Assembly: GCF_004959935.1 (NCBI RefSeq)
Contig: NZ_SMYN01000005.1
Coordinates: 62,001-126,000, forward strand
Length of the DNA stretch: 64,000 nt
Direction of reading: 5' to 3'
Source: Falsirhodobacter xinxiangensis
GTDB taxonomy: Bacteria > Pseudomonadota > Alphaproteobacteria > Rhodobacterales > Rhodobacteraceae
Shown: positions 1-64,000 of the stretch, piece after piece
Numbering within the stretch: the stretch's first letter is position 1
Layout of the letters: every line of letters begins with the position of its first letter
Notes under the pieces: model-generated
What the model saw: only the letters and a program-made list of their open reading frames with translations
The model's database searches: none
Told to the model about the DNA's origin: nothing
Position numbers and translations under genes: made by a program

Positions 1-1038
1 GACGAAGGACGGCTCGCGGATGAAGATGGAGATGAGGGCGCAGCCGCCGGTCAGCATGTCCTCGCGCGTGATCTCGGACGCCTTGCGGTTCTTGACCAGC
101 TCCCCATACGCCTTGATGCCCTTCAGCATCGCGGACCAGAAGCCGGATTCATGCGTGCCGCCCTCGGGGGTGGGGACGGTGTTGCAGTATGAATGGATGA
201 ACCCGTCGCGGGTGGGCGTCCAGTTGATCGCCCATTCGACCGAACCGGGGACGTTGAACTTTTCGAAGCTGACCTTCCCGGCAAAGGGCTTGTCGGCATA
301 GGTCGTCGTGCCCTCCATCACCTCGCCCAAGTAATCGGCAAGGCCGTTCGGATACTGGAACGTCGCCTCCAGCGGGGTTTCCCCATCGGCGACGGCGGTT
401 TTCCAGCGGATTTCCACCCCCGAGAACAGATAGGCCTTGGACCGCACCATCTTGAACAGGCGCGCGGGCTTCAGTTGCAGATGGCCGAAGATTTCCGCAT
501 CCGGGTGGAAGGTGATCGTGGTGCCGCGCCGGTTCGGGGCGGGGCCGACCTTGGCGACCGGGCCTTGCGGCACGCCGCGGGCAAATTCCTGCACGAACAA
601 TTCGCGGTTGCGCGCCACCTCGACCCGCATGTGATCCGACAGCGCGTTCACCACCGAAGACCCTACGCCGTTCAGACCTCCCGAGGTCGAATAGGCCTTG
701 TTGGAGAACTTGCCCCCCGCGTGCAGCGTGCAGAGGATCACCTCCAGCGCCGACTTGCCGGGGAACTTGGGGTGCGGATCGACCGGGATGCCGCGTCCGT
801 TGTCGCGCACGGTCACGGAATGGTCGGCGTGAAGCTCCACCTCGATGCGGTTCGCATGGCCAGCCACCGCCTCGTCCATCGAGTTGTCGAGGATTTCGGC
901 AACCAGATGGTGCAGGGCGCGTTCGTCCGTGCCGCCGATATACATGCCCGGGCGTTTGCGGACCGGCTCCAGCCCCTCCAGCACCTCGATGCTGGATGCG
1001 TCATAGGTTTCCAGGGGCTGGGAGAGGAGGTCGTTCAT
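1..1038 (-). CDS. parE: DNA topoisomerase IV subunit B (ParE), N-terminal part
   Basis: This is the ATPase subunit of topoisomerase IV, which unlinks daughter chromosomes. About 346 codons are present; the C-terminal toprim part lies beyond the left edge. The start is the ATG at 1038, preceded by a purine-rich stretch. Visible GHKL motifs are EILDNSMDEA (Asn/Glu, Mg-ATP binding), RDNGRGIP and the GGLNGVGSS lid. The opening SIEVLEGLEPVRKRPGMYIG is shared with GyrB, but the context of YDASSIEVLEGLEPV and the short N-terminus fit alphaproteobacterial ParE better. GyrB is the main alternative. No stop is seen in the window, so the gene is partial only because of the window edge. Confidence 0.9.
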   Translation of the reverse strand, partial: MNDLLSQPLETYDASSIEVLEGLEPVRKRPGMYIGGTDERALHHLVAEILDNSMDEAVAGHANRIEVELHADHSVTVRDNGRGIPVDPHPKFPGKSALEVILCTLHAGGKFSNKAYSTSGGLNGVGSSVVNALSDHMRVEVARNRELFVQEFARGVPQGPVAKVGPAPNRRGTTITFHPDAEIFGHLQLKPARLFKMVRSKAYLFSGVEIRWKTAVADGETPLEATFQYPNGLADYLGEVMEGTTTYADKPFAGKVSFEKFNVPGSVEWAINWTPTRDGFIHSYCNTVPTPEGGTHESGFWSAMLKGIKAYGELVKNRKASEITREDMLTGGCALISIFIREPSFV

Positions 1039-1060
1039 GGCCGCTCGATTCGTTTTGGAA

Positions 1061-1088
1061 GCCCCACATAAAACATTTCATGCGGGGC
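1061..1088 (-). terminator. hairpin between GST gene and parE
   Basis: Nine-base-pair stem (GCCCCGCAT with ATGTGGGGC on the minus strand, one G-T pair) and a 10-nt AT-rich loop. It sits 10 bp after the stop of the GST gene and 23 bp before the parE start. The T-run after it is poor, so it may be a weak terminator, an mRNA end-stabilising hairpin, or a structure in the parE leader. Confidence 0.4.
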
Positions 1089-1098
1089 GGGGGCAAGG

Positions 1099-1758
1099 TC
1101 AGGCGGGCTCGGCCTCCCGCGCGGCCATCATCGACAGGAAGGCGGGGCGGGACTGGCAGCGGCCCAGCCATGCGCCCAGCGCCGGGAATTCCGCGATCAG
1201 GGCCGTCGCGCCCTGCGAATACCGGACGCATTCGGCCACGTTGATGTCGGCCACGGTGAAACGGTCGCCCACCAGCCAGTCGTTGCCCCCGAAGTGACGC
1301 TCCAGCCGGGCGAAGGGGCGGCGCAGCTTTTCGGACGCGATGGCGATGGCGGCCTGACCCTCGGGCTGCACGCCGCCGCCATTGGCAAGGATCCTCTGGA
1401 TCTCCAGCGCGCAGGCCTCGATGCTGGTGGCGGCCAGCAGCGTCCATTGCGAGATCAGCGCCTCCTCGGCCGCGTCCTGCGGGCCAAGAGCGCCGCCGTG
1501 GACGCGGGCGATATGCTGCGTGATGGCCAGCGATTCCGTCAGGATCAGGCCCTCGTCCTCCATGCAGGGTACCTGTCCCAGCGGGTTCACGGCCAGATAT
1601 TCCGGGGACGCGGTGTTGAACGGCGCATCTTCGGCCCGCGGGTTCGGCAGGCGATAGGCCTGGATCACCGGGACATGGTTGAAGGGCAGCGCGATTTCGG
1701 CCAGCAGCCACAGCGGGCGCGTCGCACGCGATCTGTAGACGCCGTAGATGGTCAGCAT
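1099..1758 (-). CDS. glutathione S-transferase family protein
   Basis: A 219-residue cytosolic GST, the usual length for the family. The N-terminal thioredoxin-like half begins MLTIYGVYRSRATRPLWLL with a Ser/Arg-rich catalytic turn near residues 8-11, followed by NPLGQVPCMEDEGLILTESLAI, the cis-Pro and the glutathione gamma-Glu-binding ES pair. The C-terminal all-alpha half contains the N-capping-box-type segment VGDRFTVADINVAECV. The start at 1758 is chosen because AGGAGAAGA lies just upstream; a longer reading frame upstream has no ribosome site. The substrate cannot be told from sequence. It stands alone, divergent from the LuxR-type gene. Confidence 0.85.
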   Translation of the reverse strand: MLTIYGVYRSRATRPLWLLAEIALPFNHVPVIQAYRLPNPRAEDAPFNTASPEYLAVNPLGQVPCMEDEGLILTESLAITQHIARVHGGALGPQDAAEEALISQWTLLAATSIEACALEIQRILANGGGVQPEGQAAIAIASEKLRRPFARLERHFGGNDWLVGDRFTVADINVAECVRYSQGATALIAEFPALGAWLGRCQSRPAFLSMMAAREAEPA

Positions 1759-1933
1759 CGGTCTTCTCCTTTTGCCTGCGCGCGCATCAGACCACGCCGC
1801 GCCGCGCTGCGGAAGGGGTTCGGAACAAATCCGCGCCGGGTCGTTTATCTGGGGAATGAAATGCATTTACCGCTTGCCGGTGACGCCGCGCTGCGGCAGG
1901 GAAAGATTGGCCGAAACCGCGTAGACGGGGCAT

Positions 1934-3616
1934 ATGACACCACCCGAAGATCATGAACACCGGGCAGAAATCGTCGACCGCCTGTATGACGTGGCGCTCG
2001 ACCCGATGCGGTTCGAGGATCTGATCGACGCCTGGGAAGGGCGCGGAAGTGCTGCGGACGACCCCGCGATCGACGCGCATATGTCCCGCGCCCGCGTTTT
2101 TCTTGATCGTTACGATGCGGCGCGCGACGGGGGCGGGGCGCGCGCGGCGCTGGACGCGGTGCATCGCTCTGCCGCGTTTCTGTCCGACGGGGTTTCCGGG
2201 GTCGTCGCCTGCAACCGCGCGATGGAACAGGCCTTCGATATCCGCGAAGGCGCGCCTCTGTCGGATCTGCCCTTCGATCCGCATGACGTGGAATCGCTGT
2301 CCGAGGCGATCCTGCGCGTGACGGGCGGCAAGGCCGAAAAGGTCGCGACCCTGCGGCTTCGGTCGTCGCAGACGGGCAGCCCGGTGATCGTGCGCATCAC
2401 CCCCGTCATCGCCGAGGCTCCGCGCCCGGTCGCGCTGGTGCAATCGACCGAACTCGTCTGGCCCGAAGGGTTCGAGACGCCGGTGCAGGAGGCGTTCGGC
2501 CTGACCTTGGCTGAGGTGGAGATCGTGCGCGGCCTGAGCATGGGCCAGCCCGTCCGCGACATCGCCGAGGCGCGGGGCCGGTCGGTCGATACCGTCCGCA
2601 CGCAGCTTCGCTCGATCCTTGCCAAGACGGAAACGCATTCACAGTTCGAACTGGTGCGTGTCGTCCTTGGGCTGATGGACCTGTCGCACCCGCCCCGGTC
2701 CGAACGGCAGGCCGAAGGGCTGGTCGGGTTGCCCTTTCAGACGCTGCGGATGCCCGACGGGCGACGGTTGGATTGGATCGAATTCGGCGATCCGGGCGGC
2801 CTGCCGCTTTTGTTCATGCATCTGGATTACGGCCTGATCCGCTGGCCCGCATCGGCGGAACGCCGTGCGGCGCAGCGCGGCATCCGGGTGATCGTGCCGG
2901 TGCGTGCGGGCTATGGCGCAAGCGATCTGCATTCCAAGGGAACGGACCATCTGGCCGGTGTCACGCTGGATTACGCCGCGGTTCTGGATCACCTGAACAT
3001 TCGCCGCGTGGCGGTGATCGCGCTGGGCGCCGATCTGCGGTTCGCGATGAACCTGTCGATCCTGCGGCCCGGCATGGTGACCGGCATCCTTGGATGTGCG
3101 GCCCAACTGCCGCTGCGCAGCCGCGCGCAATACGAACGCATGGACAAATGGCAGCGGTTCATCCTCGCCAATGCCCGTTATGCGCCGCGCATCCTGCCAT
3201 TCATGGTGCAGGCGGCGTTTGCGGTCGCGCACAAGATGGGCAAGGACGCTTTCTTTCGCCACATCAACGGCGGCTCGCCCGCCGATGTCGCGCTGATGGA
3301 CCGCCCCGAGGTTCGCGATGCGCTGCTGCTGGGGTCCGAGGTCTGCCTCACCAAGGGCCGGTCGGCGCATGAGGCGTTCACCCGCGAATGTATCGGATCG
3401 GAAAAGGACTGGTCCGCCGTCGTGCGCGCCTGCCGCGTGCCGACGGTGCTGCTTCAGGCCGATCAGGACCCGCAAACCCCGGTGCTGACGGTGCGGGAAC
3501 TTCTGGAGGATTTTACGGATGTTTCGGCCGAGTTTCTGCCGGGGACGGGACAGCTTCTGTTCTTTCAGGAATGGGAAACCGCCCTTCGCCGGGTGGAGCC
3601 GATGCTGCCACGATAG
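1934..3616 (+). CDS. LuxR-type regulator fused to an alpha/beta-hydrolase fold
   Basis: A 560-residue protein in three parts: an N-terminal region (about 1-180) of PAS/GAF-like character, a LuxR-type helix-turn-helix (about 187-245, LTLAEVEIVRGLSMGQPVRDIAE then SVDTVRTQLRSILAKTET), and a C-terminal alpha/beta-hydrolase domain (about 265-560). The HTH is therefore internal, not C-terminal. In the hydrolase part the nucleophile elbow reads G365-A-D367-L-R where catalytic members have GxSxG, and the site of the catalytic histidine reads PGTGQ540. The domain is thus more likely a ligand sensor than an enzyme, although an Asp nucleophile exists in epoxide hydrolases. Start ATG at 1934; divergent from the GST gene. 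The ligand and target genes are unknown. Confidence 0.8.
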   Translation: MTPPEDHEHRAEIVDRLYDVALDPMRFEDLIDAWEGRGSAADDPAIDAHMSRARVFLDRYDAARDGGGARAALDAVHRSAAFLSDGVSGVVACNRAMEQAFDIREGAPLSDLPFDPHDVESLSEAILRVTGGKAEKVATLRLRSSQTGSPVIVRITPVIAEAPRPVALVQSTELVWPEGFETPVQEAFGLTLAEVEIVRGLSMGQPVRDIAEARGRSVDTVRTQLRSILAKTETHSQFELVRVVLGLMDLSHPPRSERQAEGLVGLPFQTLRMPDGRRLDWIEFGDPGGLPLLFMHLDYGLIRWPASAERRAAQRGIRVIVPVRAGYGASDLHSKGTDHLAGVTLDYAAVLDHLNIRRVAVIALGADLRFAMNLSILRPGMVTGILGCAAQLPLRSRAQYERMDKWQRFILANARYAPRILPFMVQAAFAVAHKMGKDAFFRHINGGSPADVALMDRPEVRDALLLGSEVCLTKGRSAHEAFTRECIGSEKDWSAVVRACRVPTVLLQADQDPQTPVLTVRELLEDFTDVSAEFLPGTGQLLFFQEWETALRRVEPMLPR

Positions 3617-3640
3617 ACAAATTTCAGGTTTGTGCGCGCG

Positions 3641-3658
3641 ATACCCCAATTGAGGTAT
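3641..3658. promoter_or_regulatory. 18-bp near-perfect palindrome, possible operator
   Basis: ATACCCCAATTGAGGTAT is a palindrome with a single mismatched pair, 25 bp after the stop of the LuxR-type regulator. Its centre (3649.5) lies about 40 bp before a plausible transcription start near 3690, the spacing at which LuxR-family activators bind class II promoters. Whether the adjacent regulator binds it is inference. It could also form a short RNA hairpin in the 3' untranslated region. Confidence 0.4.
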
Positions 3659-3689
3659 GCGCGTGCTGCGACTGCACACTAAGACGGCG

Positions 3690-3774
3690 GGCATTGTTCG
3701 ATTGTATTAGTGATCTTATTCGTGAGTATCTCGAACGGGGCGAGGGGGAAGACCCCTCGCCCCGTTCTTTTTTT
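3690..3774 (+). ncRNA. candidate small RNA with strong intrinsic terminator
   Basis: Between the regulator stop (3616) and the MATE start (3828) there is no reading frame of note, but about 115 nt after the stop there is an unusually strong terminator. A short AT-richer stretch (3690-3732, unlike the GC-rich genes around it) precedes it. This architecture suits an independent small RNA of roughly 85 nt, or a 3'-UTR-derived one. The 5' end is a guess based on a weak -10-like CACTAA at 3677-3682. No known family was recognised. Confidence 0.4.
3733..3774 (+). terminator. rho-independent terminator
   Basis: Perfect 15-bp stem, GAACGGGGCGAGGGG (3733-3747) with its complement at 3753-3767, loop GAAGA, then seven T (3768-3774). 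It ends the regulator transcript and/or the candidate small RNA and insulates the MATE gene. Confidence 0.9.
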
Positions 3775-3827
3775 GCCCGCGCAAGCCTCGTGTTGCCCAA
3801 AACATCGGCAGGCTGTAACTCGGCATC

Positions 3828-5171
3828 ATGAGACAGAGCTATCCCTCCCACGCCCGCGCGACGCTTGTGCTGGGCCTGCCGCTGATCGGCAGCCATCTGG
3901 CGCAGATGTCGCTGCACGTGGTCGATTCGCTGATGCTGGGCCGTTACGGCGTGCCGCATCTGGCGGCTGTGGTGCTGGGCACGTCGATGTTCTTCGTGAC
4001 GTTCATCCTTGGCTCTGGATTCGCGCAGGCGGTGATGCCGATGGTCGCCTCGGCACTGGGCCGCGGGGACGAGGCGCAGGTGCGGCGCGATGCGCGCATG
4101 GGGCTATGGCTGTCGGTCGGGTTCGGGCTGATCACCTATCCGCTGTTCTGGTTCTCCGGCTCGGTGCTGCTGGCCGCCGGACAGAATGCCGAGGTGGCCG
4201 GGCTGGCGCAGGACTTCCTGCGGATCGCCGGGCTGGGGATGATCCCGGCGCTGCTGGTGATGGTGTTCAAAAGCTATCTCGCCGCGCTGGAGCGCACGCA
4301 GGTGGTGCTGTGGACGACCGTTTCGGCGGTGGGGCTGAACGTCGCCATCGGCTGGCCGCTGATCTTCGGACATTGGGGGCTGCCGGAACTGGGCGTGCGC
4401 GGGGCGGCCATCGCCTCGGTCACGGTGCAGACGGTGAACATGACCGTGCTGGCGATCTATGCCGGGCGGGTGAAGGAACTGCGGCGGTTCCATCTGTATC
4501 AACGGCTGTGGAAACCCGACTGGCAGGCGCTGGCGCAGGTGGCACGGCTGGGCTTTCCCATCGGCGTGACCGGGCTGGCCGAGGGGTCGCTGTTTCAGGT
4601 GACCGCGTTGATGATGGGCTGGATCGGCACGAACGAGCTTGCGGCCCACGGTATCGCGCTGGAGGTGGCGGCGCTGTCGTTCATGATCCATGTGGGATTG
4701 GCCAATGCCGCCACGGTGCGGGTCGCGCGGTTCGCGGGCATGGGCGATTATGCCGCCATGCGCGATGCGGCCAAGACCGCCATCGGCCTGTCGGTCATCG
4801 TCGCGATCTGCATCGTGACGCTGTTCCTGTCGATCCCCGAGCATATCATCGGGCTGTTCCTGTCCGACGGCAAACCCAACACCGCGGCGATCATCGCCTA
4901 TGGCACCACGCTTCTGGCACTGGCGGCGCTGTTCCAGTTCGCGGATGCGATGCAGGCCATCGCGCTGGGCCTGTTGCGCGGGCTGAAGGACACGCGGGTT
5001 CCGATGGTGCTGGCCGCGATCAGCTATTGGCTCGTGGGCGTCCCCGTCGGCTATTCGCTGGCCTTCGTGTTCGGGCTTGGCGGCGTGGGCCTGTGGCTTG
5101 GGCTGGTCAGCGGCCTTGCCGTCGCCGCCAGCCTTCTGATGTTCCGCTTCTGGAGCCGTGCGCCCGGTTGA
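3828..5171 (+). CDS. MATE family efflux transporter
   Basis: A 447-residue inner-membrane protein with about 12 hydrophobic segments arranged as two similar halves, the standard size for NorM/MATE cation-coupled drug and metabolite exporters. Typical features are the opening LGLPLIGSHLAQMSLHVVDS, with a conserved polar residue pattern in TM1-TM2, and the mid-protein repeat beginning LGFPIGVTGLAEGS. The start ATG at 3828 has no strong ribosome site nearby. It follows a strong terminator and so has its own transcription. The rpiA promoter lies right at its 3' end. The exported compound cannot be predicted. Confidence 0.88.
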   Translation: MRQSYPSHARATLVLGLPLIGSHLAQMSLHVVDSLMLGRYGVPHLAAVVLGTSMFFVTFILGSGFAQAVMPMVASALGRGDEAQVRRDARMGLWLSVGFGLITYPLFWFSGSVLLAAGQNAEVAGLAQDFLRIAGLGMIPALLVMVFKSYLAALERTQVVLWTTVSAVGLNVAIGWPLIFGHWGLPELGVRGAAIASVTVQTVNMTVLAIYAGRVKELRRFHLYQRLWKPDWQALAQVARLGFPIGVTGLAEGSLFQVTALMMGWIGTNELAAHGIALEVAALSFMIHVGLANAATVRVARFAGMGDYAAMRDAAKTAIGLSVIVAICIVTLFLSIPEHIIGLFLSDGKPNTAAIIAYGTTLLALAALFQFADAMQAIALGLLRGLKDTRVPMVLAAISYWLVGVPVGYSLAFVFGLGGVGLWLGLVSGLAVAASLLMFRFWSRAPG

Positions 5172-5200
5172 TTGTGCCTCGGCGGGGCATTGCCTATAAG
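5172..5200 (+). promoter_or_regulatory. sigma-70-type promoter of rpiA-gor
   Basis: TTGTGC (5172-5177), 17-bp spacer, TATAAG (5195-5200). It begins right at the stop of the MATE gene and would give a leader of about 20 nt before the rpiA ATG. Good match to the consensus by eye. Confidence 0.6.
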
Positions 5201-5227
5201 CGAGACAGCCCACCCAAGGAGATGCCA

Positions 5228-6016
5228 ATGCCAGCCGAGCTTTCCGCCATCGACACGGCCAAATTCGTCGCCGCCAAACGCGCGGTCGCCTATATCGAGG
5301 ACGGGATGAAGGTCGGCCTCGGGACCGGGTCCACCGCCGCGTGGATGGTCCGCTGCCTGGCCGAGCGTGTGCGCGAGGAAGGGCTGCGCGTCACCGGCGT
5401 TCCGACCTCGACCCGGACGCTGGAACTGGCGAAGCAGCTTGGCATTCCCGTGACCACGCTGGACGATGCGGGCTGGCTGGACCTGACCATCGATGGCGCG
5501 GACGAATTCGACCCGCAGCTTTCGCTGATCAAGGGCGGCGGGGCGGCGCTTTTGCAGGAGAAGATCGTGGCGACGGCGTCCGACCGGATGATCGTCATCA
5601 GCGATGCGGCCAAACGCGTCGCGGCCCTTGGCGCCTTCCCCCTGCCGGTAGAGGTGATCCCCTTCGGCTGGACCAGCACCAAACAGCATGTCGAGGAATT
5701 GCTGGCCGGGTCCGACGTGCTGGGCCGCGAGGTGACCTTGCGCATGTCGGGCGATCAGCCCCTGCGCACGGACGAGAACAACTTCATCCTCGATCTGCAT
5801 CTGAAGCGGATCGGCGATGCGCGGCATCTGTCGCTGCTGCTGAACCAGATCGCGGGCGTGGTCGAGAACGGGCTGTTCAACGACATCTGCGACGTGGTGA
5901 TCGTCGGCCATTCCGATGGCCGGGTCGAGGTGCAGGACCTTGCCGCCGGAACAACCACCGAAGGGCGCATCGACGTCGCTCCCTCTGCCAATATCTTTGC
6001 CGACCTTGGAGAATGA
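5228..6016 (+). CDS. rpiA: ribose-5-phosphate isomerase A
   Basis: Interconverts ribose 5-phosphate and ribulose 5-phosphate in the non-oxidative pentose phosphate pathway and, in phototrophic or autotrophic relatives, the Calvin cycle. The 262-residue protein has the RpiA motifs GLGTGSTA (phosphate loop, near residue 28), DGADEFD (catalytic Asp region) and KGGGAALL. The second of two ATGs (5228) is chosen because AAGGAG at 5216-5221 gives 6-nt spacing to it and none to the first. The stop overlaps the region of the gor start, so the two genes form one operon driven by the promoter at 5172-5200. Confidence 0.96.
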   Translation: MPAELSAIDTAKFVAAKRAVAYIEDGMKVGLGTGSTAAWMVRCLAERVREEGLRVTGVPTSTRTLELAKQLGIPVTTLDDAGWLDLTIDGADEFDPQLSLIKGGGAALLQEKIVATASDRMIVISDAAKRVAALGAFPLPVEVIPFGWTSTKQHVEELLAGSDVLGREVTLRMSGDQPLRTDENNFILDLHLKRIGDARHLSLLLNQIAGVVENGLFNDICDVVIVGHSDGRVEVQDLAAGTTTEGRIDVAPSANIFADLGE

Positions 6017-6018
6017 CG

Positions 6019-7377
6019 ATGGCCTTCGACTATGACCTGTTCGTGATCGGTGGCGGTTCGGGCGGTGTGCGCGCGGCCCGCGTCGCCTCGGGCGATCACG
6101 GTGCACGCGTCGCGCTGGCCGAGGAATACCGCATGGGCGGCACCTGCGTCATTCGCGGCTGCGTGCCCAAGAAGCTGATGGTCTTTGCATCCGAATACCG
6201 CCACATCAACAAGGACGCCCGCGCCTATGGCTGGGATCTGGAGGTGAAGGGCTTCGACTGGACCGTCTTCCACGCCCAGCTGGAAAACGAGCTGAACCGG
6301 CTGGAAGGCGCGTATCGCAACACGCTGAAGAATGCCGGGGTCGAGACGTTCGACCAGCGCGCCACGGTCAAGGACGCGCATACCGTGCGGCTGGCCGATG
6401 GGCGCGAGGTCACGGCCAAGCACATCCTGATCGCGACCGGCGGCACCCCCTTCGTGCCGGAGTTCGAGGGCAGCGATCTGGCCATCACCTCGAACGAGAT
6501 CTTCCATATGAAGGCGCTGCCGAAGCGGGCGCTGATCGTGGGCGGCGGCTATATCGCGTCGGAATTCGCCTGTATCCTGAACGGGATGGGGGTCGAGACG
6601 TCGCAATATTATCGCGGCGCGCAGATCCTGCGCGGCTTCGACGAGGAAGCGCGCGGACATATCGCCACGCAGATGATCGCCAGCGGCGTGAACCTGCAAT
6701 GCGGCACCGACGTGCTGCGGCTGGAGAAGACGGATACAGGCATCCGCGCCGTCGCCACCAACGGGACCGAGGACGAGTTTGACATCGTCATGTATGCCAC
6801 GGGCCGCAAGCCGAACGTCGCGGGCCTCGGGCTTGAAGACGTGGGCGTGCGCCTTGGCAAGAAGGGCGAGATCGAGGTCGACGACTGGCAGCAGACTTCG
6901 GTTCCGTCGATCTTCGCCGTGGGCGATGTGACGGACCGGATCAACCTGACCCCCATCGCCATCCGCGAAGGCCACGCCTTTGCCGATACCGTCTTTGGCG
7001 GGCAGAAGCGCAAGGCCGACTGGGATCTGGTGCCAAGCGCCGTCTTCACCCAGCCCGAATTCGGCACCGTCGGCAAGACCGAGGAGGAAGCCGAGGCCGA
7101 GGGCCCGATCGAGGTCTATTCCGCCACCTTCCGCCCGATGCAGACGCTGTTCGCCGGACGGCAGGACCGCGTGCTGATGAAGCTGGTCGTCTGCGCCCAG
7201 ACGCGCCGGGTGCTGGGCTGTCATATCGTCGCACCCCATGCGGGCGAAATGATCCAGCTTGCGGGCATCGCGGTGAAAATGGGCGCAACTAAAGAGGATT
7301 TCGACCGCACAGTGGCGGTTCACCCCTCGATGGCCGAAGAACTGGTGACGCTTCGCAAGCCGGTCAGGAAATCTTGA
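6019..7377 (+). CDS. gor: glutathione-disulfide reductase
   Basis: FAD enzyme that uses NADPH to reduce glutathione disulfide. The 452-residue protein has the N-terminal FAD Rossmann motif GGGSGGVRAA, the redox-active disulfide GGTCVIRGCVPKKL, the NAD(P) motif GGGYIASEFA and the second FAD motif IFAVGDVTDR. The C-terminal dimerisation domain carries the catalytic His in HPSMAEE. An ATG at 6013 overlaps the rpiA stop, but the ribosome site GGAG (6008-6011) is better placed for the ATG at 6019. Pairing with rpiA links NADPH-dependent redox control to pentose phosphate metabolism, a common arrangement in this family. Confidence 0.95.
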   Translation: MAFDYDLFVIGGGSGGVRAARVASGDHGARVALAEEYRMGGTCVIRGCVPKKLMVFASEYRHINKDARAYGWDLEVKGFDWTVFHAQLENELNRLEGAYRNTLKNAGVETFDQRATVKDAHTVRLADGREVTAKHILIATGGTPFVPEFEGSDLAITSNEIFHMKALPKRALIVGGGYIASEFACILNGMGVETSQYYRGAQILRGFDEEARGHIATQMIASGVNLQCGTDVLRLEKTDTGIRAVATNGTEDEFDIVMYATGRKPNVAGLGLEDVGVRLGKKGEIEVDDWQQTSVPSIFAVGDVTDRINLTPIAIREGHAFADTVFGGQKRKADWDLVPSAVFTQPEFGTVGKTEEEAEAEGPIEVYSATFRPMQTLFAGRQDRVLMKLVVCAQTRRVLGCHIVAPHAGEMIQLAGIAVKMGATKEDFDRTVAVHPSMAEELVTLRKPVRKS

Positions 7378-7430
7378 TTTCCGCAGGTTAATAGCCAATT
7401 TGGCGGGAACTTAACGAAGGGACGGACTTT

Positions 7431-8600
7431 ATGGCGAACGGAGGGCCTTGGGGCGGCGGCTCGGGCGGGAACGATCCCGGGCGGGGGAACGACGGCAACC
7501 GCGGCGGCAATGGCGGCGGGCGCCGACCCGAGGGCCGGGGCGAGATCGACGAGATGGTCCGCAAGGGGCAGGAGCAGCTTCGCGTGCTGATGGGCGGCAA
7601 GGGCCGCGTCGGCGGCGGCGGGCCGCGTCCGCCCAGCGGCGGCAACCCGATGGGGCCGATCTTCACCAAGCAGGGCCTTGGCCTTGGCGTTCTGGTGGCG
7701 GCGGGTCTCTGGGCCTTCGCTTCCTTCTATACCGTCCGTCCCGAACAGCGTTCGGTCGAACTGTTCCTTGGCGAGTTTTCGTCGGTCGGTCAGCCGGGTC
7801 TGAACTTCGCGCCCTGGCCGATCGTCACCCATGAACTGGTGCAGGTCACGGGCGAACGCACGACCGACATCGGCACCGGGCGTCTGGGCGAGAATGACAC
7901 CGGCCTGATGCTGACGCGCGACCAGAACATCGTCGATATCGAATTCCAGATCGTCTGGAACGTGTCTGACCCCGCGCATTTCCTGTTCAACCTTGAAAAC
8001 CCCGGCGACACGGTGCGCGCGGTGGCCGAAAGCGCCATGCGCGACATCATCGCCCGGTCGGACCTTGCGCCGATCCTCAACCGCGACCGGGGCGTGATCG
8101 CTGCCGATCTGCAAGGGGCGGTGCAAGGCACGCTCGACAGCTACAATGCCGGGATCAACGTGATCCGCGTCAACTTCGACCGCGCCGATCCGCCGTCTTC
8201 GGTCATCGACAGCTTCCGCGAGGTGCAGGCCGCGCAGCAGGAACGCTCGCGTCTGGAGAACGAGGCTGACGCCTATGCCAACCGCGTGACCGCGGGCGCA
8301 CGGGGTGAGGCGGCGCAGCTTCTGGAGCAGGCCGAAGCCTATCGCGCGCAAGCCGTCAACGTGGCCGAGGGTGAGGCGAGCCGCTTCGTCTCGGTCTATG
8401 AGGAATATGTCAACGCGCCGGACGTGACCCGCCGCCGGATGTATCTGGAAACGATGGAGCAGGTGCTGGGCGGGATGAACAAGGTCATCCTGGACGGCGT
8501 CGCACAGGGTGAGGGCGGTCAGGGCGTGGTGCCCTTCCTGCCGCTGAACGAAATGATCGGCCGCGGTGCTGCCGGACAGGCAGCCGGGGGGGCGAACTGA
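7431..8600 (+). CDS. hflK: HflK, membrane regulator of FtsH protease
   Basis: SPFH/prohibitin-family protein of 389 residues. Residues 1-75 are cytoplasmic and very rich in Gly, Pro and Asn, as in other HflK proteins. One membrane helix lies at about 83-102 (LGVLVAAGLWAFASFYTV), followed by the band-7 domain and an Ala/Glu-rich coiled coil at about 265-320. With HflC it forms the ring-shaped cage around FtsH that modulates turnover of membrane proteins. The start ATG at 7431 follows a GAAGGG-type site. The stop overlaps the hflC start by one base. Confidence 0.95.
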   Translation: MANGGPWGGGSGGNDPGRGNDGNRGGNGGGRRPEGRGEIDEMVRKGQEQLRVLMGGKGRVGGGGPRPPSGGNPMGPIFTKQGLGLGVLVAAGLWAFASFYTVRPEQRSVELFLGEFSSVGQPGLNFAPWPIVTHELVQVTGERTTDIGTGRLGENDTGLMLTRDQNIVDIEFQIVWNVSDPAHFLFNLENPGDTVRAVAESAMRDIIARSDLAPILNRDRGVIAADLQGAVQGTLDSYNAGINVIRVNFDRADPPSSVIDSFREVQAAQQERSRLENEADAYANRVTAGARGEAAQLLEQAEAYRAQAVNVAEGEASRFVSVYEEYVNAPDVTRRRMYLETMEQVLGGMNKVILDGVAQGEGGQGVVPFLPLNEMIGRGAAGQAAGGAN

Positions 8601-9514
8601 TGGCACGCTTGAATTTCATCCTGCCGGTCGTCGCGGTTGCCGTCATCGGTGCGCTGTCCTCGATCTATATCGTGGACGAACGCGAAAAGGCGCTGGTCTT
8701 GCAATTCGGTCAGGTCAAGGCCGTGCGCGAGGAGCCGGGCATAGGTTTCAAGGTGCCGCTGATCCAAGAGGTCGTCACCTATGACGGGCGCATCCTGTCG
8801 CTGATGACCCAGCCGCTGGAAGTCACGCCGCTGGACGACCGCCGCCTGATCGTGGACGCCTTTGCGCGCTGGCGGATCACGGACGTGGTTGAATTCCGCG
8901 AATCCGTCGGATCGGAAGGCGAGGCCGCCGCACAGGCCCGGCTGGAGCGGATTTTGTCCGCCGCCATCCGCGAAGTGCTTGGCTCGGTCCCGTCGAACCG
9001 TGTGCTGTCCGAAGACCGCATCCCGCTGATGGTCCAGATCCGCGAGATTGCGCGCCGTCAGGCCCAGTCGCTGGGCATCGACGTGATCGACGTGCGCCTG
9101 ACCCGCACCGACCTGCCGGAGCAGAACCTGACCGCCACCTATGCGCGGATGCAGGCCGAACGCCAGCGCGAGGCCGCGGACGAGATCGCACGCGGGAACG
9201 AGGCTGCCCAGCGCATCCGCGCCAGCGCCGACCGGACCGTGGTGGAACTGACATCCGAAGCCCGTTCGCAGGCCGAGGTTGTGCGAGGCGAGGCCGATGC
9301 GCAGCGCAACCGCATCTATGCCGATGCCTTCGGGCGCGATCCGGAATTCTTCGCCTTCACCCGCTCGCTCACCTCCTATCAGCGGGCGCTGCAGGGCGAC
9401 AACAGCTCCATCGTGATGGAGCCGACCAGCGAATTCTTCGAGTACCTGCGCAGCGACCGCGGAGGGGCGCCGGCCCCTGCGCCGTCCGCCGGGCCGGTCA
9501 CCGAAGGTCAGTGA
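8600..9514 (+). CDS. hflC: HflC, membrane regulator of FtsH protease
   Basis: Partner of HflK. The 304-residue protein has an N-terminal membrane anchor (FILPVVAVAVIGALSSIYIV), the band-7 domain with the typical VDERE.ALVLQFGQVK, and a coiled coil (about 185-240, rich in Glu, Arg and Ala). Translation is coupled to hflK through a TGATG overlap. A terminator follows directly, so hflKC ends here and the DegP-type gene downstream has its own promoter. The hflK-hflC-degP order is frequent in alphaproteobacteria and joins membrane and periplasmic quality control. Confidence 0.95.
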   Translation: MARLNFILPVVAVAVIGALSSIYIVDEREKALVLQFGQVKAVREEPGIGFKVPLIQEVVTYDGRILSLMTQPLEVTPLDDRRLIVDAFARWRITDVVEFRESVGSEGEAAAQARLERILSAAIREVLGSVPSNRVLSEDRIPLMVQIREIARRQAQSLGIDVIDVRLTRTDLPEQNLTATYARMQAERQREAADEIARGNEAAQRIRASADRTVVELTSEARSQAEVVRGEADAQRNRIYADAFGRDPEFFAFTRSLTSYQRALQGDNSSIVMEPTSEFFEYLRSDRGGAPAPAPSAGPVTEGQ

Positions 9515-9518
9515 AAAA

Positions 9519-9543
9519 AAGGCCGCCCGCGTGGCGGCCTTTT
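9519..9543 (+). terminator. rho-independent terminator after hflC
   Basis: AAGGCCGCC (9519-9527), loop CGCGT, GGCGGCCTT (9533-9541) then TT; an A-run precedes it, so it may also work on the opposite strand. Confidence 0.85.
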
Positions 9544-9682
9544 ACGTTACAATCCGTCACACCCATTTGACGCCGCGCGACGGGGGTTTGCATTGCGAAA
9601 ACCGCCCCCTAATTGTCATTTGATGTGCATGAGACCCGGCACCGCGCCGGGCCGCGTTACGCAATTCGAAAAGGAGTTCGGG

Positions 9683-11146
9683 GTGCCGTCAAACGCCAAA
9701 ACCAAGAACCGCAGCATCCTGCGTTCGGCAACTGCACTGGGCCTTGCCGCCGCAGTGGCACTGGGGCCGATGACCGCGCTGCCCGCACTGGCGCAGGGCG
9801 CGCCGGAAAGCTTCGCCGACCTGGCGCAGTCGATCAGCCCGTCGGTCGTGAACATCACCACGACCACCACCGTCGCAGCCTCTACCGAGGGCGGGCCGAT
9901 GGTGCCGCCCGGATCGCCGTTCGAGGATTTCTTCCGCGACTTCATGGAACGGCAGAACCCCGGCCAGCAGGAGCCGCGCCGGTCCGAGGCGCTGGGCTCG
10001 GGCTTCGTGATTTCCGAGGATGGCTATATCGTCACCAACAACCACGTCATCGAAGGCGCGGACGACATCCAGATCGAGTTCTTCTCGGGCAAGACGCTTC
10101 AGGCCGAACTGGTCGGAACCGACCCCAAGACCGACATCGCGCTGCTTAAGGTTCAAAGCGACGAGCCGCTTCCGCACGTGCCTTTCGGCGACAGCGACCT
10201 GATGCGCGTGGGCGACTGGGTTCTGGCCATGGGCAACCCGCTGGGGCAGGGCTTCTCGGTGTCGTCGGGGATCGTGTCGGCGCGGAACCGTGCGCTGTCG
10301 GGCACCTATGACGACTACATCCAGACCGACGCGGCGATCAACCGCGGCAACTCGGGCGGGCCGCTGTTCAACATGGACGGGCAGGTGATCGGCGTGAACA
10401 CCGCGATCCTGTCGCCGAACGGCGGGTCGATCGGGATCGGCTTCTCCATGGCGTCGAACGTGGTCACCAAGGTCGTCGATCAGCTGCGAGAGTTCGGGGA
10501 AACCCGTCGTGGCTGGCTGGGCGTTCGCATTCAAGACGTGACGCCGGACGTGGCCGAGGCGATGGGCCTTGAAGCTGCCGCGGGCGCGCTGATCACCGAC
10601 GTGCCGGACGGTCCCGCCAAGGACGGCGGGATGCAGGCGGGCGACATCGTGCAAAGCTTTGCCGGGCAGGAGGTCAAGGACACGCGCGATCTGGTCCGCC
10701 GCGTGGCCGATGCCCCGATCGGCGAAGGCGTTCAGGTCGTCGTTCTGCGCGAGGGCCGCACCCAGACGCTGGAGATCACGCTTGGCCGCCGTGAGGAGGC
10801 CGAGGGCGAGACGACACCTGCCGCTGCCCAGCGCCAGCCCGAGCAGACCAACGGAGAGCTGCTGGGCATGACCCTGACCCCGGTGACGCCGCAGATCATC
10901 GGCGAGCTGGGCCTGCCCGACGGCGCCGCAGGGCTGGTCGTGACGCATGTTGATCAGGTGTCCGAAGCCTTTGCCAAGGGCCTGCGCGACGGCGATCTGA
11001 TCACCGAGGCGGGGCAGCAGCCGGTTGCGCGTCTTGCCGATCTGCAATCGCGGATCACCGAAGCGAAGGAGGCGGGGCGTAAATCGCTTCTGCTGCTGAT
11101 CCGCCGCGGTGGCGATCCGCGCTTCGTGGCTCTGGCAATCGAATAA
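9683..11146 (+). CDS. degP: DegP/MucD-type periplasmic serine protease
   Basis: Do-family protease and chaperone for misfolded envelope proteins, 487 residues. A GTG start at 9683 is chosen over upstream ATGs because AAGGAG (9671-9676) sits 6 nt before it and it opens directly into a signal peptide ending near ALPALAQG. The trypsin-like domain has the catalytic triad in NNHVIEGADDI (His), DIALLKV (Asp) and RGNSGGPL (Ser). Two PDZ domains follow: the first begins around RRGWLGVRIQDVTPD and the second around LGMTLTPVTPQ, separated by a Gln/Glu-rich linker. A terminator follows at once. Confidence 0.92.
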   Translation: MPSNAKTKNRSILRSATALGLAAAVALGPMTALPALAQGAPESFADLAQSISPSVVNITTTTTVAASTEGGPMVPPGSPFEDFFRDFMERQNPGQQEPRRSEALGSGFVISEDGYIVTNNHVIEGADDIQIEFFSGKTLQAELVGTDPKTDIALLKVQSDEPLPHVPFGDSDLMRVGDWVLAMGNPLGQGFSVSSGIVSARNRALSGTYDDYIQTDAAINRGNSGGPLFNMDGQVIGVNTAILSPNGGSIGIGFSMASNVVTKVVDQLREFGETRRGWLGVRIQDVTPDVAEAMGLEAAAGALITDVPDGPAKDGGMQAGDIVQSFAGQEVKDTRDLVRRVADAPIGEGVQVVVLREGRTQTLEITLGRREEAEGETTPAAAQRQPEQTNGELLGMTLTPVTPQIIGELGLPDGAAGLVVTHVDQVSEAFAKGLRDGDLITEAGQQPVARLADLQSRITEAKEAGRKSLLLLIRRGGDPRFVALAIE

Positions 11147-11150
11147 GGGG

Positions 11151-11173
11151 AAAGGCGGCGAAAGCCGCCTTTT

Positions 11174-11174
<1 letters not shown>
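11151..11174. terminator. bidirectional rho-independent terminator
   Basis: AAAGGCGGC, GAAA tetraloop, GCCGCCTTT then TT. It lies between the convergent degP-type gene and the lipoprotein gene, whose stop codon ends at 11174, so it can serve both strands. Confidence 0.85.
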
Positions 11175-11952
<778 letters not shown>

Positions 11953-11953
<1 letters not shown>

Positions 11954-13365
11954 TGTCCGCCCCCGATCCCCGCCGCTGGTGGGCGATGGCCTGCCTTCTG
12001 CTGGCCAACTTCATGAACCTGATCGACGTGACCATCGTGAACGTGGCGCTGCCGTCGATGGAACGGGGATTGGGCGCGACATCGTCCGAGATCGAATGGG
12101 TCTCGGCCATCTATGTGCTGTGTTTCGCGCTGGGCCTGCTGCCATTCGGGCGGCTGGGCGATATCGTGGGGCGCAAGCGGATGTTTCTGGCGGGCTGCGG
12201 GCTGTTCACGCTCGGGTCCGCATTGTGCGGGCTGGCGCCGGATATCGGCACGCTGATCGCGGCGCGGGCGTTTCAGGGCATGGGCGCGGCGGTGATGACG
12301 CCGCAGGTGCTGGCCATCGCGCAGGTGATCTTTCCGCCCGACGAACGGGGCAGCGCGTTTTCGCTGTTCGGCGTGACGGCCAGCCTTGCGTCGGTGTCCG
12401 GCCCGCTGATCGGCGGGGCATTGATCTTCGCCGATGTCTGGGGGCTGGGCTGGCGGCCGATCTTCCTTGTCAACGTGCCGATCGGGATTCTGGCGGTGAT
12501 CGCGGGGATACGGCTGATCCCGCCGACGCCGCCGAACCCGGCGCTGCGGATGGATTTCGTCGGCGTTCTCGTCTTCGGGGCGGCAATCATCCTGATGGTC
12601 TTCCCGTTGATCGAAGGGCGGGTCTATGGCTGGCCGTGGTGGATCTTTGCGCTGATGGCGGGATCGGTGCTGGCCGGGGCGCTGTTCGTCTGGTGGCAGC
12701 ATCGGCGCGCGGCGGGGGGGCACACGCAGCTTCTGCCGGTGACGCTGATCGGCAACCGGACCTATGCGCTGGGCGTCTTCGTCACGATGATGCTGTTTTC
12801 GGGGATACCGGGGCTGTTCCTGATCCTCGCGATCTTCTTCCAGTCGGGCTTCGGGCTGACGCCGCTGGAATCGGGGCTGGCGACGATGCCGTTCCCTTGC
12901 GGCGTGCTGCTTGCCTCCTTCGTCTCGGGCCGGCTCGGATCGCGGTATCTGCGGCCAAGGTTGGCGACGGGGGCAGGGCTGTTGGCGCTGGGCATGGCCT
13001 TCCTGCACTTCACCATTGCCCGCACGGTGGCGCCGCTTGACCATTGGGACTTCGTGCCGCCGCTGCTGGTCTGCGGCACGGGGATGGGGCTGACGGTGGC
13101 CAGCCTGTTCCAGACCATCCTTGCCGGGGTGCCGCCGCAAGATGCGGGGTCGGGGTCGGGCGCGCTTCAGGCGTTCCAGCAGGTCGGCGCGGCGCTTGGC
13201 ATCGCGCTGGTGGGGCAGATCTTCTTTTCGACGCTGGACGGGCAGGGCAGCCACGTTCAGGCGGCGACCAACGCGACCTGGTATCAGATCGCGATGTTCA
13301 GCGTGATGGTCTGCCTCGTGCCGTTCCTTAGGAAACGTCAGCCGCAGGAACCAGCGCGACCTTAG
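11953..13365 (+). CDS. DHA2-family MFS drug exporter
   Basis: A 470-residue inner-membrane protein with about 14 hydrophobic segments, the pattern of the EmrB/QacA (DHA2) proton antiporters. Motif A appears as LGDIVGRKRMFLAG after TM2, and TM1 has the family pattern NFMNLIDVTIVNVALPS with the conserved Asp. Antiporter motif C is recognisable around LASVSGPLIGGAL. It is translationally coupled to fdxE. Its last 38 bp overlap the 3' end of convergent phaZ. No membrane-fusion partner (EmrA type) is next to it, so it may act alone. Substrate unknown. Confidence 0.88.
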
Positions 13366-14599
13366 GTTTCGGCGCGTTGGCGTCGATGAACTTCAGCACC
13401 AGCGGGCGGATGTTGGTCCGCCAGCTTTTGCCCGCGAAGATGCCGTAATGGCCCGCGCCGGGTTCCAGATGCTGCGCCTTCTTGGAATCCGGCAGCCCGG
13501 TCAGCAGACGGTGCGCCGCCACGCATTGACCGGGGGAGGAGATGTCGTCCTTCTCTCCCTCGACCGTGATGACGGCGACATCGGTGATCGCGCCAATATC
13601 GACGCGGCGGCCTTCGACGAAGAAATCGTTGTTCGCGATCTCGCCGTTCTTGAAGATGCGTTCGACGGTCGAAAGATAGAACTCCGCCGTCATGTCCATC
13701 ACGGCAAGGTATTCGTCATAGAAGCGGTTATGCGCGTCGTGGTCCGACGCGGTGCCGTTCGCCACGGCAAGGATCTGGTCGGTGAAGGCCTTGGAATGGC
13801 GTTCGGCGTTCATCGACATGAAGCTGGAAAGCTGAAGCAGCCCCGGATAGACCGCCCGCCCCGCGCCCTTGTATTTGAAGCCGACCTGCTGGATCGCCAT
13901 CTGCTCCAACTGGCCCATGTTGATCCGGTGGCCGAAATCGGTGACGTCGGACGGGGTTGCGTCCGGGTCGATCGGCCCGCCGATCAGCGTTAGCGTGCGC
14001 GGCTGGGCCTTGGGGTCCTCGGCCGCGAGATAGGCGGTGGCGGCAAGGGTCAGCGGTGCCGGCTGGCAGACCGCGACCACGTTGATGTCTGGGCCGAGCG
14101 CCTTCATGAACTCGACCAGATACAGCGTGTAATCTTCCACGTCGAACTTGCCTGCCGACACGGGAATGTCGCGGGCGTTGATCCAATCGGTCACATAAAC
14201 TTCGCAATCGGGCAGCAAACTCGCCACGGTTGAGCGGCAGAGCGTGGCATAGTGCCCCGACATGGGCGCGACCAAAAGCACGCGGCGCGGCATCGGGTCA
14301 CGCCGGCGCACCGAGAAATGGATCAGGTTGCCAAAGGGTTTTTCCACCACAGTGCGGATATCGACCAGATGATCCGTCCCGTCCGACCCGACGATGGACC
14401 GGATGCCCCAACCGGGCTTGGCCACCATTCGCGCAAAGCTTCGTTCGGTCACCTTGCCCCAGGCCTGGGCCAGCGTCAGGAACGGGTTCATCGACAGCGC
14501 GAACGCGGGATAGGACCCCATGGCGGATGCCGTGGCCCCAAGCCATTCGTTCGTGTTGCGGACGCTTTCCATGAGATCGTAGGGTGCCATATTGTTCAT
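13328..14599 (-). CDS. phaZ: intracellular PHB depolymerase
   Basis: A 423-residue enzyme that mobilises stored polyhydroxybutyrate granules. The nucleophile is cysteine, C178 in VAVCQPAPLT, the hallmark of the PhaZ1 type of intracellular depolymerase, where Cys replaces Ser. The probable catalytic His is in GAGHYGIF near the C-terminus, with an acidic residue in VEGEKDDISS. There is no signal peptide, as expected. Start ATG at 14599 with AAGGAG five bases upstream; an earlier in-frame start has no such site. It is divergent from phaC, with only 74 bp between the two starts, so synthesis and breakdown genes share a control region. Confidence 0.93.
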   Translation of the reverse strand: MNNMAPYDLMESVRNTNEWLGATASAMGSYPAFALSMNPFLTLAQAWGKVTERSFARMVAKPGWGIRSIVGSDGTDHLVDIRTVVEKPFGNLIHFSVRRRDPMPRRVLLVAPMSGHYATLCRSTVASLLPDCEVYVTDWINARDIPVSAGKFDVEDYTLYLVEFMKALGPDINVVAVCQPAPLTLAATAYLAAEDPKAQPRTLTLIGGPIDPDATPSDVTDFGHRINMGQLEQMAIQQVGFKYKGAGRAVYPGLLQLSSFMSMNAERHSKAFTDQILAVANGTASDHDAHNRFYDEYLAVMDMTAEFYLSTVERIFKNGEIANNDFFVEGRRVDIGAITDVAVITVEGEKDDISSPGQCVAAHRLLTGLPDSKKAQHLEPGAGHYGIFAGKSWRTNIRPLVLKFIDANAPKPKVALVPAADVS

Positions 14600-14673
14600 G
14601 ACGTCTCCTTGCCCGCGCGGGGGCGTCGTGGCGGCAATGCTGCACGGCAGAAAGATAGAGGGGAACGGGTCGC

Positions 14674-16455
14674 ATGACAACAACCGAAGACCGCGCCGCG
14701 CAAAGCCGTGAACGACTGGCCGCCAACATGGCCCGGATCGAGGAGTTGACGCAGCGTCTGACCGCAGCCGTTTCGCAGCGCAAACCCTCGGACAAGGGGC
14801 TGCACGGACCGGGCGAGGATGTGTTCGTCAAGGCCGCGATGGCATGGATGCAGGATGCCGTCCAGAACCCTGCCAAGATCATGGAACAGCAGATCGCCTT
14901 CTGGGGGCGCAGCCTGACGCATTATGTCGAGGCGCAGCAGGCACTGGCGCGCGGCGAATTGCGCGCCCCTGCCGATCCGGGACCCAAGGACAAGCGGTTC
15001 GCCAATCCGCTTTGGGACACGCATCCCTATTTCAACTTCATCAAGCAGCAATACCTGATGAACGCCGAAGCAATCCAGCGCGGGGTCGCGCAGTTGGAGC
15101 ATCTGGCCCCGGCGGACAAGAAGCGGATCGAATATTTCTCGAAGCAGATCGTGGATATGATGGCGCCGACGAACTTCTTCGGCACCAATCCCGATGCGCT
15201 GGAACGGGCGTTGGCGACGGATGGCGAAAGCGTGGTGAAGGGGCTGGAGAACCTCGTCCGCGATGTCGAAGCGAATGGCGGCGAGCTTCTGGTGACGCTG
15301 GCCGACCCGACCGCCTTTGCGGTGGGCGAGAATATCGCGACCGCCGAGGGTCGGGTCGTCTTCCGCAACCGGATGATGGAGTTGATCCAATACGCGCCGA
15401 CCACCGAAAAGGTGCGCAAGCTGCCGATCGTGCTGTTCCCGCCATGGATCAACAAGTTCTACATCCTGGATCTGAAGCCGCAAAACAGCCTGATCCGCTG
15501 GATCGTCGGTCAGGGATACACCCTGTTCGTGGTCAGCTGGGTGAACCCCGACGCCAGCTATGCCGATACTGGATTGGACGATTACATCCGCGACGGATAC
15601 CTCGCCGCCATCGACGAGGCGCGGCGCATCTGCGGCACGAAGCAAGTCAACGCCATCGGCTATTGCATCGCGGGGACGACGCTGGCGTTGACGCTGGCGC
15701 ATCTGCAGAAGCAAAAGCAGAACCCGGTGCGGTCGGCGACCTTCTTCACCACCCTCACGGATTTTTCCGACACGGGCGAATTTACCGTCTTTCTGAACGA
15801 TGATTTCGTGGATGGGATCGAACGGCAGGTGGCACAGGCCGGGTATCTGGCCAAGACCTTCATGTCGCGGACCTTCAGTTTCCTGCGCTCGAACGATCTT
15901 GTCTATGCGCCCGCGATCCGCAGCTACATGATGGGCGAGGCGCCTCCGGCCTTCGATCTGCTGTATTGGAACGGGGACGGGACGAACCTTCCGGCGAAGA
16001 TGGCGGTCGAATACCTGCGCGGGCTTTGCCAGAAGGACGGGTTCGTGCGCGGCGTGTTCCCCGTGCTGGGCGAGCCCGTATCCATCACCGATGTGAAGGT
16101 GCCGCTCTGCGCCATCGCCTGCGAGGGCGATCACATCGCGGACTGGAAATCGTCGTTCAACGGGGTGGCGCAGTTCGGATCGAAGGACAAGACCTTCATC
16201 CTGTCGCAGTCGGGGCATATCGCCGGGATCGTCAATCCACCGTCCAAGGGCAAATACGGCCATTACGTGAACGACGCCCCGATGACGACGCCCGAGGTGT
16301 TCCGCGAGGGGGCGGAGTTCCATCCGGGGTCGTGGTGGGCGCGGTGGGAGGCATGGCTACGTCCGCAGGCCGGCCCGCTGGTCGCCGCTCGCGCGCTGGA
16401 TGATTCGATGGGCGATCCGGCCCCCGGGCGATATGTGCTTTCCGTAAGTGCATGA
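14674..16455 (+). CDS. phaC: class I polyhydroxyalkanoate synthase
   Basis: Polymerises (R)-3-hydroxyacyl-CoA into PHA at the granule surface. The length of 593 residues is normal for class I. The lipase-like box is G-Y-C331-I-A-G, with Cys as nucleophile. The catalytic Asp is in CEGDHIADW and the His in SQSGHIAG near the C-terminus. The start ATG at 14674 follows a GAGGGGAA stretch. It is the first gene of phaC-phaP-phaR, although phaP also has its own promoter about 120 bp downstream. phaA/phaB (thiolase and reductase) are not in the window. Confidence 0.96.
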   Translation: MTTTEDRAAQSRERLAANMARIEELTQRLTAAVSQRKPSDKGLHGPGEDVFVKAAMAWMQDAVQNPAKIMEQQIAFWGRSLTHYVEAQQALARGELRAPADPGPKDKRFANPLWDTHPYFNFIKQQYLMNAEAIQRGVAQLEHLAPADKKRIEYFSKQIVDMMAPTNFFGTNPDALERALATDGESVVKGLENLVRDVEANGGELLVTLADPTAFAVGENIATAEGRVVFRNRMMELIQYAPTTEKVRKLPIVLFPPWINKFYILDLKPQNSLIRWIVGQGYTLFVVSWVNPDASYADTGLDDYIRDGYLAAIDEARRICGTKQVNAIGYCIAGTTLALTLAHLQKQKQNPVRSATFFTTLTDFSDTGEFTVFLNDDFVDGIERQVAQAGYLAKTFMSRTFSFLRSNDLVYAPAIRSYMMGEAPPAFDLLYWNGDGTNLPAKMAVEYLRGLCQKDGFVRGVFPVLGEPVSITDVKVPLCAIACEGDHIADWKSSFNGVAQFGSKDKTFILSQSGHIAGIVNPPSKGKYGHYVNDAPMTTPEVFREGAEFHPGSWWARWEAWLRPQAGPLVAARALDDSMGDPAPGRYVLSVSA

Positions 16456-16499
16456 TTGAAAAACGATCTGCATAATTTTGCCGCGTCGCAGAGAAAAAC

Positions 16500-16528
16500 T
16501 TGATTTTCTGCGGTGCAGCATTTATCTT
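16500..16528 (+). promoter_or_regulatory. phaP promoter with embedded PhaR operator
   Basis: TTGATT (16500-16505), 17-bp spacer, TATCTT (16523-16528). Inside the spacer lies CTGCGGTGCAG (16508-16518), an exact CTGC-N3-GCAG site, the form reported for PhaR of Rhodobacter and Paracoccus. Repressor bound here would cover the promoter core, which fits known PhaR repression of phasin until polymer is present. Confidence 0.75.
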
Positions 16529-16576
16529 TCTGTCATGATCAATCGCGGGTCGATCTGCCCGGACAGGAGCAAGATT

Positions 16577-17032
16577 ATGAACACGAACACCGACTACACC
16601 AAAGCTTTCCAGGACATGCTGGCGAACTTCCCCGTCGATACGCAGGCGTTCCAGAACGCATTCAAGACGCAGGCCGTCCTGACCGAGAAGATGTCGCGCG
16701 TCGCGCTGGAAGCGGCCGAGAAATCGACCGAGATTTCGGCCAAGTGGGCCAAGGACACCTTCGCTCGCATCGGTGAAGTGTCGCGCGCCAAGACCGAGCC
16801 GACCGAATACACCAAAGCCGCTTCGGACTTCGCGACCTCGGCTGCCGAGATCGCTGCCGAGAACATGGCCGCCTTTGCCGAAGTGGCGAAGAAGGTCCAG
16901 ATGGAAACGGTCGAACTGATGCTGGCCGCCGGCAAGGACATCTCGGAAGACGTGACCTCGGCTGCGAAGAAGGCGACAAGCGACGTGACCTATGCCACGC
17001 GCAAGGCTGCGACGAACGCCTCGCCGGTCTAA
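16577..17032 (+). CDS. phaP: phasin, PHA granule surface protein
   Basis: A 151-residue, Ala/Lys/Glu-rich amphipathic helical protein that coats PHA granules. It starts MNTNTDYTKAFQDMLANFP at the ATG 16577 with AGGAGC six bases upstream. The body is almost entirely predicted amphipathic helix (TEKMSRVALEAAEKSTEISA and AAEIAAENMAAFAEVAKKVQ), and the tail is low-complexity. There is no signal peptide. Position between phaC and phaR, and the PhaR site in its promoter, support the assignment. A terminator follows at 17062-17094. Confidence 0.92.
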   Translation: MNTNTDYTKAFQDMLANFPVDTQAFQNAFKTQAVLTEKMSRVALEAAEKSTEISAKWAKDTFARIGEVSRAKTEPTEYTKAASDFATSAAEIAAENMAAFAEVAKKVQMETVELMLAAGKDISEDVTSAAKKATSDVTYATRKAATNASPV

Positions 17033-17061
17033 GACGCCTCCACTACGGTTTCCCCGGACAG

Positions 17062-17094
17062 GGGGCGGGTCATCGGCCCGCCCCTTCGTCTTTT
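17062..17094 (+). terminator. rho-independent terminator after phaP
   Basis: GGGGCGGG (17062-17069), 7-nt loop, CCCGCCCC (17077-17084), then TTCGTCTTTT. It separates the highly expressed phasin transcript from phaR. Confidence 0.8.
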
Positions 17095-17100
17095 CTGCGT

Positions 17101-17112
17101 CTGCGAAAGCAG
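17101..17112. promoter_or_regulatory. PhaR operator upstream of phaR
   Basis: CTGCGAAAGCAG is a perfect CTGC-N4-GCAG site 61 bp before the phaR start. It suggests autoregulation of phaR, as described in Paracoccus and Rhodobacter. I could not find a convincing -35/-10 pair here. Confidence 0.65.
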
Positions 17113-17172
17113 CCTTTCTTTTTGCATATCCGTAGCATAAACTTTTCACATGGGATTCATGGGAGGAGACCG

Positions 17173-17700
17173 ATGGCCGACACGCAAAAGCCGCTGCTGA
17201 TCAAGCGATATGCCAGCCGCCGTCTCTACAATACCGAAACCAGCGACTATGTGACGCTTGAGGACATCGCCCGCTTCATCCGCGAGGGGCGCGAGGTCCA
17301 GATCATCGACCTGAAATCGGGCGACGACCTGACCCGGCAATATCTGCTGCAGATCGTGGCCGAACATGAATCGCGGGGCGAAAACGTGCTGCCGCTGGCG
17401 GTGCTGACCGATCTTGTCCGCAGCTATACCAGCGGCGTGAATTCGGTGGTGCCGCAGTTTCTGGCAATGTCCTTCGACATGCTTCAGCAGAACCAGGCCA
17501 AGATGATGGAGAATTTCTCCACCCTGCCGATCGCGCAGGTTCCGGGCTTCGATGCGATGCGGAAGCAGCAGGAGGCCTTCATGAAGACGATGATGTCGGG
17601 CTGGGGGGCGGCGCCGCAACCCGAAGCCGCGCAGCCGGATGATCTGGCCGACATCAAGCGGCAGTTGGCCGAACTGCAGTCGAAACTGTCGAAGCTGTGA
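17173..17700 (+). CDS. phaR: PHA synthesis repressor PhaR
   Basis: A 175-residue repressor that binds both DNA and PHA polymer, releasing phaP when granules form. The N-terminal PHB_acc_N DNA-binding domain is clear: LLIKRYASRRLYNTETSDYV followed by TLEDIARFIREGREVQIID. The two PHB_acc repeats follow at about 75-115, and a Gln/Ala-rich tail ends in a short coiled coil (DIKRQLAELQSKLSKL). Start ATG at 17173 with GGAGGAG nearby. It sits downstream of phaP behind its own operator. The stop touches the 3' end of a small convergent reading frame. Confidence 0.95.
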   Translation: MADTQKPLLIKRYASRRLYNTETSDYVTLEDIARFIREGREVQIIDLKSGDDLTRQYLLQIVAEHESRGENVLPLAVLTDLVRSYTSGVNSVVPQFLAMSFDMLQQNQAKMMENFSTLPIAQVPGFDAMRKQQEAFMKTMMSGWGAAPQPEAAQPDDLADIKRQLAELQSKLSKL

Positions 17701-17841
17701 TCAGCGCCGCCGCAGCATGACTGCGGCGGAGGCCATCAGCGCTGCAGGTGCAAGAAGGCCGAGCGCGCCGAAGCTTGCTGCGGCTGCGATGGTGATCCCG
17801 GCGGCAAGGATCACAGTGGCGACAAGAAGGGCGATCTGCAT
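17701..17841 (-). CDS. possible 46-residue membrane protein
   Basis: A reading frame starting MQIALLVATVILAAG and ending LMASAAVMLRRR. It is almost wholly hydrophobic with a positively charged C-terminal cap, as in small hairpin membrane proteins. It lies convergent to phaR, immediately after its stop. There is no good ribosome site in front of the ATG, and the frame stays open further upstream without another ATG, so the true start or even its reality is uncertain. No family recognised. Confidence 0.3.
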   Translation of the reverse strand: MQIALLVATVILAAGITIAAAASFGALGLLAPAALMASAAVMLRRR

Positions 17842-17915
17842 GGTTGCAAGATCGTGTTCGTGCAGCTGGAAAGCAAGGTCTGGCTTTCGTTCCTGATATG
17901 TTCTAATCCTGGGGG

Positions 17916-19004
17916 ATGGGACCGAACGACGACACCATCCTTCCGGGGCAGCGGATCAAGGCGCGTGGCGCTTTGGCCAATGCGACCGGGCGGTATGAGG
18001 CGGCCAGCGTCACCGCGTTCGACGACGGTTGGGACATACCCGAGGAGGAGCGGCTGCTGCGGACCGAAGTGCGGATCGAACGGCCGCGTTCCGCGCTTAG
18101 CTTCAACAAATCCCCCGATCTGCCGTTTGACCGTTCGGTGAACCCCTATCGCGGTTGCGAGCATGGCTGCATCTATTGCTTTGCGCGGCCCACCCATGCC
18201 TATCTGAACCTGTCACCGGGTCTGGATTTCGAAACCAAGCTGATCGCTCGCCCCGGCATCGGCGCGGTGCTGGACCGGGAATTGCGGGCGAAATCCTATG
18301 TGCCGCAGCCCATCGCGTTGGGCACCAATACCGACCCCTATCAGCCGATCGAGCGTGAATACCGCGTCATGCGCGAGGTGCTGGAGGTTCTGGCTGCGCA
18401 TGATCACCCCGTGGCCATCGTGACCAAAGGGGCGATGGTCGAACGCGATCTGGATATCCTTGCGCCGATGGCCGCGAAGGGGCTCGCGAAGGTTGGAATT
18501 TCGGTCACCACGCTGGACGCCGATCTGGCGCGGAGCATGGAGCCGCGCGTGCCGACGCCCGCCCGCCGCATCGCCGCGATACGCGCGCTGTCGAATGCCG
18601 GGGTGCCGGTGCGGCTGATGGTGTCTCCCGTGATCCCCGGCCTGACCGATCCCGAGATCGACGCGATCCTGGAGGCGGGGCGCGATGCCGGGGCGACGGC
18701 GGCAAGCTGGATCATGCTGCGCCTGCCGATGGAGGTTTCGCCCCTGGTCCGCCAATGGCTGGAGGCGCGGGTGCCGGGCCGGGCCGCCAAGGTCATGGCC
18801 CGCATCCGCGAGGTGCATGGCGGCAAGGATTACGATGCCGAGTGGGGCAAGCGAATGCGCGGCGAGGGGCAGTGGAGCGCGCTGATCGGCACCCGGTTCG
18901 AGCTTGCGGTCAAACGGCTGGGCCTGACAGTGCCGCAGCCGCCGCTGCGGACGGATCTGTTCCGTCCGCCACCGCGCAAGGGCGATCAGCTTTCGCTGTT
19001 CTGA
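17916..19004 (+). CDS. PA0069-family radical SAM protein
   Basis: A 362-residue radical SAM protein. The [4Fe-4S] motif is C-x3-C-x2-C in RGCEHGCIYCFARPTHAY (near residue 82), preceded by FDRSVNPY. The order and spacing match the widespread PA0069-like (SplB-related) family, which resembles spore photoproduct lyase in its core but has no established reaction. The C-terminus is DQLSLF. The start ATG at 17916 is not preceded by a good ribosome site. The last 19 bp overlap the 3' end of the convergent ATPase-inhibitor gene. A DNA-repair role is often guessed but is not shown by the sequence. Confidence 0.85.
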   Translation: MGPNDDTILPGQRIKARGALANATGRYEAASVTAFDDGWDIPEEERLLRTEVRIERPRSALSFNKSPDLPFDRSVNPYRGCEHGCIYCFARPTHAYLNLSPGLDFETKLIARPGIGAVLDRELRAKSYVPQPIALGTNTDPYQPIEREYRVMREVLEVLAAHDHPVAIVTKGAMVERDLDILAPMAAKGLAKVGISVTTLDADLARSMEPRVPTPARRIAAIRALSNAGVPVRLMVSPVIPGLTDPEIDAILEAGRDAGATAASWIMLRLPMEVSPLVRQWLEARVPGRAAKVMARIREVHGGKDYDAEWGKRMRGEGQWSALIGTRFELAVKRLGLTVPQPPLRTDLFRPPPRKGDQLSLF

Positions 19005-19315
19005 ACCTCGGTGAACAGTTGCGATTTGGCGACGGGCAGAAGTCCCGCCATCTTGGCGCGGATCTGGTCGGCATCGGCGCGCCCGTTCAGATCGCGCAGC
19101 ACCTTGCGCACCACATCCTCGTGGCCCGCCTCTTCCAGATCGGACTGCACGACGCTGCGGGCGTAATCCTCGGCCTCGGCGCCTTCCAGCCCCTTCAACT
19201 CGGCCGCCCAGTATCCAAGCAGCTTGTTGCGCCGCATCTCGGCGCGGAACTGCATCTGGGCGTCATGGGCGAACTTGTTCTCGAACGCCTTTTCGCGATC
19301 TTCGAAAGCGGTCAT
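18986..19315 (-). CDS. F1-ATPase inhibitor, zeta-subunit type (DUF1476)
   Basis: A 109-residue soluble protein beginning [20 protein letters not shown]. It matches the DUF1476 family, whose Paracoccus denitrificans member is the zeta subunit that plugs into F1-ATPase and blocks ATP hydrolysis while leaving synthesis free. The N-terminal inhibitory helix (about 1-20) and the conserved [15 protein letters not shown] are present. The C-terminal half is a four-helix bundle pattern. It is monocistronic, divergent from purC. The identification rests on memory of the P. denitrificans sequence and is strong over the first 60 residues. Confidence 0.88.
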
Positions 19316-19383
19316 CGATGGCCTCTTTGGTTGGTCACACGTCATCATATGCCCCGGCAGCCCGCGCGAACAAGGGGCTGGCC

Positions 19384-19412
19384 TTGCGGCCATTCGGCAC
19401 TTGGACTATAGC
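19384..19412 (+). promoter_or_regulatory. purC-purS promoter
   Basis: TTGCGG (19384-19389), 17-bp spacer, TATAGC (19407-19412), giving a leader of about 55 nt before purC. No obvious PurR-type operator was seen. Confidence 0.55.
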
Positions 19413-19473
19413 GCGTGGGGAAGGACGGGTGGCCACTGCGCCGCCCCGTCCGCTATTGGGTCCCGGAGAGTTC

Positions 19474-20217
19474 ATGGCTAGGCGCAAGAAGGTTTACGAG
19501 GGCAAGGCCAAGATCCTTTACGAAGGCCCCGAACCCGGAACCCTGATCCAGTATTTCAAGGACGACGCCGAACCTGCGCCGGAGGGCCGCGCGGAAGGGC
19601 GGGGCGTGCTGAACAACCGCCTGTCGGAATTCTTCATGTCCGGGCTCAATTCGGTCGGGGTTCCCACGCATTTCATCCGCCGCATCAACATGCGCGAACA
19701 GCTTGTGCGGATGGCCGAGATCGTTCCTCTGGAAGTGGTGGTGCGCAACTTCGCCGCAGGCGAGCTTTCTGCGCGGCTTGGCATTCCCGAAGGCACGGCG
19801 CTGCCGCGCCCGATCGTCGAATACTACTACAAGGACGACAAGCTGGGATCGCCGCTGGTCGCCGAGGAGCATATCATCGCCTTCAACTGGGCGAACCAGC
19901 AGGATCTGGACGACATCGTGGCGCTGGCGCTGCGGGTCAACGATTTCCTGTCGGGCGTGATGATGGGCGTCGGCATCCGTCTGGCCGATTTCCGCATCGA
20001 GGTGGGCCGCATCTGGGAAGGCGATTTCATGCGCCTGATCGTCGCGGACGAGATCAGCCCCGACAGCTGCCGCCTGTGGGACACCCGCGCGCTGGACGCC
20101 GAAGGCGGCGTGCGCGATCCCGGCCCGCTGGCCGATGTCTATACCGAACTGGCGCGGCGCCTTGGCGTGCTGCCGTCCAACGTCACCCACACCACCAAAC
20201 CCACGCTCATCAACTGA
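19474..20217 (+). CDS. purC: phosphoribosylaminoimidazole-succinocarboxamide synthase
   Basis: SAICAR synthase of purine biosynthesis, 247 residues. It has the ATP-binding opening [18 protein letters not shown] and the family motifs [15 protein letters not shown] and [11 protein letters not shown]. Start ATG at 19474 with GGAGAG just upstream; the frame is open further up but the leader there holds the promoter. It is followed 10 bp later by purS, a usual pairing. The next expected gene, purQ, is not here but 22 kb away. Confidence 0.96.
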
Positions 20218-20227
20218 GAGGCCGCCG

Positions 20228-20467
20228 ATGAAAGCCCGTGTTCATGTCATGCTGAAGGACGGCGTTCTTGACCCGCAGGGCGAGGCGGTCCGCCACGCGC
20301 TGGGCACGCTGGGCTTTGCCGGCGTCGATGCCGTCCGTCAGGGCAAGGTGATCGAGCTGGACCTGACCGCGACCGACAAGGCCGCGGCCGAGGCCGAAGT
20401 GCGCCAGATGTGCGAGAAGCTGCTGGCCAATACCGTGATCGAGAAATACTCGGTCGAGATCGTCTGA
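20228..20467 (+). CDS. purS: FGAM synthase subunit PurS
   Basis: Small 79-residue structural subunit of the three-part phosphoribosylformylglycinamidine synthase (PurS, PurQ, PurL). It shows the typical MKARVHVMLKDGVLDPQGEA opening, the central LGFAGVDAVRQGKVIEL and the C-terminus TVIEKYSVEIV. Start ATG at 20228, 10 bp after the purC stop. Its usual neighbour purQ is instead at 42490. A strong hairpin follows at 20474-20501. Confidence 0.95.
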   Translation: MKARVHVMLKDGVLDPQGEAVRHALGTLGFAGVDAVRQGKVIELDLTATDKAAAEAEVRQMCEKLLANTVIEKYSVEIV

Positions 20468-20473
20468 TCGCAT

Positions 20474-20501
20474 CCGGGCAGGCGGCAAACCGCCTGTCCG
20501 G
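20474..20501 (+). terminator. strong hairpin after purS, no T-run
   Basis: Twelve paired positions (CCGGGCAGGCGG with CCGCCTGTCCGG, one G-T) around a CAAA loop. There is no T-run, and the right arm can instead pair with CCCGG at 20508-20512 (CCGGG-CAAGA-CCCGG). It may be a processing or stability hairpin, or an attenuator-like switch before the next small gene. Confidence 0.4.
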
Positions 20502-20569
20502 GCAAGACCCGGTCCCGCCGGTCCGGGCCTTTGTGGTAGCCATTGGGCAAGAACAAGGGAAAACAGGCC

Positions 20570-20890
20570 ATGCAAGACCAGAACCAGCCCGGTTTCGAAC
20601 CGGCCCCCGACCTTTCGCGCGAAGGGTTCGAGAAGGTTCAGGCGAACCCCCTGCCGCCCGAAGTGGCCAGCCAGATCGAAGGGCAGCTTCGGGGCATCGA
20701 TTCCGTGAACGTCCGTGTGCTGGGTGACGATCCGTCTGCCGGGCACGACATTGCGGCGCATCTGGCGGCCAAGGGGTTTGCCGTGGACGTCACCTTGGCC
20801 GAACGGATGATCCCGCATCCGCTGTCGCGCCATGTGTTCCGGTTTCAGGGGCGGACCGCGATCCTGACCGTGGCGCCCGACCTGCCCTAA
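20570..20890 (+). CDS. hypothetical protein, 106 residues
   Basis: Not recognised. It starts MQDQNQPGFEPAPDL at the ATG 20570 with AAGGGA about nine bases upstream; a TTG at 20543 would add nine residues. The first 45 residues are polar and Pro-rich. The rest looks like a small alpha/beta fold (SVNVRVLGDDPSAGHDIAAH, then KGFAVDVTLAERM). There is no signal peptide or membrane segment. It follows purC-purS and overlaps the 3' end of convergent lacI-type gene by four bases. Codon use is like its neighbours, so it is probably real. Confidence 0.6.
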   Translation: MQDQNQPGFEPAPDLSREGFEKVQANPLPPEVASQIEGQLRGIDSVNVRVLGDDPSAGHDIAAHLAAKGFAVDVTLAERMIPHPLSRHVFRFQGRTAILTVAPDLP

Positions 20891-21855
20891 CGCGGGATCG
20901 CGGTCGAGGCGCGCAGGATCAATTCCACCGGCAGGATCGTGTCGCTTTCGTCGTCGTTGCCGTTCAGGATGGCCAGCAGCCGTTCCGCCGACACGCAGCC
21001 CATCGCGCCGCGCGGCTGACGGATCGTCGTCAGGCCCGGCGTTAGGTGTTCGACCATTTCGATATCGTCGAAGCCGATGACCGACACGTCGCGCGGAACG
21101 CCGATCCCGTGGCGCTGCAATTCGCCGATGAAGCCGCAGGCCATCTCGTCCGAGGCGAGGAACATGCCCGTGGGGCGGTCCGTCATCTCCAGCCACGCCT
21201 GTGCCGCGCGACGACCGGAGGCGAGCGAGAAGTCCCCCTCGATCAAGACGGGGGCGGGCAGGCCGCGCGCGGAGGCGGCGCGCTCGGTCCCCGCAAGGCG
21301 CTGTTCCGTTAGCACGTTGCCGCGCGGTCCGGTGACATGGCCGATCTTGCGATGGCCCAGATCGGCGAAATGCGTCACCGCCATCGCCGCTGCCGCCTCG
21401 TTGTCGATCAGAACGCCGGGCGCGGACAGGCCGGGGATCTGTTCCGACACCACCACCGTCGGCCGTTCGATCAGCACCGACGGCGGAACCGAGCCGTCCA
21501 GAACGATCAGCCCATCCGCATGCGACGGATCGGCATAGCGCAGCGGGTTCGTCGTGCGCGTATCGGCCACCAGCAGGTTGTAGCCCGCGGGCGAAAGCAC
21601 GGTCGCGATCCCTGAAAGGATCTGCGAGAAGTAGGGGTTGGCGAGGTTCGGCACCAGCGCCACGATGCTGCCCGTGCGCTGATGGCGCAGGTTCCGCGCC
21701 GCGTGGTTCAGCCGGTATCCGGTCTCGGCGATCGCGCGTTCGATCGTCGCGCGCGTCTCGGCGCTGACGCGTTCGGGGCGCGAAAGCGCGCGTGAAACCG
21801 TTGCGGTTGAAACCCCCGCAAGGCGTGCAACGTCGGTGATCCGTGGCCTGTTCAT
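20887..21855 (-). CDS. LacI-family repressor of the sugar operon
   Basis: A 322-residue regulator. The N-terminal LacI helix-turn-helix is clear: RITDVARLAGVSTATVSRAL, followed by the hinge helix around YRLNHAARNLR. Residues about 60-320 form a periplasmic-binding-protein-like sugar sensor. Start ATG at 21855. It is divergent from the epimerase/dehydrogenase/ABC operon, and two LacI-type operators lie in the 130-bp gap, so it very likely represses that operon and perhaps itself. The inducer is probably the transported sugar or a phosphorylated product. Confidence 0.92.
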   Translation of the reverse strand: MNRPRITDVARLAGVSTATVSRALSRPERVSAETRATIERAIAETGYRLNHAARNLRHQRTGSIVALVPNLANPYFSQILSGIATVLSPAGYNLLVADTRTTNPLRYADPSHADGLIVLDGSVPPSVLIERPTVVVSEQIPGLSAPGVLIDNEAAAAMAVTHFADLGHRKIGHVTGPRGNVLTEQRLAGTERAASARGLPAPVLIEGDFSLASGRRAAQAWLEMTDRPTGMFLASDEMACGFIGELQRHGIGVPRDVSVIGFDDIEMVEHLTPGLTTIRQPRGAMGCVSAERLLAILNGNDDESDTILPVELILRASTAIPR

Positions 21856-21906
21856 CCTGTGATCATTACTCCGCCAATCCCCTCCGGTCGAGCGTCCGAA
21901 TCATAT

Positions 21907-21920
21907 TGCAAACGATTACA
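21907..21920. promoter_or_regulatory. LacI-type operator 1
   Basis: TGCAAACGATTACA, an imperfect copy of the 14-bp palindrome seen 32 bp downstream, with the central CG typical of LacI/GalR sites. It overlaps a possible -35 element (TTGCAA at 21906-21911). Confidence 0.7.
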
Positions 21921-21938
21921 GCCTCGAATTAAGGTTGA

Positions 21939-21952
21939 TGCAACCGATTGCA
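21939..21952. promoter_or_regulatory. LacI-type operator 2
   Basis: TGCAACCGATTGCA, nearly perfect palindrome. Its centre is 32 bp (about three helical turns) from operator 1, which would let two repressor dimers sit on the same DNA face. It lies at the likely transcription start if TTAAGG (21929-21934) is the -10. Confidence 0.75.
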
Positions 21953-21985
21953 GACCTAGCTCTGCCGTCGATAAGGGAGAAGACG

Positions 21986-23050
21986 ATGAGGACGATGAAA
22001 GGGCCGGGGATCTTCCTCGCGCAATTCGCGGGCGACACCGCGCCGTTCAACACTTGGGACGGTATCACGAAATGGGCCGCGGATACAGGATATCTTGGCG
22101 TTCAGGTTCCGTCGGGGGCGTCGCAGCTCATCGACCTCGACAAGGCGGCGGCATCGAAGGATTACGCGCAGGAATGGGCCGGCAAGGCGCGCGAGAACGG
22201 CGTCGAGGTGACGGAGCTTTCGACCCATATCCAGGGCCAGCTGGTTGCCGTCCATCCCACTTATGACGAGGCGTTCGACGCCTTCGCGCCCCAACATCTT
22301 CGCGGCAAGCCGAAGGCGCGGCAGGAATGGGCCGTCGATCAGGTCAAGAAGACGCTGACCCTGTCGAAGCATCTTGGGATCGACGCGATGGCGACCTTTT
22401 CGGGCGCGCTGGCATGGCCGTTCGTCTATCCTTGGCCGCAGCGCCCCGCCGGGTTGATCGAGACCGCCTTCGACGAGCTTGCGGCCCGTTGGCTGCCGAT
22501 CCTGAACCATGCCGAGGATTGCGGCGTGGACATCTGTTACGAGATTCACCCCGGCGAAGACCTGCATGACGGCGCCAGCTACGAGATGTTCCTGGACCGG
22601 GTGAAGGGCCATTCGCGGGCCTGCATGCTGTATGACCCGTCGCATTACGTGCTTCAGGCGCTGGATTATCTGGACAACATCGACATTTACGCCGACCGTA
22701 TCCGCATGTTCCATGTCAAGGATGCCGAATTCAATCCGACCGGACGTCAGGGCGTCTATGGCGGATTCCAGACCTGGGTGGACCGCGCGGGCCGCTTCCG
22801 CAGCCTTGGCGACGGGCAGGTGGATTTCGGCGCGGTCTTTTCGAAACTCACGGCGAACGGTTTCAAGGGCTGGGCTGTGGTCGAATGGGAATGCTGCCTG
22901 AAGCATCCCGAGGATGGCGCGCGCGAAGGGGCGCAGTTCGTCCGCGATCACATCATCCGTGTGACCGACCGCGCTTTCGACGATTTTGCCGCCTCGGGCA
23001 CCGACATGGCCGCGAATCGCCGTATGCTTGGACTGGAGGAGCAGACATGA
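21986..23050 (+). CDS. xylose-isomerase-like TIM-barrel sugar epimerase/isomerase
   Basis: A 354-residue protein of the AP_endonuc_2/IolE-MocC superfamily. Metal-binding and catalytic motifs are ICYEIHPGEDLHDG (Glu and His ligands), YDPSHYVLQ (His), FHVKDAEF (His/Lys/Asp) and VVEWECCLKHPEDG (Glu near the end). It probably isomerises or epimerises a sugar or keto-sugar produced by the dehydrogenase encoded next. The start ATG at 21986 has AGGGAG six bases upstream; another ATG nine bases later is possible. First gene of a five-gene operon; the stop overlaps the next start (ATGA). The substrate is not known. Confidence 0.85.
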   Translation: MRTMKGPGIFLAQFAGDTAPFNTWDGITKWAADTGYLGVQVPSGASQLIDLDKAAASKDYAQEWAGKARENGVEVTELSTHIQGQLVAVHPTYDEAFDAFAPQHLRGKPKARQEWAVDQVKKTLTLSKHLGIDAMATFSGALAWPFVYPWPQRPAGLIETAFDELAARWLPILNHAEDCGVDICYEIHPGEDLHDGASYEMFLDRVKGHSRACMLYDPSHYVLQALDYLDNIDIYADRIRMFHVKDAEFNPTGRQGVYGGFQTWVDRAGRFRSLGDGQVDFGAVFSKLTANGFKGWAVVEWECCLKHPEDGAREGAQFVRDHIIRVTDRAFDDFAASGTDMAANRRMLGLEEQT

Positions 23051-24159
23051 GACCGATCCGGCTTGGAATGGTTGGCGGCGGGGCAGGGGCCTTCATCGGC
23101 GGCGTGCACCGTATTGCCGCGCGGATGGACGGGCAGTTCCAGCTTGTCGCCGGGGCGCTCAGCTCCAATCCCGAAACCGCGCGGACCTCGGCGGATGCGC
23201 TTGGCATTCGCGGCTATGACAGCTTTGCCGATATGGCAAAGGCCGAGGCGCGAAAGAAGGACGGGATCGAGGCTGTCGCCATCGTGACCCCGAACCACAT
23301 GCATGTCGGCCCGGCCCGGGAATTTCTGAAACGCGGCATCCACGTGATCTGCGACAAGCCGCTGGCGGCGACCGGGGCGGATGCCAAGGCGCTGGCCCGC
23401 GCCGCCGAAAGCTCGGACGCGCTGTTCATCCTGACGCATAACTACACCGGATACCCGATGATCCGTCAGGCGCGGGCGATGGTCGCGGCGGGCGATCTGG
23501 GCAAGGTTCGTCTGGTGCAGGTCGAATATGTGCAGGACTGGCTGACCGAGGCGGTGGACACCAAGGGCGCGAACTGGCGCACCGACCCCAAACAGGCCGG
23601 CGCGGGGGCGATCGGCGATGTCGGCACCCATGCGTGGAACCTTGCCGCCTTCGTTTCGGGGCAGGAGCCGTCCGAGCTTGCCGCCGATCTGACCAGCTTC
23701 GTGCCGGGCCGTGCGGTGGACGACAACGCGCATATCATGACCCGTTACGAGGGTGGTGCGAAGGGGATGCTCTGGATCAGCCAGGTCGCCCCCGGCAACG
23801 AGAACAACATCCGCCTTCGCATCTATGGCGACAAGGGCGGCATCGAATGGTCGCAGGACGATTGCAACGTGCTGTGGTTCACGCCCTTTGGCGAGCCGAA
23901 GCGGATGCTGACCCGCAATGGTGCAGGCAACCACCCGGACGCGGCCCGTGTGTCCCGCGTTCCCGGCGGCCACCCGGAGGGGTATCTGGAGGCTTTCGCC
24001 AACATCTATGCCGAAGCCGCCCGCGCCATCCGCGCGCATCAGGCGGGCGAGCAGACCGAGGCGATCTATCCCACCCTGCGCGACGGGCTGGCTGGAATGG
24101 CGTTCATCGACGCCTGCCTGCGATCGTCGAAACGCAACGCGGCATGGGTGAAGCTATGA
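23047..24159 (+). CDS. Gfo/Idh/MocA-family sugar dehydrogenase
   Basis: A 370-residue NAD(P)-dependent oxidoreductase. The N-terminal Rossmann motif reads GMVGGGAGAFIGG, followed by AIVTPNHMHVG and the family signature CDKPLA (the EKP-type Lys). The catalytic region includes GDVGTHAWNLA with His. Members oxidise a ring hydroxyl of sugars, inositols or glycosides to a keto group. It is translationally coupled to the epimerase before it and the ATPase gene after it by ATGA overlaps, so the five proteins are made together for one catabolic pathway. Confidence 0.9.
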   Translation: MRPIRLGMVGGGAGAFIGGVHRIAARMDGQFQLVAGALSSNPETARTSADALGIRGYDSFADMAKAEARKKDGIEAVAIVTPNHMHVGPAREFLKRGIHVICDKPLAATGADAKALARAAESSDALFILTHNYTGYPMIRQARAMVAAGDLGKVRLVQVEYVQDWLTEAVDTKGANWRTDPKQAGAGAIGDVGTHAWNLAAFVSGQEPSELAADLTSFVPGRAVDDNAHIMTRYEGGAKGMLWISQVAPGNENNIRLRIYGDKGGIEWSQDDCNVLWFTPFGEPKRMLTRNGAGNHPDAARVSRVPGGHPEGYLEAFANIYAEAARAIRAHQAGEQTEAIYPTLRDGLAGMAFIDACLRSSKRNAAWVKL

Positions 24160-25634
24160 TCCGTCTGGCCCTGAAAGGCGTGCGCCGCAGCTTCGGCCCG
24201 GTCGAGGTGCTGCACGGCGTCGATCTGGAACTGCACGAGGGCGAGGTTCACGCCCTGATCGGTGAAAACGGCGCGGGCAAGTCCACGACCATGAAGATCC
24301 TGTCGGGCTATCTGAACCCGACCGTGGGCGAGGTGCTGGTGGATGGCAAGCCCGTGACCTTCGGCGCATCCTCCGAGGCCGAGGATGCCGGGATCATCAT
24401 GATCCATCAGGAATTCAACCTCGCATCGCAACTGACGGTCGAGCAGAACATCTTTCTGGGCCGCGAGAAGCGCAAGGGCATGTTCCTTGACCACAAGACG
24501 ATGCGCGAGGAGACCTTGGCGCTGCTGAAACGCCTGCATTGCAAGGCGCGGCCCGATGCCAAGGTGCGCGACATTTCCGTGCCCGACCGCCAGATGGTCG
24601 AAATCGCCAAGGCCCTGTCGCGCAACGCCCGTGTGCTGATCATGGACGAGCCGACGGCCGTTCTGACCGACCGCGAGACGGAAGTGCTGTTCGAACAGGT
24701 CGAACGGTTGAAGGCCGAAGGGGTCGCAATCCTCTATACCTCGCACAAGCTGGGCGAAGTGCGGCGACTGGCCGACCGGATCACCGTGCTGCGCGACGGA
24801 ACGCAGGTGCATTCGGCGACGCGCGGCATGACCGAAGATCAGATGGCGACCGCGATGGTCGGGCGCGACGTTTCCGATCTTTACCCACCGAAACTGCCCT
24901 GCGGCGATCAGGTGGTGCTGGAAGCCGACGTGACCGTTCCGGGCCATGTGAAGGCCGCGAAACTGACCCTGCGCAAGGGCGAGGTTCTGGGACTGGCCGG
25001 GCTGGTCGGCGCGGGCCGGACAGAGCTGATGGAGGGCATCGCGGGCCTGCGCGACCGCACCGGCACCGTCCGCGTGAACGGGACCGAGATTCGTGCGAAC
25101 GATCCCAAGGCGGCGATGGCCGCGGGCCTCGCCTATCTGACCGAAGACCGCAAGGAATGCGGCCTTCTGCTGAATTTCCCACTGCGCGAGAACCTGACGC
25201 TTCTGGCGCTGGAGAAGTTTTCCAAGGGCCTCATCGACCGCAAGGCCGAGGATGCGGCGCTGACGCAGGCGATCAAGGAATTCGACATCCGGGTGCCGCA
25301 CCGCAAGGTCCGCGCGGGCAACCTGTCGGGCGGCAACCAGCAGAAGCTGCTGCTGGCCAAGACGATGCTGGCGAACCCCAAGATCGTGGTGATCGACGAG
25401 CCGACGCGCGGCATCGACATCGGCACCAAGCAACAAATCTATCAATTCATCCAGAAACTCGCCGCCGAGGGGCTGAGCGTGGTCGTGATCTCGTCCGAAC
25501 TGCCCGAGGTGATCGGGCTGTGCGACCGCGTGATCGTGATGCATGCGGGCCATGTCGCGGGCGAGGTTTCGGGAACTGACGTGAACGAACAGACCATCGT
25601 GCGCCTCGCCATGGGTCTGGAGGAGGCAGCATGA
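24156..25634 (+). CDS. sugar ABC transporter ATPase (CUT2, two nucleotide-binding domains)
   Basis: A 492-residue RbsA-like tandem ATPase. The first domain has Walker A GENGAGKST and Walker B LIMDEPTAVL, but its signature region reads SVPDRQMVEIAKAL where LSxGxxQ is usual. The second has a degenerate P-loop (GLVGAGRTE), a proper signature LSGGNQQK, and Walker B VVIDEPTRGID, the usual asymmetry of this family. Start ATG at 24156 overlaps the dehydrogenase stop, and its own stop overlaps the permease start. Confidence 0.93.
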   Translation: MIRLALKGVRRSFGPVEVLHGVDLELHEGEVHALIGENGAGKSTTMKILSGYLNPTVGEVLVDGKPVTFGASSEAEDAGIIMIHQEFNLASQLTVEQNIFLGREKRKGMFLDHKTMREETLALLKRLHCKARPDAKVRDISVPDRQMVEIAKALSRNARVLIMDEPTAVLTDRETEVLFEQVERLKAEGVAILYTSHKLGEVRRLADRITVLRDGTQVHSATRGMTEDQMATAMVGRDVSDLYPPKLPCGDQVVLEADVTVPGHVKAAKLTLRKGEVLGLAGLVGAGRTELMEGIAGLRDRTGTVRVNGTEIRANDPKAAMAAGLAYLTEDRKECGLLLNFPLRENLTLLALEKFSKGLIDRKAEDAALTQAIKEFDIRVPHRKVRAGNLSGGNQQKLLLAKTMLANPKIVVIDEPTRGIDIGTKQQIYQFIQKLAAEGLSVVVISSELPEVIGLCDRVIVMHAGHVAGEVSGTDVNEQTIVRLAMGLEEAA

Positions 25635-26596
25635 AGAACATCAACCTGCACGCCATCGGCCCCGTTGCCGCACTGGTCGTGCTGATCCTTGTCGGCGTCG
25701 GGCTGAACGAGAATTTCCTGAGCTATGCCAACATCACAAACGTGCTGGCGCGGTCGGCCTTCATCGGCATCATCGCGGTCGGCATGACCTTCGTGATCAC
25801 GGCGGGCGGGCTGGACCTGTCGGTCGGGTCGATGGCGGCCTTCGTCGCCGGGGTCATGATCATCGCGATGAACTATCTGGTGCCGACGATGGGCGCGGGC
25901 TTCAGCACGGTTCTGGTCGGGATGCTGGTCGCGCTGGCGACGGGCCTGTTCGGCGGTGCGGTCAACGGCCTTCTGATCACCCGCGCGCGGATCGAGGCGT
26001 TCATCGTGACGCTGGGCACCATGGGCATCTATCGCAGCCTGATCACCTGGCTGGCGGATGGCGGCACGCTGTCGCTGGATTCGGGCGTGCGCGAAGCCTA
26101 CCGCCCGGTCTATTACGACGGCATCCTTGGCATCACCTGGCCGATCATCGTCTTCGCCGTCGTGGCGATTCTGGGCGAGATCGCAATGCGCCACACGGCA
26201 TTCGGCCGCCACTGCGCCGCCATCGGTTCGAACGAACAGGTCGCGCGCTATTCCGCGGTGGACGTGATCCGGGTGAAGACGCTGACCTATGTGCTTTTGG
26301 GCATCCTCGTGGGCGTCGCGACGATCATGTATGTGCCGCGTCTGGGTTCGGCATCGGCATCGACCGGCGTGCTGTGGGAGCTTGAAGCCATCGCCTCGGT
26401 CATCATCGGCGGCACCATGTTGAAGGGCGGTTTCGGCCGGGTCTGGGGCACGGTGGTCGGTGTGCTGATCCTTGGCCTGATCGGCAACCTTCTGAACCTG
26501 ACCGACCTTGTCAGCCCGTATCTGAACGGCGCGATCCAAGGCATCATCATCATTCTTGCGGTCGTGCTGCAGCGCGAAGGCAAGGCGGAACGCTAA
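25631..26596 (+). CDS. sugar ABC transporter permease (CUT2)
   Basis: A 321-residue RbsC-like inner-membrane permease with 8-10 hydrophobic segments and the family motifs TAGGLDLSVGS (near 57), NGLLITRARIEAFIVTLGT and the EAA-like loop followed by GGTMLKGGFGRVWGT. It presumably homodimerises and pairs with the tandem ATPase. Coupled to the ATPase gene by an ATGA overlap and followed 20 bp later by the binding protein. Confidence 0.93.
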   Translation: MKNINLHAIGPVAALVVLILVGVGLNENFLSYANITNVLARSAFIGIIAVGMTFVITAGGLDLSVGSMAAFVAGVMIIAMNYLVPTMGAGFSTVLVGMLVALATGLFGGAVNGLLITRARIEAFIVTLGTMGIYRSLITWLADGGTLSLDSGVREAYRPVYYDGILGITWPIIVFAVVAILGEIAMRHTAFGRHCAAIGSNEQVARYSAVDVIRVKTLTYVLLGILVGVATIMYVPRLGSASASTGVLWELEAIASVIIGGTMLKGGFGRVWGTVVGVLILGLIGNLLNLTDLVSPYLNGAIQGIIIILAVVLQREGKAER

Positions 26597-26616
26597 TTTC
26601 TTCTGGGAGGATAATC

Positions 26617-27546
26617 ATGAAGAAGCTTCTGACGGCGACGGCTCTCATCACGCTCTCCACCCCGCTCATGGCGGAAACCATCGGGGTTTCGATCCCGGCG
26701 GCGACCCATGGCTGGGCGGGCGGCCTGAACTATCACGCGCAGGCGACGGTCGACCGTCTGGCCGAGCAATACCCGGACCTCGACTTCGTTCTGACCACCG
26801 CGTCGGACCCGTCGAAACAGGTGTCGGACATCGAGGATATGGTCGCGACCCGCAACATCGACGCGCTGGTCGTGCTGCCCTTCGAATCCGAGCCGCTGAC
26901 CCCGACGGTCAAGCGCGTGGCCGAAGATGGCAAATGGGTCACCGTCGTCGACCGCGGCCTGACCGAAGACGGCATCGAGGATCTGTATGTCGCGGGCGAC
27001 AACCCCAGCTTCGGGCGCGTTGCGGGCGAATACTTCGTTTCGGCTCTGCCCGAGGGCGGCAAGATCGTCGTTCTGCGCGGCATCGCATCGACCGTCGACA
27101 ACGAGCGGGTCGAGGCGTTCAACGCTGCCATCGAAGGGTCCAACATCGAAGTGCTGGGCATGGAGCATGGCAACTGGAACCGCGACACCTCGTTCACAGT
27201 GATGCAGGACTTCCTGTCGAAATTCCCGGAAATCGACGCCGTCTGGGCTGCCGATGACGATATGGCGACCGGCGCGCTGGAAGCCATCAGCCAAGCTGGC
27301 CGCGAAGACGGCATCTGGGTCGTTGGCGGCGCCGGCATGAAGGAAATGGTCGCACGCATCCGCGACGAAGACCCGATGGTTCCGGTGAACGTGACCTATC
27401 CGCCCGCAATGATCGCGACGGCGATCGAACTGACCGCGTTGCGCTTCACCTCGCCCGCGCCGGTGGCTGGCGAATTCATCATCGGTTCGGAACTGATCAC
27501 CCCCGAGAATGCCGAAGACTTCTATTTCGAAGACAGCCCGTTCTGA
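26617..27546 (+). CDS. sugar ABC transporter periplasmic binding protein (CUT2)
   Basis: A 309-residue RbsB-type binding protein. A cleavable signal peptide (MKKLLTATALITLSTPLMAE) is followed by two alternating ligand-binding lobes: ETIGVSIPAATHGWAGGLNY at the start of lobe 1, VVLPFESEPLTPTVK, and VWAADDDMATGALEA in lobe 2. The aromatic and acidic residues (W in HGWAG, D/R pairs) fit a pyranose or polyol ligand. Unusually it is the last gene of the operon; a ribosome site (GGGAGGA) precedes it and a strong terminator follows. Confidence 0.93.
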   Translation: MKKLLTATALITLSTPLMAETIGVSIPAATHGWAGGLNYHAQATVDRLAEQYPDLDFVLTTASDPSKQVSDIEDMVATRNIDALVVLPFESEPLTPTVKRVAEDGKWVTVVDRGLTEDGIEDLYVAGDNPSFGRVAGEYFVSALPEGGKIVVLRGIASTVDNERVEAFNAAIEGSNIEVLGMEHGNWNRDTSFTVMQDFLSKFPEIDAVWAADDDMATGALEAISQAGREDGIWVVGGAGMKEMVARIRDEDPMVPVNVTYPPAMIATAIELTALRFTSPAPVAGEFIIGSELITPENAEDFYFEDSPF

Positions 27547-27552
27547 TGCGAG

Positions 27553-27575
27553 AGGGCCCCGAAAGGGGCCCTTTT
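27553..27575 (+). terminator. rho-independent terminator of the sugar operon
   Basis: AGGGCCCC, GAAA tetraloop, GGGGCCCT, then TTT. It ends just before the stop codon of the convergent hydrolase gene and may act in both directions. Confidence 0.85.
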
Positions 27576-28339
27576 CACGAATTGAAGAAGATGCGGACCG
27601 TCTCTTCGAACGCGCGCGGATTGTCGGCATGAAGCCAGTGTCCCGCGCCGGGAATCTTGGCAAAGCGCGCATCGGGGAAAAGATGGCGGATATTTTCGCG
27701 ATGCTCTGGCAGTACATAGTCCGACTTCGACCCTGACAGGAACAGTGCGGGGCCATCCCACCGCCCTTCCGTTTCGGGCCAGCCGACCAGCTTCGGCATC
27801 TCCGCCTCCAGCACGTCAAGGTTCAGCTTCCATCGCCCCGCCTTCAGGTCCAGCGATTGCAGGAAGAAGGCGCGCAGGCCCGGATCGTCCAGCGTTGCCG
27901 CCAGCCTGCGATCCGCCTCGCCGCGCGAGGTCAGCCCGGTCAGGTCCAGCGCGCGCATGGTGCGGGCATGGTGGCTCTGGTCATGGCCATAGGCGACCGG
28001 GGCAATGTCGGCCACGATCAGGCGGCGGACCAGTCCGCCATCGGTCAGCGCCAGTTGCATCGCGGCCTTCCCGCCCATCGAATGGCCCAGCAGATCGACA
28101 AGGCCGCCATTGGCGCGGATCACCTCGGCCAGATCGGCGGCCATGTCGGGATAGCTTTGCGTGGGAAGATGCGGGCTTTCGCCGTGGTTGCGCTGATCCA
28201 CGGTCAGCACGGTGCGGCTCTTGGCGAGCCCCCGCGCGATGCCGCCCCAGTTCCGGGCCGAGCCGTAGAGCCCGTGCACGATCAGGATCGGCGGAAGATC
28301 GGAAGGGGTTTCTGCGGGGAAGGTGACGGTGTTCAGCAT
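27575..28339 (-). CDS. alpha/beta-hydrolase (YbfF-like esterase)
   Basis: A 254-residue hydrolase with an intact catalytic triad: oxyanion HGLYGSARNW, nucleophile elbow GHSMGG, an Asp in SGSKSDYV and His in PGAGHWLHAD. The pattern and size match the YbfF/AB-hydrolase family of acyl-CoA or carboxyl-ester esterases. Start ATG at 28339; no strong ribosome site. A longer upstream frame is open but reads as antisense to glyA and was not used. It lies downstream of glyA after a terminator. Physiological substrate unknown. Confidence 0.85.
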   Translation of the reverse strand: MLNTVTFPAETPSDLPPILIVHGLYGSARNWGGIARGLAKSRTVLTVDQRNHGESPHLPTQSYPDMAADLAEVIRANGGLVDLLGHSMGGKAAMQLALTDGGLVRRLIVADIAPVAYGHDQSHHARTMRALDLTGLTSRGEADRRLAATLDDPGLRAFFLQSLDLKAGRWKLNLDVLEAEMPKLVGWPETEGRWDGPALFLSGSKSDYVLPEHRENIRHLFPDARFAKIPGAGHWLHADNPRAFEETVRIFFNS

Positions 28340-28383
28340 GGGCCGAAAAGTGGCCGCTTCCAGCCCGCCGTGCAAGCCCCAAT

Positions 28384-28407
28384 GAAAAGGGGGCCCGAAG
28401 GCCCCCG
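28384..28407 (-). terminator. rho-independent terminator of glyA
   Basis: On the minus strand GGGGGCC, TTCG tetraloop, GGCCCCC, then TTTTC. It lies six bases after the glyA stop. Confidence 0.85.
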
Positions 28408-28412
28408 ATCCC

Positions 28413-29708
28413 TTACAGCGACGGATAGAGCGGGAACTTCGCGCAGAGCGCCTGAACCTCGCCCCGGACCTTGGCCTCGACCTCGGCATTGTCGCCTTCG
28501 CCATTGGCGGCCAGCCCATCGACCACTTCGACGATCCAGCGCGCGATCTGGCGGAACTCATCTTCCTTGAAGCCGCGGGTCGTGCCTGCGGGGGCACCCA
28601 GACGGATGCCCGAGGTGACGAACGGCTTTTCCGGGTCGAACGGCACGCCGTTCTTGTTCGCGGTGATATGGGCACGGCCGAGGGCAGCTTCGGCCGCCTT
28701 GCCGGTCACTTTCTTCGGGCGCAGGTCGGCAAGGCACAGGTGATTGTCGGTGCCGCCCGATACGATGTCGATGCCGCCCTTCATCAACTCGTCCGCCATG
28801 GCTGCGGCGTTTGCCTTCACCTGCGCGGCGTATTGCTTGAACTCGGGGCGCAGGGCTTCTCCGAAGGCAACCGCCTTGGCCGCGATCACATGCATCAGTG
28901 GGCCGCCTTGCAGGCCGGGGAACACCGCCGAGTTGATCTTCTTCGCGATATCCTCGTCGTTCGTCAGCACCATGCCGCCACGCGGGCCGCGCAGGGATTT
29001 ATGCGTCGTCGTCGTGACCACATGCGCGTGCGGGACGGGCGAGGGATGAACGCCGCCGGCAACCAGACCCGCGATATGCGCCATGTCCACCATCAGATAG
29101 GCGCCGACCTCGTCCGCGATATTGCGGAATTCGGCCCAGTCCCAGACGCGGCTGTAAGCCGTGCCTCCTGCGACGATCAGCTTCGGTTTGTGCTGAAGCG
29201 CCTTCTGGCGGATGTCTTCCATGTCCAGCAAGTGATCCTGCTGGCGCACGCCATAGCTGACCACGTTGAACCATTTGCCCGACATGTTCACCGGCGAGCC
29301 ATGCGTCAGGTGCCCGCCCGAATTCAGGTCCAGCCCCATGAACGTATCGCCCGGCTGCAACAGCGCAAGGAACACGGCCTGGTTCATCTGGCTGCCGGAG
29401 TTCGGCTGCACGTTGGCGAATTTCGCGTCGAACAGCTTTTTCGCGCGTTCGATCGCCAGCGTTTCGCTGACATCCACGAACTGGCAGCCACCGTAATAGC
29501 GTTTGCCCGGATAGCCTTCGGCGTATTTGTTCGTCAGCACCGACCCCTGCGCCTGAAGAACGGCCAGAGAGACGATGTTCTCGGACGCGATCAGCTCGAT
29601 CTCGTCGCGCTGGCGGCCAAGCTCGTCGCGGATGGAGCCGAACAGTTCGGGATCGCTGTCCGCGAGGGATTTGGTGAAATAGCCGGCTTCGATATGCGGG
29701 GCGGTCAT
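28413..29708 (-). CDS. glyA: serine hydroxymethyltransferase
   Basis: PLP enzyme that converts serine and tetrahydrofolate to glycine and methylene-tetrahydrofolate, the main one-carbon source. The 431-residue protein has the active-site region [19 protein letters not shown] with the PLP Lys, [12 protein letters not shown] near the N-terminus, and a C-terminal domain starting [11 protein letters not shown]. Two adjacent ATGs exist (29711 and 29708); the second has a better distance from GGAG. The gene is divergent from nadK and ends in a strong terminator. Confidence 0.96.
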
Positions 29709-29856
29709 CATGCTCTCCTGCGCTTGCGGATTGCGGTTGTTTATCGCAGCCCGCGCGGCGCAGAAAGGCTGGAAAACGACAGGAACGGGAATTTCCACGA
29801 ACCGCCTTGAGTTCCCGGCCCGCCCCGGCCAAGGATGCGGGGTCAAGGAGATGCCG

Positions 29857-30612
29857 ATGAAGATCAGGTTCACCGCAAGCGCAGCCCCGCCCGCCCTTGC
29901 CGCGATGGAGGCGCTTGTCGCGATCCACGGGCAAAGCGCGCCCGAGGAGGCGGAGGTGATCGTTGCGCTGGGCGGCGATGGGTTCATGCTACAGACCCTG
30001 CACGAGACGCGGGAGCGCAACGTCCCCGTCTATGGCATGAACCGTGGCACGGTCGGGTTCATGATGAACGCCTTCGCGTTGGAAAACCTGCCCGATCGAT
30101 TGGCGCTGGCCGAGGAGGAGGTCATAAACCCCCTTGCCATGCGGGCCGAAACCGTCGGCGGGCACGTGCACGAGGCGCTGGCGATCAACGAGGTCAGCCT
30201 GTTGCGCGCGGGTCCGCAGGCGGCCTGGCTGCGGATTACCGTGGACGGGCGGATGCGGATGGAGGAGCTGGTCTGCGACGGCGCGCTGGTGGCAACGCCG
30301 GCGGGCAGCACGGCCTATAATTACTCCGCGCATGGGCCGATCCTGCCGATCGGGGCGGATGTGCTGGCGCTGACGGCCATCGCGCCGTTCCGCCCCCGGC
30401 GTTGGCGCGGGGCGCTGGTGCCTTCGACGGCGGTGGTGCGGTTCGACGTGCTGGACCCGTCCAAGCGCCCGGTCATGGCCGATGCCGATGGTCGGTCGGT
30501 CCGCGATGTCGCCGTCGTGGAAATCCGGTCCGAGCCGAACATCCGCCACCGCATCCTGTTCGATCCCGGCCATGGGCTGGAAGAACGGCTGATCCGCGAA
30601 CAGTTCGTCTAG
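29857..30612 (+). CDS. nadK: NAD kinase
   Basis: Makes NADP from NAD and ATP. The 251-residue protein has the catalytic GGDG motif ([16 protein letters not shown] near residue 31), [10 protein letters not shown], the NE/S motif ([10 protein letters not shown]) and [15 protein letters not shown]. It is at the short end of the family, as in other alphaproteobacteria. Of two ATGs six bases apart the second (29857) is chosen because AAGGAG immediately abuts the first. The 3' end overlaps that of the convergent response regulator by four bases. Confidence 0.94.
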
Positions 30613-31988
30613 GGCTTCGTCCAGGTCTCGCGCTTGCGGTAGATGGTCGAGGGCGAGACGTCCAGCACGCGCGCCGCCTTGGGAATCGACCCGCCATGCT
30701 GGGCGATGGTGGCCTCGATCACGATCTGCTCGATCTCGGACAGGGTGCGCCCGATCAGCCCGTCCAGATGCGGATCGCCCGATGGGGGCGCGACCTCGAT
30801 CGGGGCGTTGTATTGCGTGCCGCCGTCCGAGACCATTTCCGGCAGCATCCCAAGGCTGATGGTTCCGCTCTCGTGCAATACGACCACGTTGCGGATCACG
30901 TTCAGAAGCTGGCGCACGTTGCCCGGCCACGGATGCTGGCGGAACAGTGACTTCACCTCTGGGGCGAAGCCGTCGAAATGGCGCTGCTCCTCGGCGGCAA
31001 AGCGTTTCAGCGCGGCCTCGGCAATCTCGATCACGTCCTCGCCCCGGTCGCGCAGGGGGGGCATGTGGATCGGCACGACGTAAAGGCGGTAATACAGATC
31101 CTCGCGGAAGCGGCCGCGGCGCACCTCCTCCAGCGGGTCGCGGTTGGTGGCGCAGACGATACGGACGCTGACCTTGCGCGGGCGGACCGCGCCCACCGGC
31201 TGCACCATCGAGGTCTGCAGGAACCGCAGCAGCTTGGTTTGAAGCGCAGGCGCCATCTCGCAGATCTCGTCCAGGAACAGCGTGCCGCCATCCGCAGCCT
31301 GCGCGGCGCCCGGCTTGTCGGCGATGGCGCCGGTGAAGCTGCCCTTCACATGGCCGAACACCTCGGATTCCAGCAGATCCTGCGGGATCGCGCCGCAGTT
31401 CAGCGCGATGAACGGGCCGGATGCGCGGCCCGACAGATCATGCACGGCATTGGCGCAAAGCTCTTTCCCGGTGCCGCTTTCGCCGGTGATGAACACCGTT
31501 GCCATCGACCGCGCCGCCGAGGCGATCTTGGCATGGATGCGGCCCATCGCGGGCGAGGAGCCGAGGAACGGCCCATGTGCCGCCGGGTCCGTCCGCTGCG
31601 CCCGCGCCGCCGCATTCTCGACCGCGCCAAGGAATCGTTGTTCGTCGAAGGGTTTGACCAGAAATTCATGTGCGCCCGCCCGCATCGCCTCGACCGCGCG
31701 GGTGATCGACCCATTCGCTGTGATGACCACCACCCGCACATCGGGCGACAGGCGCAGCATTTCCTGCATCAGGTCCAGCCCGTCCCCGTCGGGCAGCACC
31801 AGATCCAGCAGCACGACCATCGGGTTGGTATCGAGGAACCGGGCCAACCCGTCTGCAAAGGTCGATGCGGTCACGACCTTGTATCCCGCCGCCGCAAGGA
31901 CCGAGCGATAGACCATCTGAAGCGCGGGCGTATCTTCGATCAGAAGGATCGGGCCGGGGTCGATGACGGTATCTGCGGCTGGTGTCAT
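30609..31988 (-). CDS. sigma-54-dependent response regulator (NtrC family)
   Basis: A 459-residue regulator with three domains. The receiver (about 12-128) has D62 as phosphoacceptor in LLDLVLP and K112 in VKPF. The AAA+ domain (about 140-370) has Walker A GESGTGKE (169-176), GSFTGA (216-221, a functional variant of GAFTGA) and Walker B GGTLFLDE. A Fis-type HTH closes the protein (GSIPKAARVLDVSPSTIYRK). The ATG at 31988 overlaps the stop of the Hpt gene, favouring coupled translation; another ATG lies six bases upstream. With the Hpt protein the pair resembles LuxU-LuxO. Targets unknown. Confidence 0.9.
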   Translation of the reverse strand: MTPAADTVIDPGPILLIEDTPALQMVYRSVLAAAGYKVVTASTFADGLARFLDTNPMVVLLDLVLPDGDGLDLMQEMLRLSPDVRVVVITANGSITRAVEAMRAGAHEFLVKPFDEQRFLGAVENAAARAQRTDPAAHGPFLGSSPAMGRIHAKIASAARSMATVFITGESGTGKELCANAVHDLSGRASGPFIALNCGAIPQDLLESEVFGHVKGSFTGAIADKPGAAQAADGGTLFLDEICEMAPALQTKLLRFLQTSMVQPVGAVRPRKVSVRIVCATNRDPLEEVRRGRFREDLYYRLYVVPIHMPPLRDRGEDVIEIAEAALKRFAAEEQRHFDGFAPEVKSLFRQHPWPGNVRQLLNVIRNVVVLHESGTISLGMLPEMVSDGGTQYNAPIEVAPPSGDPHLDGLIGRTLSEIEQIVIEATIAQHGGSIPKAARVLDVSPSTIYRKRETWTKP

Positions 31989-32338
31989 GCGCATTTTTGC
32001 CTTCCCAGAAAACCGAGCAGATCGTCCAGACGGTCAAGGATGGCCGGGATGTCTCCGGTCCGCCCGGCATGGGACTCGCGGTTCAGCATTTCGGACATGG
32101 CCTGCAACCGCGTTTCGCCCAGCGTCCCGGCAAGCGCGGACAACACATGGCTGTGCTCGCGAATCGCCGCAAGTGGCACGTCGCCCACCCCAAGCCCGTT
32201 TCGGACCTTCGACAGATCGCTGATCGCATGATCCAGCAAAAGCTGCCGGTGTGCGCCGACGACAGCAAGAAGCTGGTGAAACCTGTCGAGATCGAACCCG
32301 GCAGGCGTCTGGCCGGAAGGAGGGCAGTCTTCACTCAT
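31985..32338 (-). CDS. histidine phosphotransfer (Hpt) domain protein
   Basis: A 117-residue, all-helical protein. The motif EHSHVLSALAGTLGETRL aligns with the Hpt consensus H-x-L-K-G-x-x-x-x-L-G, with H64 as phospho-His. The K-G pair after it is replaced by S-A, so the fit is good in pattern but not perfect. Its length and lack of a kinase core suit a phosphorelay shuttle. It is translationally coupled to the sigma-54-type regulator that follows, its probable partner. ATG at 32338 is used; a GTG at 32344 is possible and no clear ribosome site exists. Confidence 0.68.
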   Translation of the reverse strand: MSEDCPPSGQTPAGFDLDRFHQLLAVVGAHRQLLLDHAISDLSKVRNGLGVGDVPLAAIREHSHVLSALAGTLGETRLQAMSEMLNRESHAGRTGDIPAILDRLDDLLGFLGRQKCA

Positions 32339-32413
32339 TGTCACACATCGTTGAACACGCGCAAGGTTATGCCAGCGCGCGCCAATGTCCAGCCGGTTGC
32401 GCCGCTTTGTCCA

Positions 32414-34681
32414 TCAACCGTAATGCGCGACCGCAGTTCCCGCGATGGCCGACATGTTCAGCAATCCGCGCGCGGTGATCGACGGGGTGACGATATGCGC
32501 GCGGTTGCCCATGCCCATCAGGATCGGCCCGACCTCCAGCGCATTCGCCTTCGTCTTCAGGATGTTGCGCACGCCGGATGCCGCATCCGAATGGGCAAAG
32601 ACCAGCACGTTGGCCGCCCCGTCGAATCGCGCGCCGGGGAAGGCGCGGTCGCGCGTGGATTGGTCAAGCGCCGTATCGATATGCATCTCGCCCTCATAGG
32701 CGAAGTCGGGCTCGGACGAATCCAGCAGCGACAGCGCCTCGCGCATCCGCCGCCCCGACGAATTGTCGAGGTTGCCGAATTGCGAGGACGAACACAGCGC
32801 GACCTTCGGCGCGATGCCGAAACGTTTCACATGCCGCGCCGCGCCGCGCACGGTTTCCGCGATCTGTTCGGGGGTAGGTTCCGAATTGATATGCGTATCG
32901 GCGATGAACAGCGGCCCATCTTCCAGAATCATCAGGCTGAGCGCGCCGATCGGCCGCAGACCGTCCCGCGCCAGAACCTGCCGGATATAGTTCAGGTGCC
33001 ACAGATACTGGCCATAGGTGCCGCAGATCAGGCTGTCGGCCTCGGCCCGGTGCACCATGACCGCGCCGATGGCGGTGGTGTTCGTCCGCATGACGGCGCG
33101 GGCCACCTCGGGGGTGACGCCCTGACGGCCCACCAGCCCCAGATAGGTTTCCCAGTAGTCGCGATAGCGCGCATCGCTTTCGGGGTTCACCAGTTCGAAA
33201 TCCACATCCGGGCGGATCTTCAGCCCTGCGCGTTCGCAGCGGGCGGCGACGACCTCGGGGCGGCCGATCAGGATCGGCTTGTCGTCGGTTTCCTCCAGCA
33301 TGGCGTTGGCGGCGCGCAGCACGCGCTCATCCTCGCCCTCGGCAAAGACGATCTTGCGGCTGGACTGTGCCGACGCCTCGAACACCGGGCGCATGATCAG
33401 CGACGAGCGGATCATCGAACTGTCGAGCTGGCGTTTATAGGCTGCGATATCGTCCAGCGGGCGGGTCGCGACGCCGCTTTCCATCGCGGCCTTGGCCACG
33501 GCGGTCGCGACCACGCCCATCAAGCGCGGATCGAAAGGTTTCGGGATCAGGTAATTCGCCCCGAAGGTCAGCTGTTCGCCCTGATAGGCGGCGGCAGCCT
33601 CGGCGCTGGTGGTGGCGCGGGCGAGGGCGGCGATGCCTTCGATACAGGCGATCTTCATCTCGTCGTTGATCGTGGTCGCGCCGACATCCAGCGCGCCGCG
33701 GAAGATGAAGGGGAAGCACAGCACGTTGTTGACCTGGTTCGGATAATCCGACCGGCCCGTCGCGATCAGCGCGGTCGGCGCGGCGGCGCGCGCGTCCTCG
33801 GGCGTGATCTCCGGGTTGGGGTTGGCCAGCGCGAAGATGATCGGACGGTCGGCCATGCGGGCGACCATCTCGGGCTTCAGAACGCCGGGGCCGGACAGGC
33901 CAAGGAACAGGTCCGCGCCTTCGATCACATCGGCCAGCGTGCGCAGATCGGTCGCCTGCGCGAATTCGGCCTTTTGCGGCGTCATCTCCTCGACCCGGCC
34001 CTCATAGACCAGGCCGGCGATGTCGCACAGCCAGACGTTCTCGCGACGCACGCCCAGTTTCAGCAGCATGTTGAGGCAGGCGATCCCTGCCGCCCCGCCG
34101 CCGGTGGAGACGACCTTGATATCCTCCCACCGTTTGCCGGCGACATGCAGCGCGTTGGTCGCAGCGGCGCCGACGACGATGGCGGTGCCGTGCTGGTCGT
34201 CGTGAAAGACCGGAATGTTCATCCGCTCGCGGCAGATCTTTTCGACGATGAAACAGTCGGGGGCCTTGATGTCTTCAAGGTTGATCGCGCCGAAGGTCGG
34301 CTCCAGCGCGCAGACGAGTTCGGCCAACTTGACCGGGTCCGCCTCGTTCAATTCGATATCGAAACAGTCGATATTGGCGAATTTCTTGAACAGGACGGCC
34401 TTGCCCTCCATCACCGGTTTGGACGCCAGCGCGCCGATGTTGCCAAGGCCCAGAACGGCGGTCCCGTTCGACACCACGCCCACAAGGTTGCCGCGCGCGG
34501 TATAGCGGCTGGCATCCTGCGGGTTGGCCTTGATCTCCATGCAGGCTTCGGCCACACCGGGGGAATAGGCGAGCGACAGATCGCGGCCATTGGCCAGCGG
34601 CTTGGTCGCGCGGATCTCCAGTTTGCCGGGCTTGGGGAATTCGTGATAATCCAGTGCCGGGTGCCGTTTGTTCTCGGTCAT
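32414..34681 (-). CDS. maeB: NADP-dependent malic enzyme (malic enzyme / phosphotransacetylase fusion)
   Basis: Oxidative decarboxylation of malate to pyruvate, giving NADPH, important for growth on C4 acids and acetate. The 755-residue protein has an N-terminal malic enzyme part (about 1-430; [30 protein letters not shown](P) loop [13 protein letters not shown]) and a C-terminal phosphotransacetylase-like part (about 430-755; [17 protein letters not shown]), which is regulatory rather than catalytic in relatives. Start ATG at 34681 with GGAGGGC upstream. The promoter overlaps a perfect palindrome. A long reading frame upstream of the ATG is antisense to deoA and not coding. Confidence 0.95.
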
Positions 34682-34697
34682 GCTGCCCTCCGCGAGT

Positions 34698-34715
34698 TGG
34701 TTTAATATTAAACCA
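34698..34715. promoter_or_regulatory. perfect 18-bp palindromic operator before maeB
   Basis: TGGTTTAATATTAAACCA is a perfect inverted repeat, very AT-rich against a GC-rich background. It covers the -10 element of the maeB promoter and the probable start site, so a bound protein should repress. It could also affect divergent cdd, 75 bp away. The TGGT...ACCA ends recall GntR-type operators, but I cannot name the regulator. Confidence 0.65.
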
Positions 34716-34732
34716 TCTTTGGATTCATACAA
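34705..34732 (-). promoter_or_regulatory. maeB promoter
   Basis: On the minus strand TTGTAT (34732-34727), 16-bp spacer, TAATAT (34710-34705). The -10 lies within the palindromic operator. Confidence 0.6.
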
Positions 34733-34789
34733 GCGGGGTTGCACGTCCGCCGCCCGATACCCACTGTTGCCAAAAACACCGGAGGCGTG

Positions 34790-35194
34790 ATGCAACCCGA
34801 TCCCATCCTTCTTGGCGCAGCCAGCGATGTGCGCCAGAACGCCTATGTCCCCTATTCCCGTTTCAAGGTCGGTGCGGCGATCCGCACGGTTTCCGGCAGC
34901 GTCTTCAAGGGATGCAACGTGGAAAACGTCGCCTATCCCGAGGGCACCTGCGCCGAGGCCGGGGCCATCGCGGCCATGGTCGCGGCGGGCGAGACGCAGA
35001 TCGCTGAAATCCTCGTGATCGCCGACAGCCCCGAACCCGTGCCCCCCTGCGGCGGCTGCCGGCAGAAGATCGCCGAGTTTGCGGGGCAGGGCGTTCTGGT
35101 CACGCTGTGCACCACCGACGGCAAGGCGCGCGGCATGACGGTGGCGGACCTGCTGCCGGGGGCCTTTGCCGCCACGCATATGGACCGGGCGTAA
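34790..35194 (+). CDS. cdd: cytidine deaminase
   Basis: Deaminates cytidine and deoxycytidine to uridine and deoxyuridine. The 134-residue homotetrameric type has zinc ligands and catalytic Glu in CAEAGAI and PPCGGCRQKI, and the substrate-binding NVENVAYPEGT. GTG at 34787 is immediately followed by ATG at 34790; the ATG is used, four bases after GGAGG. It heads a salvage operon cdd-deoA-deoB-(ADA-like)-upp in which each gene abuts or overlaps the next. Confidence 0.94.
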   Translation: MQPDPILLGAASDVRQNAYVPYSRFKVGAAIRTVSGSVFKGCNVENVAYPEGTCAEAGAIAAMVAAGETQIAEILVIADSPEPVPPCGGCRQKIAEFAGQGVLVTLCTTDGKARGMTVADLLPGAFAATHMDRA

Positions 35195-36484
35195 GTGGAC
35201 ATCGCGCGGCTTCTGGCCGATCTGCGGGACGGGCTGCCGGTGGATGTCGCGGGCTTCGTGCGCGGTTTGGCCGATGGTTCCGTCAGCGATGCGCAGGCGG
35301 GGGCCTTTGCGATGGGCGTCTGCTGCCGGGGCGTGGATGCGGTCGCGCTGACGCAGGCGATGCGGGACAGCGGGGCGGTGCTGGATTGGGACCTGCCCGG
35401 CCCGGTGCTGGACAAGCACTCGACTGGGGGCGTGGGCGATCCGGTGTCCCTGCTTCTGGCCCCGGCGCTGGCGGCGTGCGGGGCTTATGTTCCCATGATC
35501 TCGGGGCGCGGCCTTGGCCATACCGGCGGCACGCTGGACAAGCTGGAGGCGATCCCCGGCTTTGCCGTCGAGATGGACGAGGCCCGCCTGCGCCGGCAGA
35601 TCGAACAGGCACGCTGCGCGATCGTTGCGGCCAGTGCCGAAATCGCCCCGGCCGACCGCCGCCTTTACGCGATCCGCGACCTGACCGGAACGGTGGAGAA
35701 CACCGCGCTGATCACCGCGTCGATCCTGTCCAAGAAGCTGGCAGCGGGGCTGGATGGGCTGGTGCTGGATGTGAAATGCGGCTCGGGCGCGTTCATGAAG
35801 ACGCGGGTCGAGGCCGAGGTGCTGGCGCGGTCGCTGGTGGATACCGCCAATGGCGCAGGGTGCCGCACGACCGCGCTGATCACCGACATGGACCAGCCGC
35901 TGGCGATGGCCATGGGCAACGCGCTGGAGGTGGCCGAGGTGATGGAGACGCTGACCGCGACCTCCATCAATCCCGGATTGTGGACCGTGACCTGCGCCCT
36001 GGGCGGCGAGGCGTTGGCGCTGGGCGGTCTGGCCGAGGATGCCGAGACGGGCGAGGGCATGATCGCCGACGCGCTGGAATCGGGCCGCGCCGCCGAATAT
36101 TTCGCGCGGATGGTTGCGCTGCAGGGCGGTCCCGCCGATTTCGTGGACCGCTGGCCGGACCGCCTGCCATCCGCCCCCATCGTGGCCGAGGTGCCGTCGC
36201 CCCGCGCCGGCCATGTCGCGCGGATCGACGGGCAGGCGCTGGGCATGGCCGTGCTGCGGCTTGGCGCGGGCAGGGTGCGGGCGGGGCAGCGGGTGAACCC
36301 CTCGGTCGGCCTGTCCGAGATTGCCGGGATCGGCGCGGATGTGGAGCTGGGCGATCCGCTGGGCTTCGTTCACGCCGCGACCGAGGATGACGCCGCCGCC
36401 GCCATCCACGCCATTCAGGCCGCCTACGGCTTCGAGGATCACGAGCCGGCGCAACCTGACCGCATCCTTGGGAGGATCGCATGA
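35195..36484 (+). CDS. deoA: thymidine phosphorylase
   Basis: Phosphorolysis of (deoxy)thymidine to thymine and deoxyribose 1-phosphate. The 429-residue protein has the family signature SGRGLGHTGGTLDKLE, the phosphate loop KHSTGGVGD and the C-terminal PYNP domain. It begins with GTG at 35195 directly after the cdd stop codon, with no gap, so translation is coupled. Its stop overlaps the deoB start. Confidence 0.95.
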   Translation: MDIARLLADLRDGLPVDVAGFVRGLADGSVSDAQAGAFAMGVCCRGVDAVALTQAMRDSGAVLDWDLPGPVLDKHSTGGVGDPVSLLLAPALAACGAYVPMISGRGLGHTGGTLDKLEAIPGFAVEMDEARLRRQIEQARCAIVAASAEIAPADRRLYAIRDLTGTVENTALITASILSKKLAAGLDGLVLDVKCGSGAFMKTRVEAEVLARSLVDTANGAGCRTTALITDMDQPLAMAMGNALEVAEVMETLTATSINPGLWTVTCALGGEALALGGLAEDAETGEGMIADALESGRAAEYFARMVALQGGPADFVDRWPDRLPSAPIVAEVPSPRAGHVARIDGQALGMAVLRLGAGRVRAGQRVNPSVGLSEIAGIGADVELGDPLGFVHAATEDDAAAAIHAIQAAYGFEDHEPAQPDRILGRIA

Positions 36485-37650
36485 GCCGCGCCTTTCTGAT
36501 CGTGATGGACAGCGTCGGCATCGGCGGTGCGCCGGATGCCGGGGCGTTCGGCGATGCGGGTGCGAACACGCTGCTGCACATCGCCGCCGAATGCGCGGCG
36601 GGGCGGGCGGATGTGGGGCGGCGCGGTCCGCTTGCGATGCCCGTGCTGGATGGGCTGGGGCTGGGGGCGGCGGTGACGCTGGCCTCGGGCGGTGTGGTGC
36701 CGGGGTTTGCGGCGCGGCCCTCGGGGCTGTGGGGGGCGGCGACGGAAATCTCGCGCGGGAAGGACACGCCTTCGGGGCATTGGGAACTGTCTGGAGTGCC
36801 GGTGCCGTGGGACTGGACCTATTTCCCCGACGCGCCTTTCCCGGATGATCTGGTGGCCGAGGTCTGCCGTCTGGCGGGCACGGACGGCATCCTTGGCAAC
36901 TGCCATTCCGGCGGCATCGCGATCATGGACCGGCTGGGCGAGGAACATCTGCGGACGGGCTGGCCGATCTGCTATACCTCGGCGGACAGCGTGTTCCAGA
37001 TCGCGGCGCATGAGGAGGCGTTCGGTCTGGACCGGCTGCTGGCGCTGTGCGAGGCGCTGGCCCCGACATTGCACGCGATGCGCGTCGGCCGGGTCATCGC
37101 GCGGCCCTTCGCCGGGCAGCCGGGGGCGTTCCAGCGCACGGCCAATCGCCGCGATTATGCCATCGCGCCGCCGGGGGCCACGCTTCTGGATCGGGCGCTG
37201 GCGGCGGGGCGGATGACGCATGCGGTGGGCAAGATCGGCGACATCTTCTCGCATCGCGGGATCGGCAAGCTGCACAAGGGCGCGAACGATGCTGCGCTGG
37301 CGGAGCATCTTTTGCGGCTGGCCTCCGAGGCGGAGGATGGATCGCTGACCTTCGCCAATTTTGTCGAATTCGACAGCCTTTATGGCCACCCCCGCGACGT
37401 TCCGGGATATGCGCGGCATCTGGAATGGTTCGACGCGGTGGCCGGGCGATTGGTCGCGGCGCTGCGGCCGGGCGACATCGCGGTCTTCACCGCCGATCAC
37501 GGCAACGATCCGACGTGGCGCGGCAGCGACCATACGCGCGAACGCGTGCCGGTGCTGGTCGCGGGTGCCAGCGGAGAGTTGGGGCATTGCGCGTTCACCG
37601 ATGTCGCCGCGCTGATCTCCCGCCATCTGGATCTGCCCGATGCGGGTTGA
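36481..37650 (+). CDS. deoB: phosphopentomutase
   Basis: Converts (deoxy)ribose 1-phosphate to the 5-phosphate. The 389-residue alkaline-phosphatase-like metalloenzyme has the N-terminal metal site VMDSVGIGGAPDAGAFGD, the TPSGHWEL loop with the catalytic Thr, and C-terminal metal ligands in FTADHGNDPTWRGSDHTRE. ATG at 36481 overlaps the deoA stop. Its own end overlaps the next gene by 11 bases. Confidence 0.95.
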   Translation: MSRAFLIVMDSVGIGGAPDAGAFGDAGANTLLHIAAECAAGRADVGRRGPLAMPVLDGLGLGAAVTLASGGVVPGFAARPSGLWGAATEISRGKDTPSGHWELSGVPVPWDWTYFPDAPFPDDLVAEVCRLAGTDGILGNCHSGGIAIMDRLGEEHLRTGWPICYTSADSVFQIAAHEEAFGLDRLLALCEALAPTLHAMRVGRVIARPFAGQPGAFQRTANRRDYAIAPPGATLLDRALAAGRMTHAVGKIGDIFSHRGIGKLHKGANDAALAEHLLRLASEAEDGSLTFANFVEFDSLYGHPRDVPGYARHLEWFDAVAGRLVAALRPGDIAVFTADHGNDPTWRGSDHTRERVPVLVAGASGELGHCAFTDVAALISRHLDLPDAG

Positions 37651-38431
37651 ACTGGGGATCGACCTTCTGGGCGCGGCCCCGGCCAGCTTCACCCGCGATC
37701 TGGCACGGCGGCGCAGGATCGACCTGTCGGGGCTGTTCGACGGCGACCGCTATGCCCGCACCGACCCCGAGGCGCGCAAGGCGGCGGCGATCCTGACCCG
37801 TCCCGAGGAATATGCCGCGCTGGCGGTGATCGCCATGGACGCTCGCGATTTCGCCGAACTGCTGCTGACCCCGGATGCAGATGTGCCCGCCTTTCACGAC
37901 CGCATCATCGCCATGCGCGAGGCGGTCCCGGCCAGCCTCGTCGCCACGCCCGAGGGCAAACGCCACGCCATCGCTGCGGCAGAGGCGGGGCTGGACGGCG
38001 TGCTGCTGGACCCGGCACAGGCGGATTTCGCGTGGTGCCTCGATTGCATGCGCGAGGCGGGGCTGCCGGTGATCCTGTCGGCGCGGGCAGGGCTGGACGC
38101 TGCGCTGGCGCTGCAACCCGCGCGTCTGCACCATGTCCCCGCCATCGACGATCCCGCGCTGATGGAACGGCTGGCTGAGGCGGGGGTCATCCTGCACCTG
38201 TCCCCCGCGACCGAAGACTGGAACGCGCCGGGGCCGCTTTTCCACCGCGAGGTGCGCATCACCATCGGCAACGAGGCCCCGGCATGGTTCCCCGCCGATA
38301 CCGAAGACCGGCTGGCCGATGCCCATGACTGGGACGAAGGTGTTTTCGCCAAGCTGGAACGGAATGCCATTGACGCCGCGCTGTGCGATGATACCACCCG
38401 CGCCCGCCTGAAGGAGAAGTGCATTGCTTGA
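37640..38431 (+). CDS. adenosine deaminase-like protein without metal ligands (probable pseudoenzyme)
   Basis: A 263-residue protein whose overall pattern follows adenosine deaminase but is shortened from the usual 320-340. Where active enzymes have HxH (ELHLHLEGA) this reads ELGIDLLGA (residues 4-12). HAGE is replaced by SARA (147-150), the LGHG His region by LHHVP, and STDDP by TIGNEAP (208-214). All zinc ligands and the catalytic Glu are thus gone. Framework segments such as [29 protein letters not shown] and [20 protein letters not shown] are kept. The reading frame is intact and overlaps deoB and upp, so it is translated. It is probably not a deaminase; its role may be regulatory or structural, or it may be decaying. 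Confidence 0.75.
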
Positions 38432-39056
38432 TCACCTGACCGTCGTGACCCACCCGCTGGTCCAGCACAAGCTGACCATCATGCGGAAGAAGGAAACCTC
38501 GACCGGGGGGTTCCGCCGCCTTCTGCGAGAGATCAGCCTGCTGCTGGCATATGAGGTGACGCGCGGGCTGGACATGACCACGACCCGCATCGAAACTCCG
38601 ATGGAGGAGATGGACGCGCCCATTCTCGACGGCAAGAAGCTGGCGCTGATCTCGATCCTGCGGGCGGGGAACGGGCTGCTGGACGGGGTGCTGGAACTGG
38701 TTCCGGCGGCGCGCGTCGGCTTCGTCGGCCTTTACCGCGACCCGGAAACGCTGCTGCCGGTGCAGTATTACTGCAAGGTGCCGGAACAGCTGGAGGACCG
38801 GTTGGTGATCGCGGTCGATCCGATGCTGGCGACGGGCAATTCCTCGGTCGCGGCGATCGACCTGCTGAAGCAGAAGGGCGCGAAGAACATCCGCTTCCTG
38901 TGCCTTCTGGCCTCGCCCGAGGGGATTGCCACGATGAAGGCGGCGCATCCTGATGTGCCGATCATCACAGCATCTGTGGATCGCGAGCTGGACAGCCATG
39001 GATATATTGTCCCGGGACTAGGGGATGCGGGTGATCGCATGTTCGGCACAAAATAA
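38424..39056 (+). CDS. upp: uracil phosphoribosyltransferase
   Basis: Salvages uracil to UMP with PRPP. The 210-residue protein has the PRPP loop [28 protein letters not shown] and the uracil-binding C-terminus [20 protein letters not shown]. The start is a TTG at 38424, seven bases after AAGGAG and inside the end of the preceding gene; no ATG is suitably placed. Last gene of the salvage operon. Confidence 0.94.
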
Positions 39057-39135
39057 CAGTGGACAGGATTCCGCCGCTCGCGCATGATCCCGCCAACTGA
39101 ATAACAGCGGACCGTCGGGCAGGACAGGAACGTGA

Positions 39136-39168
39136 CGCCCCGGCACCTTAGGGTGACCGGGGCGCTTT
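39136..39168 (+). terminator. hairpin terminator candidate after upp
   Basis: CGCCCCGG (39136-39143) pairs with CCGGGGCG (39157-39164), extended by CACC/GGTG inside; followed by CTTTC. It lies between upp and the convergent membrane protein gene. The T-run is poor. Confidence 0.5.
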
Positions 39169-40184
39169 CAGCTTTGGCAGATGGTGGACAGGCCGATCCA
39201 ATCCGCGTCGTCAAGGATCGGCGGGGCGGGCTGGCTGGCGAAGGGGTCGCGGTCGATCAGGCCGCGCGTCGTCTCTCCGCTCGGGTCCAATGCACGGGCA
39301 TAGGGGGTGCTGGGCACCTCGGCCTCGGCAAAGCGGGGCAGCAGGTCGGTGTCGGACACATCGGCGGGCGTCTGCGTGACCAGCGCCTCGGCATAGCCGT
39401 CCAGCGCATCTTGCGGCAGGGTGCCGGTGGTCAGCAGCCTCAGCGTGGCGGCGACGCCCGCATGGCGCAGCAGCGGGCGCAGCGGGTCTTCGGCAGCTGC
39501 GCGGGCGCGTTCGGCAATCGCGTATCCGGCCAGCGGGGCGGGGTTGTCCTGTTGTTCGACCAGGTTGCGCGGCACGAGGATCTGGCGGTTCGGCAGGTGG
39601 ATGGGACGCGTCAGACCCTGCGGGACGACGATGATCTGCACAGGATCGGCGCGGAAGATGCGGGTCGAAAGGTTCGCCGCCGCGCGCCGCCCGAAGGGAT
39701 CGGCGCAGGGGGCGCCGGTCAGATGCACCATCTCGGTCAACGCCATTTCGCCCAGCCGCACGCGGGTCGCCTCCGGCGCCACGGCGATCGTGTGCGACAC
39801 CAGCGCCCCCGGCATCCAGAAGAATCCGCTGAGGACCAGCGCCGTCGCCCCCGCCAGCACCCAATGGCGCAACCGGCCCGGACGCGGGCGCGCCGCCTCC
39901 AGCGCGCCGCGCACGGTGTCCAGCGCGGCCAGCATATATGCGTCCTCGATCTCCAGCGTTTCGGGATCGTTCAGGCCGGGAGAGAACGTGGCGGGCGTCT
40001 TGCCGGGATTGACCCGTTCGACCGCCGGGAGTGACCAATGCGACAGCGCGAATTCGGTCGAAGGGTCGGACAGGATCAGCGATGCCTCGCGGAAGGACAC
40101 GATCACCTCGCGCCCCTCTGCCTCCGGCGTCTCGCGCCAGATGCCCGGACATTCCAGCCTCTGATACTTCTTCAGCGCTGTCAT
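39168..40184 (-). CDS. membrane-anchored protein with a degenerate M48-peptidase-like domain
   Basis: A 338-residue protein. Residues 1-100 are soluble; one membrane helix lies at about 108-126 (WVLAGATALVLSGFFWM). The C-terminal part resembles an M48 zinc peptidase (HLPNRQILVPRNLVE followed by PAPLAGYAIAERARAA), but the HExxH metal motif is replaced by A-E-R-A-R (224-228), so it cannot bind zinc in the usual way. I believe relatives occur across Rhodobacteraceae, but no function is known to me. Start ATG at 40184. The 3' end is convergent with upp. The family match is by eye and could be wrong. Confidence 0.6.
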   Translation of the reverse strand: MTALKKYQRLECPGIWRETPEAEGREVIVSFREASLILSDPSTEFALSHWSLPAVERVNPGKTPATFSPGLNDPETLEIEDAYMLAALDTVRGALEAARPRPGRLRHWVLAGATALVLSGFFWMPGALVSHTIAVAPEATRVRLGEMALTEMVHLTGAPCADPFGRRAAANLSTRIFRADPVQIIVVPQGLTRPIHLPNRQILVPRNLVEQQDNPAPLAGYAIAERARAAAEDPLRPLLRHAGVAATLRLLTTGTLPQDALDGYAEALVTQTPADVSDTDLLPRFAEAEVPSTPYARALDPSGETTRGLIDRDPFASQPAPPILDDADWIGLSTICQS

Positions 40185-40214
40185 GACCTGCCGCGCGTTC
40201 CTGTGACCCAAGGC

Positions 40215-40811
40215 TTAGCGGCTGGCGAGGGCGGGCGCAATCGGATCGCCCACCGCCTCACGCCAATGTCGGCGGCAAAGCGAGACATAGGTCTCGTTTC
40301 CGCCGATCTGCACCTGTTCACCTTCGCGCATGGGTTGATCGTCCGGGCCAAGACGCACGACCATCGTCGCCTTTTTCCCGCAATGGCAGATGGTGCGGAT
40401 TTCCCGCATCTCGTCCGCAAGGGCCAGAAGCGCCGCCGATCCGGGAAACAGCCCGCCGCGGAAATCCACCCGCAACCCATAACACATGACCGGCAGGCGC
40501 AGATCGTCCACCACGCGGGCCAGTTGCCAGACCTGCGTTTCGGTCAGGAACTGCGCCTCGTCAATGAAGATGCAGGCCGGGGGCGGGGCGGCTGCGATGC
40601 GGGCGAAAAGATCGTCGGCGCTGGTGAAGGTTTCGGCGCGTTCGGAAATGCCGATGCGGCTGGCGATGACGCCCATGCCCGATCGGTCGTCCAGCGCGGC
40701 GGTGATCAGCATGACCTCCATCCCGCGTTCGCGGTAATTGTGCGCCGCCTGCAGAAGCAGCGTCGATTTGCCCGCGTTCATGGTGGAGTAGTGGAAATAA
40801 AGCTTCGCCAT
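40215..40811 (-). CDS. tdk: thymidine kinase
   Basis: Type II thymidine kinase of 198 residues. It has the P-loop STMNAGKST, the DEAQFL Walker B with catalytic Glu, the thymidine-binding lasso region, and zinc ligands in ICHCGKKA and SLCRRH. Start ATG at 40811. It is not in the cdd-upp operon but lies close by, on the opposite strand, so pyrimidine salvage genes are clustered over about 6 kb. Confidence 0.93.
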   Translation of the reverse strand: MAKLYFHYSTMNAGKSTLLLQAAHNYRERGMEVMLITAALDDRSGMGVIASRIGISERAETFTSADDLFARIAAAPPPACIFIDEAQFLTETQVWQLARVVDDLRLPVMCYGLRVDFRGGLFPGSAALLALADEMREIRTICHCGKKATMVVRLGPDDQPMREGEQVQIGGNETYVSLCRRHWREAVGDPIAPALASR

Positions 40812-40928
40812 GCCCCCGGATAGCCCAAGGCGCGCCGCAAAGAAAGTGGCCCGCCGCGGAGGCTGCGCGGCGGGCCATAACTCGTGATCCACGGTGTTGA
40901 TCCTACACCGATTCTTCCTGACGGACGG

Positions 40929-42245
40929 TTAATTTGCCCGCTGGCGGCGGGGTGCGCCTGCACCGCCCTGCGGACGCGCGGCGGGCTTGCCCTGCGGCTT
41001 GCGGGCCTGCGGTTTGCCACCCTGCGGCTTTGCGCCCTGCGGCTTGGCACCGGGGCGCGGGCCGCGCTGCTGGCGGTTCTGGCCCGGCTTCGGCGCGGCG
41101 GCCACGACGTCGGCGGCCCAGGGCGCGCCGCCGATGATCTCGATCGGCTTCTTCAGCAGTTTCTCGATATCCTTGAACTCGCCCATTTCCGCCGGGGCGC
41201 AGAAGGCGATGGCGCGGCCTTCGGTGCCGGCCCGCGCCGTCCGCCCGATGCGGTGGACGTAGTTTTCGGCCACGTTCGGCATGTCGTAGTTATAGACATG
41301 CTTCACGCCCGGAATGTCGATCCCGCGCGCGGCGACGTCGGTTGCCACCAGCACTTCGACCGTGCCGTCGCGGAACTCCTGCAGCGTGCGCTCGCGCTGG
41401 TTCTGGGATTTGTTGCCGTGGATCGACCCGGCGGCAAAGCCCCAGCTGACCAGCAGCTTCATCAGCTTCTCCGACCCGTGCTTGGTGCGGCCGAAGACGA
41501 TCGACCGCTCGCCCGGATGTTCCTTGAGGTAACCTTCCAGCAGCTTGGCCTTGTCGCCCTGCGGGGTGAAGTGGACGGCCTGCGTCACCTTGTCGGCGGG
41601 TTTGTTCGGCGGCGAGACCTGAACCTTGACCGGGTTGCGCAGATAGGTGCCTGCCAGTTCTTCGATGTCCTTGGGCATGGTGGCCGAGAACAGCAGCGTC
41701 TGGCGTTTCACCGGGATGAACTTGGCGATCTTGCGCAGGGAATGGATGAAGCCCATGTCCAGCATGTGGTCGGCCTCGTCCAGCACGAGGTAGCCGCACT
41801 GGTCCAGCTTCACATCGCCGCGTTCCAGCAGGTCGATCAGGCGGCCAGGGGTCGCGACCAGAACGTCGGTGCCGCGTGCCAGCTTTTCCGACTGCTTGTT
41901 GATCGACGCGCCGCCGACGACGGTGGTGACCTTTGTCGGCGTGCCCTTGGTGAAGGTCAGCAGGTTTTCGGAAATCTGCGACACCAGTTCCCGCGTCGGT
42001 GCAAGGATCAGCGCGCGGACGTTGCGCGGGCCGGCGGGGTGGTGGATTTCCAGCAGACGGTGCAGCAGGGGCAGGCCGAAGGCGGCGGTCTTGCCCGTGC
42101 CGGTCTGGGCCAGACCCATCAGGTCCGCGCCCTTCATGATATGGGGGATGGCCTGCGCCTGAATCGGCGTCGGCGTGGTCAGTTTGGTGTTGGCAAGGGC
42201 TTTCAGCAGTCGGTCGCTGAGGCCGAGTTCGGCAAATGTCGTCAT
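40929..42245 (-). CDS. rhlE: DEAD-box RNA helicase, RhlE type
   Basis: A 438-residue RNA helicase. Motifs in order: Q-motif (TTPTPIQAQAIP), I (AQTGTGKT), Ia (PTRELVSQI), II (DEAD in VLDEADHML), III (SAT), IV-VI (HGNKSQNQRERTL, ATDVAARGIDI, HRIGRTARAG). The last 65 residues are a basic Gly/Pro/Gln/Lys-rich tail with short KPQG repeats, probably for RNA binding. Start ATG at 42245; 244 bp of GC-rich sequence separate it from divergent purQ, holding a small hairpin (42298-42314) but no gene. Such helicases act in ribosome assembly and cold adaptation. Confidence 0.93.
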   Translation of the reverse strand: MTTFAELGLSDRLLKALANTKLTTPTPIQAQAIPHIMKGADLMGLAQTGTGKTAAFGLPLLHRLLEIHHPAGPRNVRALILAPTRELVSQISENLLTFTKGTPTKVTTVVGGASINKQSEKLARGTDVLVATPGRLIDLLERGDVKLDQCGYLVLDEADHMLDMGFIHSLRKIAKFIPVKRQTLLFSATMPKDIEELAGTYLRNPVKVQVSPPNKPADKVTQAVHFTPQGDKAKLLEGYLKEHPGERSIVFGRTKHGSEKLMKLLVSWGFAAGSIHGNKSQNQRERTLQEFRDGTVEVLVATDVAARGIDIPGVKHVYNYDMPNVAENYVHRIGRTARAGTEGRAIAFCAPAEMGEFKDIEKLLKKPIEIIGGAPWAADVVAAAPKPGQNRQQRGPRPGAKPQGAKPQGGKPQARKPQGKPAARPQGGAGAPRRQRAN

Positions 42246-42489
42246 GTGAACTTTCAAATCGGTTCGGGCCGCAGAGAGGCGGCTGGTTGCAGGCGGAGCG
42301 ACCCGTATGGTCGCGGTGCCCCTGCGTGATCGTGGGAACCTGTTGACCGGCCCTATGGCTGCTCACGCGGCAGCGGGCGTATCGGTTGAGCGTCACATGC
42401 GCGTTCGGGGCCGCAAAGTCAAGCGTTGCCTCTGGCTTCGCGCCGGGGATTGGAGTAATCGGGGCGCAGATTCCCAGCCGGAGCCCGCC

Positions 42490-43155
42490 ATGAAAGCCGC
42501 CGTCATCACCTTTCCCGGTTCCAACTGCGACCGCGACCTTGCCGTGGCGTTCGAAGCCGTCGGGGCCGAGGTGGTCCATGTCTGGCACAAGGATACCGAT
42601 CTGCCCAAGGTGGATGTGGTCGGCATTCCGGGCGGCTTTTCGTTCGGCGATTACCTTCGCTGCGGCGCCATCGCGGCCCGTTCGCCCATCGCGCCCGCAC
42701 TGGCCGCGCATGTGGAACGCGGCGGCTATGCACTGGGCATCTGCAACGGGTTCCAGATCCTGACGGAAACCGGGCTGCTTCCGGGCGCGCTGATGCGCAA
42801 CACCGGGCTGAAATACATCTGCAAGCATGTCGAGCTGCGGGTCGAAACCACGGACAGCGTGTTCACCTCGGGCTATGGCAAGGGGTCGGTCGTGACGGTG
42901 CCGATCGCGCATCACGACGGCAACTATACCGCCGATGCCGAAACGCTGGCCGCGCTGCGCGGCGAAGACCGGATCGCGTTCACCTATGCCGAAAACCCCA
43001 ACGGCGCGATGGAAGACATTGCCGGCATCCTGTCGGCCAACCGCCGCGTGCTGGGCATGATGCCCCACCCCGAACGCGCGCTGGACCCGGTCTTGGGCAG
43101 CGGCGACGGGCGGGCGATGTTCGAAAGCCTGCTTGGCAGGATGGCGCTTGCCTGA
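42490..43155 (+). CDS. purQ: FGAM synthase glutaminase subunit PurQ
   Basis: Class I glutamine amidotransferase subunit (221 residues) supplying ammonia to PurL. It has GGFSFGDYLRCGAIA, the nucleophile Cys in LGICNGFQ, and the His/Glu pair in MMPHPERA. Start ATG at 42490; the open frame upstream has no ribosome site. It lies 22 kb from purS, although these are often adjacent. The following sensor kinase gene starts 46 bp after its stop. Confidence 0.95.
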   Translation: MKAAVITFPGSNCDRDLAVAFEAVGAEVVHVWHKDTDLPKVDVVGIPGGFSFGDYLRCGAIAARSPIAPALAAHVERGGYALGICNGFQILTETGLLPGALMRNTGLKYICKHVELRVETTDSVFTSGYGKGSVVTVPIAHHDGNYTADAETLAALRGEDRIAFTYAENPNGAMEDIAGILSANRRVLGMMPHPERALDPVLGSGDGRAMFESLLGRMALA

Positions 43156-43201
43156 TCCCGGCAAGGTTGAGGGCGCCCCGGCGCCCGATTATCCTGCCGC
43201 C

Positions 43202-44962
43202 ATGACAGTGCGGGACGAAACGGATGACGAGGAGAAGAAGCCGGGAATTTCCTGGCGGCTCCGGCTCATCATCGGGGGTCTTCTGCTGGTCGCCATCGCC
43301 ACCGTTCTGGTGACGAACCGCTGGATGTCGGAACGCTTCACCGACACGACGCGCAGCCGGGCCGAGGTGCGACTGGCGCTTTATTCCGGCAACATGCTGT
43401 CCGAGCTTCAGCGGAATTCGGTCGTGCCGCTGCTTCTGTCGCGGGATGCCTCGCTGATCGGGGCGCTGGCCTCTGACGATTTCTCGGCCACGTCGCAGCG
43501 GCTGATCTCGTTCCAGACGGAAATCGGCGCGGCGTCGCTGTCGCTGCTGGACATCGACGGCAAGGTCGTGGGCGCGACCAACCGCAACATCCTTGGCACC
43601 ACCTATCGCAACGAGCGTTTCTTCGTCGAAGCGATGCGCGACAACGAAACCGTCTTCACCGCCACGCAGCGCGAGGGGGGCGGCTACGATTTCACCTATT
43701 CCCGCGCGGTGATGCAGGACAACCGGATCATCGGCGTCGTCGCGGTGGCGGTCGATCTGATGAAATACGAACGCGCCTGGGCCGGTTTGCAGGATGCGGT
43801 GCTGGTCACCGACAGCGACGGCATCGTGATCCTTGCGACCGAGCCGCGCTGGCGCGGACTGGAGCTGTCTCAGGCGCTGGCGGTGCAGGACCCGCCCTCG
43901 GCCATCCGGCGGGCGTTCCAGTTCACCGCCGACTGGGCGCAGGACCCCCCCGACGCCTATCTGGGCGGCGAGGGCGTTTTGCGGACCGATGCCCGCGTGC
44001 CGTTCCGCGGCTGGCGGCTCGTGACCTTCACCGCCTATGATTCGGTGCGAGAGCGGGTGAACACCGTCCTTGCGATGGAGATCATGGGTTTCGCGATCCT
44101 GCTGGCGGCGACCTTTTATCTGCTGTCGCGCCGGGCCTGGTCGCAAAGCATGTCGTTTCAGCGGGAATCCGCCGAGCTTCGGATGCTCAACCAAAGATTG
44201 CGACGCGAGATCGCCGAGCGGGAAAAGGTCCAGAAGGATCTGGCCGTGGCGGAAACCACGCTGGCCCAGTCGTCCAAGCTGGCCGCGCTGGGCGAGATGT
44301 CGGCCGCCGTCAGCCACGAGTTGAACCAGCCGCTGGCCGCGATGAAGACCTATCTGGCGGGGGCGCGGCTGCTTCTGCAGCGCAAACGCCCCGAGGAGGC
44401 GATGTCCTCGTTCCAGCGGATCGACGATCTGATCGAGCGGATGGGCGCCATCACCCGGCAGTTGAAATCCTATGCCCGAAAGGGCGGCGAGGCGTTCGAA
44501 CCCGTTGATATGCGCCATTGCGTCTCTGCCGCCCTGTCGATGATGGAGCCGCAGTTGAAGGTCCGGGTGGTGCGGATCAACCGCAGCCTGCCCAAATCCC
44601 CGGTGATGGTTCTTGCCGACCGGTTGCGGCTGGAACAGGTCATCATCAACCTTCTGCGCAACGCGCTGGATGCAACCAAGGCGGTTGCCGACCCGCAGAT
44701 CGACATCGGCGTTTCGGTCGGCAGCAATGCCAGCCTGACCGTGCGGGACAACGGCACGGGCATCGCCGATCTGGAAAACCTGTTCGAGCCGTTCTACACC
44801 ACCAAGAAGCCCGGAGAGGGCGTGGGCCTTGGGCTCGCCATCTCGTCCGGGATCGTCAAGGATCTTGGCGGCAGGCTCACCGCACGAAATGCTGATGGCG
44901 GGGGGGCTGTTTTCGAGGTTCAGTTGCCCCTACTTGGCAACAAGATCGAAGCAGCAGAATGA
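43202..44962 (+). CDS. DctB-like sensor histidine kinase
   Basis: A 586-residue membrane sensor. TM1 at about 20-38 and TM2 at about 290-308 flank a 250-residue periplasmic double-PDC/Cache domain like that of C4-dicarboxylate sensors (LLDIDGKVVGATNRNILGTTY). A coiled coil follows (about 318-355), then the dimerisation helix with H372 (SHELNQPLAAMKTYL) and the ATPase domain (N-box NLLRNALDA, G1 DNGTGI, G2 GVGLGLA). Start ATG at 43202. The regulator gene begins seven bases after its stop. DctB is the best guess; the ligand is not proven and no dctP transport gene is adjacent. Confidence 0.88.
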   Translation: MTVRDETDDEEKKPGISWRLRLIIGGLLLVAIATVLVTNRWMSERFTDTTRSRAEVRLALYSGNMLSELQRNSVVPLLLSRDASLIGALASDDFSATSQRLISFQTEIGAASLSLLDIDGKVVGATNRNILGTTYRNERFFVEAMRDNETVFTATQREGGGYDFTYSRAVMQDNRIIGVVAVAVDLMKYERAWAGLQDAVLVTDSDGIVILATEPRWRGLELSQALAVQDPPSAIRRAFQFTADWAQDPPDAYLGGEGVLRTDARVPFRGWRLVTFTAYDSVRERVNTVLAMEIMGFAILLAATFYLLSRRAWSQSMSFQRESAELRMLNQRLRREIAEREKVQKDLAVAETTLAQSSKLAALGEMSAAVSHELNQPLAAMKTYLAGARLLLQRKRPEEAMSSFQRIDDLIERMGAITRQLKSYARKGGEAFEPVDMRHCVSAALSMMEPQLKVRVVRINRSLPKSPVMVLADRLRLEQVIINLLRNALDATKAVADPQIDIGVSVGSNASLTVRDNGTGIADLENLFEPFYTTKKPGEGVGLGLAISSGIVKDLGGRLTARNADGGGAVFEVQLPLLGNKIEAAE

Positions 44963-44969
44963 GGAATGA

Positions 44970-46298
44970 ATGGCGCGCGCGATGAAGGTGGCTATCGTAG
45001 ATGACGAAGCCGACATGCGGCAATCCATCAGCCAATGGCTGGCGCTGTCCGGGTTCGACACCGAAAGCTATGCTTCCGCCGAAGAGGCGTTGAAAGCCAT
45101 CGGCGCGGATTTCCCCGGCGTGGTGGTCAGCGACATCCGCATGCCCGGCATGGACGGGATGGCGATGCTGAAACGGTTGATGAGCGTGGACAGCGGCCTG
45201 CCGGTCATCCTGATCACCGGCCATGGCGACGTGCCCATGGCGGTCGAGGCGATGCGGATCGGCGCGTTCGACTTTCTGGAAAAGCCGTTCAACCCCGACC
45301 GGATGACCGAACTGGCCAAGAAGGCGACGCAGGCGCGGCGGCTGACGCTGGACAACCGCGCGCTTCGGCGCGAGCTGTCGGATGGCAGCGTCATCATGAA
45401 GAAGTTGATCGGATCGTCCCCCGCGATGGAACGGCTGCGCGAGGATATCCTCGATCTGGGGCAGGCGGACAGCCACGTGCTGATCGACGGCGAAACGGGC
45501 ACGGGCAAGACGCTGGTGGCGCATGCGTTGCATGCTGTGGGTCCACGCGCAGGCAAGAAGTTCGTGACGATCTCCTGCGCGGCATGGACCGAGGACCAGC
45601 TTCAGGCCAAGCTGTTCGGCCCGGTGGAGGAGGGCGGTCTGCCGCTGGTGGACGAGGCGCGGGGCGGCACGCTCTGCCTTGAGGACATTGAATCGCTGTC
45701 GCACCCGCTGCAATCGCGGCTGCTGACGATGATTAACGATCAGGCGGTCCCGCCGGAAACGCGGATCATCGCCATTTGCAACCAGCACGCGCCCGACAAG
45801 ACGCTGGAGGATGTGCTGCGGCCGGACCTTTTCTATCGTCTGGGCGCGATGACCATCGTTCTGCCGCCGCTGCGGACGCGGGGCGAGGATATCCTGACGC
45901 TGTTCACCAACATGTCCGAACAGTTCGCCGAGGAATATGGCTGCGACGCGCCGCAGGTGACGGCGCAAGAGGCGGCGCAGCTTTTGCAGGCCCCTTGGCC
46001 GGGCAACGTGCGCCAGCTTGTGAACATCGCCGAACGCGCGGTCCTGCAGAACCGTCGCGGTTCAGGGTCGATCGCATCGCTGCTGATGGCCGACAACGAA
46101 GCCTCCGGCCCGGCGCTGACCACCGAAGGCAAACCGCTGAAGGACTATGTCGAGGCGTTCGAGCGGATGCTGATCGACAATACGATGCGCCGTCATAAAG
46201 GCTCCATCGTCGCGGTGATGGAGGAGCTTTGCCTGCCGCGCCGGACGTTGAACGAAAAGATGGCGAAATACAGTTTGCAGCGCGCTGACTACGTCTGA
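44970..46298 (+). CDS. DctD-like response regulator lacking the GAFTGA loop
   Basis: A 442-residue NtrC-family regulator paired with the DctB-like kinase. The receiver has D55 (VVSDIRMPG) and K105. The AAA+ domain has Walker A GETGTGKT (174-181), but where sigma-54 activators have GAFTGA this reads LFGPVEEGGLPLVDEARGG (215-233), so the loop that contacts sigma-54 is missing, and Walker B is LCLEDIE rather than FLDE. The C-terminal Fis HTH remains (GSIVAVMEELCLPRRTLNEK). It probably regulates without sigma-54, as NtrC of Rhodobacter capsulatus does. Start ATG at 44970 after GAGGA. Confidence 0.88.
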   Translation: MARAMKVAIVDDEADMRQSISQWLALSGFDTESYASAEEALKAIGADFPGVVVSDIRMPGMDGMAMLKRLMSVDSGLPVILITGHGDVPMAVEAMRIGAFDFLEKPFNPDRMTELAKKATQARRLTLDNRALRRELSDGSVIMKKLIGSSPAMERLREDILDLGQADSHVLIDGETGTGKTLVAHALHAVGPRAGKKFVTISCAAWTEDQLQAKLFGPVEEGGLPLVDEARGGTLCLEDIESLSHPLQSRLLTMINDQAVPPETRIIAICNQHAPDKTLEDVLRPDLFYRLGAMTIVLPPLRTRGEDILTLFTNMSEQFAEEYGCDAPQVTAQEAAQLLQAPWPGNVRQLVNIAERAVLQNRRGSGSIASLLMADNEASGPALTTEGKPLKDYVEAFERMLIDNTMRRHKGSIVAVMEELCLPRRTLNEKMAKYSLQRADYV

Positions 46299-46303
46299 TG
46301 ATG

Positions 46304-46328
46304 CGGCGGGGATTTCCCCGCCGTTTTC
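46304..46328 (+). terminator. rho-independent terminator after the DctD-like gene
   Basis: CGGCGGGG, ATTT loop, CCCCGCCG, then TTTTC. Confidence 0.85.
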
Positions 46329-46784
46329 ATTTTGGGATGCTGCTGGTCCATCCACCGGGGCCGGGCGCGATCGGCGAGGGGCATCCGATAAGCCTGTGGA
46401 AAACAGCCATTGTGTTTTCCCTGCACCTGCCCTTATTGTCGCAGGACGCGGGTCTGCAAGTCTCGCGCAGTCAGTTTCTCAGCCCCACGCGGGCCGAAGG
46501 GGAAGCCCGGAGGCCGCATCATGGGGCGCAGGATATCGGCCGCAAGGCCCCACCATTGCCCGTAAGTCGCAGTCGACACGGGCTTTTCAACGGGACGCCA
46601 AAAGGTGTCCGGGATAGAACCGCGATGGGCGCAGGATTGATGGAAAGACGCGAGAGGTGCCGCATCGGCGCGCCCGCGTTCCGCCACTCGCGCCCCACCG
46701 CCCGTACAAGCCGCCACACGCAGACCGAACTCACACGCGGGCACGCCCGCGCCAGGCCCGTCTGCCTGGGCGCATTGGAAGACA
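46329..46784 (+). other. gene-free leader region upstream of rne
   Basis: About 455 bp between the terminator and the rne start. Frames crossing it have no ribosome sites and look non-coding. It contains the candidate rne promoter at 46410-46439 and then about 340 nt that would be transcribed as a 5' leader with several GC-rich inverted segments. A long, structured leader that RNase E itself cleaves is known for rne in E. coli; a like role here is inference. Confidence 0.5.
46410..46439 (+). promoter_or_regulatory. candidate rne promoter
   Basis: TTGTGT (46410-46415), 18-bp spacer, TATTGT (46434-46439). Predicted start near 46446, about 340 nt before the rne ATG. Confidence 0.45.
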
Positions 46785-49199
46785 ATGGCCAAGAAAATGC
46801 TTATCGATGCCACCCACCCGGAGGAAACCCGGGTCGTGGTGGTGGACGGAAACAAGGTCGAGGAATTCGACTTTGAAACCGTCAACAAACGTCAGATTGC
46901 CGGCAACATCTATCTTGCCAAGGTAACGCGGGTCGAGCCGTCGCTTCAGGCGGCCTTCGTGGATTATGGCGGAAACCGTCACGGCTTTCTCGCATTCGCG
47001 GAAATCCACCCCGATTATTATCAGATCCCGGTAGAGGACCGTAAGGCCCTCTTGGAAGAGGAGCGTGCCTTCGCCCGCGCCGAGGAAGAGGACGAAAAGC
47101 CCCGCAAGCGCCGCGCGCGTCCCGAAGCCGTGCAGGACGCGGTGAAGTCCGACGCGATGGACGTGGTCGATCTGGGCGAGGACGAGGCCGAGGACCAGCT
47201 TTTCGACGACAGCGCCGCCGCCGAGGATGACGAGATTGAATCCGTCGCCGAGGAGGACGTGTCCGAGGAAATCCGCGCGCCGCGCAAACCCCGCGCCCGT
47301 CGCTACAAGATCCAGGAAGTCGTCAAGGTCCGGCAGATCATGCTGGTGCAGGTGGTCAAGGAAGAGCGTGGCAACAAGGGCGCCGCGCTGACGACCTATC
47401 TGTCGCTGGCGGGCCGTTATTGCGTGCTGATGCCGAACACCGCGCGCGGCGGTGGGATTTCCCGCAAGATCACGCAGGTCGCCGACCGCAAGAAGCTGAA
47501 GGAAATCGCATCCGAGCTGGAGGTGCCGGAAGGTGCCGGCCTGATCATCCGCACGGCAGGCGCCAAGCGGACGAAACAGGAAATCCGCCGCGATTACGAA
47601 TACCTGATGCGCCTGTGGGAACAGGTGCGCGAACTGACGCTGAAATCCATCGCGCCCGCCCCGATCTATGAAGAAGGCGATCTGATCAAGCGGTCGATCC
47701 GCGATCTGTTCAACCGCGAGATCGAGGAAGTGCTGGTCGAAGGCGAGGCGGGCTTCCGCACCGCCAAGGAATTCATGCGGATGATCATGCCGAACCACGC
47801 GCGGCAGGTTCAACGCTATAACGACACGATGCCGCTGTTCGCGCGGTATCAGGTCGAAAGCTACCTCGGCGGCATGTTCAACCCGGTCGTGCAGCTGAAA
47901 TCGGGCGGTTACATCGTCATCGGCGTGACCGAGGCGCTGGTTGCCGTGGACGTGAACTCGGGCCGTGCGACCAAAGAGGGCTCCATCGAGGAGACGGCGC
48001 TGAAGACCAACCTGGAAGCGGCGGAAGAAGTCGCGCGCCAGCTGCGTCTGCGCGACCTTGCGGGCCTGATCGTCATCGACTTCATCGACATGGATGAACG
48101 TCGCAACAACGCTGCCGTCGAAAAGCGTCTGAAGGAAAAGCTGAAGACCGATCGCGCGCGCATTCAGGTCGGCCGCATCTCGGGCTTCGGCCTGCTGGAG
48201 ATGTCGCGCCAGCGCCTGCGTCCGGGGATGCTGGAATCCACCACGCAGCCTTGCGCGCATTGCCACGGCACCGGCCTGATCCGTTCGGATGACAGCCTGG
48301 CCCTGCAAGTGCTGCGCCAGCTTGAAGAAGAAGGCACGCGCAAGCGTTCGAAGGAAGTGCTGCTCAAGGCTCCGGTCGCGGTGGTGAACTTCCTGATGAA
48401 CAACAAGCGCGAGCATATCGCGCTGATCGAAGCGCGCTATGGCATGGCCGTGCGGATCGAGGCGGACCCGCATCTCGTCTCGCCCGACTATTCGATCGAG
48501 AAGTTCAAGACCGCGACCCGCGTGGTCCCGGATGCGCCGCTGGTCGTGTCGGGCGATGCCTCGTTGATGGGTGACTTCGTCGAGGAAGACGAAGACGTCG
48601 TGTTCGAGGAGGAGATCGAGGAAGCCGAAGTCGTCGAGACGGCAGAGGCACCCGAGGTCGAGGCGGAAGCCACCGAAGGCGATTCGCCGCGCAAGAAGCG
48701 CCGTCGTCGGCGTCGTCGGCGCGGCAACGGCAATGGCGAGGCCTCCGTGGTCGAGGGTGATGACGTGGCCGGCGACGAGGATGCCGCTGGCGACGAGAGC
48801 GTCGCCGAGGAAGCGGCCGAGGCGCCTGCGCCCGAGCCGGTTGCCGAACCTGTGGTCGTGGTCGAACCGGAGCCGGTTGCCGAAGAAGCGCCCGCACCGA
48901 AGAAGCGCGCGACGCGGACCCGCAAGAAGGCCGAGCCGGTCGAACCCGCGGCCCCGGTCGAGGAAACGCCCGCGCCCAAGCGCCGCACCCGCAAGAAGGC
49001 CGAGCCGGTGGTCGAGGCCGCCCCGGTGGTCGAGGAAGCGCCGAAGAAGCCGCGCCGCACCCGCGCCAAGCCGGTCCCGGCCGAGGCTGTCGAGGTCGCA
49101 GCCCCGGTGGCCGAGCCGGTTCTGCAGGAAGCCCCGTCGCCCGAGGTGGAGCCTGCCGAGGATGACAAGCCGCGCCGTCGCGGCTGGTGGGCCAGATAA
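46785..49199 (+). CDS. rne: ribonuclease E
   Basis: Endoribonuclease and scaffold of the RNA degradosome, 804 residues. The S1 domain (starting near 36) is split by a long, very acidic insert at about 88-172, a feature of alphaproteobacterial RNase E. The catalytic core has the DNase I-like domain with VAVDVNSGRATKEGSIEETA and IVIDFIDMDE (catalytic Asp), and the zinc-link CAHCHGTG near residue 490. From about 600 the tail is disordered: an Arg-rich RNA-binding block (KKRRRRRRRRG) and two similar Lys/Pro/Glu repeats (TRKKAEPVE), ending RRRGWWAR. Start ATG at 46785; terminator directly after. Confidence 0.96.
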   Translation: MAKKMLIDATHPEETRVVVVDGNKVEEFDFETVNKRQIAGNIYLAKVTRVEPSLQAAFVDYGGNRHGFLAFAEIHPDYYQIPVEDRKALLEEERAFARAEEEDEKPRKRRARPEAVQDAVKSDAMDVVDLGEDEAEDQLFDDSAAAEDDEIESVAEEDVSEEIRAPRKPRARRYKIQEVVKVRQIMLVQVVKEERGNKGAALTTYLSLAGRYCVLMPNTARGGGISRKITQVADRKKLKEIASELEVPEGAGLIIRTAGAKRTKQEIRRDYEYLMRLWEQVRELTLKSIAPAPIYEEGDLIKRSIRDLFNREIEEVLVEGEAGFRTAKEFMRMIMPNHARQVQRYNDTMPLFARYQVESYLGGMFNPVVQLKSGGYIVIGVTEALVAVDVNSGRATKEGSIEETALKTNLEAAEEVARQLRLRDLAGLIVIDFIDMDERRNNAAVEKRLKEKLKTDRARIQVGRISGFGLLEMSRQRLRPGMLESTTQPCAHCHGTGLIRSDDSLALQVLRQLEEEGTRKRSKEVLLKAPVAVVNFLMNNKREHIALIEARYGMAVRIEADPHLVSPDYSIEKFKTATRVVPDAPLVVSGDASLMGDFVEEDEDVVFEEEIEEAEVVETAEAPEVEAEATEGDSPRKKRRRRRRRRGNGNGEASVVEGDDVAGDEDAAGDESVAEEAAEAPAPEPVAEPVVVVEPEPVAEEAPAPKKRATRTRKKAEPVEPAAPVEETPAPKRRTRKKAEPVVEAAPVVEEAPKKPRRTRAKPVPAEAVEVAAPVAEPVLQEAPSPEVEPAEDDKPRRRGWWAR

Positions 49200-49202
49200 C
49201 GC

Positions 49203-49230
49203 AAAAGGGCGCCGGAGACGGCGCCCTTTT
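49203..49230. terminator. bidirectional rho-independent terminator
   Basis: AAAAGGGCGCC, GGAGAC loop, GGCGCCCTTTT. It lies between rne and the convergent TusA-like gene, whose stop codon ends at 49230; both strands have T-runs. Confidence 0.9.
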
Positions 49231-49448
49231 CATTTGCGGCGGATGGTGAATTCAGTGACCCGCCCATCGCCGCGCGTCTCAAGCAGGTGGTGCCCTGCCT
49301 CGGCACAGAAATGCGGCAGGTCGATCCGCGCCATAGGATCGGTCGTCCGCACCCGCAGCACCGCGCCCGATGCCAGCCCCATCAGCACCTTGCGCGCGCG
49401 CAGCACGGGCAGGGGGCAAAGCAGGTTTTCGCAATCCAAGGTTTCCAT
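49230..49448 (-). CDS. TusA-family sulfurtransferase-like protein
   Basis: A 72-residue protein with the family signature C-P-x-P (LLCPLPVLRARKVL) including the persulfide-carrying Cys11. The fold fits the small TusA/YeeD two-layer sandwich. It could relay sulfur to tRNA thiolation, molybdenum cofactor enzymes or sulfur oxidation, and the context does not decide. It is monocistronic, convergent with rne and divergent from ccdA. Confidence 0.88.
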   Translation of the reverse strand: METLDCENLLCPLPVLRARKVLMGLASGAVLRVRTTDPMARIDLPHFCAEAGHHLLETRGDGRVTEFTIRRK

Positions 49449-49547
49449 GCCCCTGCCTAGCCTATGGCGGAATCCACGGCAATGTGACGCCCCGCTTGCG
49501 TGACCTTTGCGATGGGTGTGATATGCCTGTCGCGCAAGGAGAAGCGA

Positions 49548-50294
49548 ATGGCCGGTTTTGACCTTCTGGATGCGGGACTTATCTCGGCGATGATGATCGC
49601 ATTGGCGGCGGGGGTGCTCAGCTTCCTCAGCCCCTGCGTGCTGCCGATCGTGCCGCCCTATCTGGCCTATATGGGTGGGATCAGCATGTCCGACATGCAG
49701 GGGCAGGCTCGCCGCCGCATCCTGCTTCCGGCGCTGTTCTTCGTGCTGGGCCTTTCGACGGTGTTCCTGTTCCTTGGCTTTGCCGCCTCGGCGATGGGGA
49801 CGATGCTGCTACAGTATCAGGGTGTGATGACGAAGGTATCGGGCGCGGTGGTGCTGATCTTCGGCCTGCATTTCCTGGGGGTCTTCCGCATCGGCATCCT
49901 TGACCGCGAGGCGCGGGTGGATGCGGGCGACAAGGGCGGGTCGGCCTTGGGCGCCTATGTGCTGGGGCTGGCCTTCGCCTTCGGCTGGACGCCCTGCATC
50001 GGCCCGCAACTTGGCGCGATCCTGTCGCTTGCGGCGTCCGAGGCGAGCCTTGCGCGCGGGACCGCGCTGCTTGGCGTCTATGCCGTGGGGCTGGGGCTGC
50101 CGTTCTTGCTGGCGGCGCTGTTCATAAACCGGGCCATCGGGGTCATGAACCGGTTGAAGCCGTGGATGCGCACGATCGAGCGGGCGATGGGCGTGCTGCT
50201 GATCCTTGTGGGGCTGGCGCTGATCACCGGGGCGTTCAGCGCGTTTTCCTTCTTCCTGCTGGAGAATGTGCCCTTCCTTGGAACGCTTGGCTGA
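49548..50294 (+). CDS. ccdA: thiol:disulfide transmembrane transporter CcdA
   Basis: Carries reducing equivalents from cytoplasmic thioredoxin across the membrane for cytochrome c maturation and other periplasmic thiol reactions. The 248-residue protein has six hydrophobic segments with the two redox Cys in SPCVLP (C30) and TPCIGP (C150), in TM1 and TM4. Start ATG at 49548 with AAGGAG six bases upstream. The stop overlaps the next start by one base, so the hydrolase-like and P450 genes are co-translated with it. Confidence 0.94.
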   Translation: MAGFDLLDAGLISAMMIALAAGVLSFLSPCVLPIVPPYLAYMGGISMSDMQGQARRRILLPALFFVLGLSTVFLFLGFAASAMGTMLLQYQGVMTKVSGAVVLIFGLHFLGVFRIGILDREARVDAGDKGGSALGAYVLGLAFAFGWTPCIGPQLGAILSLAASEASLARGTALLGVYAVGLGLPFLLAALFINRAIGVMNRLKPWMRTIERAMGVLLILVGLALITGAFSAFSFFLLENVPFLGTLG

Positions 50295-51415
50295 TGGCGT
50301 TCCGTCGGAGGGTCTTCTACATCCCCGGCTTCGATCCTTTCCCGCCGCGCAAGTATCGCGAGATCTATCGTCGCGAGGGGGCCGCACAGGCGCGTCTTTC
50401 CGGCTACGACCTGTCGATGAAACCCTCGAAGGGGGGCTGGACGGTCAGAAGCGGCGATGTGGAAACGCAGGTGGAGGTGCTGGTCTGGACCGACATCGTG
50501 CAATCCTCGATGCAGACCGGGATCGCCGCGACCTATCTGCAACTGGCGCGGACGGCATGGACCTATATCGCGTCGGGGGCGCTGTTCCGGCTGGCGCGGC
50601 TGCGCAAGGGGCCGGTGATCGCGGCGCTGTATCCGGTGGTCGCGCTGCTGTTGCAGCTTGCCGTGGCGCTGCTGGCGGGGTGGCTCGTGGCGCAGGTGCC
50701 GTGGGGGTGGCTTCTGTCCTTGCCGGTGGTTTGGCTGGTTCTGCGCTGGTTCCGGCGGCACGACCGCATCCTTGCGTGGTATCTGATGCACGACTACGCC
50801 TTCTCGGCCCGCTATCGTGGCGCGAACCCCCCGGCGCTGGAGGCTCGGATGGAGGCGTTCCGCCAGCGCGTGTCCGAAGCGTTGGCCGATGAGGTGGACG
50901 AGGTTCTGGTCGTGGGCCATTCCTCGGGGGCGTATATCGGCATTTCGGTCGTGGCGGATGTGCTGCGGGGTGGGGCACAGGGGCCGCTGGCGCTGCTGAC
51001 GCTGGGGCAGGTGGTGCCGATGGTGTCCTTCCTGCCCGCGGCAAAGCGGCTGCGGGGGGATCTGCATGATCTGGCAACGACGGACGTGCCTTGGGTGGAC
51101 GTGACCGCGCCGGGCGACGGCTGCGCCTTTGCGCTGTGCGATCCGGTCTGCGTCAGCGGCGTTGCGCCCTTGGGCAAACGCTGGCCGCTTGTGGTATCCG
51201 CCGCCTTCAGCCAAACACTGTCGCCGGAACGCTGGAGGGCGCTGCGCTGGAAGTTCTGGGCGCTGCATTTCCAGTATCTGCACGCCTTCGACAGCGGCGA
51301 TTACGATTACTTCGCGATCACCGCGGGGCCGATGACACTGGCCGAACGCTATGCCGGGCGTGCGCCATCCAAATCGCGGATCGAGACGCCGCTTTCGGGT
51401 TTCACCGACCGATGA
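50294..51415 (+). CDS. membrane alpha/beta-hydrolase-like protein of unknown function
   Basis: A 373-residue protein with an unusual build. An N-terminal soluble segment begins RRRVFYIPGFDPFPPRKYRE, with an oxyanion-like PGFDP. Two membrane helices follow at about 108-132 and 136-152. A lipase-type nucleophile elbow is GHSSG (208-212). A Trp/Tyr-rich C-terminus includes HAFDSGDYDYF. The helices thus seem inserted within the hydrolase fold. It overlaps ccdA by one base and the P450 by four, implying a joint task. Substrate unknown; a lipid or ester at the membrane is a reasonable guess only. Confidence 0.7.
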   Translation: MAFRRRVFYIPGFDPFPPRKYREIYRREGAAQARLSGYDLSMKPSKGGWTVRSGDVETQVEVLVWTDIVQSSMQTGIAATYLQLARTAWTYIASGALFRLARLRKGPVIAALYPVVALLLQLAVALLAGWLVAQVPWGWLLSLPVVWLVLRWFRRHDRILAWYLMHDYAFSARYRGANPPALEARMEAFRQRVSEALADEVDEVLVVGHSSGAYIGISVVADVLRGGAQGPLALLTLGQVVPMVSFLPAAKRLRGDLHDLATTDVPWVDVTAPGDGCAFALCDPVCVSGVAPLGKRWPLVVSAAFSQTLSPERWRALRWKFWALHFQYLHAFDSGDYDYFAITAGPMTLAERYAGRAPSKSRIETPLSGFTDR

Positions 51416-52734
51416 GGCCGCCAAAGCCGCCCTCGCGCCCCGATCGCGTGTCGCTTCTGCATCATGCGCGGCTGTTCCGGCAGGATATCCTCTCGGCGCA
51501 GCCAGCGCGGCTCTATCGGGCATGGATGGCCGAATTCCGCACGCCGTTCTTTCGCAGTTTCCTGTGCAACGATCCGGCGCTGGTGCGGCGGGTGCTGGAG
51601 GAACGGCCTGACGATTTCCCGAAATCGGACCGCATTCGTGCAGGGCTGGCGCCGCTGCTGGGAAATTCGGTTTTCGTGACCAATGGCGAAGTCTGGAAGC
51701 GCCAGCGCCGCATCATCGACCCGGCCTTTGCGGGCGGACGTCTGCGCGAGATATTTCCGGCCATCTGGGCGGCGGGAGAGGCTGCGGTGGCGCGGCAGCC
51801 CACCGGCGTCGCAGAAATCGAGGCGGCGACCAGCCACGCCGCCGCCGACGTGATCTTCCGCACGCTGTTCTCGATCCCCATCGAGCATGAGGTGGCGAGT
51901 GCAGTCTTCCACCGTTTCCGCGATTACCAGCGGACGCAGCCGATCCTGAACGTGGCGGCATTCATCCCGTGGCTGCCCAGATTTCACGGCCGCAAGACGC
52001 GCGCGGCGGCGCGGGAGATCCGCGCGCTGATCGCCCGACTAACCGAGGAACGCGCGGCGCTGATCACGGCGGGACATGCGCCGGACGATCTGGCGACCAA
52101 GATCATGACCACGCCCGACCCCCTGACGGATGCGGTCTTCGACACCGCCGAGATGGTCGATCAGGTGGCGATCTTTTTTCTGGCGGGGCATGAAACCTCG
52201 GCATCCGCGCTGGCTTGGGCGCTCTATCTGTTGGCCGCGAACCCCGAGGCGCAGGAACGCGTGGCGGCAGAGGCGGCGGCATTGGAGCCGGATTTCGGCA
52301 CCGTCCGCCGTCTGCCCTTCACCCGCGACGTGTTCCGCGAGACGCTGCGCCTGTATCCGCCCGTGCCGATGATGGTGCGCGAGACGACCGCTGCGGAAGA
52401 CCTGCGCGGGCGCAAGGCGCCGAAAGGCGCGCAGATCGTGCTGTCGCCGTGGCACATCCAGCGGCACGAACGTATCTGGGACCGCCCCGACGATTTCGAC
52501 CCCGACCGCTGGCAGACGGATGCCGCCAAGACCAGCGCGAGGGAGGCGTATATGCCGTTCTCCTCCGGTCCGCGTGTCTGCACGGGGGCGGGGTTCGCGA
52601 TGATGGAGGGGGCCTTGCTGCTGGCGATGCTGGTGCGCGCGTTCCGGTTCGAGGTGGTGGAGACGCCCGTTCCCGTCGCGCATCTGACCGTGCGGGCCAA
52701 GGACGGCATCCGCCTGCGCGTTCAGCGAAGGTAG
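51412..52734 (+). CDS. cytochrome P450
   Basis: A 440-residue soluble P450. Motifs: I-helix FLAGHETSASALAWAL (about 256-271, proton-relay E/T), K-helix ExxR at E310-R313 (FRETLRLYPP), the PERF-like FDPDRW, and the heme loop PFSSGPRVCTGAGFA with heme ligand C390. The heme loop and HETSA motif resemble CYP4/CYP102-like fatty-acid hydroxylases more than typical bacterial class I enzymes. ATG at 51412 overlaps the stop of the hydrolase-like gene. No reductase is adjacent; FdxE in this window is a possible donor. Convergent with the RHH gene, 13 bp overlap. Confidence 0.92.
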   Translation: MRPPKPPSRPDRVSLLHHARLFRQDILSAQPARLYRAWMAEFRTPFFRSFLCNDPALVRRVLEERPDDFPKSDRIRAGLAPLLGNSVFVTNGEVWKRQRRIIDPAFAGGRLREIFPAIWAAGEAAVARQPTGVAEIEAATSHAAADVIFRTLFSIPIEHEVASAVFHRFRDYQRTQPILNVAAFIPWLPRFHGRKTRAAAREIRALIARLTEERAALITAGHAPDDLATKIMTTPDPLTDAVFDTAEMVDQVAIFFLAGHETSASALAWALYLLAANPEAQERVAAEAAALEPDFGTVRRLPFTRDVFRETLRLYPPVPMMVRETTAAEDLRGRKAPKGAQIVLSPWHIQRHERIWDRPDDFDPDRWQTDAAKTSAREAYMPFSSGPRVCTGAGFAMMEGALLLAMLVRAFRFEVVETPVPVAHLTVRAKDGIRLRVQRR

Positions 52735-52928
52735 TGGTTCAGCACGAAGACGCGGATCGCCGAGGCGAGATTGGTGCTGCGCCCCTCGTCGATCTCGGCG
52801 GCAAGGGCGTTGATCGCGATGTCGCGCTCGGCGGCGATACCCTTGAAGGCGCGCCAGAACTCCGGCTCCAGCGTGACCGATGTGCGGTGGCCGTGCAGGG
52901 TCAGCGAGTGTTTCTCAAGTCCGCTCAT
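52722..52928 (-). CDS. ribbon-helix-helix domain protein (RHH_4 type)
   Basis: A 68-residue protein beginning [21 protein letters not shown]. The beta-strand HRTSVTLEPEFW followed by two helices (AFKGIAAERDIAINALAAEID and NLASAIRVFVLNHYL) fits the RHH_4 DNA-binding family. Start ATG at 52928 overlaps the 3' end of the DUF4169 gene. It could regulate its operon with fumC, but no toxin partner is visible, so it is probably not an antitoxin. Confidence 0.78.
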   Translation of the reverse strand: MSGLEKHSLTLHGHRTSVTLEPEFWRAFKGIAAERDIAINALAAEIDEGRSTNLASAIRVFVLNHYLR

Positions 52929-53085
52929 GGCCGTCCAGATCGCGCTTGGCCTTTTCGGCATCAAGCTTCTGGCGCAGTCGTTCGGCCTTGGTCAGGCCGA
53001 ACTTGGCTGCATTGGCGTCGCCCTGCGCGCGCTTCGCGTCGCGTTCCCGCGACTTGCGAACCTCGCGCAGGTTGACGACCTTCAT
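52915..53085 (-). CDS. DUF4169 family small protein
   Basis: A 56-residue, very charged helical protein reading [20 protein letters not shown] at the start and ending DLDGHERT. It matches DUF4169, a family of Rhodobacterales and relatives without known function. Its ATG overlaps the fumC stop (ATGA) and its end overlaps the RHH gene start by 14 bases. The conserved order fumC-DUF4169-RHH suggests a functional link, but none is established. Confidence 0.75.
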
Positions 53086-54473
53086 TTCGGGCCGATCATG
53101 TCTTCGGGCCGGACGACACGGTCGAACGTCTCGCCATCCACGAAGCCGAGCGCGATGGCTTCCTCGCGCAAGGTGGTGCCGTTCTTGTGCGCGGTCTTGG
53201 CCACTTTGGTCGCGTTGTCGTAACCGATGGTCGGGGCCAGCGCCGTCACCAGCATCAGCGATTCCTTCATCAGCTTGTCGATGCGCGCGGTGTTGGCTTG
53301 CGTGCCGACGACCATGTTGTCGGTGAAGCTGCCTGCCGCATCGCCCAGAAGCTGCATGGATTGCAGCACGTTATAGGACATCATCGGGTTGTAGACGTTC
53401 AGCTCGAAATGCCCTTGCGAGCCTGCGAAACCGACCGCCGCGTCGTTGCCCATGACATGCGCGCAGACCATGGTCAGCGCCTCGGCCTGCGTCGGGTTGA
53501 CCTTGCCCGGCATGATGGACGAACCCGGCTCGTTCTCGGGCAGGATCAGCTCGCCCAGACCCGAACGCGGGCCGGAGCCCAGCAGACGCAGGTCGTTCGC
53601 GATCTTGAACAGCGAGCCCGCGACCGTTTTCAGTGCGCCCGAGAACATGACCATCGCGTCATGCGCGGCCAGCGATTCGAACTTGTTCGGGGCGGTGACG
53701 AAGGGCAGGCCCGTGATCGTCGCGATCTCTGCCGCGACGCGGGTGTCCCAGCCGACCTTGGTGTTCAGACCGGTGCCGACGGCGGTGCCGCCTTGGGCCA
53801 GTTCATAGATGTCGGGCAGGCAGGCCTTCACCCGCTCGATCCCCTTGGCAACCTGATGGGCATAGCCGCCGAATTCCTGGCCCAGCGTCAGCGGGGTTGC
53901 GTCCTGCGTATGGGTGCGGCCGATCTTGATGATGTCCTTGAATTCCTCGGACTTCGCCACCAGCGCCTTGTGAAGCTTTTCCAGACCGGGGATCAGGGTG
54001 TCGCGGGCCATCATGCCGATGGCGACATGCATCGCGGTCGGGAAGGTGTCGTTCGACGACTGGCCCATGTTGCAGTGATCGTTCGGGTGGACGGGCTTTT
54101 TCGAACCCATCGTGCCGCCCAGCATCTCGATCGCGCGGTTCGAGATGACCTCGTTCGCGTTCATGTTCGACTGCGTGCCCGAACCCGTTTGCCAGACGAC
54201 CAGCGGGAAGTTGTCGTCGAACTTGCCCTCGATCACCTCGGTCGCGGCGGCGGCGATGGTGTCGGCAAGCTGGGCGTCCATGTCGCCCTGCGCCTTGTTG
54301 ACCAGCGCGCAGGCCTTCTTGATCACGCCAAGCGCGCGGATGATCGCGACCGGCTGACGCTCCCACCCGATGGGAAAGTTCTGGATCGACCGCTGGGTCT
54401 GCGCACCCCAGTATTTGTCGGCGGGAACTTCAAGCGGGCCGAAGCTGTCGGTTTCGGTGCGGGTCGCGGTCAT
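53082..54473 (-). CDS. fumC: fumarate hydratase class II
   Basis: Iron-independent fumarase of the TCA cycle, 463 residues. The family signature is [13 protein letters not shown], with [16 protein letters not shown] and the substrate loop [17 protein letters not shown]. Start ATG at 54473 with GGAGGAT upstream. Two small genes of unknown function (DUF4169, RHH) are translationally coupled after it. Confidence 0.96.
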
Positions 54474-54527
54474 GGGGCATCCTCCGTGAACTTGTCGCGG
54501 GTTTGATGGCCCATAACCCCGGCGAAA

Positions 54528-55079
54528 TCAATCGCGGTGGTAATGCCACACACGGGCAGGGGGCAGGTTCGCCCAGACCTTCTCGCCCTTCGTCGCCTTC
54601 AGGCCGAGTTCCGCCGCCACGCCCTGCGCGACCGGAGTGCGGTTGGAATAGGTGAACTGCGTGAAGGCGGCGCCGGGGGCCAGCATGCGGAACGCGCCGC
54701 CCACGATGGCCATCTGCGTCAATGCCTGCATCGACAGAAGCGGCAGGCCCGAGATCACCGCGCCGACGCCCGCATCCACGGTGCCCGAGGCGGTTTCCGC
54801 CCCCGCGCAATGGACGGTCACGCCGGGAAAGCGCGCCCGCAGACAGTCGCAGAAATCGGGGTTCGTCTCGAACACGGTCAGATCGCGCGGGTCGATGCCG
54901 CGGGCAAGGATCGCGCGGGTCAGCTTGCCCGTGCCAGCGCCCAGTTCGACCACGCGGCCCGTATCGGGGGCCAGATGCGCCGCCATCGCCCGCGCCAGAT
55001 CGTCCGAGGACGGGGCAAGCGCCACAACATGGTGCGGACGGCGGATCAGCTGCTTCATGAACAGGCCGAGGTCGGACAT
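54528..55079 (-). CDS. small SAM-dependent methyltransferase, PmtA-like
   Basis: A 183-residue class I methyltransferase. The SAM motif I is VVELGAGTGKLTRAIL, followed by FETNPDFCDCLRARFPGV (acidic loop). The N-terminus FMKQLIRRPHHVVALAPSSDDLARAMAA recalls short phospholipid N-methyltransferases (PmtA) and KsgA-like proteins. Start ATG at 55079 after AGGAG. If PmtA, it would methylate phosphatidylethanolamine towards phosphatidylcholine; alternative substrates are possible. Confidence 0.72.
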   Translation of the reverse strand: MSDLGLFMKQLIRRPHHVVALAPSSDDLARAMAAHLAPDTGRVVELGAGTGKLTRAILARGIDPRDLTVFETNPDFCDCLRARFPGVTVHCAGAETASGTVDAGVGAVISGLPLLSMQALTQMAIVGGAFRMLAPGAAFTQFTYSNRTPVAQGVAAELGLKATKGEKVWANLPPARVWHYHRD

Positions 55080-55137
55080 TTGGCGCTCCTGCAAAGGGTC
55101 GCCATGGTGCTATCCGCCGCTGGTAACGGCTTTGCGA

Positions 55138-55590
55138 CTACTTGCGGAACTTGTCGAGGCTGACGATCTCGGCGTCGCGTTGCGGGCGGTCTTCCGCCTC
55201 CTCCTCGGCTGCTTCCTCCTCGTCCTCCTCCTCGACGTCATGCGTCTCGAACCGGAGGCCGAATTCGACCGACGGATCGACGAAAGTGCGGACGCTGTCA
55301 AAGGGGATGACAAGCGGCTCGGGCTGGTTGCCGAAGTTCAGCGTGATCGAGAAACCCTCGTCGGTGACGATCAGGTTTTCGAACCAGTGCTGGATGACGA
55401 CGGTCATCTCCTCGGGGTAGCGGGCGCGGAGCCAGTCCGCGATCGCCACGTCTTCGTGCCGCGTGTCGAAGGTAATGAAGAAGTGGTGCGCCCCCGGAAG
55501 CCCGTTCTTCGACACATCGGTCAGCACGTTCTGGATGAGGCCGCGCATCGCGCGGTGCATCAGGTTGCCGTAATCGATGGTTTGGGACAT
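55138..55590 (-). CDS. sspB: SspB, adaptor delivering ssrA-tagged proteins to ClpXP
   Basis: A 150-residue alpha-type SspB. The substrate-binding domain opens MSQTIDYGNLMHRAMRGLIQ with LPGAHHFFITFDTRHEDV and FSITLNFGNQPEPLVIPFD. An acidic linker (EEEDEEEAAEEEAED) leads to a short C-terminal ClpX-binding tail (IVSLDKFRK). The second of two ATGs is used because AAGGAG is six bases before it. It lies 2.2 kb from ssrA, whose tag it should recognise; minCDE lies between. Confidence 0.9.
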   Translation of the reverse strand: MSQTIDYGNLMHRAMRGLIQNVLTDVSKNGLPGAHHFFITFDTRHEDVAIADWLRARYPEEMTVVIQHWFENLIVTDEGFSITLNFGNQPEPLVIPFDSVRTFVDPSVEFGLRFETHDVEEEDEEEAAEEEAEDRPQRDAEIVSLDKFRK

Positions 55591-55704
55591 TCGCATCTCC
55601 TTGATCCGGATGCAGCATAGGCGATTTGGGGGCGAAGGAAAGAGGCGTTGAACGCACCGGAGCACGGCCGGTCGCGCGCGCGGGCGCAGAAATGCGGGGT
55701 GCGA

Positions 55705-55728
55705 CCGGGGCAGGATTTCCCGCCCCGG
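55705..55728 (-). terminator. hairpin after minE
   Basis: Ten paired positions (CCGGGGCAGG with CCCGCCCCGG, one G-T) around ATTT, eight bases after the minE stop. No T-run follows on the minus strand, so it may be a stability hairpin or rho-dependent end. Confidence 0.45.
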
Positions 55729-55736
55729 CCCTGGCT

Positions 55737-56015
55737 TCAGCCTGCTTTGGTCGCGGGCGTCTTCGGCAGTTCGATGTTGATCTCGAGGCTCGACATCTGG
55801 TCGCCGCGCTCCATGCGCACTTCGACATCCTTGTCACCGATGGCGACGTATTTGCGGATGGCGGCCACGATGTCGGCTTGCAGCATGGGCAGGTAATCGG
55901 CCTCGGGGCTGCCTTCGCGGCTGCGCTCGTGCGCCAGCAGGATCTGCAGCCGGTCTTTGGCCGTCTGCGCGGATTTGGGCTGGCGCGGTTTGCGGATGAA
56001 ATCGAACAGGCTCAT
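55737..56015 (-). CDS. minE: cell division topological factor MinE
   Basis: A 92-residue protein. The N-terminal membrane-targeting helix (MSLFDFIRKPRQP), the anti-MinCD segment AKDRLQILLAHERS and the C-terminal topological domain are recognisable. It stimulates MinD ATPase to produce pole-to-pole oscillation. ATG overlaps the minD stop. Last gene of minCDE. Confidence 0.95.
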   Translation of the reverse strand: MSLFDFIRKPRQPKSAQTAKDRLQILLAHERSREGSPEADYLPMLQADIVAAIRKYVAIGDKDVEVRMERGDQMSSLEINIELPKTPATKAG

Positions 56016-56860
56016 GCCGTGCGCCCGAACAGCCGCTGGAACAGGCCCGGCTTGCGTTCGCCGACGATACGCATCTCCAGCTCGGTCCCGGTCAGGCGGA
56101 TCACCGCATCCTCATAGGCTTCGGACGCTGCCGAGGGGGCATCCAGCACGACCGGCGTGCCGACGTTCGACGCACGCAGGATCGCCTTGCTTTCGGGAAT
56201 CACGCCCAGAAGCGGCACGGCAAGGATTTCCAGTACATCCTCGACGGTCATCATCTCGCCGATCTCGACCCGCGAGGGGTCATAGCGGGTGATGAGAACC
56301 TGCGCCTTGATCGGTTCGGCGCCATCGGTTTCGGCACGCTTCGTCTGGCTGCCCAGAAGGCCCAGAACCCGGTCGCTGTCGCGCACGGAGGACACTTCGG
56401 GGTTGGTCACGACCACGGCCTCGTCGGCGAAATACATCGCCAGTTGCGCGCCGCGTTCGATCCCGGCGGGGCTGTCGCAGATGATATAGTCGAACTCGGT
56501 CTTCAGCTCGTTCAGGATCTGCTCCACACCCTCTTTGGTCAGCGCATCCTTGTCGCGCGTCTGCGAGGTGGGCAGGATCGACAGCGTATCCAGCCGCTTG
56601 TCCTTGATCAGCGCCTGCTTCAGCTTGGCATCGCCCTGGATGACGTTGATGAAGTCGAACACCACCCGGCGCTCGCACCCCATGATCATGTCGAGGTTGC
56701 GCAGACCCACATCGAAATCGATCACGACGGTGCGGAAGCCCTTTTTGGCCAGCCCTGCCGAAATCGCCGCCGAGGAGGTCGTCTTGCCGACGCCGCCCTT
56801 GCCGGATGTGATCACGATGACCCGCCCAAGCGGCGGATTGTTCTTGGCTTCGGTCGTCAT
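56012..56860 (-). CDS. minD: septum site-determining ATPase MinD
   Basis: A 282-residue ParA-family ATPase. The deviant Walker A is SGKGGVGKTT, with the switch region DFDVGLRNLDMIMGCERR and CDSPAGIERGA, and the C-terminal amphipathic membrane anchor (KPGLFQRLFGRTA). It recruits MinC to the membrane away from mid-cell. ATG overlaps the minC stop. Confidence 0.96.
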   Translation of the reverse strand: MTTEAKNNPPLGRVIVITSGKGGVGKTTSSAAISAGLAKKGFRTVVIDFDVGLRNLDMIMGCERRVVFDFINVIQGDAKLKQALIKDKRLDTLSILPTSQTRDKDALTKEGVEQILNELKTEFDYIICDSPAGIERGAQLAMYFADEAVVVTNPEVSSVRDSDRVLGLLGSQTKRAETDGAEPIKAQVLITRYDPSRVEIGEMMTVEDVLEILAVPLLGVIPESKAILRASNVGTPVVLDAPSAASEAYEDAVIRLTGTELEMRIVGERKPGLFQRLFGRTA

Positions 56861-57594
56861 GCGATCACCTCCATGCGAAGTATCTCGTCCTCTAGGTAAA
56901 TATGCGTCGAACGCTGGCGGATGGTGTCCTCCAGCATCTCGCTCGTGTGGTAGATTCCGGCGATGGCGACCAGTTCGGCATCAAGGCTCTGGCAGAAGAT
57001 ATGCGCATCCTCGTTCCCGTGGCAGCCCGCCATGGCGCGGCCCCGCAGGGGGCCATAGACGTGGATGTTGCCCGCCGCGACCAGTTCCGCCCCCGAGGCG
57101 ACCGATCCGATGATCGTCAGATCGCCCTGATCCGCCACGACCATCTGGCCCGACCGGATGGTCGAGCGGATGACGGTGTTCTGCACGGGTGCGGGGGCTT
57201 CGGTTGTCGGCGTGGGGCTGGCCTCGCGCGGTGGAGGCGCGTCGCGTCCGGGGGGCAGGGCGATCAGGCCCAGCGTCTGCAAGAGCGCCCCTCCGATGCC
57301 GGCCGCGTTCTGCACGGCAAAGACGCGCATGTCGCGGCGGCGCAGCTTTTCCACCAGATCGCGCAGCTGGTCCGGCTGGCCGAGATCCGGCGCGTTGGCG
57401 AAATCCAGCACGACGGGCCCGCCCAGCAGAAGCTGCGGCGCCTTGCGAAGCTGATCGTCAAGCTGGGCGAAGAAGCGATGATCCGCGCCGCCGGATTCGA
57501 TGCGAAGCGCCAATGCGGTCAGGAATCGCCCGCGCACCTGAAACGCGGATGCCGTGGCCGGGCCGGGTTCGGTCCGGGCGTATCGATCTGACAC
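56857..57594 (-). CDS. minC: septum site-determining inhibitor MinC
   Basis: FtsZ polymerisation inhibitor, 245 residues. The N-terminal FtsZ-binding domain (about 1-105) is followed by a Pro-rich linker (APAPVQ region) and the C-terminal beta-helix that binds MinD (IRSGQMVVADQGDLTIIGSV, then GNIHVYGPLRGRAMAG). The start is taken as the GTG at 57594; a purine-rich site lies a little far upstream, so the start is uncertain. First gene of minCDE, directly downstream of ssrA on the same strand. Confidence 0.93.
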   Translation of the reverse strand: MSDRYARTEPGPATASAFQVRGRFLTALALRIESGGADHRFFAQLDDQLRKAPQLLLGGPVVLDFANAPDLGQPDQLRDLVEKLRRRDMRVFAVQNAAGIGGALLQTLGLIALPPGRDAPPPREASPTPTTEAPAPVQNTVIRSTIRSGQMVVADQGDLTIIGSVASGAELVAAGNIHVYGPLRGRAMAGCHGNEDAHIFCQSLDAELVAIAGIYHTSEMLEDTIRQRSTHIYLEDEILRMEVIA

Positions 57595-57763
57595 GGTGAA
57601 ACTCTGCTCCTGCTTTGTGGCGGATCGCGGCACGGGCCACCCGCTTCTTATTGAAAGGCCCATCGCACGATCGGGCAACCGCGCGAAAGACGCCGCTCGC
57701 GTGTTCAGCAGGAACCCGCCAACTTGTAAAGCCCGCTTCGTGCGGAAAAGGGTGGGGAAAGGT

Positions 57764-58076
57764 GCAGGATTCTGTTGCCAGGCTCCTGCGGGCCCCGCCT
57801 TACGCGGCTAAGCGCAAGGACTTAGGTTTCGATGTCATTACTGCTTACGCAGCAACAGCCATCGGAGCACGGTTGTCGTTTGCAACTGTACATTTCGGAC
57901 CGATAACGGTGGTACCTCACCGAGCGAAAGCTGGCCCCTTTAGACGTTCGTCGATCCTGTTTCGACCCCATCCGCCCCAAACGAGGGAGTATTGGTGGAG
58001 TCGCCGGGTACCGCCCCCGGGTCCGATCCGCTTATTACGGGTGCGTTTATCGCCATAGTCCCGGCAAGCCGGAACA
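57764..58076 (-). ncRNA. ssrA: two-piece (circularly permuted) tmRNA
   Basis: On the minus strand the acceptor piece comes first and ends in CGACTCCACCA (CCA at 57995-57993). A 23-nt intervening segment (57992-57970) is to be removed, and the coding piece starts GGGGTCGAAACAGGATCGAC at 57969. GGGGTCG pairs with CGACTCC to form the seven-pair acceptor stem, which confirms the permutation. The tag frame (57883-57845) reads ANDNRAPMAVAA then stop. A final hairpin (GCAGGA/TCCTGC, 57789-57764) marks the approximate 3' end. It rescues stalled ribosomes with SmpB. Outer ends are approximate. Confidence 0.93.
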
Positions 58077-58082
58077 CCCCTG

Positions 58083-58110
58083 ATATAAGGCGCGGCACCG
58101 AGGGCCGCAA
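58083..58110 (-). promoter_or_regulatory. ssrA promoter
   Basis: On the minus strand TTGCGG (58110-58105), 16-bp spacer, TTATAT (58088-58083). Predicted start near 58076, just before the acceptor piece. Confidence 0.6.
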
Positions 58111-58159
58111 GGGCGGAACCTTGGCGGGTCCTTCCGGTTGCATTCCAAGGGAGGACCTC

Positions 58160-58489
58160 ATGAAAACGCATGATGAAATCTGGAACGAATGGAAGGATCT
58201 GGTCAACATGACCCCTTCCGCCCTGAAGAAATGGCTTGAAACCGAGGAAAGCCGCAAGGTCGGCGACACGCGGGGAAACGGCGAAAGCACCGGCCACAAA
58301 TCCGGCCACCGCATCATCGGCATCAAGGAAAAGAAGAAGGCCGATCTGAGCGAGGGCGACTGGGCGCACATGGCCAAGGTCATCGGCTATATCAAGCGCC
58401 ACAAGGCGCAGGGCGGGCCGGGGAAGGATATGGAGCACAGCGACTGGCGGTATTCGCTGATGAATTGGGGCCACGATCCGAAATCGTGA
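58160..58489 (+). CDS. DUF3140 family protein
   Basis: A 109-residue basic, soluble protein beginning MKTHDEIWNEWKDLVNMTPS, with a Gly/Ser/Lys-rich loop (GESTGHKSGHRIIGI) and the family ending WRYSLMNWGHDP. DUF3140 has no known function; its charge and loop suggest nucleic-acid binding, as a guess only. Start ATG at 58160 after GGGAGGA. It is divergent from ssrA and convergent with the binding-protein gene. Confidence 0.78.
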   Translation: MKTHDEIWNEWKDLVNMTPSALKKWLETEESRKVGDTRGNGESTGHKSGHRIIGIKEKKKADLSEGDWAHMAKVIGYIKRHKAQGGPGKDMEHSDWRYSLMNWGHDPKS

Positions 58490-58501
58490 CCCCGAATGGC
58501 G

Positions 58502-59548
58502 TCAGAAGCCGGCTTTGATCTGCTCGAACGTCTCGACCATGCGGTCGCGCATCTGCGTGTCGATGGGCGTCTGGGCCAGCAGCGTGCCGTCAACCGCGCT
58601 CAGATGCGCGTTCTCGACATCCTCGGGGGCGATCATCGCCATGCCGGCGTCGTTGGTGTGGGCATAGCCGATATTGTCCACCAGCACCTGCGCCGATTCC
58701 GGGGCAAGCCAGGCGTTGATGAAGTCATAGGCCTTGTCTTCCGACCCCGGACCGTTCTTGAAGTTGACATAGCCGCAGAAGAAGGACGACGCGCCCTCGG
58801 TCGCCTCGCGGTTGAAGGCGACCGGATAGCCGTCGTTCTGCATCAGCGCGACGCCGTCGTTCCACGACCATGCGACCTGCACCTGACCGCCCGCCATCAG
58901 CTGCGTCAGTTCCGACGGATCGGCCCAATAAGCGACGACGTTCGGATGAACCTCGCGCAGCCAGTTGGCGGCTGCCTCGAACTGTTCCTCGTTCGCGTTG
59001 GTCCAGTCGGTCACGCCTGTCGCCAGATAGGCCAGCGCCCAGATGTCGTCCGTGTTGTCCGGCAGCGAGATGCGGCCCGCGTATTTCGGGTTCGCAAAGA
59101 CCTGCACGCTGGCCACATCGTCGGCCGGGACGGTGTCGGGGTTATAGGCGATGGCGGTATAGGCATAATCGGTCGGGATGAACCAGACGCCCTCATCGTC
59201 GTGGAAAATCTCCGATTCCTTGAAGCGGTCGGAAATCTGGGCATAGACCGGGATGCGGCTGACATCCCACGGCTCGATCAGCCCCGCGTCGCGGTATTTC
59301 GACACCATCTGCGAGCAGGGGTGGCCGATATCGGCGCGGAAGCCCGACGCGACCTTCTGAAACGCCTCGTCATCGTCGCCGAACAGCGACCAGGTGGGCG
59401 CGTCGCCATGGGCATCGACATAACCCTGCACCAGTTCGGGAATCTCGAACCCTGCCCAGTCCAGCACGATCAGATCGGGATCGGCGGCGAATGCAGGGAC
59501 GGCAATGGTCAATGCGGCGACAGAGCCGAGAAGGGATTTCAGGCGCAT
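58502..59548 (-). CDS. polyamine-type (PotD/PotF-like) periplasmic binding protein
   Basis: A 348-residue binding protein with a signal peptide (MRLKSLLGSVAALTIAVPAFA). The first lobe has LIVLDWAGFEIPELVQGY and SKYRDAGLIEPWDVSRIP; YAYTAIAYNPDTVPADDVAS and SFFCGYVNFKNGP are typical of the spermidine/putrescine group. Start ATG at 59548 after AAGGA. No permease or ATPase gene is next to it, so it must use a system encoded elsewhere or act as a sensor. The exact ligand is unknown. Confidence 0.85.
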   Translation of the reverse strand: MRLKSLLGSVAALTIAVPAFAADPDLIVLDWAGFEIPELVQGYVDAHGDAPTWSLFGDDDEAFQKVASGFRADIGHPCSQMVSKYRDAGLIEPWDVSRIPVYAQISDRFKESEIFHDDEGVWFIPTDYAYTAIAYNPDTVPADDVASVQVFANPKYAGRISLPDNTDDIWALAYLATGVTDWTNANEEQFEAAANWLREVHPNVVAYWADPSELTQLMAGGQVQVAWSWNDGVALMQNDGYPVAFNREATEGASSFFCGYVNFKNGPGSEDKAYDFINAWLAPESAQVLVDNIGYAHTNDAGMAMIAPEDVENAHLSAVDGTLLAQTPIDTQMRDRMVETFEQIKAGF

Positions 59549-59715
59549 GGGCGGTCCTTTGAAAAGGTGATCGGCGGTAGCTAACCAACCGGGCGGCACC
59601 CAAGCAAGATGCGATGACGCCGCAAGGCGCACAAATCGGGCGGATGCGTAAATCGCAGGCGGTGGACGCCGCCTGCCGGGCTGCTAGTTTCGCACTCGGA
59701 CAGCCGGAGGATGAG

Positions 59716-61065
59716 ATGGCCCCCCAGACCGAAGCGCCGTTGATCCTGTGGTTCCGCCGCGATCTGCGCATCGCCGACAACCCGATGCTGACATGGGCCG
59801 CGCAGACGGGCCGCCCGCTGATTCCCGTCTTCGTGCATGAGGGGGGCTTGGGCACCGCGCCGGAATGGCGGCTGGGGCTGGCGGTCGAGAGTTTCGCCCA
59901 GCGGCTGGAGGGGCTGGGCAGCCGCCTGATCCTGCGCCGGGGCGATCCTGCCAAGGTGCTGGCGCAGCTTGCGGCCGAAACCGGGGGCGAGGTGCATTAC
60001 GCGCGCCTGCACGCCTTTCCCGATCCCGGCGTGAAGGGAGAGGCGCATCCCGGCCACCTTCTGCGCGGCCCGGACAGCGTCGCGACCAAGACGGGCGGTT
60101 TCTACAAGGTCTTCACCCCGTTCTGGAACACCCTGCGCGATATGGGCGCGCCCGAGCCGATGCCCTCGCATCGAAAGCTGTTGGCGCCGAAGGCATGGCC
60201 CGAAAGCGAGGCGCTTGCCGATTGGAACATGGGCGCGGGGATGCGGCGTGGGGCGGCGGTGGTCGCGCGGCACGCGGTGGTCGGAGAACTGGCGGCGGCG
60301 AAACGCTTGCGTGATTTTCTGGACGGCGGCTTGGTCGATTATGAGGCGGGGCGCGACCGGCTGGACATGCGCGCGACCTCGGGCCTGTCCGAGAACCTGA
60401 CCTATGGCGAGATCGGCCCGCGCACCGTTTGGCATGCGGCGCTGCATCACGAACGCGGACTGCCATTCATCCGCGAGTTGGCATGGCGCGAATTTGCACA
60501 CCACCTGATGCACCACACTCCGCATCTGGCGACCCGGCATTGGCGCGACGGATGGGAGCGGTTTCCCTGGCGCCGCGACAATGCCGATGCCGAGGCGTGG
60601 CGGCGCGGCATGACCGGAGAGCCGGTGGTCGATGCCGCGATGCGCGAATTGTTCGTGACCGGTACGATGCACAACCGCGCGCGGATGATCGTCGCCAGCT
60701 ACCTCACCAAGCATCTTTTGACCGATTGGCGCGTCGGGCAGGCGTGGTTCGAACAGACGCTGATCGACTGGGACCCGGCCTCGAACGCGCTGAACTGGCA
60801 ATGGGTGGCGGGATCGGGGCCGGATGCCTCGCCCTATTTCCGCATCTTCAATCCCGCCTCGCAGGCGGAAAAATTCGACCCCAAGCGCGCCTATCAGGAT
60901 CGCTGGCTGGCCGAGGGGCAGCGCAAACCGGGCCCAGACGCGCTGGCCTTCTTTGACGCGGTGCCTGTTTCGTGGAACCTTGCGCCCGATCAGATGCCGC
61001 CCGCGCCGCTGATCGGCCTTGCCGAAGGGCGAATGCGCGCGCTGGACGCCTATCAACGCAAGTAA
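59716..61065 (+). CDS. phrB: deoxyribodipyrimidine photolyase
   Basis: Light-dependent repair of cyclobutane pyrimidine dimers, 449 residues. N-terminal antenna domain opens LILWFRRDLRIADNP. The FAD domain has SGLSENLTYGEIGPRT, the Trp-rich electron path, and DGAMREL-like VVDAAMRELFVTGTMHNRARM and YLTKHLLTDWRVG. Start ATG at 59716 after GGAGG. The downstream cfa gene lies 50 bp away. In Rhodobacter sphaeroides phrA and cfaA belong to the sigma-E singlet-oxygen response; I could not find a clear sigma-E promoter here. Confidence 0.93.
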   Translation: MAPQTEAPLILWFRRDLRIADNPMLTWAAQTGRPLIPVFVHEGGLGTAPEWRLGLAVESFAQRLEGLGSRLILRRGDPAKVLAQLAAETGGEVHYARLHAFPDPGVKGEAHPGHLLRGPDSVATKTGGFYKVFTPFWNTLRDMGAPEPMPSHRKLLAPKAWPESEALADWNMGAGMRRGAAVVARHAVVGELAAAKRLRDFLDGGLVDYEAGRDRLDMRATSGLSENLTYGEIGPRTVWHAALHHERGLPFIRELAWREFAHHLMHHTPHLATRHWRDGWERFPWRRDNADAEAWRRGMTGEPVVDAAMRELFVTGTMHNRARMIVASYLTKHLLTDWRVGQAWFEQTLIDWDPASNALNWQWVAGSGPDASPYFRIFNPASQAEKFDPKRAYQDRWLAEGQRKPGPDALAFFDAVPVSWNLAPDQMPPAPLIGLAEGRMRALDAYQRK

Positions 61066-61114
61066 CGCTTGCCAGCGACATCTTCCGCGCCAGACTTTAA
61101 TGCGGAGGATTGCC

Positions 61115-62323
61115 ATGGTTCTGACAACGACAGACGGGCAAGCGGGCTTGCCGCGTTACTTCACAGCCGTGTTCGATGTGGCGCGGTCCATCCGCAGCGG
61201 TCGGCTGGATTTTGTGCTGCCGGACGGGCGCAGGTTTCGGGCGGAAGGCGCAGCGGCGGGCCCGGTGGCCGAAATCGAGGTCCACGATCCCGACATCTTC
61301 GCCCGTCTGATCCGTGAGGGGGATCTTGGCTTTTCCGAAGCCTATCTGGAGGGTGGGTGGTCCACGCCCGACCTTCAGGCCTTCATGGACCTGATCAATG
61401 CCGGGAACGACGACATCTATGACGGGTTTCCCGGCCTTGGCATGCTGCGCGCGTGGGAACGGGCGCGCCACTGGCTGCGATCCAACAGCCGCGCGCAGGC
61501 AAGGCGCAACATCGCCCATCACTATGACCTCGGGAACGACTTCTATCGGCTGTGGCTGGACGAGACGATGACCTATTCCTCGGCGCTGTTCCTGACGGGT
61601 CAGGAATCGCTGGAACAGGCGCAGCGGCAGAAATACGCGGCGCTGGTGGACCGGATGGGCGTCTCCCCCGGCGATCATGTGCTGGAGATCGGCTGCGGTT
61701 GGGGCGGTTTCGCGGAATATGCCGCCGCCGAACGTGGGCTGCGCGTGACCGGGCTGACCATCAGCCGCGCCCAGCACGATTACGCCGCCGCCCGCATCGC
61801 CCGCGCGGGGCTGGCTGACCTGGTGGACCTGCGCCTTCAGGATTACCGCGACGAGAAGGGCCGCTATGACGGCATCGCCTCGATCGAGATGTTCGAGGCG
61901 GTGGGCGAGCGGTATTGGCCCGCCTATTTCGCCACGTTGCGGGGGGCGTTGAACCCCGGTCGCAGCGCCGCGCTTCAGATCATCACCATTCAGGACCGGC
62001 GGTTCGAGCTTTACCGGCAGGGTGTCGATTTCATCCAGAAATACATCTTTCCCGGCGGGATGCTTCCCTCGCCCAGCGTTCTGCGGTCTGAAATCGCGCG
62101 GGCGGGGCTGGTGCTGACCGAAAGCGTCGAATTCGGCGAAAGCTATTCCCAGACCTTGCGGAGGTGGCACGAGACATTCAACGCCCGCTGGGACCGCATC
62201 GCCGGGATGGGTTTCGACGAACGGTTTCGGCGGATGTGGACCTTCTATCTGACCGCCTGTGCCGGATCGTTCCGGGCGGGAAATACCGACGTGACCCAGA
62301 TCACCGTGCAGCGCCCCGCTTGA
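61115..62323 (+). CDS. cfa: cyclopropane-fatty-acid synthase family methyltransferase
   Basis: A 402-residue SAM-dependent enzyme that methylenates unsaturated lipid acyl chains. The N-terminal lipid-binding domain is followed by the signature HHYDLGNDFYRLWLDETMTYS, SAM motif EIGCGWGGFAEYAA, and IEMFEAVGERYWPAYF (substrate and bicarbonate region). Start ATG at 61115 after GGAGGA. Probably co-transcribed with the photolyase, which fits a shared light or singlet-oxygen stress role. Confidence 0.92.
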   Translation: MVLTTTDGQAGLPRYFTAVFDVARSIRSGRLDFVLPDGRRFRAEGAAAGPVAEIEVHDPDIFARLIREGDLGFSEAYLEGGWSTPDLQAFMDLINAGNDDIYDGFPGLGMLRAWERARHWLRSNSRAQARRNIAHHYDLGNDFYRLWLDETMTYSSALFLTGQESLEQAQRQKYAALVDRMGVSPGDHVLEIGCGWGGFAEYAAAERGLRVTGLTISRAQHDYAAARIARAGLADLVDLRLQDYRDEKGRYDGIASIEMFEAVGERYWPAYFATLRGALNPGRSAALQIITIQDRRFELYRQGVDFIQKYIFPGGMLPSPSVLRSEIARAGLVLTESVEFGESYSQTLRRWHETFNARWDRIAGMGFDERFRRMWTFYLTACAGSFRAGNTDVTQITVQRPA

Positions 62324-62372
62324 TCCTTCCGCCGCGATGCAGCAACCATCGCCAAAAGCGACGGAGGCGGAC

Positions 62373-63176
62373 ATGGACGACATCATCGGCAAGGACCCGG
62401 AACGGCGCGCCTTTTTCGAGGCGGCGGGCGGGGATGTGGAACTGGCCGCCGACATCATGGCGCTTTACGGCCAACGCAGCCCCGAGCAGATCCGCGCGCG
62501 GCTGGAGCAGATGCGCGTCGCCGCAAGCAGCCGCGCCCGCGCCGTGCCCGCCCCGACCGAACTGCGCCACCATGCCTTGCCCGCCGAGGTGGAGGTTCTG
62601 CGCCGTCGCCAGCCCTATGCCCATTTCTTTGCGGTCGAGGAATACGATCTGCATTTCCGCCGCTTCGACGGCACGCAAAGCGATGCGATCAACCGCGCGG
62701 TCTTCGTGTCGGGCGATGCGGTGACGGTGCTGCCCTATGATCCGGTGCGCGACCGGGTGCTGCTGGTCGAACAGTTCCGCGCGGGGCCGTTCGGGCGCGG
62801 CGATGCGCAACCGTGGCAGCTGGAGGCCATCGCGGGCCGCATCGACGCCGGCGAGACGCCCGAACAGGCGGCGCGGCGCGAGGCGGTCGAGGAGGCGGGC
62901 CTGACGCTTGGCGATCTGCTGCATGTGTCCAGCTATTACCCCTCGCCGGGGGCCAAGACCGAGTTCATCTATTCCTATGTCGCGATCACCGATCTGCCCG
63001 ATGGCGCGGCGGGGGTGTTCGGCGTCGAAGGCGAGGCCGAGGACATCCGCGGCCATCTGGTGCCGTTCGACGGGATGATGGATCTGGTGGCGAGCGGAGA
63101 GATCCAGAACTCCCCCCTGATCGTGACGGCACTGTGGCTGGCGCGCGAAAGGGCGCGGATCAGAGCATCCGGCTGA
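62373..63176 (+). CDS. Nudix hydrolase, ADP-ribose pyrophosphatase type
   Basis: A 267-residue protein. The last 200 residues are an NudF-like ADP-sugar pyrophosphatase; the Nudix box GRIDAGETPEQAARREAVEE (then AGL) is intact. Residues 1-75 form an extra helical N-terminal extension (FFEAAGGDVELAADIMALYG) that normal NudF lacks. Start ATG at 62373 after GGAGG. Likely clears free ADP-ribose. The 3' end overlaps the convergent cytochrome b561 gene by 17 bases. Confidence 0.88.
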   Translation: MDDIIGKDPERRAFFEAAGGDVELAADIMALYGQRSPEQIRARLEQMRVAASSRARAVPAPTELRHHALPAEVEVLRRRQPYAHFFAVEEYDLHFRRFDGTQSDAINRAVFVSGDAVTVLPYDPVRDRVLLVEQFRAGPFGRGDAQPWQLEAIAGRIDAGETPEQAARREAVEEAGLTLGDLLHVSSYYPSPGAKTEFIYSYVAITDLPDGAAGVFGVEGEAEDIRGHLVPFDGMMDLVASGEIQNSPLIVTALWLARERARIRASG

Positions 63177-63654
63177 ACACCCCGTCCCGCCGCAGCGCAT
63201 GGCGCAAGGCGGCGGCGATGTGCAGCAGCACCAGCCCGATCACGGCGTAATGCGCGGCCCAGTGGACCCCTTTGGCGCGGTTCGCCAGCGCCTCGTTCTT
63301 TTCCATGACGATGCCGATGGCATTCAGGCTTTCCAGTGGAAAGCCGCCCGCCAACACGCGCAGGATGCCCGACACCGCCATGACGATGACCACCGCGTAA
63401 AGCAGCCAATGCGTCAGATGCGCGACGCCCGCCAGCGGGATGTTCAGCGGCGGCGGCGGATAGGCAAAGCGCAAGGCCAGACGTGTCAGCATCAGGGCCA
63501 GCACCAGAACGCCCGCGTTCTTGTGGAATGTGAAAAGTGCGTCGCTGATCGCGCTTTCGTTCTGCATCGCCAGACCTGCGGGGATCATGGCAAGGATCAG
63601 GATCGCGGTGGCCCAGTGCAGGGCCTTCTGGGCGGGGTGGTATCGGTCGCGCAT
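63160..63654 (-). CDS. cytochrome b561 family protein
   Basis: A 164-residue integral membrane protein with four hydrophobic segments and His pairs for two b hemes: RYHPAQKALHWATAILI, FHKNAGVLVLAL, HLTHWLLYAVVIVM and HWAAHYAVIGLVLLHIAAAL. It resembles E. coli CybB-type superoxide or quinone oxidoreductases. Start ATG at 63654 after GGGAGG. Follows thrS on the same strand with a gap of 41 bp. Confidence 0.9.
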   Translation of the reverse strand: MRDRYHPAQKALHWATAILILAMIPAGLAMQNESAISDALFTFHKNAGVLVLALMLTRLALRFAYPPPPLNIPLAGVAHLTHWLLYAVVIVMAVSGILRVLAGGFPLESLNAIGIVMEKNEALANRAKGVHWAAHYAVIGLVLLHIAAALRHALRRDGVFSRML

Positions 63655-63695
63655 GGCTGCCTCCCGCACTTGAGCTAGCGCGGGAGGCAGAAAAG

Positions 63696-64000
63696 TCAGG
63701 CGGGGATCTTCGCGTCCGACGAAAGGCTGGCGACGATGTCGTCCAGCGTGGCGGCTTCGGTGCGGGTCTCGCCCAGACGGCGAACCGAGACGGTGCGCGC
63801 GCCGACCTCCTGCATGCCGACGGCGAGGATGACCGGAACCTTGCCGACCGAATGTTCGCGGACCTTGTAGTTGATCTTTTCGTTCCGCAGGTCGGTCTCG
63901 GCCCGCACGCCCACGGCCTTTAGCGCCGCCGCAACCTCGCGCGCGTAATCGTCGGCATCTGACACGATGGCGGCGACGACCACCTGACGCGGGGCCAGCC
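63696..64000 (-). CDS. thrS: threonyl-tRNA synthetase, C-terminal end
   Basis: The last roughly 100 codons; the gene continues beyond the right edge. This is the anticodon-binding domain of class II synthetases: [39 protein letters not shown] and [19 protein letters not shown] are typical of ThrRS. The rest of the enzyme (TGS, editing and catalytic domains) is outside the window. Confidence 0.93.

Follow-up and report, generated by a model that had tools for sequence, protein, structure and literature searches.

The window analysed here, a stretch of 64,000 nucleotides of Falsirhodobacter xinxiangensis DNA (contig NZ_SMYN01000005.1), contains a gene for a regulator that combines PAS-like, GerE-type helix-turn-helix (HTH) and alpha/beta-hydrolase-like domains; its stop codon is followed by a palindrome, promoter-like elements and an intrinsic terminator (Table 1).

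Table 1. Features of the regulator locus, in window coordinates
Feature	Position	Strand	Basis or remark
Regulator gene	1934..3616	+	560 aa; PAS-like / GerE HTH / pseudo-alpha/beta-hydrolase
PAS-like domain, residues 77-175	2162..2458	+	Structure comparison of the model (VIA), Foldseek
GerE/LuxR-type helix-turn-helix, residues 183-249	2480..2680	+	Pfam GerE; structural likeness to DegU/NarL
Alpha/beta-hydrolase fold, residues 269-558	2738..3607	+	AF2 model; likeness to 9wlv
Gly365 codon, nucleophile position	3026..3028	+	Gly 70/80, Ser 10/80
Asp367 codon, second Gly of GxSxG	3032..3034	+	Asp in 79/80
Asp512 codon, catalytic acid position, retained	3467..3469	+	Asp 79/79
Gln540 codon, catalytic His position	3551..3553	+	Gln 77/79, Tyr 2/79
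7-2-7 palindrome TACCCCAATTGAGGTA, proposed operator	3642..3657	+	69/79 homologues at least 11/14; logo
Putative -35 element (ATGCGC)	3657..3662	+	Column conservation
Putative -10 element (TAAGAC)	3680..3685	+	TA at fixed offset
Putative short transcript, ~80 nt	3692..3774	+	Start placed by spacing
Intrinsic terminator, 15-pair stem and T run	3733..3774	+	Terminator call, hairpin covariation

An initial annotation of this DNA had described a LuxR-type HTH lying in mid-protein and a catalytically altered hydrolase domain C-terminal to it, and both descriptions are borne out. Pfam GerE matches residues 190-243 of the regulator (E=1.3e-4; 22.0 bits, below the Pfam cut-off of 23.5), a GerE match with E<=0.01 is found in all 68 aligned family members, and the modelled HTH (residues 183-248) resembles DegU (7x1k, Z 11.0) and DNA-bound NarL (1je8, Z 10.3) in structure comparisons (VIA). 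The C-terminal part superimposes on 9wlv with a Z-score of 29.9 (rmsd 2.4, 285 aligned residues; VIA), which identifies the predicted structure as an alpha/beta-hydrolase fold. On the N-terminal side of the HTH, residues 77-175 match the PAS domain 3fc7_B (VIA; Z 12.6, rmsd 2.1, 94 aligned), and the best Foldseek matches of residues 1-256 are EL222 (8a5r, E 8.0e-8) and VqmA (6ugl_B, E 1.8e-7). The VqmA structure 7dwm_B spans both the PAS-like domain and the HTH of the regulator (VIA; Z 10.9, 170 aligned) with an rmsd as high as 10.5, on account of which the two domains appear to be arranged otherwise than in VqmA. These matches derive from an AlphaFold2 (AF2) model of the whole regulator with a mean pLDDT of 84.8, in which ten-residue means lie at 88-98 from residue 271 on, apart from two blocks at 80 (431-440 and 471-480), and from a model of residues 1-256 alone with a mean pLDDT of 85.2, much of residues 1-70 lying at 60-70. 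Based on the Foldseek and VIA matches of the separate parts, we take the domain order to be PAS-like, HTH and hydrolase. The regulator thereby differs from the canonical acyl-homoserine-lactone LuxR receptors, in that its N-terminal part is PAS-like and its HTH stands in mid-protein rather than at the C-terminus; the autoinducer-binding domain of those receptors gave no Pfam match in the regulator at E<=1. The order sensor-HTH-sensor, which had been called unusual, stands as such, with the PAS-like domain now placed on the other side of the HTH, but it is a family trait and not peculiar to one protein: 76 full-length homologues (the regulator included) align end to end, which makes the architecture more than a chance observation. 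This full-length set was obtained after dropping L087, L098, L104, L109 and L110 as partial or broken, and 68 of its 76 sequences make up the alignment used for AF2.

The hydrolase domain retains its catalytic acid and has lost the other two members of the triad. The initial annotation had read the nucleophile elbow (GADLR) as carrying Asp instead of Ser, and this detail has to be corrected, as the nucleophile position is Gly365. In phmmer alignments Gly365 pairs with the Ser in the GWSGG motif of 9wlv, with the Asp nucleophile in GFDWG of the epoxide hydrolase 5bov, and with the Ser of the arylesterase 3hi4; a MAFFT alignment that includes distant Ser-retaining fusions leaves the register unchanged, with Gly365 at the nucleophile column; the AF2 model has a strand at 359-364 and then a helix starting at 365; and Ser occurs at column 365 itself in 10 of 80 family members. 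Asp367, a new and almost invariant residue (79/80), lies two positions past the nucleophile position. The Gln noted earlier at the catalytic His position is Q540, a column occupied by Gln in 77 of 79 homologues and by Tyr in the other two; all ten Ser-bearing members have Gln here, and a catalytic His at column 540 was found in none of the 79 readable homologues. Because His is absent from all 79, the ten Ser-bearers included, none of these homologues has a complete Ser-His-Asp set. In terms of what a catalytic alpha/beta hydrolase has, the fold and the acid are present, and the Ser/Cys/Asp nucleophile and the His are absent. At the same time Trp304, Glu309, Arg324, Asp346, Gln399, Arg402, Lys405, Trp406 and Arg408 are invariant (76/76) and Arg303 is nearly so (75/76), and because these residues are fixed or almost fixed we regard the domain as being under selection. 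Retention of the fold, together with different residues that have become fixed, agrees with a role in binding instead of catalysis. The earlier suggestion that the fold was recruited as a sensor is consistent with this loss of the catalytic set and with the retention of the fold and new fixed residues, and survives without its notion of Asp as the replacement for the nucleophile. The hormone- or lactone-like signals proposed along with it would be candidate ligands.

The regulator represents a widespread alphaproteobacterial family. Its nearest named relative found is in Cereibacter flavus (89% identity); full-length homologues of at least 40% identity occur in 12 of 101 genomes searched, its own included, and a match of at least 400 bits is present in 54 of 394 genomes (393 genera) of the bacterial family. 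A scan of named genomes, which relied on two peptide patterns, returned 143 relatives, of which 80 were kept; these are mostly from Rhodobacteraceae, with some records labelled Oricola, Nitratireductor, Phyllobacteriaceae and Mesorhizobium. One record titled Exiguobacterium profundum (L057, CP059262.1) holds a Rhodobacteraceae-type gene of 60% identity, and its organism label looks wrong. In another genome (L191, G373:C1, ~36.2-39.8 kb) the regulator is found in two tandem copies, both with Gly at 365 and Asp at 367. Beyond the family proper, hmmsearch with the family profile recovered a distant set of 39 ORFs, in which the three catalytic columns were judged by eye and the HTH columns are ambiguous in L188 and L189. 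The nucleophile column is occupied by Ser or Asp in 13 of these and by another residue in the remaining 26 (e.g. GHMAG). Ser, acid and His are combined in five of the 39 (L181, L183, L184, L190 and L027), and Asp, acid and His in two LuxR-HTH hydrolase fusions (L175 and L176), the pattern of haloalkane dehalogenases or epoxide hydrolases. Because distant fusions with intact triads exist, the catalytic loss looks derived; on this comparison of sequences, the inactive state of the regulator family looks to have arisen from enzymes fused to an HTH. Among the titles and abstract openings of the matches listed in a literature search, the fusion of a LuxR-type HTH with an alpha/beta hydrolase was undescribed.

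The palindrome behind the gene, which had been named earlier, at 3641-3658, solely as a target for a DNA-binding test, is indeed present and furnishes the strongest evidence: the 7-2-7 site is conserved, its spacing is promoter-like, and in many loci a terminator follows. Sites were scored as the number of matches, of 14, to the NarL-type TACCCCA-NN-TGGGGTA across 79 loci, namely the regulator locus and 78 others (L098, with an internal stop, and L109, with no 3' end, were dropped). A site of at least 11/14 lies 3' of the stop codon in 69 of the 79 loci, scoring at least 12 in 63 of them and 11 in six; in the upstream control windows the best score is at most 10, and upstream of the regulator gene no palindrome was found at the threshold used. 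When downstream regions were shuffled 50 times each, the best score came to 11 for 11 of 30 loci, so that a score of 11 taken alone is weak. All ten further orthologues (L003-L012) have a site scoring 12-14, as do, at 11 or more, nine out of nine loci outside the 80-relative scan, three of them at 11; these nine are the new sequences in an extra set of 20 loci, the other 11 being the same as in the scan. The site logo reads TACC[CG]CA-NN-TGGGGTATG. Ten loci fall below 11/14 (L046, L049, L068, L069, L073, L080, L081, L095, L104 and L107). L069 scores 10, and in L046, L049, L095, L104 and L107 no palindrome was seen. Downstream in L068 and L073 there is a palindrome of another half-site type (TCACCC or CACCC; CACCC..GGGTG), and L080 and L081 have one of the CACCC..GGGTG type ~240 bases upstream. 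Among the distant homologues none of 10 reaches 11/14 downstream; a palindrome of related type stands downstream of L018, and upstream of L014 there is one with a score of 11. Related palindromes were found at 7 of 36 ORFs, compared with 20 of 1440 regions after shuffling. In a sister subfamily whose recognition helix differs (RSEHT-type), five of six members carry a palindrome of the TGACCCA type upstream; L170, also of this subfamily, has no related palindrome. NarL is described as binding inverted heptamers at a spacing of two (PMC4549865), with the heptamer consensus TACYYMT (PMC4886647), and the palindrome TACCCCAATTGAGGTA resembles the engineered NarL site given as TACCCCTAAAGGGGTA (PMC4549865).

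The region past the palindrome has the layout of a promoter for a short transcript. A TA dinucleotide stands at offset 39 from the palindrome start in 39 of 69 loci and one base further in another 19 (58/69 together), and at any other offset between 30 and 51 in at most 11 of 69. With such spacing the centre of the palindrome would fall near -42.5, and a -35-like hexamer would precede the -10 element by 17 bp; a consensus scan of 3560-3860 gave no sigma-70 promoter. Terminator-like hairpins were called in 45 of 69 loci versus 27 of 207 shuffled sequences, with no terminator call in 24 of the 69, and in 42 of these 45 the hairpin lies 90-180 bases past the palindrome start. Of the 12 stem pairs in an alignment covering 30 sequences, 10 have undergone a double change in one sequence or more. 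The terminator excepted, the predicted downstream transcripts hardly align across clades, conservation between clades being poor ahead of the hairpin. Rfam gave no match at cut-off at the regulator locus, with one sub-threshold match over the terminator on the other strand, and across 15 loci it returned a tmRNA in one locus and nothing else. A peptide encoded in the putative transcript was considered and set aside as unlikely, its reading frame being broken by a one-base gap in an 86%-identical relative. Based on these features, a short RNA of roughly 80 nt is likely to be encoded in the 3' flank of the regulator gene. Among 79 regions searched, eight have a conserved small membrane-protein gene directly behind the putative palindrome promoter, as intact copies in L072, L074, L085 and L091 and as decayed copies in L075, L077, L078 and L082. 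This gene is 103-129 codons long and encodes a CGNG-type motif; of three copies compared with Pfam, none had a match above cut-off.

Site and gene also travel together. With a strict site pattern, 10 of the 101 genomes searched have a match, which lies beside the regulator gene in 8. In G001, where the gene is present, the region behind it matches at 86%. The five congeners G002-G006 have no full-length homologue (G002 and G006 have partial matches), and in all five the matches to the two neighbour genes, GST and MATE, are adjacent, with 91-131 bp between them; the 200 bases before the MATE match contain no site, with best scores of 7-8 of 14, and the region from site to terminator has no significant match there (best E 0.15). 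As the gap in G002-G006 is without the site and G001 has both, gene and site are present or absent together. Neighbour names were read from translations, GST and MATE alone being Pfam-checked. A wider regulon was sought across the 101 genomes and none was shown: unlinked strict-pattern sites occur at four places in four genomes (one of them on G000:C20 of the organism's own genome) versus four control-pattern hits in three genomes, and no common theme was seen around the four. In the same genome the 16-mer of the palindrome has no other match with fewer than two mismatches. The place on G000:C20 (16633-16650; L118, L131) is a second site-like palindrome, with one mismatch, on a contig other than that of the regulator.

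In light of these observations, we consider it fairly probable that this PAS-LuxR regulator, with its pseudo-hydrolase receptor, binds the site that follows its own stop codon and governs a short RNA encoded at that place, in the manner of VqmA-VqmR. A possible, though doubtful, alternative accepts the binding and shifts the object of control from a small RNA to the downstream protein gene or to transcription itself, i.e. to the small membrane protein or to interference with a convergent gene. It draws on the four intact and four decayed copies of that gene behind the promoter and on the poor conservation of the transcript sequence between clades; however, 8 of 79 regions is all in which the gene occurs, the downstream neighbours vary (in 13 loci a convergent recN-like gene, elsewhere MATE or others), and the hairpin at its usual distance (42/45) would end most transcripts early. 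That another NarL/LuxR-type protein recognises a palindrome merely lying behind the regulator gene is very unlikely in our estimate: the 7-2-7 site is generic and NarL-like, as this would have it, but it follows the regulator gene in several different neighbourhoods, is missing along with the gene in all five congeners, and differs in its half-site between subfamilies with different recognition helices.

The palindrome could alternatively act in RNA, as a hairpin in which the regulator mRNA ends, a reading to which we give hardly any credence. It does lie just behind the stop codon, and at most one pair is broken in 53 of 69 sites; yet all seven pairs hold (G-U allowed) in no more than 20 of 69, and pair 5/12 is a G-G mismatch in 24 of 69, which argues for a role as DNA rather than RNA, as does the -10-like element following at fixed spacing. 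It is likewise highly improbable that the hydrolase has stayed catalytic by means of Asp367 or some other residue. Asp367 is kept in 79 of 80 members, and Ser468 (74/76) and His479 (65/76) are common; but Asp367 stands two positions past the nucleophile position, the catalytic His is missing in 79 of 79, and no Ser or His of the hydrolase domain is invariant.

Under the favoured reading of a regulator that controls a short RNA, the protein would be a one-component transcription factor in which a PAS-like domain and a hydrolase fold without nucleophile and His flank the GerE HTH, with the hydrolase fold most likely serving as a ligand-binding receptor domain. From the conservation of the site, its linkage to the gene and its likeness to NarL sites, we infer that a dimer would bind the 7-2-7 palindrome right behind its own gene. 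Being positioned at about -42.5 with the -35-like element at its edge, the palindrome would belong to a promoter that reads away from the regulator gene; the spacing is seen in the alignment, the start site and the mode of control are predicted, and activation seems likelier than repression, judging from the position. The product in the group to which the regulator belongs would be the ~80-nt RNA ending at the intrinsic terminator in the 3' flank, and in a few Roseobacter-group genomes the same promoter would face the small membrane-protein gene.

This logic and layout resemble those of VqmA, in which PAS and GerE domains form a receptor that switches on vqmR, a small RNA gene. In that system vqmR adjoins vqmA, an arrangement echoed here by the palindrome at the predicted promoter of a putative short RNA beside the regulator gene; the shared PAS-like and GerE architecture is a likeness by fold only (6ugl_B, Foldseek E 1.8e-7). 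The regulator differs in its additional C-terminal pseudo-hydrolase, and in its half-site, which is GG-N6-CC in PvqmR. VqmA of Vibrio cholerae, described as a PAS and GerE receptor that activates vqmR (PMC8284805), is, by analogy, the closest working counterpart of the regulator and its putative RNA. EL222, the light-activated LOV-HTH protein of Erythrobacter litoralis that gave the best Foldseek match of residues 1-256 (8a5r), is without a hydrolase domain, its solved chains having 191-206 residues. Among hydrolases in signalling, RsbQ has an intact triad, and the plant GID1-type proteins use a non-catalytic hydrolase fold as a hormone receptor, a parallel along the lines of the initial annotation. 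The KAI2-like structure 6azd is among the VIA matches of the hydrolase domain (Z 21.8), with ordinary esterases scoring as high or higher. In RsbQ-RsbP a hydrolase and a PAS domain are described as acting as one sensor, encoded by two adjacent genes, with PPM, histidine kinase or GGDEF outputs (PMC3183031). Unlike that pair, the regulator is a single ORF with an HTH output and neither nucleophile nor His.

More tentatively, we put forward the possibility that the locus is a self-contained Rhodobacteraceae signalling cassette, in which a receptor reads a small molecule through its dead hydrolase, joins this with a PAS signal and has hardly any target besides a dedicated small RNA (or small membrane protein) encoded in the 3' flank of its gene, the whole being gained or lost as a unit and possibly serving cell-cell signalling. 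If the favoured reading is right, the regulator would be a bacterial alpha/beta hydrolase turned receptor inside a transcription factor. Because relatives keep the triad, the conversion of an enzyme into a receptor could be traced and put to the test, and since the operator and target promoter would be known beforehand, a simple reporter screen could be used to search for the ligand. With members in 54 of 394 genomes of the bacterial family, this family of regulators is not a rare one.
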